Source of the DNA: Cytophagaceae bacterium
GTDB taxonomy: Bacteria > Bacteroidota > Bacteroidia > Cytophagales > JAIYAX01
Direction of reading: 5' to 3'
Assembly (NCBI GenBank): GCA_027488815.1
Contig: JAIYAX010000028.1
Coordinates: forward strand, 1-42,630
DNA length: 42,630 bases
This document shows, one piece after another, positions 1 to 42,630 of the stretch. How positions within the stretch are numbered: position 1 is the first letter of the stretch; every line of letters starts with the position of its first letter. The translations under genes were made by a program, and so were the position numbers. A model generated the notes under the pieces. It ran no database searches and was not told the origin of the DNA. It was given only the letters and a program-made list of their open reading frames with translations.

Positions 1-1969
1 CCTGCACCGTATCGGCATTCCTACAACTGTTACTGTCTGTGACTTGCAGGCGATACGTAAAGGTTTGGGGATTGGTGGCCGTAGCCGGAGGCACTAAGGT
101 AAACAGCGGCTGGGCGGTGGTTGGGTTTTGCAAGCTCGTGGGCAGACCTGTAGGGATCAAAGCCCAGGCATAGCTTAGATTAGGGACAGGCGCAGTACCG
201 AGTTGGATGGGCGATGTTTCGCATTTGGTGGTATCCGGACCGGCGAGGGAGAAGGCGGTGGGGAGGTTGTTGATGTTGACCGTTACCGTATCGGTTCGGG
301 TGCATCCCGCATTTCGGGATTGCAGCACAAAATTGAACTGGTTTTGGGCAGGGTTCGCAAATGCTGATCTAAAGAAAGGCCTCTGCACCGTGCTGTCGTT
401 GAGCAGATTGCCCACCGGAGCAGCAGGCAGCCTGGCCCAGCGGTAGGTGCCTGTGCTGACTGTGCTGCCGATTTGTACGGTATCTCCCCGGCATACCGTT
501 TGGTTAGGCCCTGCATTGGCCACCGGGCTTGGCACCACCACCAGCCGTACCGTAGCGGTATCCGGTGCGCCGCAGGTTTTGAAGCCCACCGCACGATACA
601 CATGCGTGCCCACCTGCGGACTGGCCTTGATCAACCCACCCGAAGTAGCCGACAGCCCCGATGGCCCCGGACCACTGATCTTTACCCATTGAAAAGCATC
701 TGCCCCGGCCCCAAAGGCACTTAGGTTGATGCTATCGCCCAGACAAATGGTATCCTTGTCCGCCTGCGCCTGCAGTATATTAGCGTTGACGAAAAGGGTT
801 TGGTTGAGGACTGGAAACAATTTTCCATTTGTACCAGGAAAAACAGAAAGAATAGTGTCTGTTACTTGACAAGAAACGCCTAAACTATTCGGACAATTAA
901 TAACCCCAATACTTGAACCGTATTGATTTGAGTTGTATGAATAATAAATTTTACCATTAAGTGCAATTTGAAATCCACTGATATTTAATTGTAAGGCCAA
1001 CGGATTTTGTTTAACCAATACCTGAGTAGAGTTAATTATACTAGAAGATGAACCAAGTTGATTGAACTGAAATACTCCTGTCTCGTATGATAAATAAAGC
1101 ACTTGCGAATTTGATGAGAACGCAGAGTGAAAGATCGAACTTCCAATTGGATTCGGTACTAAAATTTCACGTTTATTAGATAATAGTCCACTTGTTCGAT
1201 TAAATGAAAATAATTCTACAGAGGGTATACCAGTAGAACTCTGAAATGGGCCTGTCAATGCAAGTAACTCACTATTTGGTGAAGTCTTTATCCCATAGTT
1301 GCTACCAGCTCCAATAGATGATGATGGCAAGTTTACTACTACATTAGAGCTAACGAATTGGTTATTATTCACGCCATTAGAATCAATTAAATAAGATCTA
1401 AATGAGTTTCCAGGCTTTGGTGCACAAATTAACCAATAATCATTGCCATTGACATGATCAGCTAACCCAAGAACAGCGGCACAACTAGAGTTCTGATTTG
1501 CAGGTATAAGAGAAACAAGTGAATTTGGTAATACATCACCCATACCTTGTTCAAGAGATATATCCACAATAAAATATTCAAGAGAATACTTGTTTGCTAA
1601 ACTAAAACCGTCATTTCTATTTAAGAAAAATACAATATACTTAGTTTGACTTCGGGGAATTTTAGTGATTAAAATTTTGTCGGTTCCAGTATTTGATAGA
1701 AAACCAGGTTTTCCATTTGGCATCGGTTGATGACTTCGATTATAAACTGTGTCACCATCAAAATAGAACAGTAAGTTTCCTTTTTCGTCTGAAATTGTAC
1801 CCGCAAATAATGCATAAAATGTTTTTCCATCGAACACTGGCTGTGGTATAGAAGAATTAAAATTCAACCCTGCGTTTTCCCCGTAATACCACCATGCCCC
1901 CTCCTTTTTCTGAGCGTTAACAAAAAAATATGAAAAAAATAAAATAATTGCTAGTTTACTTCTCATCAT
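1..1969 (-). CDS. Secreted multidomain surface protein with Ig/PKD-like repeats (3' end beyond window)
   Basis: An open frame runs from the paired ATG codons at 1969/1966 to the left edge without a stop (at least 656 codons), so the C-terminus is missing. It begins with a signal peptide (MMRSKLAIILFFSYFFVNAQ). Residues about 20-390 are a Ser/Asn-rich part resembling the beta-propeller-like N-termini of Bacteroidota proteins that read 'FDGKTFYALFAGTISDEKGNLLFYFDGDTVY'-style text. From about residue 395 Ig/PKD-like modules follow, with recurring 'DTICLGDS', 'ANAGPNQTVCRGDTVQIGS' and 'AGPDTTKCETSPIQLG' motifs. Such proteins usually end in a T9SS sorting or gliding-motility domain, which cannot be seen here. 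By eye the first 1,170 bp are AT-rich, while the part below about 800 is clearly GC-rich. The function is unknown; adhesion or surface display is inferred. Confidence 0.8.
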   Translation of the reverse strand, partial: MMRSKLAIILFFSYFFVNAQKKEGAWWYYGENAGLNFNSSIPQPVFDGKTFYALFAGTISDEKGNLLFYFDGDTVYNRSHQPMPNGKPGFLSNTGTDKILITKIPRSQTKYIVFFLNRNDGFSLANKYSLEYFIVDISLEQGMGDVLPNSLVSLIPANQNSSCAAVLGLADHVNGNDYWLICAPKPGNSFRSYLIDSNGVNNNQFVSSNVVVNLPSSSIGAGSNYGIKTSPNSELLALTGPFQSSTGIPSVELFSFNRTSGLLSNKREILVPNPIGSSIFHSAFSSNSQVLYLSYETGVFQFNQLGSSSSIINSTQVLVKQNPLALQLNISGFQIALNGKIYYSYNSNQYGSSIGVINCPNSLGVSCQVTDTILSVFPGTNGKLFPVLNQTLFVNANILQAQADKDTICLGDSINLSAFGAGADAFQWVKISGPGPSGLSATSGGLIKASPQVGTHVYRAVGFKTCGAPDTATVRLVVVPSPVANAGPNQTVCRGDTVQIGSTVSTGTYRWARLPAAPVGNLLNDSTVQRPFFRSAFANPAQNQFNFVLQSRNAGCTRTDTVTVNINNLPTAFSLAGPDTTKCETSPIQLGTAPVPNLSYAWALIPTGLPTSLQNPTTAQPLFTLVPPATATNPQTFTYRLQVTDSNSCRNADTVQ

Positions 1970-1989
1970 TACAGGCTCGAATAAACAAA

Positions 1990-2020
1990 ATTAGCCTTGA
2001 AGAAATACCTCAAGGCTAAT
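1990..2020 (-). terminator. Intrinsic terminator after the S74/T9SS gene
   Basis: An 11-bp perfect stem (ATTAGCCTTGA / TCAAGGCTAAT) with a 9-nt loop is followed on the minus strand by TTTTGTTTATT. It lies 6 bp past the stop codon at 2027 and only 20 bp before the start codon at 1969. The two large surface-protein genes are therefore probably separate transcripts, or the second is expressed by partial read-through. Confidence 0.75.
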
Positions 2021-2026
2021 TAAATT

Positions 2027-5000
2027 CTATTTAGTAAAAATCATTTTCTTTGAGTCCAATTCAATTCCATCTACAACCAAGAGATAGATGTAGGTGCCAG
2101 CTTGAAATGAACCAGATTGAACTAAAATTTTTGTTTCACTCAAATCCAAATCAAATTGTTTTAATGATGAACCCATCATATCTGTTATCATTATCATAGC
2201 CTTTTTACAACCCAAAGGTAAATTGTACTCAATTGTGGTTTGTGTATCCCATGGATTAGGATAATTTTGCTTTAAATAATCTATATTCTTTATTCTATCA
2301 TGCGTACTATTAAAATTGATGTTTTTTTCTTTGTTTAAAATTAATTCATTTATTTTATCATTCTGAGATTTAACAATACTCCATAAAACAGGAATTAACC
2401 CATCAAGATTTAAACCTTTATATTCAAGTCCTGGATTAAGAACTTTCCCCTCTTGTGAATATTTTGCAGGAAATGAAATATCTTTAACGAGGTGAGGAAA
2501 GACCGACTCAATCTCTTGTGCTATAAATCCTACTTGATAACCGGGTTCTAGTGCTATGTTTGATTCTAAATCCTTTTTAAACTCATAAGAATAAACATTT
2601 ATCTTATTTAGTATATCGTCTTTATATTCAACTGGTCGAATTTTTTCTTTTAAATTTCTATCACTAGTTGTAAAATCAGATCCAGAACGCCCTGTTCGCC
2701 CATTAAAGTATCCAGCCCAAGAAAAGTTACTGTTTATGATGCCACCATTGTCAGCCCAAATCGCATATCTTGGACTGCTGGACGATGATCCAGTCCCAGT
2801 AACTTTAGTGTAGACCCCATAATTTGCTCCAGTAGTTCCTTCCGCTTTTGCATAAATAGCATAATTTAATTCTGATGCATTTTGTACTTCTGTCCATATT
2901 CCATAGTTTACAGATCCAGAATTCAGGTTTTTAGAGAGCATTGCCGTGGTATTATTTGTCCCTCCAAAAACTCTAGCTACTATACCTGTATATTTTCCTT
3001 GCCCTTCTATGCCTACATCACTAACACCTTTTACTCCAATGTAATAGTTATTGTCAGCATTCGGCCCATCAGATCCAGAAGGATTAGGCATTTCACCTGT
3101 TATAGCTGAATATGGGATGCCTGCTGGTGAGGCGGTATTTGAATTTCTAACAAGAAAAGTGTTTTCGTTAGAACCGAAAACATTCGCTTTTGTACCACTT
3201 AATATTGTTGAAGTACCTATCCCCACATTGCCTTCTACGATTAAACCGTTATCTGGAGCAGCAGCTGAACTTGCGTAGGCATTTCCGATTGCTAAATTAC
3301 CATTTACACTTAACTTAGAGAATGGATTAATAGTGCCAATGCCCACTGAACCAAAGGTGCTTCCTGTGGATGGTGCTGGCGTAACAATTACTGTTGGCAG
3401 TGGCTTATTGCTGTTCGTAGCATCATTTCGGTTAAACATTCCAATCATTAAACTATTTGGTACATTATTTTCCAAAGTAGTATTCAAAAAAGGGTCTCCG
3501 AAACCTAGCGTTAGAGTGTAAGAAGAAATTGATTTTAGTCGTCCACCAATTAATGTAGAGTTTGTTGATAGTACATCTGTTGTAAGGCTTTGACCTATGC
3601 CAATTGAAGCAGTTGATGAAATATTATTACTTGAACCAGCAGAAATCGTTCGATTACCTGTAGCAAAGGAGTTTTCACCAACAGCAAATGAAAAATCTCC
3701 ATTAGCCCGTCCACCTGTGAATGCCGATGAGCCATTACCATCTGCTCTTGAATTATTTGCAGCAAACGAATTAACCCCTATTACTTCTGAACCACTAAAA
3801 GCAGCGGAATAATCGCCAATAGCTTTTCCACTGCCAAAGGCTGCGGAATATAAACCCGTTGCCAGTACGCTACCGAGTTCACCAGATTCAAATCTGCCTA
3901 ATACTCTTGCCTTTCTATCTCCAGTAACTCTAAAAACTTCTTGCGCACTGGAACCGAAAGTGCTTAGAATAATATCATTTCCTGAACTTTCATTTGCTAT
4001 GAATAAGTTTTTGGAATCATCTCCATATCCTTTTATTACAATATCATTTGGTTGGCTTAGATTTAAATAGTCTCCAGAAACAGATGCAATTCCTGTTAAA
4101 AATCTGACATCAGTACCTTGAACGTCTTTCGTCATTCTTATGGAAGGTTTAGCATTTGAAATATAACTTACAATATCTAATTCGCCTTCTGGGTTAGCAG
4201 TTCCAATTCCAACTCTCCCTTCTGCTGTTATCCTCATTCTTTCAGTTCCACCGTTGGTATTGTCTACTCGAAAAGTCAGTCCTTTGGTTAAAGAATTCGT
4301 CTTTACATCTATTGATCCACTAAAATTTAATTCTCCTCCAAACAACCTCATACCTTCACCCCCACTAAATGTCACTCCGCCAATCAACAGATTTCCCGTA
4401 GTACCGCCTGAAACATCCGCTAACTTTAAGTTTCCAGTTGAAAGTTCTAATCTTTGGGTAGGCGAAACCGTTCCAATCCCAACGTTACCGCTAGAATTGA
4501 TGGTCATACGGTCATCATTGTTAACTTTGAATCTAAGATCAGGTGAATTGTTTGGAGAGTAAATTTCTACTGGTCGATCATTATTGGAGCTAAGTCGAAG
4601 AAAGGCTGCATTATCCGTACTATTTACAAAAATACCCTGAATACCTGTTCTCTCCAAATGAAGTGTATGTGCAGGAGAAACGATTCCAATCCCCACATTG
4701 CCGCTAGTATTGATGGTCATGCGGTCTGCACCACCTACCAAAAACCTGAGATCAGCAGAACTGTTAGGGGTATAAATATCTACAGGACCGTTGTTATTCG
4801 AGCTAAGTCTTAAATAAGCAGATCTTTCCAAACTGTTCACAAATATCCCCTGATCACCTCCTGCTTTCTCCAAATGGAGTAGATGAGTAGGACCGCTAAG
4901 CCCAATACCCACATTGTCTATTCGGTGAGTATTACCTGTAAGTGCTGTGCCCGACCAAGGCACCGTCTGAGCTAACACATTATGATAGCATGCCGTCGCA

Positions 5001-5110
5001 AAGAGGCAAATCAAAATCAATCTTGGTTTGAAAGATTGAAAACGGATTTTCGCTAAGGCTTTAAGAGCCTTGCAAAATCTGAAAATGGGAGGGGTACTTA
5101 ACTTGTTCAT
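2027..5110 (-). CDS. Surface fibre-like protein with YadA-type head repeats, peptidase S74 chaperone domain and T9SS sorting domain
   Basis: The protein has 1,027 residues. The N-terminus holds a late hydrophobic segment (residues about 29-48, ending in VLAQ) that fits a signal peptide, so a start further in is possible. Residues about 66-330 contain repeated 'GNVGIGT.SP' collagen-free fibre motifs, including two ~71-residue tandem units at 78-218. Residues about 415-510 look like a trimeric autotransporter head (YSAAFGSG, YSAAFSGS, SFAVGENSFATG). At 816-925 lies the endosialidase-type intramolecular chaperone (peptidase S74) with SDRNLKEKI, giving the Ser816/Lys821 pair, and GFIAQEIESVFP. 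The last 79 residues are a T9SS type A sorting domain (NYPNPWDTQTTIEYNLP ... GTYIYLLVVDG). By family, S74 folds homotrimeric fibres and cuts itself off. The likely role is a trimeric surface adhesin; no ligand can be named. Confidence 0.88.
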   Translation of the reverse strand: MNKLSTPPIFRFCKALKALAKIRFQSFKPRLILICLFATACYHNVLAQTVPWSGTALTGNTHRIDNVGIGLSGPTHLLHLEKAGGDQGIFVNSLERSAYLRLSSNNNGPVDIYTPNSSADLRFLVGGADRMTINTSGNVGIGIVSPAHTLHLERTGIQGIFVNSTDNAAFLRLSSNNDRPVEIYSPNNSPDLRFKVNNDDRMTINSSGNVGIGTVSPTQRLELSTGNLKLADVSGGTTGNLLIGGVTFSGGEGMRLFGGELNFSGSIDVKTNSLTKGLTFRVDNTNGGTERMRITAEGRVGIGTANPEGELDIVSYISNAKPSIRMTKDVQGTDVRFLTGIASVSGDYLNLSQPNDIVIKGYGDDSKNLFIANESSGNDIILSTFGSSAQEVFRVTGDRKARVLGRFESGELGSVLATGLYSAAFGSGKAIGDYSAAFSGSEVIGVNSFAANNSRADGNGSSAFTGGRANGDFSFAVGENSFATGNRTISAGSSNNISSTASIGIGQSLTTDVLSTNSTLIGGRLKSISSYTLTLGFGDPFLNTTLENNVPNSLMIGMFNRNDATNSNKPLPTVIVTPAPSTGSTFGSVGIGTINPFSKLSVNGNLAIGNAYASSAAAPDNGLIVEGNVGIGTSTILSGTKANVFGSNENTFLVRNSNTASPAGIPYSAITGEMPNPSGSDGPNADNNYYIGVKGVSDVGIEGQGKYTGIVARVFGGTNNTTAMLSKNLNSGSVNYGIWTEVQNASELNYAIYAKAEGTTGANYGVYTKVTGTGSSSSSPRYAIWADNGGIINSNFSWAGYFNGRTGRSGSDFTTSDRNLKEKIRPVEYKDDILNKINVYSYEFKKDLESNIALEPGYQVGFIAQEIESVFPHLVKDISFPAKYSQEGKVLNPGLEYKGLNLDGLIPVLWSIVKSQNDKINELILNKEKNINFNSTHDRIKNIDYLKQNYPNPWDTQTTIEYNLPLGCKKAMIMITDMMGSSLKQFDLDLSETKILVQSGSFQAGTYIYLLVVDGIELDSKKMIFTK
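4454..4890 (-). repeat. Tandem ~213-bp coding repeat within the S74 fibre gene
   Basis: Two adjacent units encode ~71 residues each (protein residues about 78-148 and 149-218). They share GIFVNS, RLSSNN, DLRF, DDRMTIN/ADRMTIN and SGNVGIG. The DNA matches at an offset of about 212 bp, for example around 4497 and 4710. The nucleotide similarity suggests fairly recent duplication of a fibre-shaft module. Confidence 0.7.
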
Positions 5111-5597
5111 TTTGTAGTGTTTATGTTTAAAAGTTGATGAAAATTCTCCAAAGGGCTACAGCTGGAACTTCTTTCCGGAGGGAGAAAAACAGAATTAAGT
5201 AGTGTGTAACCTATGTTGCTAAATAACTAGGTAGACTGATCAAAGACAAATTAAGAAATTGTTAACAACAACTTTTTAGCACAATATCTTGTATTATAAT
5301 ATTTTTATTTACTTATATTCTATGCCTGCCTATATAACACAATCTTGAATTAATGCCTTTCCAGTTCCCAAACGCAAAACAATGTGCAGAAGCACATCGA
5401 ATATCTTCTGCGTAAATAGATTAAATTCTATTTATCTATATTTTATTATTCTAAATGTACTCTAGCAGTCATAAAGCAGTGTCAAGCACCCTTGATGTTG
5501 TGCTTGGGTTGAATAACTATTTTAATAGCAAGGAGCACTTAGGAATTATCAGGCACAGCCGAGCGACTGTTAGAGCAAGTCATTTATCTTCTTTTTA
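5111..5597. other. AT-rich intergenic region with small hairpins, no gene seen
   Basis: This 487-bp stretch lies between the start of the S74 fibre gene and the end of aroB. It is very AT-rich in the middle (about 5230-5350). It holds short inverted repeats: GCAGAAG/CTTCTGC at 5386-5411, CAAGCAC/GTGCTTG at 5483-5506 and CTATT/AATAG near 5517-5528. The 5483-5506 hairpin could be part of an aroB terminator but lacks a T-run. No convincing coding frame, tRNA or consensus promoter was found. Confidence 0.5.
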
Positions 5598-6695
5598 TCA
5601 GCTCTTGCTTTTCAACCCCTCCCAAACCTCCCTGCAATGCCCGGCAAAAACTGTTAGGTCGGCGGCTATACCTTCGATTGGTTTTCCAACCTCCTCCAAA
5701 AGGCAGAGCCTGAGCTGCCCTTGCCGGTTCTTTTTATCCTGCGCTAATGCCCGGCTGAACAACTCCTCCACCCAAGCCTTTGGGAGGCTGTGCTGATAAT
5801 GGGTTTGGTAATACTTTTTGATATCCTCATGTAACCCTTGCTCACTAAGCCCATTCTTATATGCCCATTCACTCTCTGCCAACAGCCCAAAAGCAACCGC
5901 CTCTCCATGTAGCAGATCCTGACCGGTCGCCAATGCCATCGTCTCGAGCGCATGACCTGCCGTATGGCCCAGGTTTAATCGCTGCCGTACTCCAAGCTCC
6001 AAAGGGTCTTCGCTTACCAGCGCCATCTTTACTCCAATGGCCTTGCGAAGCAGGTCATAGCTGAGTTTCGGGCTTTCTTCTTTAAAAGATTCCCATTCCT
6101 CCGGCAAGGCAAGCAGTACATGTTTCCAAACCTCAGCCCATCCGTTCATCCATTCTCTTGAAGGGAGGCTGTCCAGTAGTTCAGGGAGTACCAGCACCGC
6201 TTCCGGCTGATGAAAAGTGCCGATCTGGTTCTTCAGTGCAGCCAGGTCAAGTCCGGTCTTACCACCCAGTGAGGCGTCCACCATGGCCATAAGCGTTGTG
6301 GGGATGTAGGCAGTCGCAATACCTCGCTTGTAAACAGATGCCACAAAGCCCCCCAGATCCGTCACTACCCCACCTCCAAGGCAAATCAGAAGACTGCCCC
6401 GGTCAGCTCCTTTGGCATTCATTTCTTCCCAAATGGGCAGGCAAGTCTGCAATTGTTTGGAGGCCTCACCCTGTTGTATGCTCATCAGGTAGTGGGGTGG
6501 AAGATGGGGCTCCAGATGGGGGTAACAAAGACGACGGGTGTTGCTATCTGTCAAAACCAGGTAGGAGGAATGGTTCTGGCCAAGCCCTCTGAGCCAACTA
6601 ATGGCCTCTCCTTCGAAAAAGAGAGGGTGTGGTTCAGTCCAGGCCGGATTTGCTGAGGTTGACAATTTCGGTTTGCTTACGTATCGATTCCTCAT
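5598..6695 (-). CDS. aroB: 3-Dehydroquinate synthase
   Basis: The enzyme converts 3-deoxy-D-arabino-heptulosonate 7-phosphate to 3-dehydroquinate, the second step of the shikimate pathway, using NAD and a divalent metal in the cytoplasm. The 365-residue product has the expected length. Visible motifs are the nucleotide-binding GGGVVTDLGGF (108-118), the loop PTTLMAMVDASLGGKTG (132-148) with KN at 155-156, and the metal ligands Glu188, His244 (in NLGHTAGHALE) and His263 (in HGEAVAFG). The ATG start at 6695 lies 62 bp inside the upstream DAHP synthase gene. A TTG at 6665 is an alternative that would still overlap by 32 bp, and the next ATG is far too internal. The overlap and shared pathway indicate translational coupling. 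Confidence 0.95.
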   Translation of the reverse strand: MRNRYVSKPKLSTSANPAWTEPHPLFFEGEAISWLRGLGQNHSSYLVLTDSNTRRLCYPHLEPHLPPHYLMSIQQGEASKQLQTCLPIWEEMNAKGADRGSLLICLGGGVVTDLGGFVASVYKRGIATAYIPTTLMAMVDASLGGKTGLDLAALKNQIGTFHQPEAVLVLPELLDSLPSREWMNGWAEVWKHVLLALPEEWESFKEESPKLSYDLLRKAIGVKMALVSEDPLELGVRQRLNLGHTAGHALETMALATGQDLLHGEAVAFGLLAESEWAYKNGLSEQGLHEDIKKYYQTHYQHSLPKAWVEELFSRALAQDKKNRQGQLRLCLLEEVGKPIEGIAADLTVFAGHCREVWEGLKSKS

Positions 6696-7722
6696 GGATG
6701 AGGGTGTATAGCGCCGTGACCCAGGATGGGCTCAGGCTGTTGAGGGATGCCCACTCCGGCCTGCTTCGGAGGATTTCTGCCCAGCGCTCTTTCTGAAAGA
6801 CGGCTACGTTGTTTTCCCGCTTGTAGTCACCGATCTGCTCTACGACCTGCATACGTTGTTGCAAAAGGTGAAGCAGCTCACGGTCGATGCGGTCTATCTG
6901 TTCCCTTAGCTCCTGAAGCCTGAAGTGGTACTCTGCATTATCGATATCCGCCTGACGCACGACCAGCTGGCTCATCATTTCCGCAAAAGCAGGCAGACTA
7001 AGTTGTTGGGCAGCGTCACTCAATGCGGCTTCGGGCTTTGGATGTACCTCGATCATGAGACCATCATAGTCGAGATCAAGGGCTCGCTGGGCCAGTTCCG
7101 GCACCATGGATCGCTTACCGGCCATGTGGCTGGGGTCAGCAAACAACGGGATTTGCGGCATGCGCTGCCTGAACTCGATCGCCACCTGCCAAAGGGGGGC
7201 ATTGCGATAGCGACCGGGCTCAAATACAGAAAAGCCACGGTGAACAGCCGCCAGCTCTGTAATGCCGGCTTTGAGCACCCGTTCAACAGCTCCGATCCAA
7301 AGAGCCACTTCCGGGTTGACGGGGTTTTTGACCATCACAGGTACCTTGGTGCCTTGCAGACTTTCGGCAATCTCCTGTACGAGAAAAGGGTTGACCGTTG
7401 TGCGTGCCCCCAGCCATAGTACGTCAATTCCGGCCTTTAGTGCCAGATCCACATGTTGTGGCTGAGCCACTTCGATGGCGAAGGGCATCCCGATAGCCTT
7501 CCGCACTGAGGTGATCCAGTCCAACGACAATGAGCCCAGTCCTTCAAAAGCACCCGGACGTGTTCTGGGCTTCCAAACTCCTGCACGAATAAGATGTACT
7601 CCTTCGTTCTTTAGCCCATTCGCCACCTCGAAAAGCTGCTCTTCGGACTCTGCACTACAGGGTCCTGCAATCAGATAGGGCTTCTTTTGGCTAAATGGAG
7701 TTGTAACCGGGACTTCATTCAT
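6634..7722 (-). CDS. Bifunctional DAHP synthase / chorismate mutase
   Basis: The N-terminal part is a KDO8P-synthase-like (type I-beta) DAHP synthase, which condenses phosphoenolpyruvate and erythrose 4-phosphate. It shows GPCSAES at residues 20-26, RAGVWKPRTRPGAFEG, and KNPVNPEVALWIGA. The last ~95 residues are an AroQ-type chorismate mutase helix bundle (LREQIDRIDRELLHLLQQR ... IHEESIRKQ). The fusion couples the entry of the shikimate pathway to the branch toward phenylalanine and tyrosine and often allows allosteric control. I chose the ATG at 7722 (MNEVPVTTPF), which gives 362 residues. An upstream ATG at 7755 would add 11 residues without visible homology. The gene is followed by the overlapping aroB and is divergent from the proline dehydrogenase gene. 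Confidence 0.93.
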   Translation of the reverse strand: MNEVPVTTPFSQKKPYLIAGPCSAESEEQLFEVANGLKNEGVHLIRAGVWKPRTRPGAFEGLGSLSLDWITSVRKAIGMPFAIEVAQPQHVDLALKAGIDVLWLGARTTVNPFLVQEIAESLQGTKVPVMVKNPVNPEVALWIGAVERVLKAGITELAAVHRGFSVFEPGRYRNAPLWQVAIEFRQRMPQIPLFADPSHMAGKRSMVPELAQRALDLDYDGLMIEVHPKPEAALSDAAQQLSLPAFAEMMSQLVVRQADIDNAEYHFRLQELREQIDRIDRELLHLLQQRMQVVEQIGDYKRENNVAVFQKERWAEILRSRPEWASLNSLSPSWVTALYTLIHEESIRKQTEIVNLSKSGLD

Positions 7723-7793
7723 AAGGTGTAAAGGTAACAAATTGCATGGCCTCACAGTTTCTGCGCCGGTGCTGAACCCAAGCCATGATCTGT

Positions 7794-7801
7794 TATGTTT
7801 G
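7794..7801 (+). promoter_or_regulatory. Bacteroidota -7 promoter element for proline dehydrogenase
   Basis: TATGTTTG matches the TAnnTTTG consensus exactly and places transcription start near 7807, about 25 nt before the ATG at 7832. No matching TTTG is seen at -33. Confidence 0.5.
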
Positions 7802-7813
7802 TGGTGTAAACAG

Positions 7814-7825
7814 CCCTGATCAGGG
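7814..7825. promoter_or_regulatory. Perfect 12-bp palindrome in the 5' leader, possible operator
   Basis: CCCTGATCAGGG lies between the predicted transcription start and the ATG of the proline dehydrogenase gene, a position suited to repressor binding. No regulator gene is nearby, so the role is inference. Confidence 0.35.
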
Positions 7826-7831
7826 ATATTT

Positions 7832-9016
7832 ATGGTGAGTACCGAAGCGACAATTCAATTTGATGATTTAAAAAAGGCATTTGCCTCCAGAAGCAACCCC
7901 GACCTGCGTCGTATGCATTTGCTATTCCAGACGATGGCCTATCCCTGGCTAGTAAAACTGGGTACCTTATTCCTCAATTTTTGCTTCAAAATAGGTCTAC
8001 CGGTGAAAGGATTGGTTAAATCCACCCTCTTTGCCCATTTCTGTGGAGGGGAGAGTATACAGGAATGCAGCCATACCATTCTAAAGCTGAACAACTACCA
8101 TATCGGAACCATACTGGATTACAGCGTGGAAGGAGCCAAAACGGATGCAGGTTTTGAGCAAACGACACAGGAGATCATGCAAACGATACGGGCTGCCGCC
8201 GCTCAACCCGAGTCAATTCCATTTTCTGTTTTCAAAGTGACCGGGATCGCTTCTATCGACCTGCTTGAAAAAGTACAAAGTGGGAAGAGTCTGACCGAAG
8301 TAGAAAAAGAAGCTTTCCGGCAGGTCAATCAGCGTGTGGATCGCATTTGTGGATTTGCTGCACAGATGGGGGTGCGTATCTTCATCGATGCGGAAGAGAG
8401 TTGGATTCAGCAGCCTATCGATCAAATGGCCTATGCCATGATGGCCAAGTACAACCACGCAAAACCCATCGTGTACAACACCTATCAGTTGTATCGTACT
8501 GAAGGTCTTGAAAACCTGAAAAGAGCCTATCACTATGCCACCATGAACAACATCTGGCTGGGAGCCAAGCTGGTTCGGGGTGCCTACATGGAAAAAGAGC
8601 GTAAAAGGGCGGCAGAAATGGGATACCCCAGCCCCATTCAGCCTGACAAAACCGCCACTGATCGGGATTTTGACCTTGCCCTTCGATTTTGTGTCGACAA
8701 CAAACAACGAATCGCCTTTTGCGCCGGTTCGCACAACGAACAAAGTAACCAATACCTCACCATTTTGATGGAGAAATACAACATCAATCCGGCGGACCCC
8801 AATGTCTTTTTTGCGCAGTTGTATGGCATGAGTGACCACATCTCCTATAATCTTGCTTCCGCAGGGTATAGGGTGGCGAAATATGTTCCGTATGGCCCGG
8901 TTAAATCTGTTATGCCTTATTTGTTCCGCAGGGCTGAAGAAAACACCTCCGTTGCAGGACAAACCGGGCGGGAGCTTGGGCTCATCAAAGCTGAACTTCA
9001 ACGACGTAAGGCATGA
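7832..9016 (+). CDS. Proline dehydrogenase
   Basis: A monofunctional FAD-dependent PRODH that oxidises proline to pyrroline-5-carboxylate and passes electrons to the quinone pool. The 394-residue length fits the Bacteroidota form, which is separate from P5C dehydrogenase. Family signatures include LGAKLVRGAYMEKER in the barrel and a C-terminal PYLFRRAEENTSV, whose two arginines (about 366 and 367) bind the substrate carboxylate. The DNA around the ATG shows no strong Shine-Dalgarno. The stop codon overlaps the next ORF's start (ATGA), implying coupled translation. A P5C dehydrogenase gene is not in the window. Confidence 0.94.
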   Translation: MVSTEATIQFDDLKKAFASRSNPDLRRMHLLFQTMAYPWLVKLGTLFLNFCFKIGLPVKGLVKSTLFAHFCGGESIQECSHTILKLNNYHIGTILDYSVEGAKTDAGFEQTTQEIMQTIRAAAAQPESIPFSVFKVTGIASIDLLEKVQSGKSLTEVEKEAFRQVNQRVDRICGFAAQMGVRIFIDAEESWIQQPIDQMAYAMMAKYNHAKPIVYNTYQLYRTEGLENLKRAYHYATMNNIWLGAKLVRGAYMEKERKRAAEMGYPSPIQPDKTATDRDFDLALRFCVDNKQRIAFCAGSHNEQSNQYLTILMEKYNINPADPNVFFAQLYGMSDHISYNLASAGYRVAKYVPYGPVKSVMPYLFRRAEENTSVAGQTGRELGLIKAELQRRKA

Positions 9017-10347
9017 GCCTATTCAACATGAGAATTCTACATCTGGTCTCTATGCTCAGCATTTTAGTGCTGACAGGCCGTTTTTCAGTGATTGCCCAGC
9101 CTTATACTTCTTTCCTAACAGGTAGTTCTGCGGATGTAGTTACTCCCCATGAGCAGGGGCTTTGCCTGATGGGTGGTGCCACGGAAAATGATCAGGCGAT
9201 GCGCTGGTGGCTTCAAAAAGCTGCAGGGGGTGATGTTGTCGTGTTAAGGGCTACGGGAAGCAATGGCTACAACAACTATTTTTTCAATCAGCTAGGCTTG
9301 CAGCTTAACTCGGTGGAAACCCTGGTAATACCTACTCAGGCAGCAGCCAATCATCCCTATGTAGCTCAAAAAGTCAGAGAGGCTGAAGCTTTGTGGATCG
9401 CCGGTGGAGATCAGGCTGTTTACCATAACCAATGGAAAAATTCGGCACTGGACTCGGCTATCCGATTTTTGGTTGATAGCAAAAAGGTGGCTCTGGGAGG
9501 AACATCTGCTGGCATGGCCATTATGGGGCAGTCCTATTTTTCGGCATTGAACGGCAGTATCACCTCTGCAACTGCCCTTTCAAACCCCTTCCATGCGAAT
9601 ATCACTTTGGGCTGGTCTGACTTTATCAACCATCCTTATCTAAGTTCAACCCTGACTGACACCCATTTTGATAACCCAGACCGCAGAGGCAGACTAAGTG
9701 TCTTTTTAGCCAGAATGCTCGGCCAGACAAATAGCCCAAGAGGGATTGCCTGTGATGAGTATACGGCAGTTTGCATTGATAGTACGTTAAAAGCAAGAGT
9801 GTTTGGTGAATGGCCGGCAGAGGATGACAACGCCTATTTTGTTCAAGTCAATTGCGTGTTGCCCAACAATCCCGAAAATCTGACGGCAGGGCAGGCATTG
9901 AACTGGGTAAGAGGGAATGAAGCGCTAAAAGTGTATAGGATCAAAGGCGACACTGCCGGTAGCGGATGGTTTAACCTGAGCGGTTGGTTGAGCGGGCAGG
10001 GCGGAGACTGGCTGAACTGGTGGGTAAGCAATGGACAATTTCAACAGGGTCAAGGGACGGCATTTCAACCTTGTGCACTGCTTGATCCATGGGTAAATGG
10101 TCTGGAGGAAAAAAGGAATTACCTTTTTCCCAATCCTGCTGGAGAGTGGGTAGAAGTAATGGGTATCAGGCAGAACGCCCTATTAAGAATTTATGACTCT
10201 AAGGGCTATCTGGTGCTGGAACAACCGTTAACAGCAGAAAATCATGTCCTTCATCTGAAGGGACTCCGGCCCGGTATTTATCAAACTTCTTTAACACAAG
10301 GAAAGGAAATCCGGTTTTCTAAACTTATTCTGGATCAGCAGCGGTAG
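9013..10347 (+). CDS. Secreted cyanophycinase-like serine peptidase (S51) with T9SS sorting domain
   Basis: After a signal peptide (residues 1-29; MRILHLVS at residue 6 is an alternative start) comes a peptidase S51 / cyanophycinase fold. It carries the nucleophile motif GGTSAGMAIMG with Ser165 and the GGDQ motif at 131-134 that lines the active site. Residues from about 365 (YLFPNPAGEWVEVMG ... LRPGIYQTSL) form a T9SS type A sorting domain, so the enzyme is predicted to be exported across the outer membrane and attached or released. Cyanophycinases cut the Asp-Arg polymer to beta-Asp-Arg, while relatives cut isoaspartyl peptides, so the substrate is uncertain. The gene overlaps PRODH by 4 bp (ATGA) and runs 13 bp into the convergent CoA-transferase gene. 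Confidence 0.87.
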   Translation: MSLFNMRILHLVSMLSILVLTGRFSVIAQPYTSFLTGSSADVVTPHEQGLCLMGGATENDQAMRWWLQKAAGGDVVVLRATGSNGYNNYFFNQLGLQLNSVETLVIPTQAAANHPYVAQKVREAEALWIAGGDQAVYHNQWKNSALDSAIRFLVDSKKVALGGTSAGMAIMGQSYFSALNGSITSATALSNPFHANITLGWSDFINHPYLSSTLTDTHFDNPDRRGRLSVFLARMLGQTNSPRGIACDEYTAVCIDSTLKARVFGEWPAEDDNAYFVQVNCVLPNNPENLTAGQALNWVRGNEALKVYRIKGDTAGSGWFNLSGWLSGQGGDWLNWWVSNGQFQQGQGTAFQPCALLDPWVNGLEEKRNYLFPNPAGEWVEVMGIRQNALLRIYDSKGYLVLEQPLTAENHVLHLKGLRPGIYQTSLTQGKEIRFSKLILDQQR

Positions 10348-11609
10348 CGTTGATTCATGGCTTGCTCCAGAGTTTCACGATGGCTGGGGTGGGCGATATC
10401 GATCAATGCTTTGGCCCTTTGCACCAGGTTTTTGCCGTAGAGATACGCAATACCATATTCGGTGACTACGTAGTGCACATGTGCTCTGGTGGTTACGACC
10501 CCGGCACCTTCTTTCAGCAAGGGTACAATGCGGCTTTGTCCTTTGCTGGTAACGGATGGTAAGGCAATAATGGGTTTACCTCCATCTGACAAAGAAGCTC
10601 CACGAATAAAGTCCATCTGCCCTCCAACGCCGCTGTACATCGAGGTACCCATGCTGTCGGCACATACCTGGCCGGTGAGGTCTACTTCAATGGCTGAATT
10701 GATGGCGGTCACACGAGGATTTTGCATGATGATACGGGATTGGTTCACATATTCGGCATCCAGCATGGCAACTTGTGGGTTGTCATGTACGAAATCATAC
10801 AAGGCCTGTGATCCCAGCAGGAAGGTGGAAACCAGCTTGCCTGCATGCTTTTTCTTCTTGCGTCCGTTCACCACCCCACTTTCGATCAGTGGAAGTACTC
10901 CATCGCTGAACATTTCCGTATGAATGCCCAGGTCTTTATGGTTCTTTAACTCCAGAAGCACGGCATTGGGTATTGATCCTATGCCCATCTGTAGGGTAGC
11001 ACCATCTTCCACCAACCATGAAACATATTCGCCGATTCGTTTTTCAATGGGGTTGGGGGCCACCGGGCTGAGAGCATGCAAAAGCTCGTGGTGCTCCACC
11101 ATCTTGTGGATTTTGGAAATATGAAGCTGCGTATCCCCGTGGGTACGTGGCATGTGTCGATTGACCTGAGCAATCACCACGGAGGCCGTTTCTACAGCAG
11201 CACGGGTCACATCAACGGAAGTACCTAAAGAACAGAAGCCATGAGCATCGGGAGGAGAAACAGAGATCAGGGCTACATCAAGTTTGATGATCCCTTCCCT
11301 GAACAAGCGTGGCACCTCGGAAAGAAAAACAGGGATATAGCTGCCACGTCCTTCTGCGATGGCCTGGCGCACATTAGGGCCAATAAAGAAGGCATTGACG
11401 AAGAAACTCTCCTGAAGCTCAGGCCTGGCATAAGCGGCTTCCCCTTCGGTATGGAGTTGATACAGTTGAACATCTTTGAGCTCCGGTGCCCGATCAACCA
11501 TGGCACTGATCAATGAAGAAGGTGCAGCAGCGACGCTATGGATAAATACTTTGGCACCAGAACGGATTTCCTGAACGGCAGCCTGTGGGGATAAAAAAGT
11601 TGGATTCAC
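10335..11609 (-). CDS. Acetyl-CoA hydrolase / CoA-transferase family protein
   Basis: The 424-residue protein belongs to the acetyl-CoA hydrolase/transferase (Cat1, 4-hydroxybutyrate CoA-transferase) family. It contains the active-site glutamate in GIHTEMFSDG (Glu232), which forms a glutamyl-CoA thioester, and the conserved ISVSPPDAHGFCSLGTS and MGIGSIPNAVL segments. It moves CoA between short-chain carboxylates in the cytoplasm; which acids are used cannot be told from sequence. It is transcribed alone, with an 86-bp gap to the MlaD gene upstream, and its 3' end overlaps the convergent cyanophycinase-like gene. Confidence 0.9.
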   Translation of the reverse strand: MNPTFLSPQAAVQEIRSGAKVFIHSVAAAPSSLISAMVDRAPELKDVQLYQLHTEGEAAYARPELQESFFVNAFFIGPNVRQAIAEGRGSYIPVFLSEVPRLFREGIIKLDVALISVSPPDAHGFCSLGTSVDVTRAAVETASVVIAQVNRHMPRTHGDTQLHISKIHKMVEHHELLHALSPVAPNPIEKRIGEYVSWLVEDGATLQMGIGSIPNAVLLELKNHKDLGIHTEMFSDGVLPLIESGVVNGRKKKKHAGKLVSTFLLGSQALYDFVHDNPQVAMLDAEYVNQSRIIMQNPRVTAINSAIEVDLTGQVCADSMGTSMYSGVGGQMDFIRGASLSDGGKPIIALPSVTSKGQSRIVPLLKEGAGVVTTRAHVHYVVTEYGIAYLYGKNLVQRAKALIDIAHPSHRETLEQAMNQRYRC

Positions 11610-11695
11610 GGCTGCAAAAAAGGCTATCTATCCTTGAAAATGGCGACTTCAGACCAGTCTTAACAAAAATATAATCAGGACTGGCTAAAGCAGAG

Positions 11696-12634
11696 TTACT
11701 TTTTAGCCTCTTTGTCCTTCTTTCCAAACATAGAAAAATGAACGTACCGCTTAGGTTTCTCCTTAAAATCGACAGCCAACCTATCCAGGTCGACAGTCAG
11801 TTTGTTGAGGTTGATGTACAGGCTATCGTCTTTGGCCAGCTTGCCGAGGGTACCTTTTCCCTCATTTATCTCGGTTATAGCTGTGTTAAGTTGTGCGCTC
11901 AGAGAGCGGGCATTTGCCAGAGTATGAGCCAAGTCGGCCTGATTGAGAGTATCGGCCATGAGCGCAAGCTTGTCCAGAACAGGCTGGAGGGTAGCCTGCA
12001 TTTTTTGCAGAGATAGCAAAGCTTCATCGGTACGGGTCAAAACACTGCTGATTTTGGATTTACTGTCTTGAGTGATTTGTGCAACATTTCGGGTAATGGT
12101 GGCCACGTCTTTAAGGGCTACGTTCAATTGCTCACCGGCAAGGGTGTACTCCTTTGACAGCTTGGAGAAGTTCATCAACGTGGTATCGAAGTTTCTGATC
12201 ACCGGCAAGGCCCGCTCGGTGAGGAACTCAGTGATACCCTGCTCTTTGAAGCCAATTAATGTGTCTTTGTTTTTGAGAACTCGGTTTCCCTGGCGCAAAT
12301 CAAGTACAATGGCTTTTTCTCCCAGCAGGTCAGTTTTGGTAAGTATCGCCCGTGTGGAGTCGTTCAGGCGGATGGTTCGGTCGACATCAAGGGTGACCAA
12401 TACTTTGTTGCCCATCTTAGGGGCGATCTCAACAGAGGCAACCCGTCCAACTGCCAGACCGTTCAAAATAACAGAGTTGGATTTGGTTAAACCATCAATG
12501 TTATCAAAAGCAACAAAGTACTTGTTTTCAGTGGTCAAGAAGTCGGTTCCTTTCAAAAAGCTAAACCCAAAATAGAGCAGGGTTAGCGATACGATGGTAA
12601 GTAGTCCGACTTTAACTTCTCTGGAGTATTTCAC
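11696..12634 (-). CDS. MlaD/MCE family lipid-transport protein
   Basis: A 312-residue protein with one N-terminal membrane anchor (residues about 8-27, VGLLTIVSLTLLYFGFSFL), one MCE domain (about 37-118, FDNIDGLTKSNSVILNGLAVGRV) and a long helical tail (about 140-290). By family it forms a hexameric periplasmic ring that passes lipids between inner and outer membrane together with an MlaEF-type ABC transporter. That transporter is not in this window. It lies 28 bp downstream of the amidase gene on the same strand, in an envelope-biogenesis block. Confidence 0.88.
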   Translation of the reverse strand: MKYSREVKVGLLTIVSLTLLYFGFSFLKGTDFLTTENKYFVAFDNIDGLTKSNSVILNGLAVGRVASVEIAPKMGNKVLVTLDVDRTIRLNDSTRAILTKTDLLGEKAIVLDLRQGNRVLKNKDTLIGFKEQGITEFLTERALPVIRNFDTTLMNFSKLSKEYTLAGEQLNVALKDVATITRNVAQITQDSKSKISSVLTRTDEALLSLQKMQATLQPVLDKLALMADTLNQADLAHTLANARSLSAQLNTAITEINEGKGTLGKLAKDDSLYINLNKLTVDLDRLAVDFKEKPKRYVHFSMFGKKDKEAKK

Positions 12635-12662
12635 GTGATAGACAGTTTTCGAGTTGCTTTGC

Positions 12663-13445
12663 TCAGTTGTTTATTTCGATTTCGTTTTTGTAGTCTCTGA
12701 TGGCCCTGTAGATGGCTGAAGCCATATAGGTCTGTCCAAGGTCATCGTTGAGGTAGCGCTCCTCTCCTTCATTGGTTAAAAAACCAACCTCAACAAGCAC
12801 ACTGGGCATCGCTGACTTCCAAAGTACAAGCAAGCCAGCTTGTTTTACTCCCCTGCTGCTCCTGCCTACCCTTTGTTTAAACTGGGATTCAATTTTCTCA
12901 GCAAGTAACAAACTTTTGTCTATGTAGCTGCTCTGGTAATTTGAAAACAATATATGGCCCAGAGGGCTGTTGGGATCAAATCCATCGTACTTTTCCTGAT
13001 AGTTATCTTCCTGAAGAATCACAGCATTTTCACGCTTGGCAACTTCGAGGTTTCCACGGGTGGTATGCAGTCCCATGGTGTAGGTCTCGGTGCCAAATGC
13101 ATTGCGCTCACCTGAGTTGCAATGGATAGAAACAAAAAGGCTGGCATTATTTTTATTAGCTATCCCTGCCCGATCATGCAACTCTACAAAGCGATTTTCT
13201 TCTCTGGTGTACACCACTTTCACATTTGGCAAGTGGGTTTCAAGCATATCTCCCAATTTTTTGGCGATAGAGAGGGAAACCATTGCTTCACGGGATATTT
13301 TACCGATGCAACCGGGGTCTTTCCCGCCATGCCCGGCATCAATGACAATCGTTTTGAGACGGTATGGACCAGGCCCTAATGATCCGAAAGAAGATAGTAA
13401 GGCCAATGTTGCGATGGAAAAAAGCAGAGCATTGCGTTTGGTCAT
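12663..13445 (-). CDS. N-acetylmuramoyl-L-alanine amidase (Amidase_3)
   Basis: A zinc amidase that cleaves the bond between muramic acid and the stem peptide of peptidoglycan, used in cell separation. It has an N-terminal hydrophobic signal (residues about 5-23) and the ligands His39 (DAGHGG), Glu53 (SREAMVSLS) and His108 (VSIHCNSGE), with the catalytic Glu219 in VLVEVGFLTN. At 260 residues it is essentially a bare catalytic domain without LysM or SPOR modules. It precedes the MlaD gene and is divergent from lptD, an arrangement recurrent in Bacteroidota. Confidence 0.92.
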   Translation of the reverse strand: MTKRNALLFSIATLALLSSFGSLGPGPYRLKTIVIDAGHGGKDPGCIGKISREAMVSLSIAKKLGDMLETHLPNVKVVYTREENRFVELHDRAGIANKNNASLFVSIHCNSGERNAFGTETYTMGLHTTRGNLEVAKRENAVILQEDNYQEKYDGFDPNSPLGHILFSNYQSSYIDKSLLLAEKIESQFKQRVGRSSRGVKQAGLLVLWKSAMPSVLVEVGFLTNEGEERYLNDDLGQTYMASAIYRAIRDYKNEIEINN

Positions 13446-13491
13446 TCCTTTTACCCCAGGCCGGTGTATTTACTAACTTGCGGCAAATTAG

Positions 13492-13499
13492 CAAATTTA
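13492..13499 (-). promoter_or_regulatory. -7 promoter element for the amidase-MlaD operon
   Basis: On the minus strand TAAATTTG matches TAnnTTTG exactly, about 46 bp upstream of the amidase ATG at 13445. No good -33 TTTG was found. Confidence 0.45.
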
Positions 13500-13524
13500 A
13501 AGCAACCTGAAAGGATACACTCTG

Positions 13525-16242
13525 GTGAAGTCTGGTATCGGATTACTGATTTTTCTTTTTTGGGTGCCATTTCAGGGCTTGTTTGCCCAGGGTCAGGTTC
13601 GTAGCGATACCCTAAACCGTAGCTTGCGCAGAAGCACTACCGATAGCCTTCAAACGGATTCGACAAGCTTAGCTGACAGTACCATGCAACGTAAAGGAGT
13701 CTACTCCAGTACAGGCAAGTCAGACATTGAGACCACAATCAAATATAAGTCAAAAGACAGTATACGCTTTGATGTAAAAAAGCAGGTGGTCACTCTCATT
13801 GGAGAGGCAGAAGTGAACTATGGCAACCTGAACATCACCGCCCACCAGATTGATATTTCATGGCTAACGAACGAGGTAACCGCAACCGGCACTGTCGATA
13901 CAGCAGGAAAAAATATTGGCACACCGATCTTTAAACAGGGATCAGAAAAATATGTGGCCAAGACCATCAGGTACAATTACAATAGTGCCAGAGGGCTGAT
14001 TTCTGATATCGTCACGCAGCAGGGGGAAGGCTACATCCATGGAACTCAGGTGAAGAAGGACAATACCACTGATTTCTACATTAACGATGCCCGCTATACC
14101 ACATGTAATCTGGCGGAGCCTCATTTTGAAATTCACGCCAGGCGGATTAAAATGATTAAGGACAAAAAGATTGTGACAGGCCCCTTTAACCTTCAAATCG
14201 AAAAGGTTCCTACCCCCTTCGGCTTTGGCTTTGGCATGTTTCCGACTTCTAACAAAACAAGAGTTTCCGGGGTGATCATCCCCTCATATGGAGAGGCGCA
14301 GGACAGAGGTTTTTTCCTGAGAGACGGAGGTTACTACTTTGGCTTTAGCGACTACTTCGACGCTAAAATTATGGGGGAGATCTACACCAAAGGTGGTTTT
14401 GGACTAAATAATGTTTTCCGATACCGTAAGCGCTATCATTATGATGGTAACCTCAATTTGCGCTATGTGAGAAGGCCTGATCCTGGATTTGACCTTGATG
14501 AAAAAGTATTTATCAGGGATGTGTGGTTCACCTGGGCACACAACCCGGTGCAAAGGGGAAATGACCGGTTTTCGGCAAATGTGCAGCTAGGAAGTGTCAA
14601 ATTCAATCAGCGAAATGCTTTTCAAACAGGTAACTTCCTTTCGAACAACTTCCAGTCTTCGGTTTCCTACTTTACCACTTTCCCGGGTACACCTTTTAAC
14701 CTGGCGATAAATGCCAACCAAAGCCAGAATACGGCAACACGAATTATGAATGTGGATCTGCCCAACATATCGTTCAACATGAACCAGATTCAGCCGTTCA
14801 GAAAAAAGACAAGTGCGGGCACAGCATGGTATGAAAAGATCAGAATGAGTTACCGGAATACCGCCGCAGCAAGGTTCTCCAACGCTCCAAAAGGAGCTGG
14901 CTTTTCTGGGATAAGAGTATCAAATGCAGGCCCTGCCGAAGTCGCACCCCTGCCCATTACAACTAGAGGGGATACTCTTAACCTGATCATTTCCAGGGCA
15001 AACTACGGTATGGCGCATGAGGTGCCGATTTCATCATCCTTCAGGATATTGAAGCATTTCAGCGTAAACCCCACCTTCACCTATCGTGAGCGTTGGTCTC
15101 CACGACAACTTAATTTTGGTCAATTCAACCCAACTGATAGCAGCATCAGGGTGGATACCATAAGCGGTTTTCGCCGAAACTATGATTATAGTTTCAGTAC
15201 TAATTTTACCACACAGTTATATGGCTTTTTCAAATTTGGCAGAAACGGGCCGATAGAGGCCATCCGACATAAAGTTCTACCCACCTTTGGGTTTGTCTAT
15301 AGCCCAGATTTTGGAGATCAGCGCTATGGTTTTTTCCAGAACAGGCAAATTAATCGCAAAGGTGACCGTCAAAACTTGAATACGTTCGAGGGAACTCTGT
15401 ATGGTGGTACCGGGCGAGGCCGTAGCCAAAGCCTCACTTTTGACATAGCCAACCAGCTGGAAATGAAGTTGAGCAACCGGAAAGACACCTCTCAGGCTAA
15501 AAAGAAGGTACCTTTGATTGAAAACTTTGGCTTCAACGGAGCCTATAACTTTGCGGCCGATAGCAACCGATTGTCAGTCATCAATTTCAACGCCCGTACC
15601 AGCGTCTTGGGCAAGCTCACCATCGCTTTCAATGGTACACTCAACCCTTATTTCATACAGGCAATCAGTTCATCTACGGTAAACGGAGTTCGTAGAGTGG
15701 AGCAATATCGGTCTCAAAGTATTTATGCCTGGAACCGGGGACAAGGCTTAGGGCAGGTGACCAATTACAGCCTGGTGTTCGGAACCAACCTGAACCCTGA
15801 TACATTCAAATCAAAAAACAAGAAGAAGCCAGCCGAAAAAGAAAAGCCCCCCGGAGTTTCTGAAGAAGAGTGGCGGCAAATTAAAAACAACCCCGAACGA
15901 TATGTGGATTTCAATTTGCCCTGGAGTTTAAACCTGAATTATAACCTCAACTACAGCAAAAATGGTTTTGAGGAAAAGCGTGTGACCCAAACGATGAATT
16001 TTGCAGGAGATATCAGACTTACCGAAAAATGGAAAGTTGGTTTTACTTCCGGCTTTGATTTCATCGCCAAAAACTTATCCTTTACCAGTGTGAACATTTT
16101 CAGGGATTTGCATTGCTGGCAGATGCGGCTTGACTGGATCCCTTTGGGCCCACGTCAGTCATTTGAGTTTAACATCAACGTAAAGTCCAGCCTTCTGCAG
16201 GATCTGAAGCTTAGCAAGCGTAACAATTGGTATGATCGATAG
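13525..16242 (+). CDS. LptD-like LPS assembly outer-membrane protein
   Basis: A 905-residue protein with a signal peptide (KSGIGLLIFLFWVPFQGLFAQ). A periplasmic OstA/LptA-like beta-jellyroll follows at about 75-160 (FDVKKQVVTLIGEAEVNYGN ... ITAHQIDI). The rest is a long beta-barrel rich in aromatic and alternating residues, ending in SFEFNINVKSSLLQDLKLSKRN. LptD inserts lipopolysaccharide into the outer leaflet with LptE. Bacteroidota versions are divergent, so this is a family-level call. Translation starts at a GTG (13525), which gives the best signal peptide. The 3' end is followed by the palindrome array. Confidence 0.85.
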   Translation: MKSGIGLLIFLFWVPFQGLFAQGQVRSDTLNRSLRRSTTDSLQTDSTSLADSTMQRKGVYSSTGKSDIETTIKYKSKDSIRFDVKKQVVTLIGEAEVNYGNLNITAHQIDISWLTNEVTATGTVDTAGKNIGTPIFKQGSEKYVAKTIRYNYNSARGLISDIVTQQGEGYIHGTQVKKDNTTDFYINDARYTTCNLAEPHFEIHARRIKMIKDKKIVTGPFNLQIEKVPTPFGFGFGMFPTSNKTRVSGVIIPSYGEAQDRGFFLRDGGYYFGFSDYFDAKIMGEIYTKGGFGLNNVFRYRKRYHYDGNLNLRYVRRPDPGFDLDEKVFIRDVWFTWAHNPVQRGNDRFSANVQLGSVKFNQRNAFQTGNFLSNNFQSSVSYFTTFPGTPFNLAINANQSQNTATRIMNVDLPNISFNMNQIQPFRKKTSAGTAWYEKIRMSYRNTAAARFSNAPKGAGFSGIRVSNAGPAEVAPLPITTRGDTLNLIISRANYGMAHEVPISSSFRILKHFSVNPTFTYRERWSPRQLNFGQFNPTDSSIRVDTISGFRRNYDYSFSTNFTTQLYGFFKFGRNGPIEAIRHKVLPTFGFVYSPDFGDQRYGFFQNRQINRKGDRQNLNTFEGTLYGGTGRGRSQSLTFDIANQLEMKLSNRKDTSQAKKKVPLIENFGFNGAYNFAADSNRLSVINFNARTSVLGKLTIAFNGTLNPYFIQAISSSTVNGVRRVEQYRSQSIYAWNRGQGLGQVTNYSLVFGTNLNPDTFKSKNKKKPAEKEKPPGVSEEEWRQIKNNPERYVDFNLPWSLNLNYNLNYSKNGFEEKRVTQTMNFAGDIRLTEKWKVGFTSGFDFIAKNLSFTSVNIFRDLHCWQMRLDWIPLGPRQSFEFNINVKSSLLQDLKLSKRNNWYDR

Positions 16243-16345
16243 GGAGTTAAAATTTAAAATGTTCAACGAATGGCTTATTTGTCGTGGAAACTACTTTGAC
16301 CAGATTTTGTCCCTACGGGACAATACCCATCAAAAACGCTATGGT

Positions 16346-16742
16346 TTCTAATCGATATACTGTGCCTAAAGGCACAGGCAATCAGCTAAACCAATTAGGC
16401 CACTGCATAGAAAAGCCCGTTAGGGACAAAACAATCCGAGAACACAATTTCTAATCGATATACTGTGCCTAAAGCCACAGGCAATCAGCTAAACCAATTG
16501 GGCCACTGCATAGAAAAGCCCGTTAGGGCTTTAATATTGGTAAGAATCCACACCGAATATGCTTAGTTGTCCCGTTAGGGACAAAATCTAATGATCCTAA
16601 CCAGTCCAAATGATACGTTTATTATAGCATGATGATTAACCACCTTTTCAAGCCAAGTACTAAATAGCACCCTTGGCCCTCTACATCGATTTAAACTAAT
16701 TTAATGACCAGATTTTGTCCCTACAGGACAACGCAATCCGAG
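16346..16742. repeat. Long direct repeat, copy 1 (partner 17047-17443)
   Basis: About 397 bp match the second copy at a constant offset of 701 bp without indels. By eye there are roughly 14 mismatches. It covers two B hairpins, a C/A chimera, a C hairpin, an A' hairpin and the next A hairpin, plus the ~130-bp linker after A'. Confidence 0.8.
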
Positions 16743-17484
16743 AGCTCACGATTACTAATCGATATACTGTGCCTAAAGGCACAGGCCAGCGATCAAACTA
16801 CTCGGCCATATCAGTAAGGCTTTTGCGGCGATAAAAAAACTATTTCATACCTAGATTTTGTCCCTACAGGACAACACAATCCGAGAGCACACGATTTCTA
16901 ATCGACATACTGTGCCTAAAGGCATAGGCCTTCATCCAATCCATGATTACGCCTCTGAAAAGCCCATAAGACTTCTTTAGCTGTAAAAACCAACCTAATG
17001 ACTAGATTTTGTCCCTACAGGACAACACAATCCGAGAGCACACGATTTCTAATCGATATACTGTGCCTAAAGGCACAGGCAATCAGCTAAACCAATTGGG
17101 CCACTGCATAGAAAAGCCCGTTAGGGACAAAACAATCCGAGAACACAATTTCTACTCGATATACTGTGCCTAAAGGCACCGGTCATCAGCTAAACCAATT
17201 GGGCCACTGCATAGAAAAGCCCGTTAGGGCTTTAATATGGGTAAGAATCCACATCGAATATGCTTAGTTGTCCCGTTAGGGACAAAATCTAATGATCCTA
17301 ACCAGCCCAAATGATACGTTTATTATAGCATGATGATTAACCACCTTTTCAAGCCAAGTACTAAATAGCACCCTTGGTCCTCTACATCGATTTAAGCTAA
17401 TTTCATAACCAGATTTTGTCCCTACAGGACAACACAATCCGAGAGCACACGATTTCTACTCGATATACTGTGCCTAAAGGCACA
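16361..17484. repeat. Hairpin family B (TGTGCC-TAAA-GGCACA), 7 copies
   Basis: Copies lie at 16361-16376, 16464-16479, 16768-16783, 16911-16926, 17062-17077, 17165-17180 and 17469-17484. Four are perfect 6-bp stems; 16464, 16911 and 17165 each carry one arm mismatch. Each is preceded by CTAATCGATATAC or a close variant. Confidence 0.85.
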
Positions 17485-17537
17485 GGCAATCAGCTAAACC
17501 AATCGGACCGCTGCATAGAAAAGCCCGTTAGGGCATT
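16412..17537. repeat. Hairpin family C (AAAGCCC-GTTA-GGGCTTT), 3 copies plus 2 chimeras
   Basis: True copies are at 16515-16532, 17216-17233 and 17520-17537 (one mismatch). At 16412-16429 and 17113-17130 the left arm is family C but the right arm and the following sequence are family A (GGGACAA then an AATCCGAGA linker), so the outer arms cannot pair. A decayed copy sits near 16959-16977. Confidence 0.8.
17047..17443. repeat. Long direct repeat, copy 2 (partner 16346-16742)
   Basis: This is the second copy of the ~397-bp unit. Several differences fall in hairpin B at 17165-17180 and its flank. The strict 701-bp offset suggests one segmental duplication of part of the array. Confidence 0.8.
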
Positions 17538-17654
17538 AATATGGGTAAGAATCCACACCGAATATGCTTAGTTGTCCCGTTAGGGTCAAAACCAATTCTC
17601 GGCTTTCAATTTTAAACCTGCTACTATGACTCCCAAGCTCGCCTAAAAATCTTG

Positions 17655-18116
17655 TTAGTCCAGGCTTTTAAACAGGAAGGTCTCATTGTAATCAATCTCA
17701 AACTCTGTTAGTAATTCTAGATACTCCTCATTAAAGGTTTTCTTTTTATGATGAGCTTCCTGATTTTCAATGTATTGTATCACATTATTTAGTTGTGACA
17801 TTCCATAGGAAAATGCCCCATAACCCTCTTGCCAGCTAAATTTCCCTTTCACAAACCCTCTTGAATTAATCCACTTTGATGAGTCTCCTTTTACATCTTG
17901 CATCAATTCTGATAAAGACTGTGTTGGTCTCATGCCAAAAAAAATATGAACATGATCAGGCATCCCATTTATAGCCAAAACTTTGTGATGATGATTTTGA
18001 ATGATTCCGGTCATGTACTTATACAGCTCATCTTTCCAATCCTTATGGATAATGCAGTCACGATTTCGGACTGCAAAAACTGCCTGAATATGTATTTGTG
18101 TGTAAGTATTTGCCAT
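17655..18116 (-). CDS. IS200/IS605-type Y1 transposase (RAYT-like)
   Basis: A single-domain HUH endonuclease of 153 residues, counting from the ATG at 18116 (MANTYTQIHI). An upstream ATG at 18146 would add 10 residues. It has the HUH pair His55/His57 in DHVHIFF and the catalytic Tyr115 in QYIENQ with Gln119, so the active site looks intact. Such enzymes cut and rejoin single-stranded DNA at subterminal hairpins. There is no tnpB beside it and no clear IS ends. Its 3' end lies 66 bp from a dense hairpin array, the typical picture of a domesticated REP-associated transposase. It could also be a lone tnpA of a decayed IS200 element. Confidence 0.88.
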   Translation of the reverse strand: MANTYTQIHIQAVFAVRNRDCIIHKDWKDELYKYMTGIIQNHHHKVLAINGMPDHVHIFFGMRPTQSLSELMQDVKGDSSKWINSRGFVKGKFSWQEGYGAFSYGMSQLNNVIQYIENQEAHHKKKTFNEEYLELLTEFEIDYNETFLFKSLD

Positions 18117-18271
18117 TTTTTTCAGTGAATAAAGTTTTGAATACAACCATAGTTTGCACTACCAATTCCTGTAGATTTCTGCTAAATGAAATCAGATCAA
18201 AAACAGCTATAATTAGTGAATTGAACTACTTAACTCCTCTACTTAGCTTATATTGGCGTGGATTGTTTCTA

Positions 18272-19171
18272 TCACATTACAGTTAGATTCCCTGATGAAA
18301 CAAATCTCCCAAAAGTCCCCAGGGGCAGTTTTTTACCAAACTCATCCTGAATGTAAAGCTCCCCGAGTTCAGGCTGAATAGCGGTGCCAAAATGTTCTTT
18401 AAGCAGGTTTTCAAGAACCAGTGCTGAAAAACCCAGTGAATAAAGATTGATCAGCAGCAGAACTTTTTCTCCACGAAGTAATCCGGCGCAGCATCGAAGC
18501 ATCTCATTGATCTGGTCTTCCAGATGCCACTTCTCACCATCAGGCCCACGCCCATAAGCGGGTGGATCAAGCAAAATAGCCTGGTAGGTGTTACCACGCC
18601 GTTGCTCCCTTTGTACAAATTTCATGGCATCTTCCACCAGCCAACGGATGTTGTTCAAGTTGCTGAGTTCCATATTCTCTCTTGCCCAGGAGATCACCTG
18701 TTTTACACTGTCGAGGTGGGTGACCTCAGCCCCGGCCGCACGTGCAGCCATAGAGCTGCCGCCAGTGTAAGCGAACAGGTTGAGCACTTTGGCCCCCGGA
18801 CTCAGGTTTTGGCTTAGGTGGTGGTAGATATACTCCCAATGAGCGGCCTGTTCAGGAAAAAGACCCACGTGTTTGAAGGCGGTCATTCCAAGGCGGAATT
18901 GCAGCCTGAAGCCTTTGCCTTCATAGCTGACCTTCCATTGCTCAGCTGCTCCCGGTTTAATTTGCCAATCTCCACGCTCCTGATCCTTACCTGAACGTCT
19001 GAAAAGGGCATGAGCCTGCTGGGTCCATTCCTTTTCGCTAAGGCTCCTGCTCCAGATCGCCTGTGGCTCCGGCCGTATGAGGATATGGCTGCCAAATCGC
19101 TCCAGCTTTTCTCCATCACCACTGTCCATCAGGGCGTAGTGCTGCCAGGGCTGATGCAGCAGTTGGATCAT
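18272..19171 (-). CDS. SAM-dependent methyltransferase, RlmI-like class I family
   Basis: A 299-residue Rossmann-fold methyltransferase with motif I NLFAYTGG (131-138), an acidic residue binding ribose in THLDSVKQV, and motif [11 protein letters not shown] (202-210). This pattern is found in the COG1092 group that methylates cytosine in 23S rRNA, although there is no PUA domain here, so the exact RNA target is uncertain. The start overlaps the stop of lysS by 4 bp (ATGA), which couples two translation-related functions. Confidence 0.85.
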
Positions 19172-20895
19172 GCCTGCCAGTTTTTCACATCCTCCAGACT
19201 AGGGTTGGCCTGTTCAAGCTTTAGTTTTTTACGCAGCCCGCAGAGGTCGTTAAACAGTTTGTTAGGATTTGCCTCTCGAAGAGAAGCCCTGTCGTTTATA
19301 CCCAGCTTACCCAGCAAGGCCACAAAATGTTCCGGAACACCTGCTTCCTTCAGTTCATGCTCCATGGTACTGATGATCTTTTCAGGCTTCATCTGCGGGA
19401 AAAACAACACATCCTGGATGGAAGGGCTATTGGTCATGATCATGCTCAGCCGATCGATACCGATACCAAGTCCGGCAGTGGGGGGCATGCCATACTCAAG
19501 GGCCCTCAAGAAATCTTCATCAAGCACCATGGCTTCATCATCCCCTCTTCGGCCGAGCTCTAGTTGCTCTTCGAATCGCTCTCGCTGATCGATGGGGTCA
19601 TTCAATTCTGAAAAAGCATTGCAAATCTCTTTACCATTGCAGATTGCTTCAAAGCGCTCCACCAGTCCTTGCTTGATCCTGTGCCTCTTGGCCAGAGGAG
19701 ACATCTCAACCGGGTAGTCAGTAATGAAAGTTGGTTGGATGAGTTTACCCTCACAATGGGTACCAAAAATTTCATCGATAATCTTGCCTTTGCCCATATG
19801 CTCATCCACTTTCACATGAAGCTTAGCAGCGGCGACCCGAAGTTCCTCTTCGTTCATTTCTGAGATATCAACTCCCGTGAAGTGCTCAATGGCTTCAAAC
19901 ATAGTCATCCGTTTCCATGGCCTGTGAAAATCGATCTTATGCTCTCCTACCTGCACGACTGTGTCGCCATGCAAGTCCATTGCCACTTTCTCGACCATCT
20001 CTTCCACCAGGTCCATCATCCAGTGGTAGTCTTTATAAGCCACGTACAGCTCGATTTGTGTAAACTCGGGGTTATGAAAACGGCTCATTCCTTCGTTCCG
20101 GAAGTCTTTTGAAAACTCATAAACTCCATCAAAACCACCCACAATCAGCCTTTTGAGGTAAAGTTCATTGGCGATGCGCAGATACAGCGTCATGTCCAGC
20201 GTGTTGTGATGGGTTTTGAAAGGCCGGGCAGCGGCACCACCATAAAGCGGTTGCAAGATTGGAGTTTCCACTTCCAGATATCCCTTTGCATTGAGGTACT
20301 CCCTCATACTTTGAACCAGCCGGGTCCTCTTGATAAAGGTGTCCTTGACATAAGGGTTTACCACCAGGTCAACATAACGTTGGCGGTAGCGCTGCTCAGG
20401 ATCAGAAAAAGCATCATAAACGACCGTGTTGCCGGCCTCATCCTGCGCCTCTTTTACAATAGGCAAAGGCTTGAGTGACTTGGTTAACAGCTTAAAATCA
20501 GTCACATGGATAGATATCTCACCTGTTTGGGTCGTAAACACAAAACCTTTCACCCCAATGATATCACCTATGTCCAGTAATTTCTTGAAAACGGTGTTGT
20601 AAAAGGTTTTATTCTCTCCCGGGCATAGGTCATCCCGACGAAAGTAGAGCTGAATTCGACCTGTTGAGTCTTGTAATTCTGCAAAGGAAGCATTGCCCAT
20701 AATTCGCCGGCTCATCAACCTACCCGCTATGGATATATTTTTATAATCCGATTTCTGCTTTTCGTAGTTCTCTGCAATTTCGATAGCAGAAACATTTACC
20801 TCAAAAAGCTCAGAGGGGTAGGGATTAACACCCATTCTGATTAGTTCCAGACGTTCCTCACGTCGGCGTATTTCATGTTCACTCCAGGATGACAT
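19168..20895 (-). CDS. lysS: Lysine--tRNA ligase (class II)
   Basis: The enzyme charges tRNA-Lys in the cytoplasm. An N-terminal OB-fold anticodon-binding domain (about 55-160) is followed by the class II core with motif 2 ([20 protein letters not shown]) and motif 3 ([14 protein letters not shown]). About 65 residues follow motif 3 (helical, ending [23 protein letters not shown]). Such an extension is known from Bacteroidota LysS and makes it longer than the usual ~505 residues. I chose the ATG at 20895 ([17 protein letters not shown]). A TTG at 20910 would lie almost at the predicted transcription start. The methyltransferase gene follows with a 4-bp overlap. Confidence 0.95.
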
Positions 20896-20918
20896 CGGTC
20901 GTTTATTCAATTAACCTG

Positions 20919-20926
20919 CAAAACTA
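20919..20926 (-). promoter_or_regulatory. -7 promoter element for lysS
   Basis: On the minus strand TAGTTTTG fits TAnnTTTG exactly and predicts a transcription start near 20912, leaving about 17 nt to the ATG at 20895. This supports that start over the TTG at 20910. Confidence 0.5.
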
Positions 20927-20930
20927 GAAA

Positions 20931-20945
20931 GGTTATCCAATAACC
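20931..20945. promoter_or_regulatory. Inverted repeat just upstream of the lysS -7 element
   Basis: GGTTAT-TGG-ATAACC (minus strand) is a perfect 6-bp inverted repeat ending 5 bp before the -7 element, where an operator would overlap the promoter spacer. No regulator is suggested. Confidence 0.3.
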
Positions 20946-21151
20946 GGATTGATTTCCTTTGGAAGCCGGGCAGTAGCCAATTGCGGGGAATTTCTTACAT
21001 GGTGTGGTTTATTGGCTATATCACCATTCGGTTACATGCCTTGCAGCGACCTTTGTACATGAATAAAAATTCCTTAGGTGGATTTTGAAAAAGGCATTCG
21101 TTAAAGGCAATCAAAGCATGGTTTCGGTTTTTGCAAAATCTAACGTCAGGC

Positions 21152-23146
21152 ATGCAGGCAAGACTTATGAATTTGCATAAGAAAGAAAATACCGCATTGC
21201 TGACGGGCGGAGAGAATCCGGCCTGGGGGCAGTACCACTCCAAGGAATTGATTGAACGGCTTTCCAAAGGGTTCAATGAGCTTATCTTTGATCTGGATGA
21301 AATGCTCCAGGTGGAGAAGGTTTTTTATAGCGCTAACTCTCCTCTTGCTGATTGGTTAAAAATAAAAAAGGGAGAAAAGCTCTACCGGTTATTTACTGAA
21401 GCGGAATACAGCCATCTGCTTGATGCGATTGAGGAGTCAATTTTTACCCAAAAACTCATCAAGAAAGAAATCAAACTTACCAGAGGCAATGAAAGCAGGC
21501 TGATCCGATTTAAAGTGATTTTTATTGAACTGAAAAAGGAAAGGATCATTACCTTTTTTGCCAAAGACATCACACGTGTGGTTGAGAAGCAGCTTGAGCA
21601 GACCAAGCTCATCTCGATCAATGAAAAGCTTCAAAAAAAGATACTAAAAAGTCTGGAGCGCAATGAACAGTTGCAGCGAACCCTGCTTGAAGCGATACCC
21701 GATACCATTTTACGGTTCAGTTCAGAGGGCAAAATTCTTGAAATACTCAATGGCCATCATCTGCCTTTTCTTTTCACATCTGGAGAAATAAAGCCCCGCC
21801 ACCTTCAGGATTTGTGCCTGTCAGAAAATCACAAAGACCAATTGCTTGAAGGGCTTATCTGGCTGATGCATAGCGGAGAGAGGGAATTTGGAGAAGAATT
21901 CCATCAAACAGATCATAATCGCTGCCTTGATGTCCGTTTGGTCAAGCTCAATGAGGAAGAAGTCATGGGTATTTTCAGGGATGTAACGGCCATGAAGCAG
22001 GCGGATCTGGAGACTCGTGCTCAAAAAAACCTATTGGAGGAAGTGATCAGAACTGCTCCCAGCCTGATAGCTCTCAACGATGAACAAGGTCGCTACCTGA
22101 TCGCCAGTCAGTCTTTGCAACAACTCATGGGCTTGCGCAGGGAAGATCTGATCGGAAAAACCAATGAGGAACTGCTGCCTATGGTATCAGAGCCCGGCAA
22201 AGCATGGTTGAGAAGGCCCCTCCCTTTTTCAGGTAAAACACATAAAGAAGAAGTAGCCCTTACCCTCGACGATGGTCAGGAGCTATGGTTTGAAGTCATC
22301 TACCGGCCCATTACAAGCTCGTCCGGACAAAGCCAGTTGCTGAGGATAGCCTCAAACATCACCGACAGGAAAAATGCCATGCGCACCCTCATGGTGAAAA
22401 ACATGGAACTTAGTGAAGCCAACCAACTACTTGAAAAAACCAACGAAGAGCTTGACCGATTTGTCTACAGTGCCTCCCACAACCTGCGAGCCCCGCTAAC
22501 CTCGCTGCTCGGACTTATCAATCTGCAAAGAATGGAGGGCGGACATCCGGAGTACCTTGATCACATGGAAAATGCCATTCACCGCTTAGATGGCTTTATC
22601 ACAGACATTATTTCCTATTCAAAAAACGCCCGTCAGGAAATTGAGACTGAAGAAATCCCCTTTCAGGAGTTGATTGAGCAGGTTTTTCAAGACCTTAGTT
22701 TTTATAAAAGTGGCCAATTCATCCGCTGTACAGCCAAAGTGGAGTCAAAAGGGATTTTTTACTCCGACCGCAAACGATTGGAAATGCTGTTGATCAATCT
22801 CATCTCAAATTCTTACAAATACCACGACATCAAGAAACCCACCCCATTTATCATGGTCGAGGTGGTGCACAATGAGCATCAGGCACTTATCCAGATCAAT
22901 GATAATGGCCTTGGAATAGCTGCTGAGCATCAGGAAAACATTTTTAAGATGTTCTACCGTGCTTCTGAAAATTCTGAAGGTTCTGGACTGGGACTATACA
23001 TCGTGAAAGAGATCACAGAAAAACTAGGGGGATCCATTCAGGTACAGTCAACTTTGGGATTAGGAACTCTGTTTACTATTCAACTACCCTGTTTAAAGCT
23101 GAATACTAACCCTTTTCTTCATCAGCTAGAGCAACCATCGGAGTAG
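21152..23146 (+). CDS. Soluble PAS-domain sensor histidine kinase
   Basis: A cytoplasmic kinase with no membrane segment. Three PAS-like regions (about 35-155, 175-300 and 305-425) precede a short coiled coil and a histidine-kinase module. The H-box SASHNLRAPLTSL has its phospho-acceptor near residue 443. The ATPase has the N-box NLISNSYKYHD, the G1 box DNGLGIAAEHQE and the G2 box GSGLGLYIVKEI. No receiver domain or partner regulator is adjacent, so it is an orphan kinase whose signal is unknown; PAS could bind a small molecule or cofactor. The start is uncertain: ATG at 21152 was chosen, with ATG 21167 and TTG 21131 as alternatives. Its 3' end overlaps the convergent LysE gene by 21 bp. Confidence 0.88.
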   Translation: MQARLMNLHKKENTALLTGGENPAWGQYHSKELIERLSKGFNELIFDLDEMLQVEKVFYSANSPLADWLKIKKGEKLYRLFTEAEYSHLLDAIEESIFTQKLIKKEIKLTRGNESRLIRFKVIFIELKKERIITFFAKDITRVVEKQLEQTKLISINEKLQKKILKSLERNEQLQRTLLEAIPDTILRFSSEGKILEILNGHHLPFLFTSGEIKPRHLQDLCLSENHKDQLLEGLIWLMHSGEREFGEEFHQTDHNRCLDVRLVKLNEEEVMGIFRDVTAMKQADLETRAQKNLLEEVIRTAPSLIALNDEQGRYLIASQSLQQLMGLRREDLIGKTNEELLPMVSEPGKAWLRRPLPFSGKTHKEEVALTLDDGQELWFEVIYRPITSSSGQSQLLRIASNITDRKNAMRTLMVKNMELSEANQLLEKTNEELDRFVYSASHNLRAPLTSLLGLINLQRMEGGHPEYLDHMENAIHRLDGFITDIISYSKNARQEIETEEIPFQELIEQVFQDLSFYKSGQFIRCTAKVESKGIFYSDRKRLEMLLINLISNSYKYHDIKKPTPFIMVEVVHNEHQALIQINDNGLGIAAEHQENIFKMFYRASENSEGSGLGLYIVKEITEKLGGSIQVQSTLGLGTLFTIQLPCLKLNTNPFLHQLEQPSE

Positions 23147-23719
23147 CTGTTGAGCCGCCAGGGCCATAAACAGCAACGAAATGATTCTTTGCAGCGGAAA
23201 TCGTGGATTTAAAACAAAATTCAAAAACCGGTCCGCATACCTGACATAAAGCGCCAGCGCTAAAAAGGTACCCATTGCTGCAGAAAGGGCATACACTGTG
23301 AGGGAATAATGCTCTGGCAGTGCCCCTTGGGTCTGTAACACGGTTGTCACAAAAAGCCAATATGGAATAGCTGCCGGGTTCAAAAAATTAATTAACAGCC
23401 CTCTCTTCCATGAGAAATTCAGCCATTTAGATTCAGGTTGCCCTGGCTTATACCAGGTGGCGAAGCCAAGCACCAAAAAGAACAACACAGCAGTAAGGTC
23501 AAAAATCTGCATGATCAGCGGCTCTGACATCAGCCAGTGGCTCAGGGCAATGGCAGGCAGCAAATGAAGTAGCTCCAGCAATGCAGAAATGGCAGCAAAT
23601 CTAAAACCAGCACCCGAACCGCTCTCTCGGGTATGCTGTACCGTGGTAAACGAGATCACCCCGGGAGGCAAGGAGCCGACGAAGCTGGCCAAAAGACCCC
23701 AAAAAAATACACTGATCAT
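23126..23719 (-). CDS. LysE-family exporter
   Basis: A 197-residue membrane protein with about six hydrophobic segments and the N-terminal signature FVGSLPPGVISFTTVQ typical of LysE/RhtB amino-acid exporters. NPAAIPYWLFV is the second characteristic segment. By family it exports amino acids or similar small molecules by proton exchange. It is the last gene of a seven-gene operon, and its ATG overlaps the stop of the ATP-grasp gene (ATGA), so the exported compound may be the product of that enzyme. That link is inference. Confidence 0.83.
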   Translation of the reverse strand: MISVFFWGLLASFVGSLPPGVISFTTVQHTRESGSGAGFRFAAISALLELLHLLPAIALSHWLMSEPLIMQIFDLTAVLFFLVLGFATWYKPGQPESKWLNFSWKRGLLINFLNPAAIPYWLFVTTVLQTQGALPEHYSLTVYALSAAMGTFLALALYVRYADRFLNFVLNPRFPLQRIISLLFMALAAQQLLRWLL

Positions 23720-24750
23720 GCTTTTGGCAGAGATTGTCTATAACGTCTCCAGTTGGAAAGCATCTCTCGGCTGCTAAGGTACTCAACTCCCTGATCATGG
23801 TTAATTTTACTCACCTGATAGAGTAAGCTCATGTGGTGGAACAGAACCTTCTGAGCTTCAACAAAAGAAAAACCACTTTGGTAAATATGCGCTGGCTCTG
23901 CACTACAGCCGTTTAGTTCAACAATCTGAATTTTGCCCTTGCCTTCAAACGCTTCCCAGCCACTGCAACGCAGGTCAAATCGACCGAAATAAAATCCGGG
24001 TATAGACTTCGACAGCTCATCAACAAAACGATGCAAAAAAGGCCCTGTTTGTTCATTCAAATCAAGAAAAGCGGTGCCCCTGCAATGATTTCCAATAGGT
24101 TCAAGCACCACTAGCTCTCCTGCATCCGGAACTCTTAAGCACTCGGACCCCATTCGGGCCTGAATTTGTGGCCATACCAGCTGAGCACGTGCCTGTCTCT
24201 GCGCCAGTTGACTGATGCTTTGGCGACCATCACCGGTTATAGACAAAAATTCTTTACCGGTAACAGAGGTCACTCTCCCCTTAGGCTCAGAAGGTAGCCT
24301 AACGTAAAAAACCCCAAGCTCAAGGGGAAGATCAACATATTCTTGAAGCAAATAAGGCTCTGAAGACTTCTTATGATAATTAAGTAGTTGTTCTTGAGAT
24401 CGTATCAATTCTACCCCATTTCCCCTTTCACCAATGTCAGGTTTGGCAATGATGGGGAGTCGTAAATTTTCAAATCCTGTTCCCTGCCTTTGCTCATCAA
24501 GCGATTGACTGGGCTGCACCAATATAAACGGAGGCACCAACCCGGCAGGCAATAGCTTCAGAATGGCAGACTTTGACTCCCCATATGCCCCTCCTGTTGG
24601 GATAGAAGGATTTGATGCGGTAAAAAAGAAAAAGGATCTGGCCTTAATTGCGTAAAAGAGGTACAGAAAAAACACCGGAAAGTATACCAGATAAGCAGGC
24701 CAATGCTCCCAATGCCGGAGCCTGTACCAAAACTTCCTGAATGCCCCCAC
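23716..24750 (-). CDS. Membrane-anchored ATP-grasp family ligase of unknown product
   Basis: A 344-residue protein with an N-terminal hydrophobic stretch (residues about 17-45, WPAYLVYFPVFFLYLFYAIKA) followed by an ATP-grasp fold. Key pieces are IAKPDIGERGNGVELI (phosphate-binding lysine and glycine loop), LLQEYVDLPLELGVFY, GRFDLR and a metal-binding VELNGCSAEPAHIY. The family joins a carboxylate to an amine or thiol via acyl-phosphate; D-Ala-D-Ala ligase-like and peptide ligase roles are possible. The substrates cannot be named. It starts with GTG at 24750, directly after the NRDE stop codon, and overlaps lysE, so the three genes are tightly coupled. Confidence 0.75.
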   Translation of the reverse strand: MGAFRKFWYRLRHWEHWPAYLVYFPVFFLYLFYAIKARSFFFFTASNPSIPTGGAYGESKSAILKLLPAGLVPPFILVQPSQSLDEQRQGTGFENLRLPIIAKPDIGERGNGVELIRSQEQLLNYHKKSSEPYLLQEYVDLPLELGVFYVRLPSEPKGRVTSVTGKEFLSITGDGRQSISQLAQRQARAQLVWPQIQARMGSECLRVPDAGELVVLEPIGNHCRGTAFLDLNEQTGPFLHRFVDELSKSIPGFYFGRFDLRCSGWEAFEGKGKIQIVELNGCSAEPAHIYQSGFSFVEAQKVLFHHMSLLYQVSKINHDQGVEYLSSREMLSNWRRYRQSLPKA

Positions 24751-24751
24751 A

Positions 24752-25501
24752 TTAAACCAATGAAAGGGATTTGTCTTTCAGTTTAATGAGATGCTGTTCA
24801 CGTCTATGCATCAGGTCCAGGTATCGAAGGGCCAGATGATCCCGGGTATGCAAAATGGACGTAATGCTTACTGTTTTTAAGATCCCTTTTCTTTCAATCA
24901 AAATATGGTGCTTCTCGTTACTCTCTTCTTTGAATTGATGGAAGTCTAAAATCAATTCAGGCTTAGTGGCCAGCAGACCAGCCTGTTGAGCAATCCAACT
25001 TTGAAACAGTTCCTCTCGCCATTGAATGATTTCCGGTTCATACAGCGTAACCGAAGACCACAGCCAGGGCCGCCCAGGATCGGGATTACGAAAATAGGCC
25101 TGCTCCCCATCCCATCGCATTTCGTATAGTTGTCCTTCTTCAACAACCACTAAAGTAAATGGCTCCAGGTTTGAGAAATCAAAACCCTTGGCAAAGGAGC
25201 TAAAGTTTTCAAATTTAAAATACCCGGTTACCACCAGACCTCTGCTATGCCGGTATGGTGGATTCGGTACATGTTTTACCAGACCTCCATTCAATAAGCA
25301 AATGGTTCTTCCCTTACCTGATGTTGCCACCCAGGTTCCTTTGCCCTGAGGATCAACCGGCATTAGTACTTCAGCATCAAACACTTGGTGCCAGGCCGGA
25401 GCCTCTGCCGCTGCCCGAAGCAGACGCTCATCTCTGTTGGTTGTTAACAGATAGCTTCCTGTGGGCGAACCGTTGAGAGGAATATAACTTACGGTGCACA
25501 T
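24752..25501 (-). CDS. NRDE / TANGO2 family protein
   Basis: The protein starts with the family hallmark MCTVSY, whose Cys2 would become the N-terminal nucleophile in an Ntn-hydrolase-like fold, and has the TTNRDE motif at about residues 20-25. At 249 residues it has the normal length. The biochemical role of the family is unsettled; lipid or haem handling has been proposed for the eukaryotic homologue. The start codon overlaps the 3' end of the DinB gene by 13 bp, and the stop abuts the ATP-grasp gene. Confidence 0.88.
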   Translation of the reverse strand: MCTVSYIPLNGSPTGSYLLTTNRDERLLRAAAEAPAWHQVFDAEVLMPVDPQGKGTWVATSGKGRTICLLNGGLVKHVPNPPYRHSRGLVVTGYFKFENFSSFAKGFDFSNLEPFTLVVVEEGQLYEMRWDGEQAYFRNPDPGRPWLWSSVTLYEPEIIQWREELFQSWIAQQAGLLATKPELILDFHQFKEESNEKHHILIERKGILKTVSITSILHTRDHLALRYLDLMHRREQHLIKLKDKSLSLV

Positions 25502-25995
25502 ACCTGCCGATAGCTTAGTGTGGAATAGGCTACGCCAAAATTTTCAGGAATGATTACCTCCGGGAAATGCTGCTCCAATGCGATTTTGATCAATGCCAGA
25601 TGGTGAATCACATGCTCGATATTGTAGCTCAGCTCACGGTAATAGGTGGTGATGATCTCTGTTTTTTCACCTGAAGGATCGTAGCAAACTTCAAGGGTCA
25701 ATGGCCGGTCATGACTGGTATTGATCACAAAGGTGATTACCCGCTCGATTGCTGTTACACCATCTTTTAGTTTTTCTTCAAGGCTTAGTTCACGCTTGCG
25801 ACCATCATAGTCGATACTGCCATGCTCAAGACCCTTCTGTAGACAGTGGTAGAATTCTACTACATGGCGGGTATGTCTCCCGATGGTTTCACCGCTAAGA
25901 ACAGGTAAAGGACTTCGGTATTCTTCAGGCTTGAGTTGTTGTAAGACCGTGAGCAGTTGACCTAAATTCTGAAAAGTGGATTGCTGAAGTTGCAT
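25489..25995 (-). CDS. DinB-family four-helix protein
   Basis: A 168-residue helical protein with histidines placed as in DinB/YfiT proteins (IGRHTRHVVEF near residue 40 and NIEHVIHHLALI near 130-140). These bind a divalent metal in the four-helix bundle. Many relatives are thiol-dependent metal transferases, for example bacillithiol S-transferases, but the substrate here is unknown. Only 6 bp separate it from the outer-membrane protein gene upstream. Confidence 0.78.
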   Translation of the reverse strand: MQLQQSTFQNLGQLLTVLQQLKPEEYRSPLPVLSGETIGRHTRHVVEFYHCLQKGLEHGSIDYDGRKRELSLEEKLKDGVTAIERVITFVINTSHDRPLTLEVCYDPSGEKTEIITTYYRELSYNIEHVIHHLALIKIALEQHFPEVIIPENFGVAYSTLSYRQVCAP

Positions 25996-26001
25996 AAAAA
26001 A

Positions 26002-26739
26002 TCAAATAAGTTGTTTGAATCTCCAGGCCAGTCCTATGGCCAATAGACCCGGTGTTTGTCTGAAGCGGTCATTTCCCAACCGCAGTGGCTGAGAAGTAGT
26101 GTACTCGATAAACTGGTAAGAGTATGCGATCTTGACCAAACCCTGACTATTGAATCGGTAACGAAGGTAGATTTCTGAGTTCAGACTTCCTATGTCATTG
26201 TGGGAAATGAGCAGGAGATTCCAAGGTGTAGGGCTAGCCATAATCTCCTCCGGAAAATCGCCGGGGTTATTTTTACTTGAACGGTAGCGTGCTTTTTGAT
26301 CCGCACCCAGACTCAAGCCTGCCAGATCAATATTAAATCCTGCCTCACACTTTTTACTGATGGCATACTCGATCACGAACATCGCATTAACATAAAGCAC
26401 CGAAGAAGTAGCAAGGCCCAACGAATCAAAGTAATCCGGCCGGTCTGGCAAGAACAAGACCTGAGGCCCTTCTGCGCCGGTTGTCAGTATTGCGGGTGCT
26501 GTGTTGAGCCGTTGGTTTTTCCCTTGAAAGGCTGTTGCCCTGAAGCCATAACCTACTCGGATCTTTTTGGCTTTGGCCAGACCATGAACGCTTTGAAAAG
26601 CAACAGAGCCTGAGATCTGCTTACTGCCTTTTGCCGCTGAGGCTTCTGCTTGCAGGTATTTGCGCAAGGGCTGAGCCATAAGCCTGGCTTGAAAAGTCAA
26701 GAGAATCCAGCAAAAAACAAAGCTAAAGAGCCTAAACAT
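26002..26739 (-). CDS. Outer-membrane beta-barrel protein, unknown function
   Basis: A 245-residue protein with a signal peptide (about 1-22, ending RLMAQ). Alternating hydrophobic strands and a terminal strand LAIGLAWRFKQLI suggest an outer-membrane barrel of about 10 strands. I do not recognise a named family. It overlaps the DoxX-like gene by 8 bp and belongs to the YHS operon, so a role in that system's outer membrane is inferred. Confidence 0.65.
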   Translation of the reverse strand: MFRLFSFVFCWILLTFQARLMAQPLRKYLQAEASAAKGSKQISGSVAFQSVHGLAKAKKIRVGYGFRATAFQGKNQRLNTAPAILTTGAEGPQVLFLPDRPDYFDSLGLATSSVLYVNAMFVIEYAISKKCEAGFNIDLAGLSLGADQKARYRSSKNNPGDFPEEIMASPTPWNLLLISHNDIGSLNSEIYLRYRFNSQGLVKIAYSYQFIEYTTSQPLRLGNDRFRQTPGLLAIGLAWRFKQLI

Positions 26740-27124
26740 ACTTCCTTATAAATTGCATGGCTTCGGATTGCTTGAGCCATAGCACCAGAAAAGACAACGT
26801 TAAAACAGCCAGTGCTAAATAAAAGAGCAATCCTCCATCGCCTTTAACGGCGATACCCAACACAAACAGGTGAGCTCCTAAAGCACCCATCATCAAACCC
26901 AGAGCTAGTAATGCCCCCAGCCAGCTAAACCCCCTGACAAACAAAAGGATAGAAGCCAATAGCTCAAAAGTGCCCACTCCATATCGGCCAAAAGGCTCAA
27001 CCCCCAGACTACTGAAAATAAACTTTGACTCCTCTGCCCCTGTAAACTTGAAAAACAAGGTCTGCAATAAGATGATGGCGATCGCCAATCGGCTTATCTG
27101 AAACAAATTCAGGTATTTTTTCAT
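26732..27124 (-). CDS. DoxX-like small membrane protein
   Basis: A 130-residue protein with four hydrophobic helices (SRLAIAIILLQTLFFKFTG, YGVGTFELLASILLF, LGALLALGLMMGALGAHLFV, LLFYLALAVLTLSFLVLWL). The layout matches the DoxX/MauE-type family. Members are linked to redox or sulfur-related membrane processes, but no cofactor motif is visible. It follows the YHS gene after 8 bp and overlaps the next gene, indicating operon co-expression. Confidence 0.7.
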   Translation of the reverse strand: MKKYLNLFQISRLAIAIILLQTLFFKFTGAEESKFIFSSLGVEPFGRYGVGTFELLASILLFVRGFSWLGALLALGLMMGALGAHLFVLGIAVKGDGGLLFYLALAVLTLSFLVLWLKQSEAMQFIRKYV

Positions 27125-27132
27125 TTGAGTTC

Positions 27133-27597
27133 TTATTTAAACTGCTGGCTCCAGGCTTGATCTGCTTTCCTTTTAAGTGCAGTCTCGTCTTTGTTCCAAC
27201 TGTTGAGGGTATTGGTGAAAAATTTATTGTAGAAAAGGTAGAGTTTGCCATCGATGATCTTGTAGGTATCCGGATTAATACTAACCCGCTCTCCTGTGGC
27301 GCCCATTGCATAGGCACACCAGCCGCCATAAGCTGGTTCATACTTTGCCGGGCTGGCCAGAAATCGTTCTTTGTTTTCCTTGGAAACAAACCAGTAGGTC
27401 ACCCCCTGGTATTGAGTTGCAAACTCCTTCTTTCCCATTTGGGCGGCTTTGGAGAAATAGGCTATAGGGTCATACCCCTGAATCGCCAGTTTATCCTCTA
27501 AATTAAAATTCTTGGTTCGCAATGAACCCTGCTCAGTTTGCTGACCTATGGCTAAAAATGGAAGCAGCATCCACAACAACATAAAAAACTTAGGCAT
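27133..27597 (-). CDS. Secreted YHS-domain protein (downstream operon)
   Basis: The 154-residue protein has a signal peptide (1-18, ending LAIGQ) and a YHS domain: QGYDPIAYF, YQGVTYWFVSKENKERF, PAKYEPAYGGWCAYAMG. Residues beyond 100 form an extension ending DQAWSQQFK. YHS domains are associated with metal-ion handling, although cysteine ligands are few here (one conserved Cys in GGWC). It is the first gene of the downstream operon and has a paralogue at 29682-30185. Confidence 0.85.
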   Translation of the reverse strand: MPKFFMLLWMLLPFLAIGQQTEQGSLRTKNFNLEDKLAIQGYDPIAYFSKAAQMGKKEFATQYQGVTYWFVSKENKERFLASPAKYEPAYGGWCAYAMGATGERVSINPDTYKIIDGKLYLFYNKFFTNTLNSWNKDETALKRKADQAWSQQFK

Positions 27598-27621
27598 ATA
27601 TCATGAATTAATTTGATGTTG

Positions 27622-27629
27622 CAAATGTC
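27622..27629 (-). promoter_or_regulatory. -7 promoter-like element for the downstream YHS operon
   Basis: On the minus strand GACATTTG matches TAnnTTTG at all but the first base. It ends about 25 bp upstream of the ATG at 27597, and the inverted-repeat operator is centred 36.5 bp upstream of its last base. Confidence 0.45.
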
Positions 27630-27648
27630 AGGATACCTAAGACCGGCG

Positions 27649-27668
27649 TTTGTCAGTCACATGACAAA
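27649..27668. promoter_or_regulatory. TTTGTCA-N6-TGACAAA inverted repeat, probable Crp/Fnr operator
   Basis: A perfect 7-bp inverted repeat with a 6-bp spacer lies between the crp-like stop codon and the YHS start. The architecture (TGTxA-N6-TxACA) is Crp-like. A second site with the same core and spacing lies at 31241-31258. Confidence 0.65.
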
Positions 27669-27675
27669 GATTGAT

Positions 27676-28365
27676 CTATCGTAGTTTTTTCAGATCCGGA
27701 ATGAAAACAGATTTACGGTCAAAGTCCAGGATGCCTTCTTCTTTAAACTGACCAATCATGGTGGTGACCGTTTGCCTGGCAAGGCCGTTGAGTGAGGCGA
27801 TATCCTGATGCGTCAGGTAATTTGGGTATTTGATGTTGGTTATTTCCCCTGGCTTTGTTTCCATCGCCTGCTGCTTAAAAAAGTCCAGTAAGCGTTGCCT
27901 TGCATCTTTGAAAATAATAGAACTGAACCTTCTGGATAAGGAAATCTGTTGACTTCCAATTTTCTTGGTATAGCGGATGGCTATCTCAGGTTTTCGTCGA
28001 AGCAAATCTTCCAGATTGCTTGCATTGAAGTTACACAACAAGGTATCGTTGCTCATGGCCATAGCAAATTCACTCCTTCCCTTGGAGTCCCCAAAGGTGA
28101 CTTCGCCAAACCAATCTCCCTGCTTTAAAATATCAAGTACAATTTCATCCCCCTCCTCATTATACATCCCTATTTTCACCATTCCTTTTTTGAGGAAATA
28201 CACTTTTCGGTGTTGCTCCTCGGGCATGTACAAAAACTCATTCTTCTTACATGCTTTAAAGCCAGTGATCCATTCAATCTCTTTATATTCATCATCGTTG
28301 AGCTGATCAAAAATTTGATTGCTCTTGATATACCAATATTTAGAACTCGGTGACTCGGGTGCCAT
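27676..28365 (-). CDS. Crp/Fnr-family transcriptional regulator
   Basis: A 229-residue regulator with an N-terminal cyclic-nucleotide-binding-like beta-roll (about 20-135, including GDWFGEVTFGDSKGRSEF), a dimerisation helix and a C-terminal winged helix (LTHQDIASLNGLARQTVTTMIGQF). No Fnr-type cysteine cluster is visible, which argues against an iron-sulfur oxygen sensor; haem or another ligand remains possible. It lies between the two YHS operons and is the natural candidate to bind the shared operators. Confidence 0.9.
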   Translation of the reverse strand: MAPESPSSKYWYIKSNQIFDQLNDDEYKEIEWITGFKACKKNEFLYMPEEQHRKVYFLKKGMVKIGMYNEEGDEIVLDILKQGDWFGEVTFGDSKGRSEFAMAMSNDTLLCNFNASNLEDLLRRKPEIAIRYTKKIGSQQISLSRRFSSIIFKDARQRLLDFFKQQAMETKPGEITNIKYPNYLTHQDIASLNGLARQTVTTMIGQFKEEGILDFDRKSVFIPDLKKLR

Positions 28366-28398
28366 GGTTGCGTAAAGGCAAAGCTGCGCTTAATTAGT

Positions 28399-28406
28399 CA
28401 AATGTA
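28399..28406 (-). promoter_or_regulatory. -7 promoter element for the Crp/Fnr regulator
   Basis: On the minus strand TACATTTG matches TAnnTTTG exactly and predicts a leader of about 27 nt before the ATG at 28365. The regulator can thus be expressed independently of the upstream operon. Confidence 0.5.
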
Positions 28407-28431
28407 ACTTAATAAGATGATGGTAGCGGAA

Positions 28432-29685
28432 TTAAGCCTGTTTCTTGGGCCGCAAGTCAGCTTCTTTTGAAGCCAGCTCTGTTTGAGCCTGAGTACATAA
28501 ATTTAAAAAAATACTAAAGGACTCATTGGCCGCAAGCTTTTCATCAATTACCAGACTGAGGGTTGTTTCACGGAGTTCATCTATTCTTTGCCTCAGCTTG
28601 GATACATGCTCAATTGAGTCCACCGTTTTGATCTCATTGATGATCAACTGAATGGCCTGATAAAAAGCATCTATTTTATTTTTCTTTTTCGAATTCTGAA
28701 ACTCCTTCAAGGAGTAGCCGGCACTGATTAATGCGAAAATGATGGTGAGAACAACACTAAGTACATCCGCATAACGTTCCAGAAATCCTGGTTCGTAACG
28801 GTTAAGGTAATTCTGTGCCCCGGGATGAAGGTTAAAGCTCAATTGGTCAGGGTCGAAGTGATGTCCAAAATCTGCAAGCAAAGGATTAATGCCGACCAAT
28901 GATTGCTTTTGTTCATTCAGAATTTTAGAAATTTCATAAACCTCATCAACTGAAAGATCCGCACGGCAAACCAACAGTGCATCCACTTTTACGGTGAGCA
29001 CCGGATTTTCTGTGTACCTTCCATAAAGCTCTTTGGGTATCACAAAGGGTTCGAATTGGGGATAGCGGAGGCAGATTCCTTCGGCTAGCGAGCCATGACC
29101 CAAACGTGAGGCTTCGTCGAAACTAAACAGCCTGTAACCTTCCAAATCCTTAAGCTCTTCAAATCGGAGCAAATCAGTAAAAGAGAAAATCACGTCGGCT
29201 TCGAAAATATCGTAGATACCCACAAAGTCGATCGTGGTGGCATTGATACCATAGTCAACAAGCAATTGCTCTACAAATCGCATAGTACCGCTACCTTCTA
29301 TCCCTGCAAATATCTTTCGCCCTTCCAGCAATTCATGTAAAGTTTCCGGTTTAAAATGGCCTTTGTGGACTACATGCAGTACCTGCGGGTAAAGAGGCAA
29401 TACGGCGTTGACTTCAGGACTGATGGGCGCAAAATTGTCAACAATTGCAAAGTCGGCTCTACCATTGCGGATCGAGTCAAGATTGGAAAGATTGCCCAAT
29501 CCTGCCTTGATCGTCATCTCAAACTTCGTGTTGCGACTGATGACTTTGGCAATAGTATCTGCAATCTGATGTTGGGGGTCTTCAATATTGCCCAAAATCA
29601 TAAAAGACTGCTCTTGTTGGCACGAACTGAGCAAAAAAAGAATTACCGAAAGGGCTAAACCCGCAAGGCTTTTATTTCGGCTCAA
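28432..29685 (-). CDS. TAXI-type solute-binding lipoprotein with a C-terminal membrane helix
   Basis: A 417-residue protein with a lipoprotein-like signal (LFLLSSCQQEQ, lipid-attached Cys near residue 22) and a TAXI-family periplasmic binding domain (about 28-300: GLGNLSNLDSIRNGRADFAIVDN, IEGSGTMRF). A hydrophobic helix follows (about 310-330, VLSVVLTIIFALISAGYSL), then a polar helical C-terminus. TAXI proteins normally deliver substrate to TRAP transporters, but no permease gene is near, and the extra helix suggests a receptor-like, membrane-tethered variant. Ligand unknown. It overlaps the YHS gene by 4 bp and belongs to the upstream operon. Confidence 0.75.
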   Translation of the reverse strand: MSRNKSLAGLALSVILFLLSSCQQEQSFMILGNIEDPQHQIADTIAKVISRNTKFEMTIKAGLGNLSNLDSIRNGRADFAIVDNFAPISPEVNAVLPLYPQVLHVVHKGHFKPETLHELLEGRKIFAGIEGSGTMRFVEQLLVDYGINATTIDFVGIYDIFEADVIFSFTDLLRFEELKDLEGYRLFSFDEASRLGHGSLAEGICLRYPQFEPFVIPKELYGRYTENPVLTVKVDALLVCRADLSVDEVYEISKILNEQKQSLVGINPLLADFGHHFDPDQLSFNLHPGAQNYLNRYEPGFLERYADVLSVVLTIIFALISAGYSLKEFQNSKKKNKIDAFYQAIQLIINEIKTVDSIEHVSKLRQRIDELRETTLSLVIDEKLAANESFSIFLNLCTQAQTELASKEADLRPKKQA

Positions 29686-30185
29686 TTAATCTTTCCGGAG
29701 TTTTTATATTCTAGGTAGTTTTTAAGCGCAATCTTTTCATTTCCCTGTACATCCTTTATCCAAAGCTCTTTGCCGTTGACAGACAGCGTTCTTTCAAAAA
29801 GGTACAGCTTGCCATTGCTCACCAGAAAGTTATCATACTTCGGAACAGTTGCCCTGCCCATGGCTAAGGTCATACTGCACCAGCCCCCAAACTGCGGGAG
29901 GTACGCCGGTGGGTTTGCATCGAATTTCTTCTTATTGCTGCTGTTTACAAACCAATACGTTACTCCATCAAAGGTGCTGAAAATTTCTTTTTTACCCTTG
30001 AGTGGTGCCGAATGCTCAAAATAGCTGATCGGATCGTAGGTACCTATGCCAACCGTCTGTGGAGTAAGGCAATACTTGAGTGTGTCAGCCTTGATTTTAG
30101 CCGATGACTGGGCCTTGGTTTCAAAGCAAAGAAACATGGAATTCAAACATGTGAATACCAGGGAAATATAGGTGAGGGTTCTCAT
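29682..30185 (-). CDS. Secreted YHS-domain protein (upstream operon)
   Basis: A 167-residue paralogue of the protein at 27133-27597: signal peptide (about 1-25), GTYDPISYFEHS, FDGVTYWFVNSSNKKKF, PPAYLPQFGGWCSMTLAMG. It shares the same extension (YDNFLVSNGKLYLFERT) with its partner, so the two form a family beyond the bare YHS domain. It sits 7 bp behind the Omp28-like gene and overlaps the TAXI gene. Metal or redox function is inferred from the family only. Confidence 0.85.
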   Translation of the reverse strand: MRTLTYISLVFTCLNSMFLCFETKAQSSAKIKADTLKYCLTPQTVGIGTYDPISYFEHSAPLKGKKEIFSTFDGVTYWFVNSSNKKKFDANPPAYLPQFGGWCSMTLAMGRATVPKYDNFLVSNGKLYLFERTLSVNGKELWIKDVQGNEKIALKNYLEYKNSGKIN

Positions 30186-30192
30186 TTTGTTT

Positions 30193-31200
30193 CTATTCTT
30201 TGCTCAGTTTATACAAAAATGTTCCTTTGGCATGGGTCATTTTTAAAAGATAAAAGCCTTTAGGCAAACTGCTTGTATCTATGAAACCATCAGTACCCAA
30301 TTGCGCTGATTTCACCAGACCACCATTAGAGGTGTAAAACTCTGCATAAAGATCAGCATTCTGATCTTGTTTTTTGAAAAACAACCGATCTGAAAATGGG
30401 TTTGGAAAAACAGATGCCGGAGGTTCTTTAAGTCTCTGATCCTCAATGCCTGCCACCACATTAGCCCCCAAACTATTCTCTGCCTGTATCACACTTCTAT
30501 TGCCTGCTTGTTGCAAAATGGCAACACTAAACATTCTGCTAGCTACCCAAACCGGATTCTTAGTTGAACTGTATCGAAAAATGATGCTATCTCCAGGAGT
30601 GGCCGGGGCTTGAATGGATTGTCCGGCATTAGGACTCAGCGCTTTCCGGAACACCCTTAGCTGTTGCCCTTCCCCGTTTGGAGCTGCATAAAACACGGTA
30701 TCTTCGGCAAGGGCTACATACAAACTTAAACTACCCAAACTATGTGACGCTACGGTTTTAACGACCACCTGAGTTTGAATGGAGTCAGTTCCAAACACTT
30801 GCTGACTTACTTGTAAACTCAAAGGGCTGCTCTGGCCGATATAGCTGTTGAATATGGAAGCACTGCCATAGTTGGCACTTCCGGCGATCACCGTCCCTTG
30901 AATGACCAATCGGGGAGTGCTTCCATAAATACCATAGTAATTGGTTCTCCCATCGTTCCCACTCACATTATGTTGGCTATGGAAACAACCGGAGTAGGGA
31001 GAGCTCGGATGATAGCTGATATGCAAAATGCTGGGCTGGCTGTTCAGATTCGAATAAAATCCCGGATTTCTGGAGGCGCAAACAGAGCAAAGTGTATTGG
31101 TAAAGTGCTCCACGATGATCTTTCGTGGTACCTGGGCTTTCAATTCAACTACAGCTTTAATTGAAAACAACAGACAGATGGTGATGACTTTGAAGTTCAT
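30193..31200 (-). CDS. Omp28-like thioredoxin-fold protein with T9SS sorting domain
   Basis: A 335-residue secreted protein with a signal peptide (about 1-22) and a thioredoxin-like N-terminal domain. That domain has a CXXC site in FTNTLCSVCASR and the YGIYGSTPRLVIQG strand seen in Omp28-related proteins. Residues about 260-335 (VFPNPFSDRLFF ... LPKGFYLLKM) are a T9SS type A sorting domain. It is the first gene of the upstream operon. A disulfide or redox role at the cell surface is plausible from the CXXC motif; the substrate is unknown. Confidence 0.8.
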   Translation of the reverse strand: MNFKVITICLLFSIKAVVELKAQVPRKIIVEHFTNTLCSVCASRNPGFYSNLNSQPSILHISYHPSSPYSGCFHSQHNVSGNDGRTNYYGIYGSTPRLVIQGTVIAGSANYGSASIFNSYIGQSSPLSLQVSQQVFGTDSIQTQVVVKTVASHSLGSLSLYVALAEDTVFYAAPNGEGQQLRVFRKALSPNAGQSIQAPATPGDSIIFRYSSTKNPVWVASRMFSVAILQQAGNRSVIQAENSLGANVVAGIEDQRLKEPPASVFPNPFSDRLFFKKQDQNADLYAEFYTSNGGLVKSAQLGTDGFIDTSSLPKGFYLLKMTHAKGTFLYKLSKE

Positions 31201-31213
31201 GGTGATTTTTAGT

Positions 31214-31221
31214 TAAAAGTA
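31214..31221 (-). promoter_or_regulatory. -7 promoter-like element for the upstream YHS operon
   Basis: On the minus strand TACTTTTA fits TAnnTTTG except for the last base. Its last base is 36.5 bp from the operator centre, exactly as in the downstream operon. Confidence 0.45.
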
Positions 31222-31240
31222 CGAACCGTTCTGCTATGAC

Positions 31241-31258
31241 TTTGTCAGCCAGATGACA
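31241..31258. promoter_or_regulatory. TTTGTCA-N6-TGACA inverted repeat, probable Crp/Fnr operator
   Basis: The same core and spacer length as the site at 27649-27668 occur 41 bp upstream of the Omp28-like start codon. The spacer bases differ (GCCAGA against GTCACA), which suggests the arms are conserved for function. Confidence 0.65.
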
Positions 31259-31260
31259 GA

Positions 31261-31857
31261 TTAGCTGCGCCTCTTACGATCAAATAAAATTCGAATATTC
31301 TGCTGGGCCTTCTCAACCGTTTGTTCAATACGAGTAGCTCTCGTCTCCGGCTTTTTTGCCTTATAGATCCATTCCAAAATACCCCTCTTTACATTTCTGG
31401 GGAAGCCCTCAAAGTGCTGTTTTGCCAAAGGATTTTGCTCTAGCAAGGCTATCATCTCATCCGGTAAAACCAATGCCTCTACCAGGTCCAGGGCTACCCA
31501 GGTGCCGTTTTGCCTGGCCAGTTCAACCATTTTCAGTCCGGGGGCTTGCATTTTCCCTTCGGCAACGAGCCGTTCTACTTTTTCCTTGTTCACCTTGCTC
31601 CAGTTACTCTTGGGGTTCCTCCTGGCGAAATATTGGTAATAACTTTCATGATCCCTTTTTCTGATGGCACTATCGATCCACCCGTAACAAAGGGCATCGT
31701 CTACGGCTTCATCATAGTACAAACTAGGTTGGCGGCTATTCTTATGATAAATAATCAGCCAAATGGAAGGGTGCTTCTCTCCGTTTTCCTCCAGCCAGGC
31801 CCTCCAATCAGCTGAATCGAAAGCAACAATTGTATTTACACCTTCAGAAGGTTCCAT
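31261..31857 (-). CDS. YdeI/OmdA-family protein
   Basis: A 198-residue cytoplasmic protein with the YdeI family features WLIIYHKNS, DDALCYGWIDSAIRKRD, YFARRNPKSNWSKVNKE and a C-terminal helix ending WIYKAKKPETRATRIEQT. Function is not well known. The gene precedes the upstream operon, but the operator and promoter lie between them, so it is probably a separate transcript. Confidence 0.85.
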   Translation of the reverse strand: MEPSEGVNTIVAFDSADWRAWLEENGEKHPSIWLIIYHKNSRQPSLYYDEAVDDALCYGWIDSAIRKRDHESYYQYFARRNPKSNWSKVNKEKVERLVAEGKMQAPGLKMVELARQNGTWVALDLVEALVLPDEMIALLEQNPLAKQHFEGFPRNVKRGILEWIYKAKKPETRATRIEQTVEKAQQNIRILFDRKRRS

Positions 31858-32044
31858 AGGAGTTCATGATATTTCAAAGTTAAAAACTCATGTCATTTAT
31901 TTGGATTACTAGGGGTAGAGGTTAAGCCGAATAGAAATGGGCTGAGGCTCTCCATTCCATCTGCCGCTTAACGATTTCGCTTGCTTTTTTTAACTTGCGC
32001 AAGCTTAGTCCTTTAATTACAACCAACTTAACCTCCATCGGAAT

Positions 32045-32674
32045 ATGAAAAAGATCCTCATCACTGCTTGTTTACTGTATTTTTTAGTCCAATCTGCCAC
32101 GGCACAAGGCTTTGACAAAGGAACCATTGCAATTGATTTGGGAACAGGCCTGGGCTTGTATACAGCCACATCAAATGACAAGGCTAACGCTGATAACTCC
32201 AATGGTGCTGGTGCCGTTTTGGTTCCAATCAAAGTCGAGTATGGTATAAGTAAGCGTTTTGGGATCGGCCTTTACGGAGACCCCCAAGCGTATATCAGCG
32301 ACCCTGACTCAAGTGATGCCGCTAGCGGATTTAACATTGGAATTTTTACCGCCTTTCACTTCTACAATGGGAAAAGTTCTACTGCCTTTGCCAGGCTTGG
32401 GGTAGGTGCAGGGGGCCTTCGCTATGAGCGTACAAAAGATGGGGTCACTAATTCTGTAAGAGGAGGAGGTTCCAATTTCTTTCTCGGGGTCGGTTATAAA
32501 AAGTACTTTGGCAAGTTCATTGGCTTCTTTATCTGTATGGATTATCAAGCCAGTTCCTTAAACCGCTTTGAAGATGATAAAGGAACACTCTTGAAAGTGA
32601 ATTCTCCTGTAGAAAACCTAACGATAGGAATCAGCGGAGTCAATACTACTCTGGGCCTCACGGTTAAATTCTGA
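32045..32674 (+). CDS. Outer-membrane beta-barrel protein, unknown function
   Basis: A 209-residue protein with a clear signal peptide (MKKILITACLLYFLVQSATAQ). Glycine-rich alternating strands ending in LGLTVKF point to a small outer-membrane barrel (OmpA/OmpW-like size). No specific family recognised. It is divergent from the YdeI gene and ends 3 bp before the convergent gene at 32678. Confidence 0.7.
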   Translation: MKKILITACLLYFLVQSATAQGFDKGTIAIDLGTGLGLYTATSNDKANADNSNGAGAVLVPIKVEYGISKRFGIGLYGDPQAYISDPDSSDAASGFNIGIFTAFHFYNGKSSTAFARLGVGAGGLRYERTKDGVTNSVRGGGSNFFLGVGYKKYFGKFIGFFICMDYQASSLNRFEDDKGTLLKVNSPVENLTIGISGVNTTLGLTVKF

Positions 32675-32677
32675 CGA

Positions 32678-33295
32678 TCAAAAGCGATACCCAAAGGATA
32701 AGGAAGGCTGAAGTATCGCACCTGGTCCTAAGGTGTGCCATACCAAGCCATCGGTGACTGGGCCAACTCTGCGTTCAAATTCCGCTTGTTTAACAGGGTT
32801 TGGTCTCCAGGGGGAGTATTGCATTCCCAAATTGAAGTCACCCACCCAACGTTGCTTTGAGTCTAAAAAAAACTTTATCCCCAAAGCCAGTCCCAAATTG
32901 ATAGATTTAAAAGGTGCATCAAAAACAAAGTTTTCCTGTAGCCCATTTAGCCCGGTTACTTCATAGTTCAGCTCAGAGATAAATCTCCCATAGCCCCCTT
33001 TCAACTGAACGTAAGGAACAGAAGAGCGACTTCCTGAAGCTTGAATGTATCTCCTCACAAAACCTTCAGCACGTATTCCTTCAAATATTCTGTAATGTAG
33101 GCTTACATTGAAACCAAGTCCAAAGTTGGAGCTTCTTACCCATTCCACATGTACTTTACTTTTCACAAACCACCCTGTTGGATTGAGTTGAATGTAATTG
33201 CCTTTAATTCCTGATATGAGTTCTTGAGCCAATGCAATGCTTTCTATATTCAGGGAAAGGACTGCAAGGACAATAATGCTCTTTAAATGTCTCAT
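32678..33295 (-). CDS. Outer-membrane beta-barrel protein, unknown function
   Basis: A 205-residue protein with a signal peptide (residues 1-24, ending IALAQ) and alternating strands (RRYIQASGSR, YVQLKGGYGRFISELNYEV). It ends LQPSLSFGYRF, a typical outer-membrane barrel C-terminus. It converges on the 32045 gene. Function unknown. Confidence 0.7.
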   Translation of the reverse strand: MRHLKSIIVLAVLSLNIESIALAQELISGIKGNYIQLNPTGWFVKSKVHVEWVRSSNFGLGFNVSLHYRIFEGIRAEGFVRRYIQASGSRSSVPYVQLKGGYGRFISELNYEVTGLNGLQENFVFDAPFKSINLGLALGIKFFLDSKQRWVGDFNLGMQYSPWRPNPVKQAEFERRVGPVTDGLVWHTLGPGAILQPSLSFGYRF

Positions 33296-33356
33296 GATTT
33301 TGGTTTTATTAAGTGGGTAGTGGTTGGGGACTAATGAAATAAGAGTTTAGGAAAAG

Positions 33357-33385
33357 AAAGGCATAGCGCAAAGCACTATGCCTTT
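33357..33385 (-). terminator. Hairpin terminator after the 33452-34432 gene
   Basis: A perfect 10-bp stem AAAGGCATAG/CTATGCCTTT with a 9-nt loop is followed on the minus strand by CTTTTCC. It lies 67 bp past the stop codon of the gene at 33452. Confidence 0.55.
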
Positions 33386-33451
33386 ACCAGGGTTCATTGT
33401 GTCCAATGAAAAACTACTGCGTTGTACTTCACCTAAACTGCTTTTTTATGG

Positions 33452-34432
33452 TTAGTTCGTTCTCCAGCGAACACTCGAGATCAGTTGGCTCAACCTACTC
33501 TGCTCTGGCAAAGCATTACCATTTGTTTGCTTTTGGCCGGACTTTGCAAGGCTTAGCTGATGCATCGCTAAGTATCTCTGGCTAATGTTGATCCCCTTCT
33601 CTGGTGAATAGATCAAGTTTTTGTAGTAGACAGAAGGCAATTCCTCTATCGCTACTTTCTCATAAATTCCCTCCGGGTTTTTCATGACGATGTAGGGCAT
33701 TTCAGTGTAAATCCTGTAACAAAGTCCAAATGAAGGCTGTGCTGTAGCATCTACACTTAGCTTGCCTGCTGGAGTATTCATACTGATACCATTGATCCAA
33801 GCCTCTGATACAGCACCAAGCATTACGGGAGATTTCAAACTGATCCCAATTTGTGCCTTGGTTGTAGCGATTGCCGAAAGCTCAAAGTCTCCATAGTGAA
33901 TTTCAATTTCTCCATTTTTCTCATGAAGCCTGATCTGAAAACTAAGGTTCTCCTTTTGCCCTTCCAGCAATGCTTCTGCTCGTGTAAACCCAGACCATTC
34001 AATGGTAAATACACGCAGAGGAGCCGTTCCGCTTACTTGAGTCAATAGGCTAGCTTTGGTAAAAATACCGGACTGCAGATCAGCTCCAAAAGCGGAGATA
34101 ACAGCCTCTACCTCTTGGAAACTTGTCGCTTTTAGTGGTTCTACAATGTTCTCTCCGTTGAGTTTTTCATTACCAAACCATACAAATCCGTTTTCATGAA
34201 TGTAGACTTCATGGTACCATTTGCCACCGATGAGAAATGGAAATGTAAGGTTGACTTTGGGTGAGGATACAAAATCATCAACAAAAGCAAGGCTTTGGGC
34301 CTTTGATTTCTTGAGGGGTTCAAAAGGCTTTTGCACCACCCCAAATTGCGGCAAACTTCCGGCGTTCAATAATCCTGATATAAGCAACAGGATTGTGAAA
34401 CTCATTGACCGATATGCAACTGAATTTTTCAT
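33452..34432 (-). CDS. Secreted protein of unknown function with a nidogen-like beta domain
   Basis: A 326-residue protein with a signal peptide (about 1-25). The central part (FPFLIGGKWYHEVYIHENGFVWFG ... VISAFGADLQSG ... LSFQIRLHEKNGEIEIHYGDF) resembles nidogen-like jelly-roll domains found in extracellular Bacteroidota proteins. No sorting domain was recognised at the C-terminus (SQLISSVRWRTN). A surface or periplasmic location is inferred. Confidence 0.65.
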   Translation of the reverse strand: MKNSVAYRSMSFTILLLISGLLNAGSLPQFGVVQKPFEPLKKSKAQSLAFVDDFVSSPKVNLTFPFLIGGKWYHEVYIHENGFVWFGNEKLNGENIVEPLKATSFQEVEAVISAFGADLQSGIFTKASLLTQVSGTAPLRVFTIEWSGFTRAEALLEGQKENLSFQIRLHEKNGEIEIHYGDFELSAIATTKAQIGISLKSPVMLGAVSEAWINGISMNTPAGKLSVDATAQPSFGLCYRIYTEMPYIVMKNPEGIYEKVAIEELPSVYYKNLIYSPEKGINISQRYLAMHQLSLAKSGQKQTNGNALPEQSRLSQLISSVRWRTN

Positions 34433-34579
34433 GTGTTTATTAGGTTTGTTTCTTCTTGTCTGTTTGATTGACTGTACAAAACAATACGGTGCAACAGCCT
34501 TAAAAAATCAGAATGTAACGAAGGTGAGCACCTAAGTCATGAGAGTATCATTGAGCGGGGTGAACACTTTTCTGAAAAC

Positions 34580-34611
34580 AAAAAAAGCCGGCGGGGTAGA
34601 CCGCCGGCTTT
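34580..34611 (-). terminator. Strong intrinsic terminator after ssb
   Basis: An 11-bp GC-rich stem (AAAGCCGGCGG / CCGCCGGCTTT, 6-nt loop) is followed on the minus strand by a run of T residues. It lies 24 bp past the ssb stop codon. Confidence 0.9.
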
Positions 34612-34635
34612 CATTAAGCAGGTAAGAACAGATTA

Positions 34636-34977
34636 CTATTTGTCTGATTTCCCAAGCAAAGCCACATCATTGGCAAGTACCTCGGTGATGTATCGCTTCA
34701 TTCCTTGCTTGTCTTCATAGCTGCGGGTCACAAGTTTGCCTTCCACACCGATCTCCGCACCTTTATGGCTGTACTTGTAAAGCACTTCTGCGGGCTTGCC
34801 CCACACAACTACATTGTGCCATTGTGTTTCAGTTACCTTTTCCCCTTGCGCATTTTTATATGTATCGTTCGTTGCCAGGGATAGCTTAAGCAGCTTCTTG
34901 CCGTCGCCTACTTCTTTCAACTCCAGATCATTTCCAATACGGCCGATCAACTGAACACTGTTTCTAAAATTTCTCAT
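34636..34977 (-). CDS. ssb: Single-stranded DNA-binding protein, short form
   Basis: A 113-residue OB-fold SSB with the usual N-terminus (MRNFRNSVQLIGRIGNDLEL), TQWHNVVVWGKPAEVLYKYSHKGAEIGVEGKL and ITEVLANDVALLG. It ends GKSDK without the acidic DDDIPF-type tip that recruits repair and replication partners in standard SSBs. It may therefore be a specialised paralogue rather than the main replication SSB. It is transcribed alone, with its own terminator. Confidence 0.92.
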   Translation of the reverse strand: MRNFRNSVQLIGRIGNDLELKEVGDGKKLLKLSLATNDTYKNAQGEKVTETQWHNVVVWGKPAEVLYKYSHKGAEIGVEGKLVTRSYEDKQGMKRYITEVLANDVALLGKSDK

Positions 34978-35108
34978 GACTTAACTAATTAAAAGGGTTT
35001 AAAATGAATTATATGTTTCTGCCGGTCATTTGTCGATCCGACGATGCAAAGGTGTAGGCTCCCAAAAAATCGATTCGGTTACTAATCATTTGAACACGGA
35101 TACATTCA

Positions 35109-35140
35109 TTTGTAAACGTTTGCTGTCGTTTATATATTTG
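35109..35140 (+). promoter_or_regulatory. Full Bacteroidota consensus promoter (TTTG-N20-TATATTTG)
   Basis: TTTG at 35109-35112 and TATATTTG at 35133-35140 are 20 bp apart, within the 19-21 bp consensus spacing. This is the best promoter in the window and predicts transcription start near 35146. Confidence 0.7.
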
Positions 35141-35145
35141 ATTAT

Positions 35146-35367
35146 ATGATGTTTACAATAAATGCAGATACAATAGAAAAAGGGCTAAACAGAAAAAAAT
35201 CGAATACCTGACTTTCGTCATGTTTCCTGCCTGACCCTATTTCTAGTTTTGGTACACAATTGATCAACCAACTAAACCAACTGTTGTAGGTATCAATTAG
35301 GTTTTTTAATTGCAGTGAACATACAAGTGATTTTAGACATGCCGGTAGTCGCCGGCATTTCTTTTTT
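35146..35367 (+). ncRNA. Candidate small RNA with rod-like fold, possibly 6S RNA
   Basis: A consensus promoter, no likely gene, and an intrinsic terminator (35339-35367) delimit a transcript of about 220 nt in the 441-bp gap between ssb and ppx. By hand its ends pair: 35149-35156 (ATGTTTAC) with 35315-35322 (GTGAACAT). Further helices join 35163-35166 (TGCA) to 35311-35314 and 35170-35176 (ACAATAG) to 35281-35287 (CTGTTGT), with G-U pairs. The result is an irregular rod with an unpaired central part. This shape is what 6S RNA, which binds RNA polymerase, would need, but no sequence signature was confirmed. The alternative is an attenuated leader of the ppx gene. Confidence 0.5.
35339..35367 (+). 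terminator. Intrinsic terminator of the candidate small RNA
   Basis: ATGCCGG-TAGTCG-CCGGCAT (7-bp stem) is followed by TTCTTTTTT on the plus strand. It lies 52 bp before the ppx start, so it terminates an upstream plus-strand transcript rather than any protein gene. Confidence 0.75.
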
Positions 35368-35418
35368 AACAGCTTAGTTTTTTGTCTTCGGCCTCAGTAT
35401 AAACTTTATTTTTACGCC

Positions 35419-36375
35419 ATGTCAATTCACCGGTTTGCGATCATTGATTGTGGCACAAACACTTTCCACCTCCTCATTTGTGAGCAAGAAGGCCAAACCA
35501 TCTACCCTTATTTCAGGGATAAAGTGCATGTAAAAATTGGAGAAGGAGGCATCGGCGAAGGATACATTACGGATCAGGCCTTTGACCGGGCCATCAGAGC
35601 ACTGGAGTACTTCAAAATGGCGATCGATAAGTTTGAAGCTGAACAAGTTATCGCCACAGCGACTAGTGCAATTAGAAATGCCCGAAATGGGAAGTATCTG
35701 GTCAATACCATTTTTGAACGCACAGGTATTCAGGTCCAGATTATATCAGGCAATAAGGAAGCTGAGTTGATCTACAAAGGGGTTGCCCTGGCTCATAAAA
35801 TTGGTCCTGAACCAACATTGATCGTAGATATTGGAGGAGGCAGTGTTGAGTTTATCATCGCTGACACCAACGGGCCACAATGGCTTAGAAGCTATGAAAT
35901 TGGAGCTCAAAGGCTATTGGATCAGTTTCATCATCAGGATCCAATGTCCAAAAGAGATAGCAAAGAACTATATGCTTATTTAGAGAAACAACTTAAGGAC
36001 TTGATTCAGGTATCCAAAGACTTAAAAGTAGTAACTATGGTCGGCTCCTCTGGCTCATTTGACACCCTCTATGAAATGCATGCCAGGAAGAAGAAAATTC
36101 AAATTTCATCTGAGGAGACTTCTTTTCATTTACCGCTTAAAGGGTTTAGAACTCAACATGAAAAGCTGATCACCAAGGACAAAGAGCAGCGACTGAACAT
36201 CCCCGGAATGGCTGAAGCCAGAGTGGATATGATAGTGGTTGCCAGTTGCTTGATTGATTTTTTATTAAATGAGCTTAGCATTGAGCGATTGGTAGTTTCC
36301 ACCTTTGCTCTCAAGGAGGGCATTATGTCAGATCTTAGTAAAGGTGTTACCACCTTTGCAGAGTCAACTACCTGA
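35419..36375 (+). CDS. Ppx/GppA-family phosphatase
   Basis: A 318-residue protein with the actin-like ATPase fold of exopolyphosphatase / guanosine pentaphosphatase: DCGTNTFHLLI (10-20), ATSAIRNARNG, ISGNKEAELIYKG and the conserved VDIGGGSVEFI. It has only the catalytic Ppx-GppA domain, without the C-terminal HD domain of long forms, so polyphosphate against (p)ppGpp activity is undecided. Upstream, TTTG at 35381-35384 and TATTTTTA at 35407-35414 form a weak promoter. Its end overlaps the convergent flippase-like gene by 12 bp. Confidence 0.88.
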   Translation: MSIHRFAIIDCGTNTFHLLICEQEGQTIYPYFRDKVHVKIGEGGIGEGYITDQAFDRAIRALEYFKMAIDKFEAEQVIATATSAIRNARNGKYLVNTIFERTGIQVQIISGNKEAELIYKGVALAHKIGPEPTLIVDIGGGSVEFIIADTNGPQWLRSYEIGAQRLLDQFHHQDPMSKRDSKELYAYLEKQLKDLIQVSKDLKVVTMVGSSGSFDTLYEMHARKKKIQISSEETSFHLPLKGFRTQHEKLITKDKEQRLNIPGMAEARVDMIVVASCLIDFLLNELSIERLVVSTFALKEGIMSDLSKGVTTFAESTT

Positions 36376-37410
36376 TTTTTTAGGGTAGAAAAAGCTGATC
36401 AAAGCCAGGCAAACGCCACCTGTTACCAGATAGAAAAGGGTTTGGGTCGCATGAATGATCGTGGCCAGCGCAAGGCCATCTGTCTCTGCTATTCCATACA
36501 ACAGAAGCCCTTGAGCCAAAATCCAATGATAAGCCCCCATGCCCCCTGCTTGCACGGGTACCGATCTTCCTAGACTTCCGATTCCAACCAGGGCCAACCC
36601 TGCACCTACGCTCAGTCCACTTGTTGCCGGTATGGAGAAAAAACAGAGGTAGGTCATAAAGAAATACATGACCCAAATGGATAGGGTAAGTAAAATGAAG
36701 AGTACAGATCTCTTTAGTCTTAATGCTGACAAAAGACCCTCTTCAAGCTGAAAGGCCAACTCCTCCAATTTGCCTATCTTCTCCTCTTTGGCCTTTTCTT
36801 TGGCCTTTAGACGGTAATAGATCCCAAAGGCAAGAGCAATGGCAGCCCCGGCATAGATCCATATCGGTACTTTACTCAAAATCCCCGTGACCTTTAACAT
36901 CAACGGACTAAAAAGTTGATCAGAGAAAAATCCGGCTAGCAAGTCAAACTGAAAAACCAGCGCCGACATCAGCACAAGAAACAGCATCACCAGATCAATA
37001 ATTCGTTCGGTAACAACAGTTCCCAAAAGCTTAGCAAAGGGTTGTGGGCTTTCACGTTGTATCAACATGCATCTGCTTATTTCACCTAGCCTGGGAACAG
37101 CAGTATTAACAAAATAACCGGACATCATCGAGAGAAACACCGTGCGAAATCTCACTCCCTCTCCTAAAGCCTCAATCAGCAAATTCCATCGCCAGGCTCT
37201 TGCCAAATGACAAAGAAAAGTAACCAAAAGAGATAGCCCCACCCATCGATAATCTGCCTGTGCTATGCTTTTACCTATGGCCGCCACATCTGTACCTCTA
37301 AATGCCAGATACAGCATGACCAGCCCAAAAGACAAATAAAAAAGCCACTGGCTTGCCTTCCAGAACTTCATCCAGGGGCTCGTGCCAGAGGAACTCAACT
37401 CATGGGGCAT
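36364..37410 (-). CDS. Flippase-like membrane protein (UPF0104 / lysylphosphatidylglycerol synthase TM family)
   Basis: A 348-residue integral membrane protein with about eight hydrophobic helices and typical family pieces: HLARAWRWNLLIEALG, SMMSGYFVNTAVPRLGEISRC and LVGIGSLGRSVPVQAGGMGAYHW. Members resemble the flippase half of MprF and move lipids or lipid-linked sugars across the inner membrane. It lacks the aminoacyl-transferase half, and the substrate is unknown. Its start overlaps the helical-repeat gene by 11 bp; it is the last gene of a three-gene operon. Confidence 0.85.
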   Translation of the reverse strand: MPHELSSSGTSPWMKFWKASQWLFYLSFGLVMLYLAFRGTDVAAIGKSIAQADYRWVGLSLLVTFLCHLARAWRWNLLIEALGEGVRFRTVFLSMMSGYFVNTAVPRLGEISRCMLIQRESPQPFAKLLGTVVTERIIDLVMLFLVLMSALVFQFDLLAGFFSDQLFSPLMLKVTGILSKVPIWIYAGAAIALAFGIYYRLKAKEKAKEEKIGKLEELAFQLEEGLLSALRLKRSVLFILLTLSIWVMYFFMTYLCFFSIPATSGLSVGAGLALVGIGSLGRSVPVQAGGMGAYHWILAQGLLLYGIAETDGLALATIIHATQTLFYLVTGGVCLALISFFYPKKSGS

Positions 37411-39655
37411 TGCGGTATTTTATAAACTGCTTGAAGAGATATTTTAATGTGGGCCTGCTCAATTCATAAGCGATCTCGACAGCCTGAAAGGTTTGGTATG
37501 GCTTTTCGGCCTTGATCCATCGAACCATTTTTTCTGCAAGTATATCTTCCAGGTCTCGAACTTGCTTGGCCCTCTCAAGCCTCATGGTGCTATCCATTAT
37601 CAACTCAATGGCCTTATCGTATTGATCAGTCGCAGTATAAAATAAAGCAGCCTCATACTTCAAGTCAGCCTTTCCATCCATAGCATGAAGGAATAAAGGC
37701 TTATGAGAAATGCCATTTAAATAAAGTTTATTGAGCAGAAACTGATATTCAGCCTCTGCATACTTATTGAAGAATACAACAAGATCTTTGGCCTGTTCTG
37801 CCATTCGTGCTGAGTTAACAAATTCCTGATACCTGGAAATCTTTTGGTAAGTTTCTATTCGCTCTTCCGCCCCATTGATTACCATTCCACAATTGCCTTT
37901 AGCCTTCAATCGGTTGGCTGCAGAGGAAAGAATTTTATAGCCAGTAACATACTCGGACTTGTCAAAAAGTTCATAAGCCAAAGTTAAAGAGTCGAAATAA
38001 GGTGTTAAAGCCCCGCAGAGTTGGCTGACTTGTGATGGTATGGAGATTTTCATTCCCGCCTGCAGGGCTCTATTCACGAAATCGTCAACAGACAAAATCA
38101 GGTCCAGCGTATCAACTCTGGTCAACCTGTTTTTGAGAACCTGATTTAAAAGCTCTTTACGTGGTTGTAACTGCCCCGGATACTTACGTGCCTGTATGGC
38201 GAGTTGAAACGCCAAAGCTAAGGAATTACTGTTTTCAGCTTTGAGCGAAATCTCTTCAAGCCCATTTCCTAACTTGACTAAGGCATCTTCTGACACATCA
38301 GAAGTATTGGTTGCAGCAAATTCATAGTGTAATGTATAGTATCTGGCTCTTAACTGCTGCAACTGAACATGAGCCAACTCATAAGATCCACTGTTGACTT
38401 TATCGATAAACTCTTGATAGGTAAATTGGTAAGCCTCCTTCGAAGATCGCTTTTGTAAATAGAGCAAGCTGTCCGGAGCCATCAAAAACGTGTTTTTCTG
38501 AACCAATTCCTCTGTTTTCTTTAGCCAATCCTGAGCTTCTTCATAGCGGCTGTTTGATATTTCCCTCTTAGCTATTTCCCATTGAGCCTGCAAAAGCTCC
38601 TCTCCCAACTTTTTGTACCTGATCATCGACTCAGGATCGGGTCGGTCTCTGAATGCGATACTTTGAAATTGCTTACGTGCCCCTGAAATGTTTCCTTCGC
38701 TGAATTCTAAATAGGCAAGCTCTACTTCTGCAGGCAAAAAGTTGGGGTTAATCGCCTTGGACAACTGATAAAAATACCTGGCTGAGTCCAGATTTTGTGC
38801 CAATGCATTACGAACACCCTCATTGAACAGCCTGATATCCAGACCATTCATCTGCTGATAAACTAGTTTTCGCTTAGCAAGTACTTCTTCTTTGAGAGTT
38901 GAAAGTCGCTGCAATATGGTCAGCGGATCGTATTCCCTTAAGCCAAGATCTTTGATCAAGGGACTTTGATTGGCCTCATTCACAAAAACCAACATTTCAT
39001 CTAGTACTTTTTTGTTTCCGGGTAACTGCTCAAGATTATTAAGTCTCATTTCATTCAACAAATCCTTTGAAATCCGTAAGTCCTCGTCGAGCAGTTGGTA
39101 TTCGCTAACATTTGAGATAAAATCACGGTATTTATCAAGAATGTCAGCACCAAAACCAAAGCTAAGCTTGCTGATTCGAATGGAATGTGAGCTAGACTGG
39201 AATGCAAATGGAATGGAAACATCTGCCAGAAAACCCTTGGCAGTCAGAGAAGACTTGCTGATGACTTCTTTAAACAAACTCCTGTTCTGTAGGTCTACGA
39301 CTTCCATTTGAAAGCTGAAGGTTGAGGGTAGCAACTGAATGCTGAATGGTACCCCCTGATATTGCCCATCGCCTTCCCAGCCTAAAAACTGGAAATAAAC
39401 GGAAGCAAGAGAAGCCCTTGATCCGGCTGGATTTACTCTACTGATCAACTCAAAAACCATGACCACAGATAAGGAAGTATCAGGCTTCGCTATCTGGCTG
39501 GCATGTGTACTAAGGAATAAGCTGTCATTTACCTTACCATTTACATTTGCCAATTGAAAACGATAAGATACTTTGGCTACCTCATCAAACTGGACTTGAG
39601 CAAAACCAGAAATTGAAATCAAAAAACAGAATGCAACAACGATCAAATGCCTCAT
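37400..39655 (-). CDS. Secreted helical-repeat (TPR-like) protein of unknown function
   Basis: A 751-residue protein with a signal peptide (MRHLIVVAFCFLISISGFAQ), a beta-rich domain (about 25-175) and a long alpha-helical repeat region. The repeats include YFYQLSKAINPNFLPAEVELAYLEFSEG-like TPR helices around residue 300. There is no sorting domain, so it is probably periplasmic. It overlaps the DUF4139 gene by 4 bp (ATGA) and the flippase-like gene by 11 bp. A scaffold role is inferred only. Confidence 0.7.
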   Translation of the reverse strand: MRHLIVVAFCFLISISGFAQVQFDEVAKVSYRFQLANVNGKVNDSLFLSTHASQIAKPDTSLSVVMVFELISRVNPAGSRASLASVYFQFLGWEGDGQYQGVPFSIQLLPSTFSFQMEVVDLQNRSLFKEVISKSSLTAKGFLADVSIPFAFQSSSHSIRISKLSFGFGADILDKYRDFISNVSEYQLLDEDLRISKDLLNEMRLNNLEQLPGNKKVLDEMLVFVNEANQSPLIKDLGLREYDPLTILQRLSTLKEEVLAKRKLVYQQMNGLDIRLFNEGVRNALAQNLDSARYFYQLSKAINPNFLPAEVELAYLEFSEGNISGARKQFQSIAFRDRPDPESMIRYKKLGEELLQAQWEIAKREISNSRYEEAQDWLKKTEELVQKNTFLMAPDSLLYLQKRSSKEAYQFTYQEFIDKVNSGSYELAHVQLQQLRARYYTLHYEFAATNTSDVSEDALVKLGNGLEEISLKAENSNSLALAFQLAIQARKYPGQLQPRKELLNQVLKNRLTRVDTLDLILSVDDFVNRALQAGMKISIPSQVSQLCGALTPYFDSLTLAYELFDKSEYVTGYKILSSAANRLKAKGNCGMVINGAEERIETYQKISRYQEFVNSARMAEQAKDLVVFFNKYAEAEYQFLLNKLYLNGISHKPLFLHAMDGKADLKYEAALFYTATDQYDKAIELIMDSTMRLERAKQVRDLEDILAEKMVRWIKAEKPYQTFQAVEIAYELSRPTLKYLFKQFIKYRNAP

Positions 39656-41265
39656 AAACCGGAAACTATCATGTCTTTAGGGTACTTCACTTCAAAGGAA
39701 TAAGATTTACTGACCGACTTTGTGGGCTCCAATTTAATCTTCCACTCTAGTGTGCCACTCTCCTTTTTCAATTCTGCACCATCCCATTGGGTCAGCTCAA
39801 CTTGTATGTTTTCATGTTGCGAGATGGGATATTGTTCAATGAGAAGAATGTCAGCTTCGAAATTCCGGACGTTCTTTAAAGTAACCTGATAGCTCCTGCT
39901 CACTTTCACTTGAGTACCCAACATCTTGACTCCGGTCTTATTCTGCTCTTTTCTTGAACAAATCATTTGGGGATCACTTCCCAGTGAGATCACAAGAGTG
40001 TCACTGGTGATCGATGGTTTGATATAGGTTTTCCCGGTAAAAGTTCCTTCAAAGAATACATTGGCTTGCCCTGGCAAAAGATTGAGCTTCTCCCAACCCA
40101 TAATCAATGCTGTCAGGTATACCTGCTCACTATACTTTGGCATGCACAGATACCTTTTGAGGTAAGGTAATTCAAATCGATTGATATCAAGTTGTTCTTG
40201 AGTGGGCTGACTAAAGAGAGTTCTTTTCCCGCTGATATTGTATTCAATACTTAAGGCTGTTTCTTCCATTACCACTACAGATAAGCTTACTTCCATTTCT
40301 TCAGTTGATGTTTCTTCAGCTTCTCGGGCAGGAGAACCTGCCATCTCCGGAGCTGCTGCCTTCGATTTTCTTTTTAGGTCCTGCCTGAACACCTGTTGTT
40401 GGTAAACGTTGACATACCAAGGCTGTAGATCCGGCATTTGGCTTGAAGAGCTTGGTCGACGGGTGGATAAAGTCAACTTCACATCCTTCCAGTCCACCCC
40501 GGTTTGCTGAGTGATTCTAGCCTTTGAAATCAGACTAGCTTCTTTTTCAGTAGGGTTTATCCTGATGTCATAGGACGGCTGCCAACCTGCTGACGAAACC
40601 ATATAGTTAAACCTGAATTGAAATACTCCTTCTGTTCTGACTTGAAGTTCTACCTCAATCTCAAGATAGGGTTGGGAGGTTTCGCTAGCCAATTGATTCA
40701 ACGTGGCTTCAAGCATCTGAACTCGTTCTTGCTGCTTTTTTTGCTTTTCTTGTAACTGTCTCTGGGATTGTTTAATTTCTGTAAGCCTGTTCCTGAAAAA
40801 TTGACTGAATTTTTGCAACTCCTCTGTGGAGAACGTACTTTTTTCAGAACCGGGCTTCATATTGGCCATCAACAATTGTTCCTCTTTTTGTAATACATCT
40901 AACCGATCATTGAATTCACGAAGAGTCTCCTGTTGTTCAAGCAATGAGTCTTTCAACTGTAGGTATTCTTTAGTTTGCTGACCTTGCTTGTCAAAATCCT
41001 GAAGCATCTTTATCACTGTCATTTCTCCATCCCCCTTCCCATTAATTTGCAAAGTATTAGGATCAGCATATGGGCTAATCTTTTCAAAAACTAATTTATG
41101 TACTCCTACGCTTAGCTTTTGACTTCCACTGTGGAACACTTGTGCTTGTTGTTGAAACACTGTTACTTCATCAATTTGATGCTTGACGACACGGCTTTGG
41201 ACATCGTTCGAGGCTGCAAGCCCGGGCAGCATGCCGAAACACAATAAGATACAGACAATCTTCAT
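39652..41265 (-). CDS. DUF4139/DUF4140 protein, MuiA (mucoidy inhibitor A)-like
   Basis: A 537-residue protein with a signal peptide (about 1-18), an N-terminal DUF4140 domain (IDEVTVFQQQAQVFHSGSQKLSVGVHKLVFE), a coiled coil (about 95-205) and a C-terminal DUF4139 beta domain (YMVSSAGWQPSYDIRI ... WKDVKLTLSTRRP). The name comes from a mucoid-phenotype suppressor, and the molecular role is unknown. It is the first gene of the operon with the helical-repeat and flippase-like proteins, which points to envelope function. Confidence 0.83.
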   Translation of the reverse strand: MKIVCILLCFGMLPGLAASNDVQSRVVKHQIDEVTVFQQQAQVFHSGSQKLSVGVHKLVFEKISPYADPNTLQINGKGDGEMTVIKMLQDFDKQGQQTKEYLQLKDSLLEQQETLREFNDRLDVLQKEEQLLMANMKPGSEKSTFSTEELQKFSQFFRNRLTEIKQSQRQLQEKQKKQQERVQMLEATLNQLASETSQPYLEIEVELQVRTEGVFQFRFNYMVSSAGWQPSYDIRINPTEKEASLISKARITQQTGVDWKDVKLTLSTRRPSSSSQMPDLQPWYVNVYQQQVFRQDLKRKSKAAAPEMAGSPAREAEETSTEEMEVSLSVVVMEETALSIEYNISGKRTLFSQPTQEQLDINRFELPYLKRYLCMPKYSEQVYLTALIMGWEKLNLLPGQANVFFEGTFTGKTYIKPSITSDTLVISLGSDPQMICSRKEQNKTGVKMLGTQVKVSRSYQVTLKNVRNFEADILLIEQYPISQHENIQVELTQWDGAELKKESGTLEWKIKLEPTKSVSKSYSFEVKYPKDMIVSGL

Positions 41266-41369
41266 AGCAACGATTAGTTAAAAGCACACAGTTAAAATCA
41301 AGCCAATTTCCACCTTATTCGATCTGCATTCCAAATAAGAACCTACTATTTTGCAAAAAAATCAGCGTG

Positions 41370-42455
41370 ATGACAGATGAGATCATTTTAAAGAAGCAGG
41401 AGCTGGCCAAATTTACCTATGCAGTTTTTCTGGCTATGGGTTGTAATAAAAACGATTCAGAGACTGCAACCTCTGTTTTGCTTACTGCTGATTCTCGGGG
41501 CATAGATTCTCATGGTGTCGCTCGTTTATCAGGATATGTGAGGCTATGGGAAGCGAATAGGATCAACCCAACGCCTCAGTTTAAAGTGGAAAGGGAAAGC
41601 CTATCGACAGCCACGTTAAACGCAGACTCTGCCCTTGGCTTAGTTTCAGGTCCGTTTGCAATGAAACTAGCGATCCAAAAAGCATCCCAAACAGGAATGG
41701 GAATGGTGGCTGTCAACAATTCAAATCATTTTGGAATTGGTGCCTATCATGCTTTGCTGGCCACAAAAGAAAACATGATCGGCATCTGCATGACCAATGC
41801 AAGCCCTCTGGTAGCTCCTGTAAATGCTAAGGAGAGAATGCTTGGCACAAATCCTCTAACTTTTGCTATACCTGCGGGTAAATACCCGGCTTTTGTATCC
41901 GATCTGGCCACATCAGCAGCAGCAAACGGAAAGCTTGAACTACTTCAAAGAAAAAATAAACCTGCCCCCGAAGGTTGGCTACAAGATCAAGACGGGCAGC
42001 CTACTACAGATCCCTTTGCATTAAAACACGGTGGTGCTTTGATTCCTTTAGGCAGCGACTCCGACAAAGGCTATCATAAAGGGTATTGTTTAGGGGCAAC
42101 TGTTGATATTTTTTCAGGGGTTTTGAGCGGTGCAAACTATGGACCCTGGGTACCACCTTTTGTTTCTTTTCTGCCATTAGCTGCCAATCCTGTAGGTTTA
42201 GGAATTGGCCATACCTTCATGGCAATTAAGGTCGATGCTTTCAGGCCAATTGAAGACTTTTTGTCTCATATGGACAATTGGATAAGTCGATTTAAGGAAG
42301 CTCAACCAATTGATGCTCAGTATCCTGTACTTATTCCTGGCGACCCTGAATATTTTTGTGAGGCAGAAAGAGCGAAAAGTGGAATACCCTTGCTAAGGCC
42401 GGTGTATGAAGATTTGAAGGGTCTAGCTGTCAAATTCAATTTAGAGTTCCCCTGA
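41370..42455 (+). CDS. Malate/L-lactate dehydrogenase-like (Ldh family) oxidoreductase
   Basis: A NAD(P)-dependent oxidoreductase of the Ldh/YbiC/YiaK family, distinct from Rossmann lactate dehydrogenases. Motifs are DSRGIDSHGVARLSGY, NNSNHFGIGAYHALLA with the family's catalytic histidine, TNASPLVAPVNAKERMLGTNPLTFAIP, and DKGYHKGYCLGATVDI. It acts on malate, lactate, ureidoglycolate or diketogulonate in different members, so the substrate is open. I chose the ATG at 41370; the frame also allows the preceding GTG at 41367. It converges on the 5S rRNA gene with a shared terminator. Confidence 0.9.
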   Translation: MTDEIILKKQELAKFTYAVFLAMGCNKNDSETATSVLLTADSRGIDSHGVARLSGYVRLWEANRINPTPQFKVERESLSTATLNADSALGLVSGPFAMKLAIQKASQTGMGMVAVNNSNHFGIGAYHALLATKENMIGICMTNASPLVAPVNAKERMLGTNPLTFAIPAGKYPAFVSDLATSAAANGKLELLQRKNKPAPEGWLQDQDGQPTTDPFALKHGGALIPLGSDSDKGYHKGYCLGATVDIFSGVLSGANYGPWVPPFVSFLPLAANPVGLGIGHTFMAIKVDAFRPIEDFLSHMDNWISRFKEAQPIDAQYPVLIPGDPEYFCEAERAKSGIPLLRPVYEDLKGLAVKFNLEFP

Positions 42456-42461
42456 AACAAA

Positions 42462-42488
42462 AAAACCCAATCGTGTGGATTGGGTTTT
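42462..42488. terminator. Bidirectional terminator between the Ldh-family gene and 5S rRNA
   Basis: AAAACCCAATC-GTGTG-GATTGGGTTTT is an 11-bp perfect stem. The minus-strand side is followed by TTTTGTTT and the plus-strand side carries a short T-run in the stem. It starts 7 bp past the Ldh stop codon. Confidence 0.85.
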
Positions 42489-42491
42489 GTG

Positions 42492-42513
42492 CATGACCAT
42501 CCGACTGGTCATG
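42492..42513 (-). other. Hairpin directly 3' of 5S rRNA
   Basis: CATGACCA-TCCGAC-TGGTCATG is a perfect 8-bp stem about 8 bp past the 5S 3' end. It is probably a processing or protecting structure, with the bidirectional terminator next. Confidence 0.5.
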
Positions 42514-42520
42514 ATGATAA

Positions 42521-42630
<110 letters not shown>

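Follow-up and report, generated by a model that had tools for sequence, protein, structure and literature searches.

A regular hairpin array beside an HuH Y1 transposase gene of a Cytophagaceae bacterium and its probable origin in two-hairpin transposase ends

What sets the spacing of a run of hairpins that lie ~52 bp apart, and does it have to do with the transposase gene next to them? The question is raised by the window analyzed here, a stretch of 42,630 nucleotides (contig C18) from the genome of a Cytophagaceae bacterium (3,374,941 bases in 30 contigs), in which such an array occupies the space between two convergent genes, one ending at 16242 and the other, tnpA, at 17655. A preliminary description took the spacing, about five turns of B-DNA, as helical phasing that would place the hairpins on one face of double-stranded DNA, where the transposase or a nucleoid protein could bind them cooperatively. 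From comparisons with other arrays and loci, we propose instead that the array is probably a REP/MITE-like array of cognate ends of the neighboring HuH Y1 transposase, its pitch being set by a transposase complex that holds two hairpins.

The hairpin array and the neighboring tnpA gene

The basic unit is polar and consists of an outer hairpin with a loop of 3-4 nt, a GGTAG/GGTAA-type box, and a second hairpin of the same orientation ~52 bp from the first. We give the position of the box as an offset, where offset 15 places its T exactly 15 nt beyond the base that immediately follows the outer-hairpin loop. The features of the locus are as follows.

16307..17589, no strand: hairpin array; modules of hairpins A, B, C, and D, neighbors ~52 bp apart, with two 147.5-bp D-to-A intervals
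Hairpin A stem, within 16307..17589: TTGTCC..GGACAA
Hairpin B stem, within 16307..17589: TGTGCCTAAAGGCACA
Hairpin C stem, within 16307..17589: AGCCCGTTAGGGCT
Hairpin D stem, within 16307..17589: TTGTCCCGTTAGGGACAA
16515..16584, + strand: best complete polar unit, C-box-D; outer C centered at 16523.5, box GGTAAG with T at 16541 (offset 15), inner D centered at 16575.5, 52 bp apart
16585..16714, no strand: filler separating D from A, repeated at 17286-17415
17216..17285, + strand: second polar unit, C-box-D; centers 17224.5 and 17276.5, box T at 17242, inside the 97% identical 300-bp copy
17416..17485, - strand: opposite-orientation unit; outer B at 17476.5, box-like TATATCGAGTAGAAA at offset 16, inner A at 17424
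17520..17589, + strand: polar unit C-box-D adjoining the tnpA 3' end; centers 17528.5 and 17580.5, one mismatch in each, box T at 17546
17655..18113, - strand: tnpA, Y1 HuH transposase with DHVH and YIENQEAHH, 152 aa from the ATG, PF01797 at 103.7 bits
18159..18167, - strand: box-like AATTGGTAG, ~50 bp before the tnpA ATG, read by eye

In a mechanical scan, steps between perfect neighboring hairpins in the window are 53.5, 52, 52.5, 52.5, 52, and 52.5 bp. The seven centers that the preliminary description quotes for its period are all hairpins, four of them perfect (17424, 17476.5, 16523.5, and 16575.5) and three with one mismatch each (16471.5, 17528.5, and 17580.5). The period itself is confirmed: perfect neighbors are 52-53.5 bp apart, with other steps of 147.5 bp (twice), 151 bp, and 90.5 bp where filler or degenerate copies come between them.

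We read the array as modules of the form C-D-(filler or tnpA)-A-B joined outer to outer. In this scheme, outer C and inner D would form the end next to tnpA, and outer B with inner A would form the other one. Read this way, the unit at 17520..17589 is the downstream end of the gene-bearing element, the filler at 16585..16714 would take the place held there by tnpA, and the array would represent units in tandem, some directly joined and some with filler between them, next to one copy that carries tnpA. The box offset of the opposite-orientation unit was counted by hand, and this unit was missed by the offset-15 unit scan. The box-like stretch at 18159..18167 is possibly a remnant of the upstream end of tnpA that has lost its hairpins. 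The array does not have the CRISPR-like pattern of identical repeats with unrelated spacers: its linkers recur inside arrays and its hairpin types alternate.

A 300-bp block at 16345 is present again at 17046, 701 bp away, with 97% identity, so the repetition inside the window is partly recent duplication. The regular spacing could accordingly be passive inheritance, in which one ancestral module was duplicated and its constant spacing reflects common descent without constraint. The same genome has further arrays on contigs C16, C5, and C29, plus a copy at the start of C21, all found by pattern searches. On C16, 21 successive steps are 49.5-52.5 bp (degenerate copies recognized by the pattern being counted in), and on C5 and C29 some steps are 50-54 bp and others longer. 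Hairpin B, allowing one mismatch, occurs at 12 places in the genome, every one of them inside an array. For four arrays, we compared the first linker of each kind (A-B, B-C, and C-D; 11 of 12 found). Their lengths are 35-38 nt, and their identity from one array to another is 46-65%, compared with a mean of 40-42% for shuffled linkers. They are homologous but diverged, with their length preserved: their likeness above the shuffled level is what passive inheritance predicts, yet the constancy of length at this divergence speaks against it. The ~52-bp ladder is real. Recent duplication of one module, which the preliminary description names as a possible refutation, explains part of the window but not the ladder as a whole, since elsewhere linkers have diverged and stems differ. 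Outer-outer joints (B-C) in this genome likewise span ~52 bp. As to the setting of these arrays, those of the window and C29 both lie between convergent genes. Two contigs, C5 at its end (locus L018) and C21 at its start (L016), break within or next to arrays that share sequence, and arrays may therefore be longer than the assembly shows.

The predicted tnpA product is an IS200/IS605-type Y1 transposase by its HuH motif, catalytic Tyr, and Y1_Tnp domain. It scores 78.2 bits against the IS200 model NF033573 (cut-off 55) and 35.5 bits against the RAYT model NF047646, below the cut-off of 80, and is by these profiles not a RAYT-type transposase. PF01797 is matched by 20/20 aligned family members, D-H-x-H and Y...Q are invariant in the aligned relatives, and the family matches 8 distinct PDB sequences, including 2xm3 and 2a6m; the solved TnpA structures include that of ISHp608. 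The Y motif Y---Q--HH is found in 212 of 218 open frames, including that of the window, and this motif together with similarity to IS200 TnpA fits assignment to TnpAY1 subclass 1.2, a group of short proteins with Y---Q--HH and, in the published profile, a conserved C-terminal domain that occurs in Bacteroidetes among others (Quentin et al. 2018, PMC6006769). In that account, the table says "no" under REP for this subclass, and the text describes it as generally without typical IS200 terminal structures.

The genome has two matches to the window TnpA at E <= 1e-15, with identities of 100% and 34%. The latter (L002, C10:69968-70396) is a second, divergent subclass 1.2 transposase with long CACGGTTTAAACCGTG hairpins of its own, so two systems co-reside in this genome. 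There are also RAYT-like transposase genes on C10, C17, C6, and C4, two of which exceed the family cut-off. Counting this genome, relatives of TnpA are present in 87 of 194 genomes of a nearest-relatives sample (E <= 1e-15) and, with other clades included, in 132 of the 296 genomes that sample the phylum (E <= 1e-12).

Paired hairpins and boxes beside relatives of the transposase

To this locus we compared 60 matches picked mainly by score and 80 named loci, giving 141 with the window and 138 once 3 duplicates were removed; the loci are mutually related and were selected by similarity to the window protein. An unbiased scan of the 138 loci gives 1.29 perfect hairpins per kb within 1.5 kb of the gene versus 0.42 per kb beyond 2.5 kb. 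Pair distances beside these 138 non-redundant transposase genes peak at 50-53 bp (10, 13, 12, and 10 loci), and the far flanks (>2.5 kb from the gene) contain zero hairpin pairs at 48-55 bp. A perfect pair at 48-56 bp occurs in 38/138 loci, compared with 4-14 loci for other nine-base ranges within 20-100 bp. The preference for ~52 bp thus extends from the arrays of one genome, including the 21 steps on C16, to the relatives of its transposase, and the suggested tie to the neighboring Y1 gene is borne out by a spacing widely conserved beside its clade. Binding of the transposase to the hairpins would be the natural reading.

Positions relative to the gene ends were taken from 115 intact genes with >=200 bp on either side, setting aside 23 of the 138. 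Hairpin centers cluster 12-15 and 64-79 bp past the stop codon and 16-31 and 68-83 bp ahead of the ATG, and 47/115 loci have a gene-adjacent pair at 40-66 bp in a relaxed scan. A tally of any hairpin within 100 bp of the gene (94/115) was discarded, since the relaxed scan has a high background. In L083 and L131, a box (TTCGGTA and GTCGGTA, respectively) after the inner hairpin runs straight into the tnpA start codon.

Further comparisons used clade I, the 150 loci scoring >140 bits, which form a contiguous block of the protein tree. A same-orientation pair at 47-57 bp was detected in only 76/150 of them: 40 from Bacteroidota, 3 from Ignavibacteriota, and 33 without a phylum name. Stem sequences differ between loci of Bacteroidota and Ignavibacteriota, though the pair spacing recurs.

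Loops provide the polarity of the hairpins. Common upstream loops are GTA, GTTA, AGC, and ATA, whose reverse complements are among the common downstream loops. When orientation is learnt from one half of the 150 clade I loci and tested on the other, loops invert across tnpA, with 42 forward and 1 reverse upstream and 3 forward and 52 reverse downstream in the held-out half. More than 110 bp from the gene, a zone outside the hairpins used for orientation training, same-orientation neighbors are found at 48-51 bp in 26 loci and at 52-55 bp in 21, whereas opposite-orientation neighbors at those distances number 2-3 loci per bin and arrangement. Since same-orientation neighbors dominate at 48-55 bp, head-to-tail pairing mainly accounts for the ~52-bp distance.

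The box, with a sequence near AATATTGGTAGAAAA, is conserved on the inward side of the outer hairpin at both ends and absent from inner-hairpin logos. Starting from the box, a pattern picked after these loci were seen (held-out testing covers loop orientation only), a complementary 4-bp stem lies at offset 15 for 86/113 boxes (77 loci), and any other offset from 8 to 26 accounts for <=4%. The same box-first test gives 23 different 5-nt stems at offsets 14-16 combined. Within 1.5 kb of clade I genes, 288/1204 boxes have a stem at offset 15, compared with 2-20 at other offsets. Offset 15 also has the top count in the far flanks of clade I (15/782 boxes; other offsets 3-14) and in divergent loci (12/460; others 1-10), and it does not stand out in RAYT loci (4/173; others 0-4). 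Among same-orientation pairs at 47-57 bp (76/150 loci), TA stands at offset 15 in 155/168 first members versus 51/168 second members, so the polarity is not absolute. Counted by locus, 124/150 clade I loci have a unit with a 5-bp stem no more than 1.5 kb from the gene (other offsets, 11-19: 9-20/150), compared with 11/57 divergent subclass 1.2 loci (other offsets 4-10) and 2/30 RAYT loci (other offsets 0-5). Thus, the strict distance is that from hairpin to box, not from hairpin to hairpin.

A plasmid of Bernardetia, not knowingly in the locus set and whose flanks were first read once the rule was seen, carries four GTTGC..GCAAC hairpins at spacings of 51, 56, and 53 bp. The first two are forward and the last two reverse, and each of the outer hairpins has TTTGTAGAA at offset 15. 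A search of plasmids placed its module at two positions in its own record and none elsewhere. In a separate pattern scan, viral contigs yielded 21 raw matching stretches.

These results also bear on a role in RNA, in which the hairpins would act as terminators, attenuators, or mRNA stabilizers in transcripts and the transposase would be incidental. The convergent setting of the window and C29 arrays and the inner hairpins just ahead of the start codon and past the stop codon in many loci are compatible with such a role. However, the loops invert from one side of the gene to the other, which favors neither transcript strand; the box is present at both ends; and the unit tracks the transposase clade. 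An Rfam search of 16000-18200 gave one chance snoRNA match below the gathering score, and no family reached that score. We regard an RNA-level explanation as highly improbable.

Spacing, helical phase, and sister clades

If the hairpins were phased on one face of the double helix, spacings should gather at whole turns. Using the median spacing per locus of same-orientation neighbors at 30-75 bp, we found 76/82 loci at 47-57 bp, 2 at 37-46 bp, and 3 at 58-68 bp, with no cluster one helical turn away, near 42 or 63 bp. The core spacing has a mean of 51.66 bp, near the 52.5 bp of five turns, and within loci it is tight (median sd 0.75 bp in 19 loci with >=3 pairs), both of which would suit phasing. 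Between loci, however, its sd is 2.65 bp, about 90 degrees of twist, and the phase concentration at 10.5 bp is 0.35 versus 0.28 for a normal curve of equal width.

Sister clades add to this. In divergent subclass 1.2 clades, pairs, measured without regard to their relative orientation, are mostly 28-30 bp apart (2.7-2.9 turns), though a few are at 31-32 bp, near three turns. Mapped on a tree of 207 proteins (229 loci minus 11 without a 110-aa open frame and 11 redundant), the spacing label, available for 52/207 proteins, changes 8 times, compared with a mean of 13.8 and a minimum of 10 in 300 shuffles. The 29 label is found on four clade I loci and the 52 label on five divergent loci; because both groups include exceptions, the spacing rule is a tendency. 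It looks like a clade-specific length rule with exceptions and not a helical face. Moreover, the polarity of the unit, the inversion of its loops, and the exact distance between hairpin and box are signs of hairpin recognition. Thus, the helical phasing advanced in the preliminary description is not supported, and we consider it unlikely. Some divergent loci (within L191-L250) have long single CCCACG..CGTGGG hairpins near the gene ends instead of pairs.

Twenty divergent matches and L002, first considered as a non-member control, turned out to have both the subclass 1.2 motif and hairpins of their own. They were therefore replaced by 30 RAYT loci, and in these loci, of the same order, there is no peak at 48-55 bp (1/30). 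Perfect hairpin pairs 28-31 bp apart are seen in 8/30 of them (L327-L356).

The comparison across loci also bears on passive inheritance. Besides the 97% identical 300-bp blocks of the window, local copying is evident in Flavobacterium L083, with near-perfect 53-bp tandem units, and in Algoriphagus G090, with modules of ~180 bp repeated at the tnpA locus. Descent of this kind nevertheless leaves the data poorly explained, in that stems vary across Bacteroidota and Ignavibacteriota while the median spacing stays at 47-57 bp in 76/82 loci, and the hairpin-box distance is exact. As the whole explanation, it seems quite unlikely to us.

Two-hairpin ends and their relation to known elements

An account of the array has to accommodate what is observed in these loci: the anatomy and polarity of the unit, its inversion across the gene, the exact hairpin-box distance, the restricted pair spacing, and the association with the transposase clade. 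In the family as a whole, the autonomous element is tnpA between two inverted two-hairpin units. TnpA would bind and cleave these units and make them mobile. TnpA of IS608 and ISDra2 acts as a dimer; by analogy, a TnpA dimer would grip both hairpins of one unit where the DNA is exposed as a single strand, the box at its fixed distance from the outer hairpin would be the cleavage or guide sequence, and the ~52-nt pitch would be the length that lets one complex hold both hairpins. With two hairpins gripped by one TnpA complex, spacing would be a property of the transposase clade and not of a face of double-stranded DNA. Arrays would grow via exchange between units or by their duplication. Several observations count against this explanation: the B box of the window lies at offset 16, the upstream end of the window tnpA is decayed, pairs were detected in only 76/150 clade I loci and, beside the gene, in 47/115, TA also stands at offset 15 in 51/168 second members, and the ~52-bp outer-outer joints are not required by the idea of two-hairpin ends.

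In a bolder version, the ~52-nt hairpin-box-hairpin unit would itself be the minimal single-strand transposition unit, similar to a right-end/left-end junction. Boxes would be cut one pitch apart and units inserted into other boxes, arrays would grow in ~52-nt steps, and each clade would have its own offset and pitch that keep co-resident systems apart. We put this forward tentatively, as a doubtful though conceivable extension of the two-hairpin reading.

Copies in other genomes bear on mobility. In G090, the same contig as Algoriphagus boritolerans L142, the tnpA copy is a module split between its inner hairpins (28-103, gene, 130-231), and six of seven further module matches at this locus start where the outer hairpin has its foot (query 28-30). 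Every near-full-length match is a local tandem copy, and three weak fragments match outside the tnpA locus. For the hemF-hemB interval of Flavobacterium, 147/150 genomes matched hemB and 30 of the loci were inspected. A tnpA with hairpins lies between hemF and hemB in L298 and L303 among these 30 and also in L148 and L136 from the named loci; the other 28/30 show no tnpA there, and for four of them no adjacent hemF was found. This survey gives presence and absence with no exact junction, and no exact empty site or target sequence was found. In L303 and L148, the outer hairpin and the stop codon of hemF, the host gene, overlap, and in L303 the end of hemF with its hairpin is duplicated in tandem.

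The proposed ends share features with several known systems. Each end of IS608 and ISDra2 has a single subterminal hairpin; the two hairpins lie on the same strand, and the ends are asymmetric. As in IS200/IS605 elements such as these, the loci here combine an HuH-Y1 transposase with subterminal hairpins and a sequence presumably read beside them; unlike in IS608 and ISDra2, two-hairpin ends are common (the 47/115 loci of the relaxed scan) and the ends are inverted. Like REP, BIME, and REPIN sequences with TnpAREP (RAYT), together the REPtron, they are short intergenic palindromes clustered round a Y1 transposase gene and elsewhere, with a GTAG-like tetranucleotide and an inverted arrangement across the gene. 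However, the transposase is not a RAYT, and the box lies at a fixed offset, ~10 nt 3' of the outer core stem, whereas REP palindromes have GT[AG]G at their 5' foot. As in MITEs and REPINs, gene-less copies retain both ends, and the G090 tnpA copy is the module split midway; unlike them, the elements have four hairpins in two polar pairs, and copies amount to four arrays and one contig start here and to local tandem repeats in G090. BIME linkers are described as variable in length (PMC8266576), whereas the linkers here are nearly fixed.

For subclass 1.2, which as published has no REP or IS ends (PMC6006769), we find a paired-hairpin end in 124/150 clade I loci. In the part of the open-licence PMC literature that we searched, subscription papers aside, we found no description of such ends in this group of transposases. 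Our analysis thus proposes concrete DNA substrates for a group of HuH transposases described as lacking such ends and turns a set of regular hairpins into a testable rule: two hairpins ~52 bp apart with a box at offset 15. The different spacings of sister clades further suggest that the geometry of single-stranded DNA transposase complexes may be readable from genome sequence.
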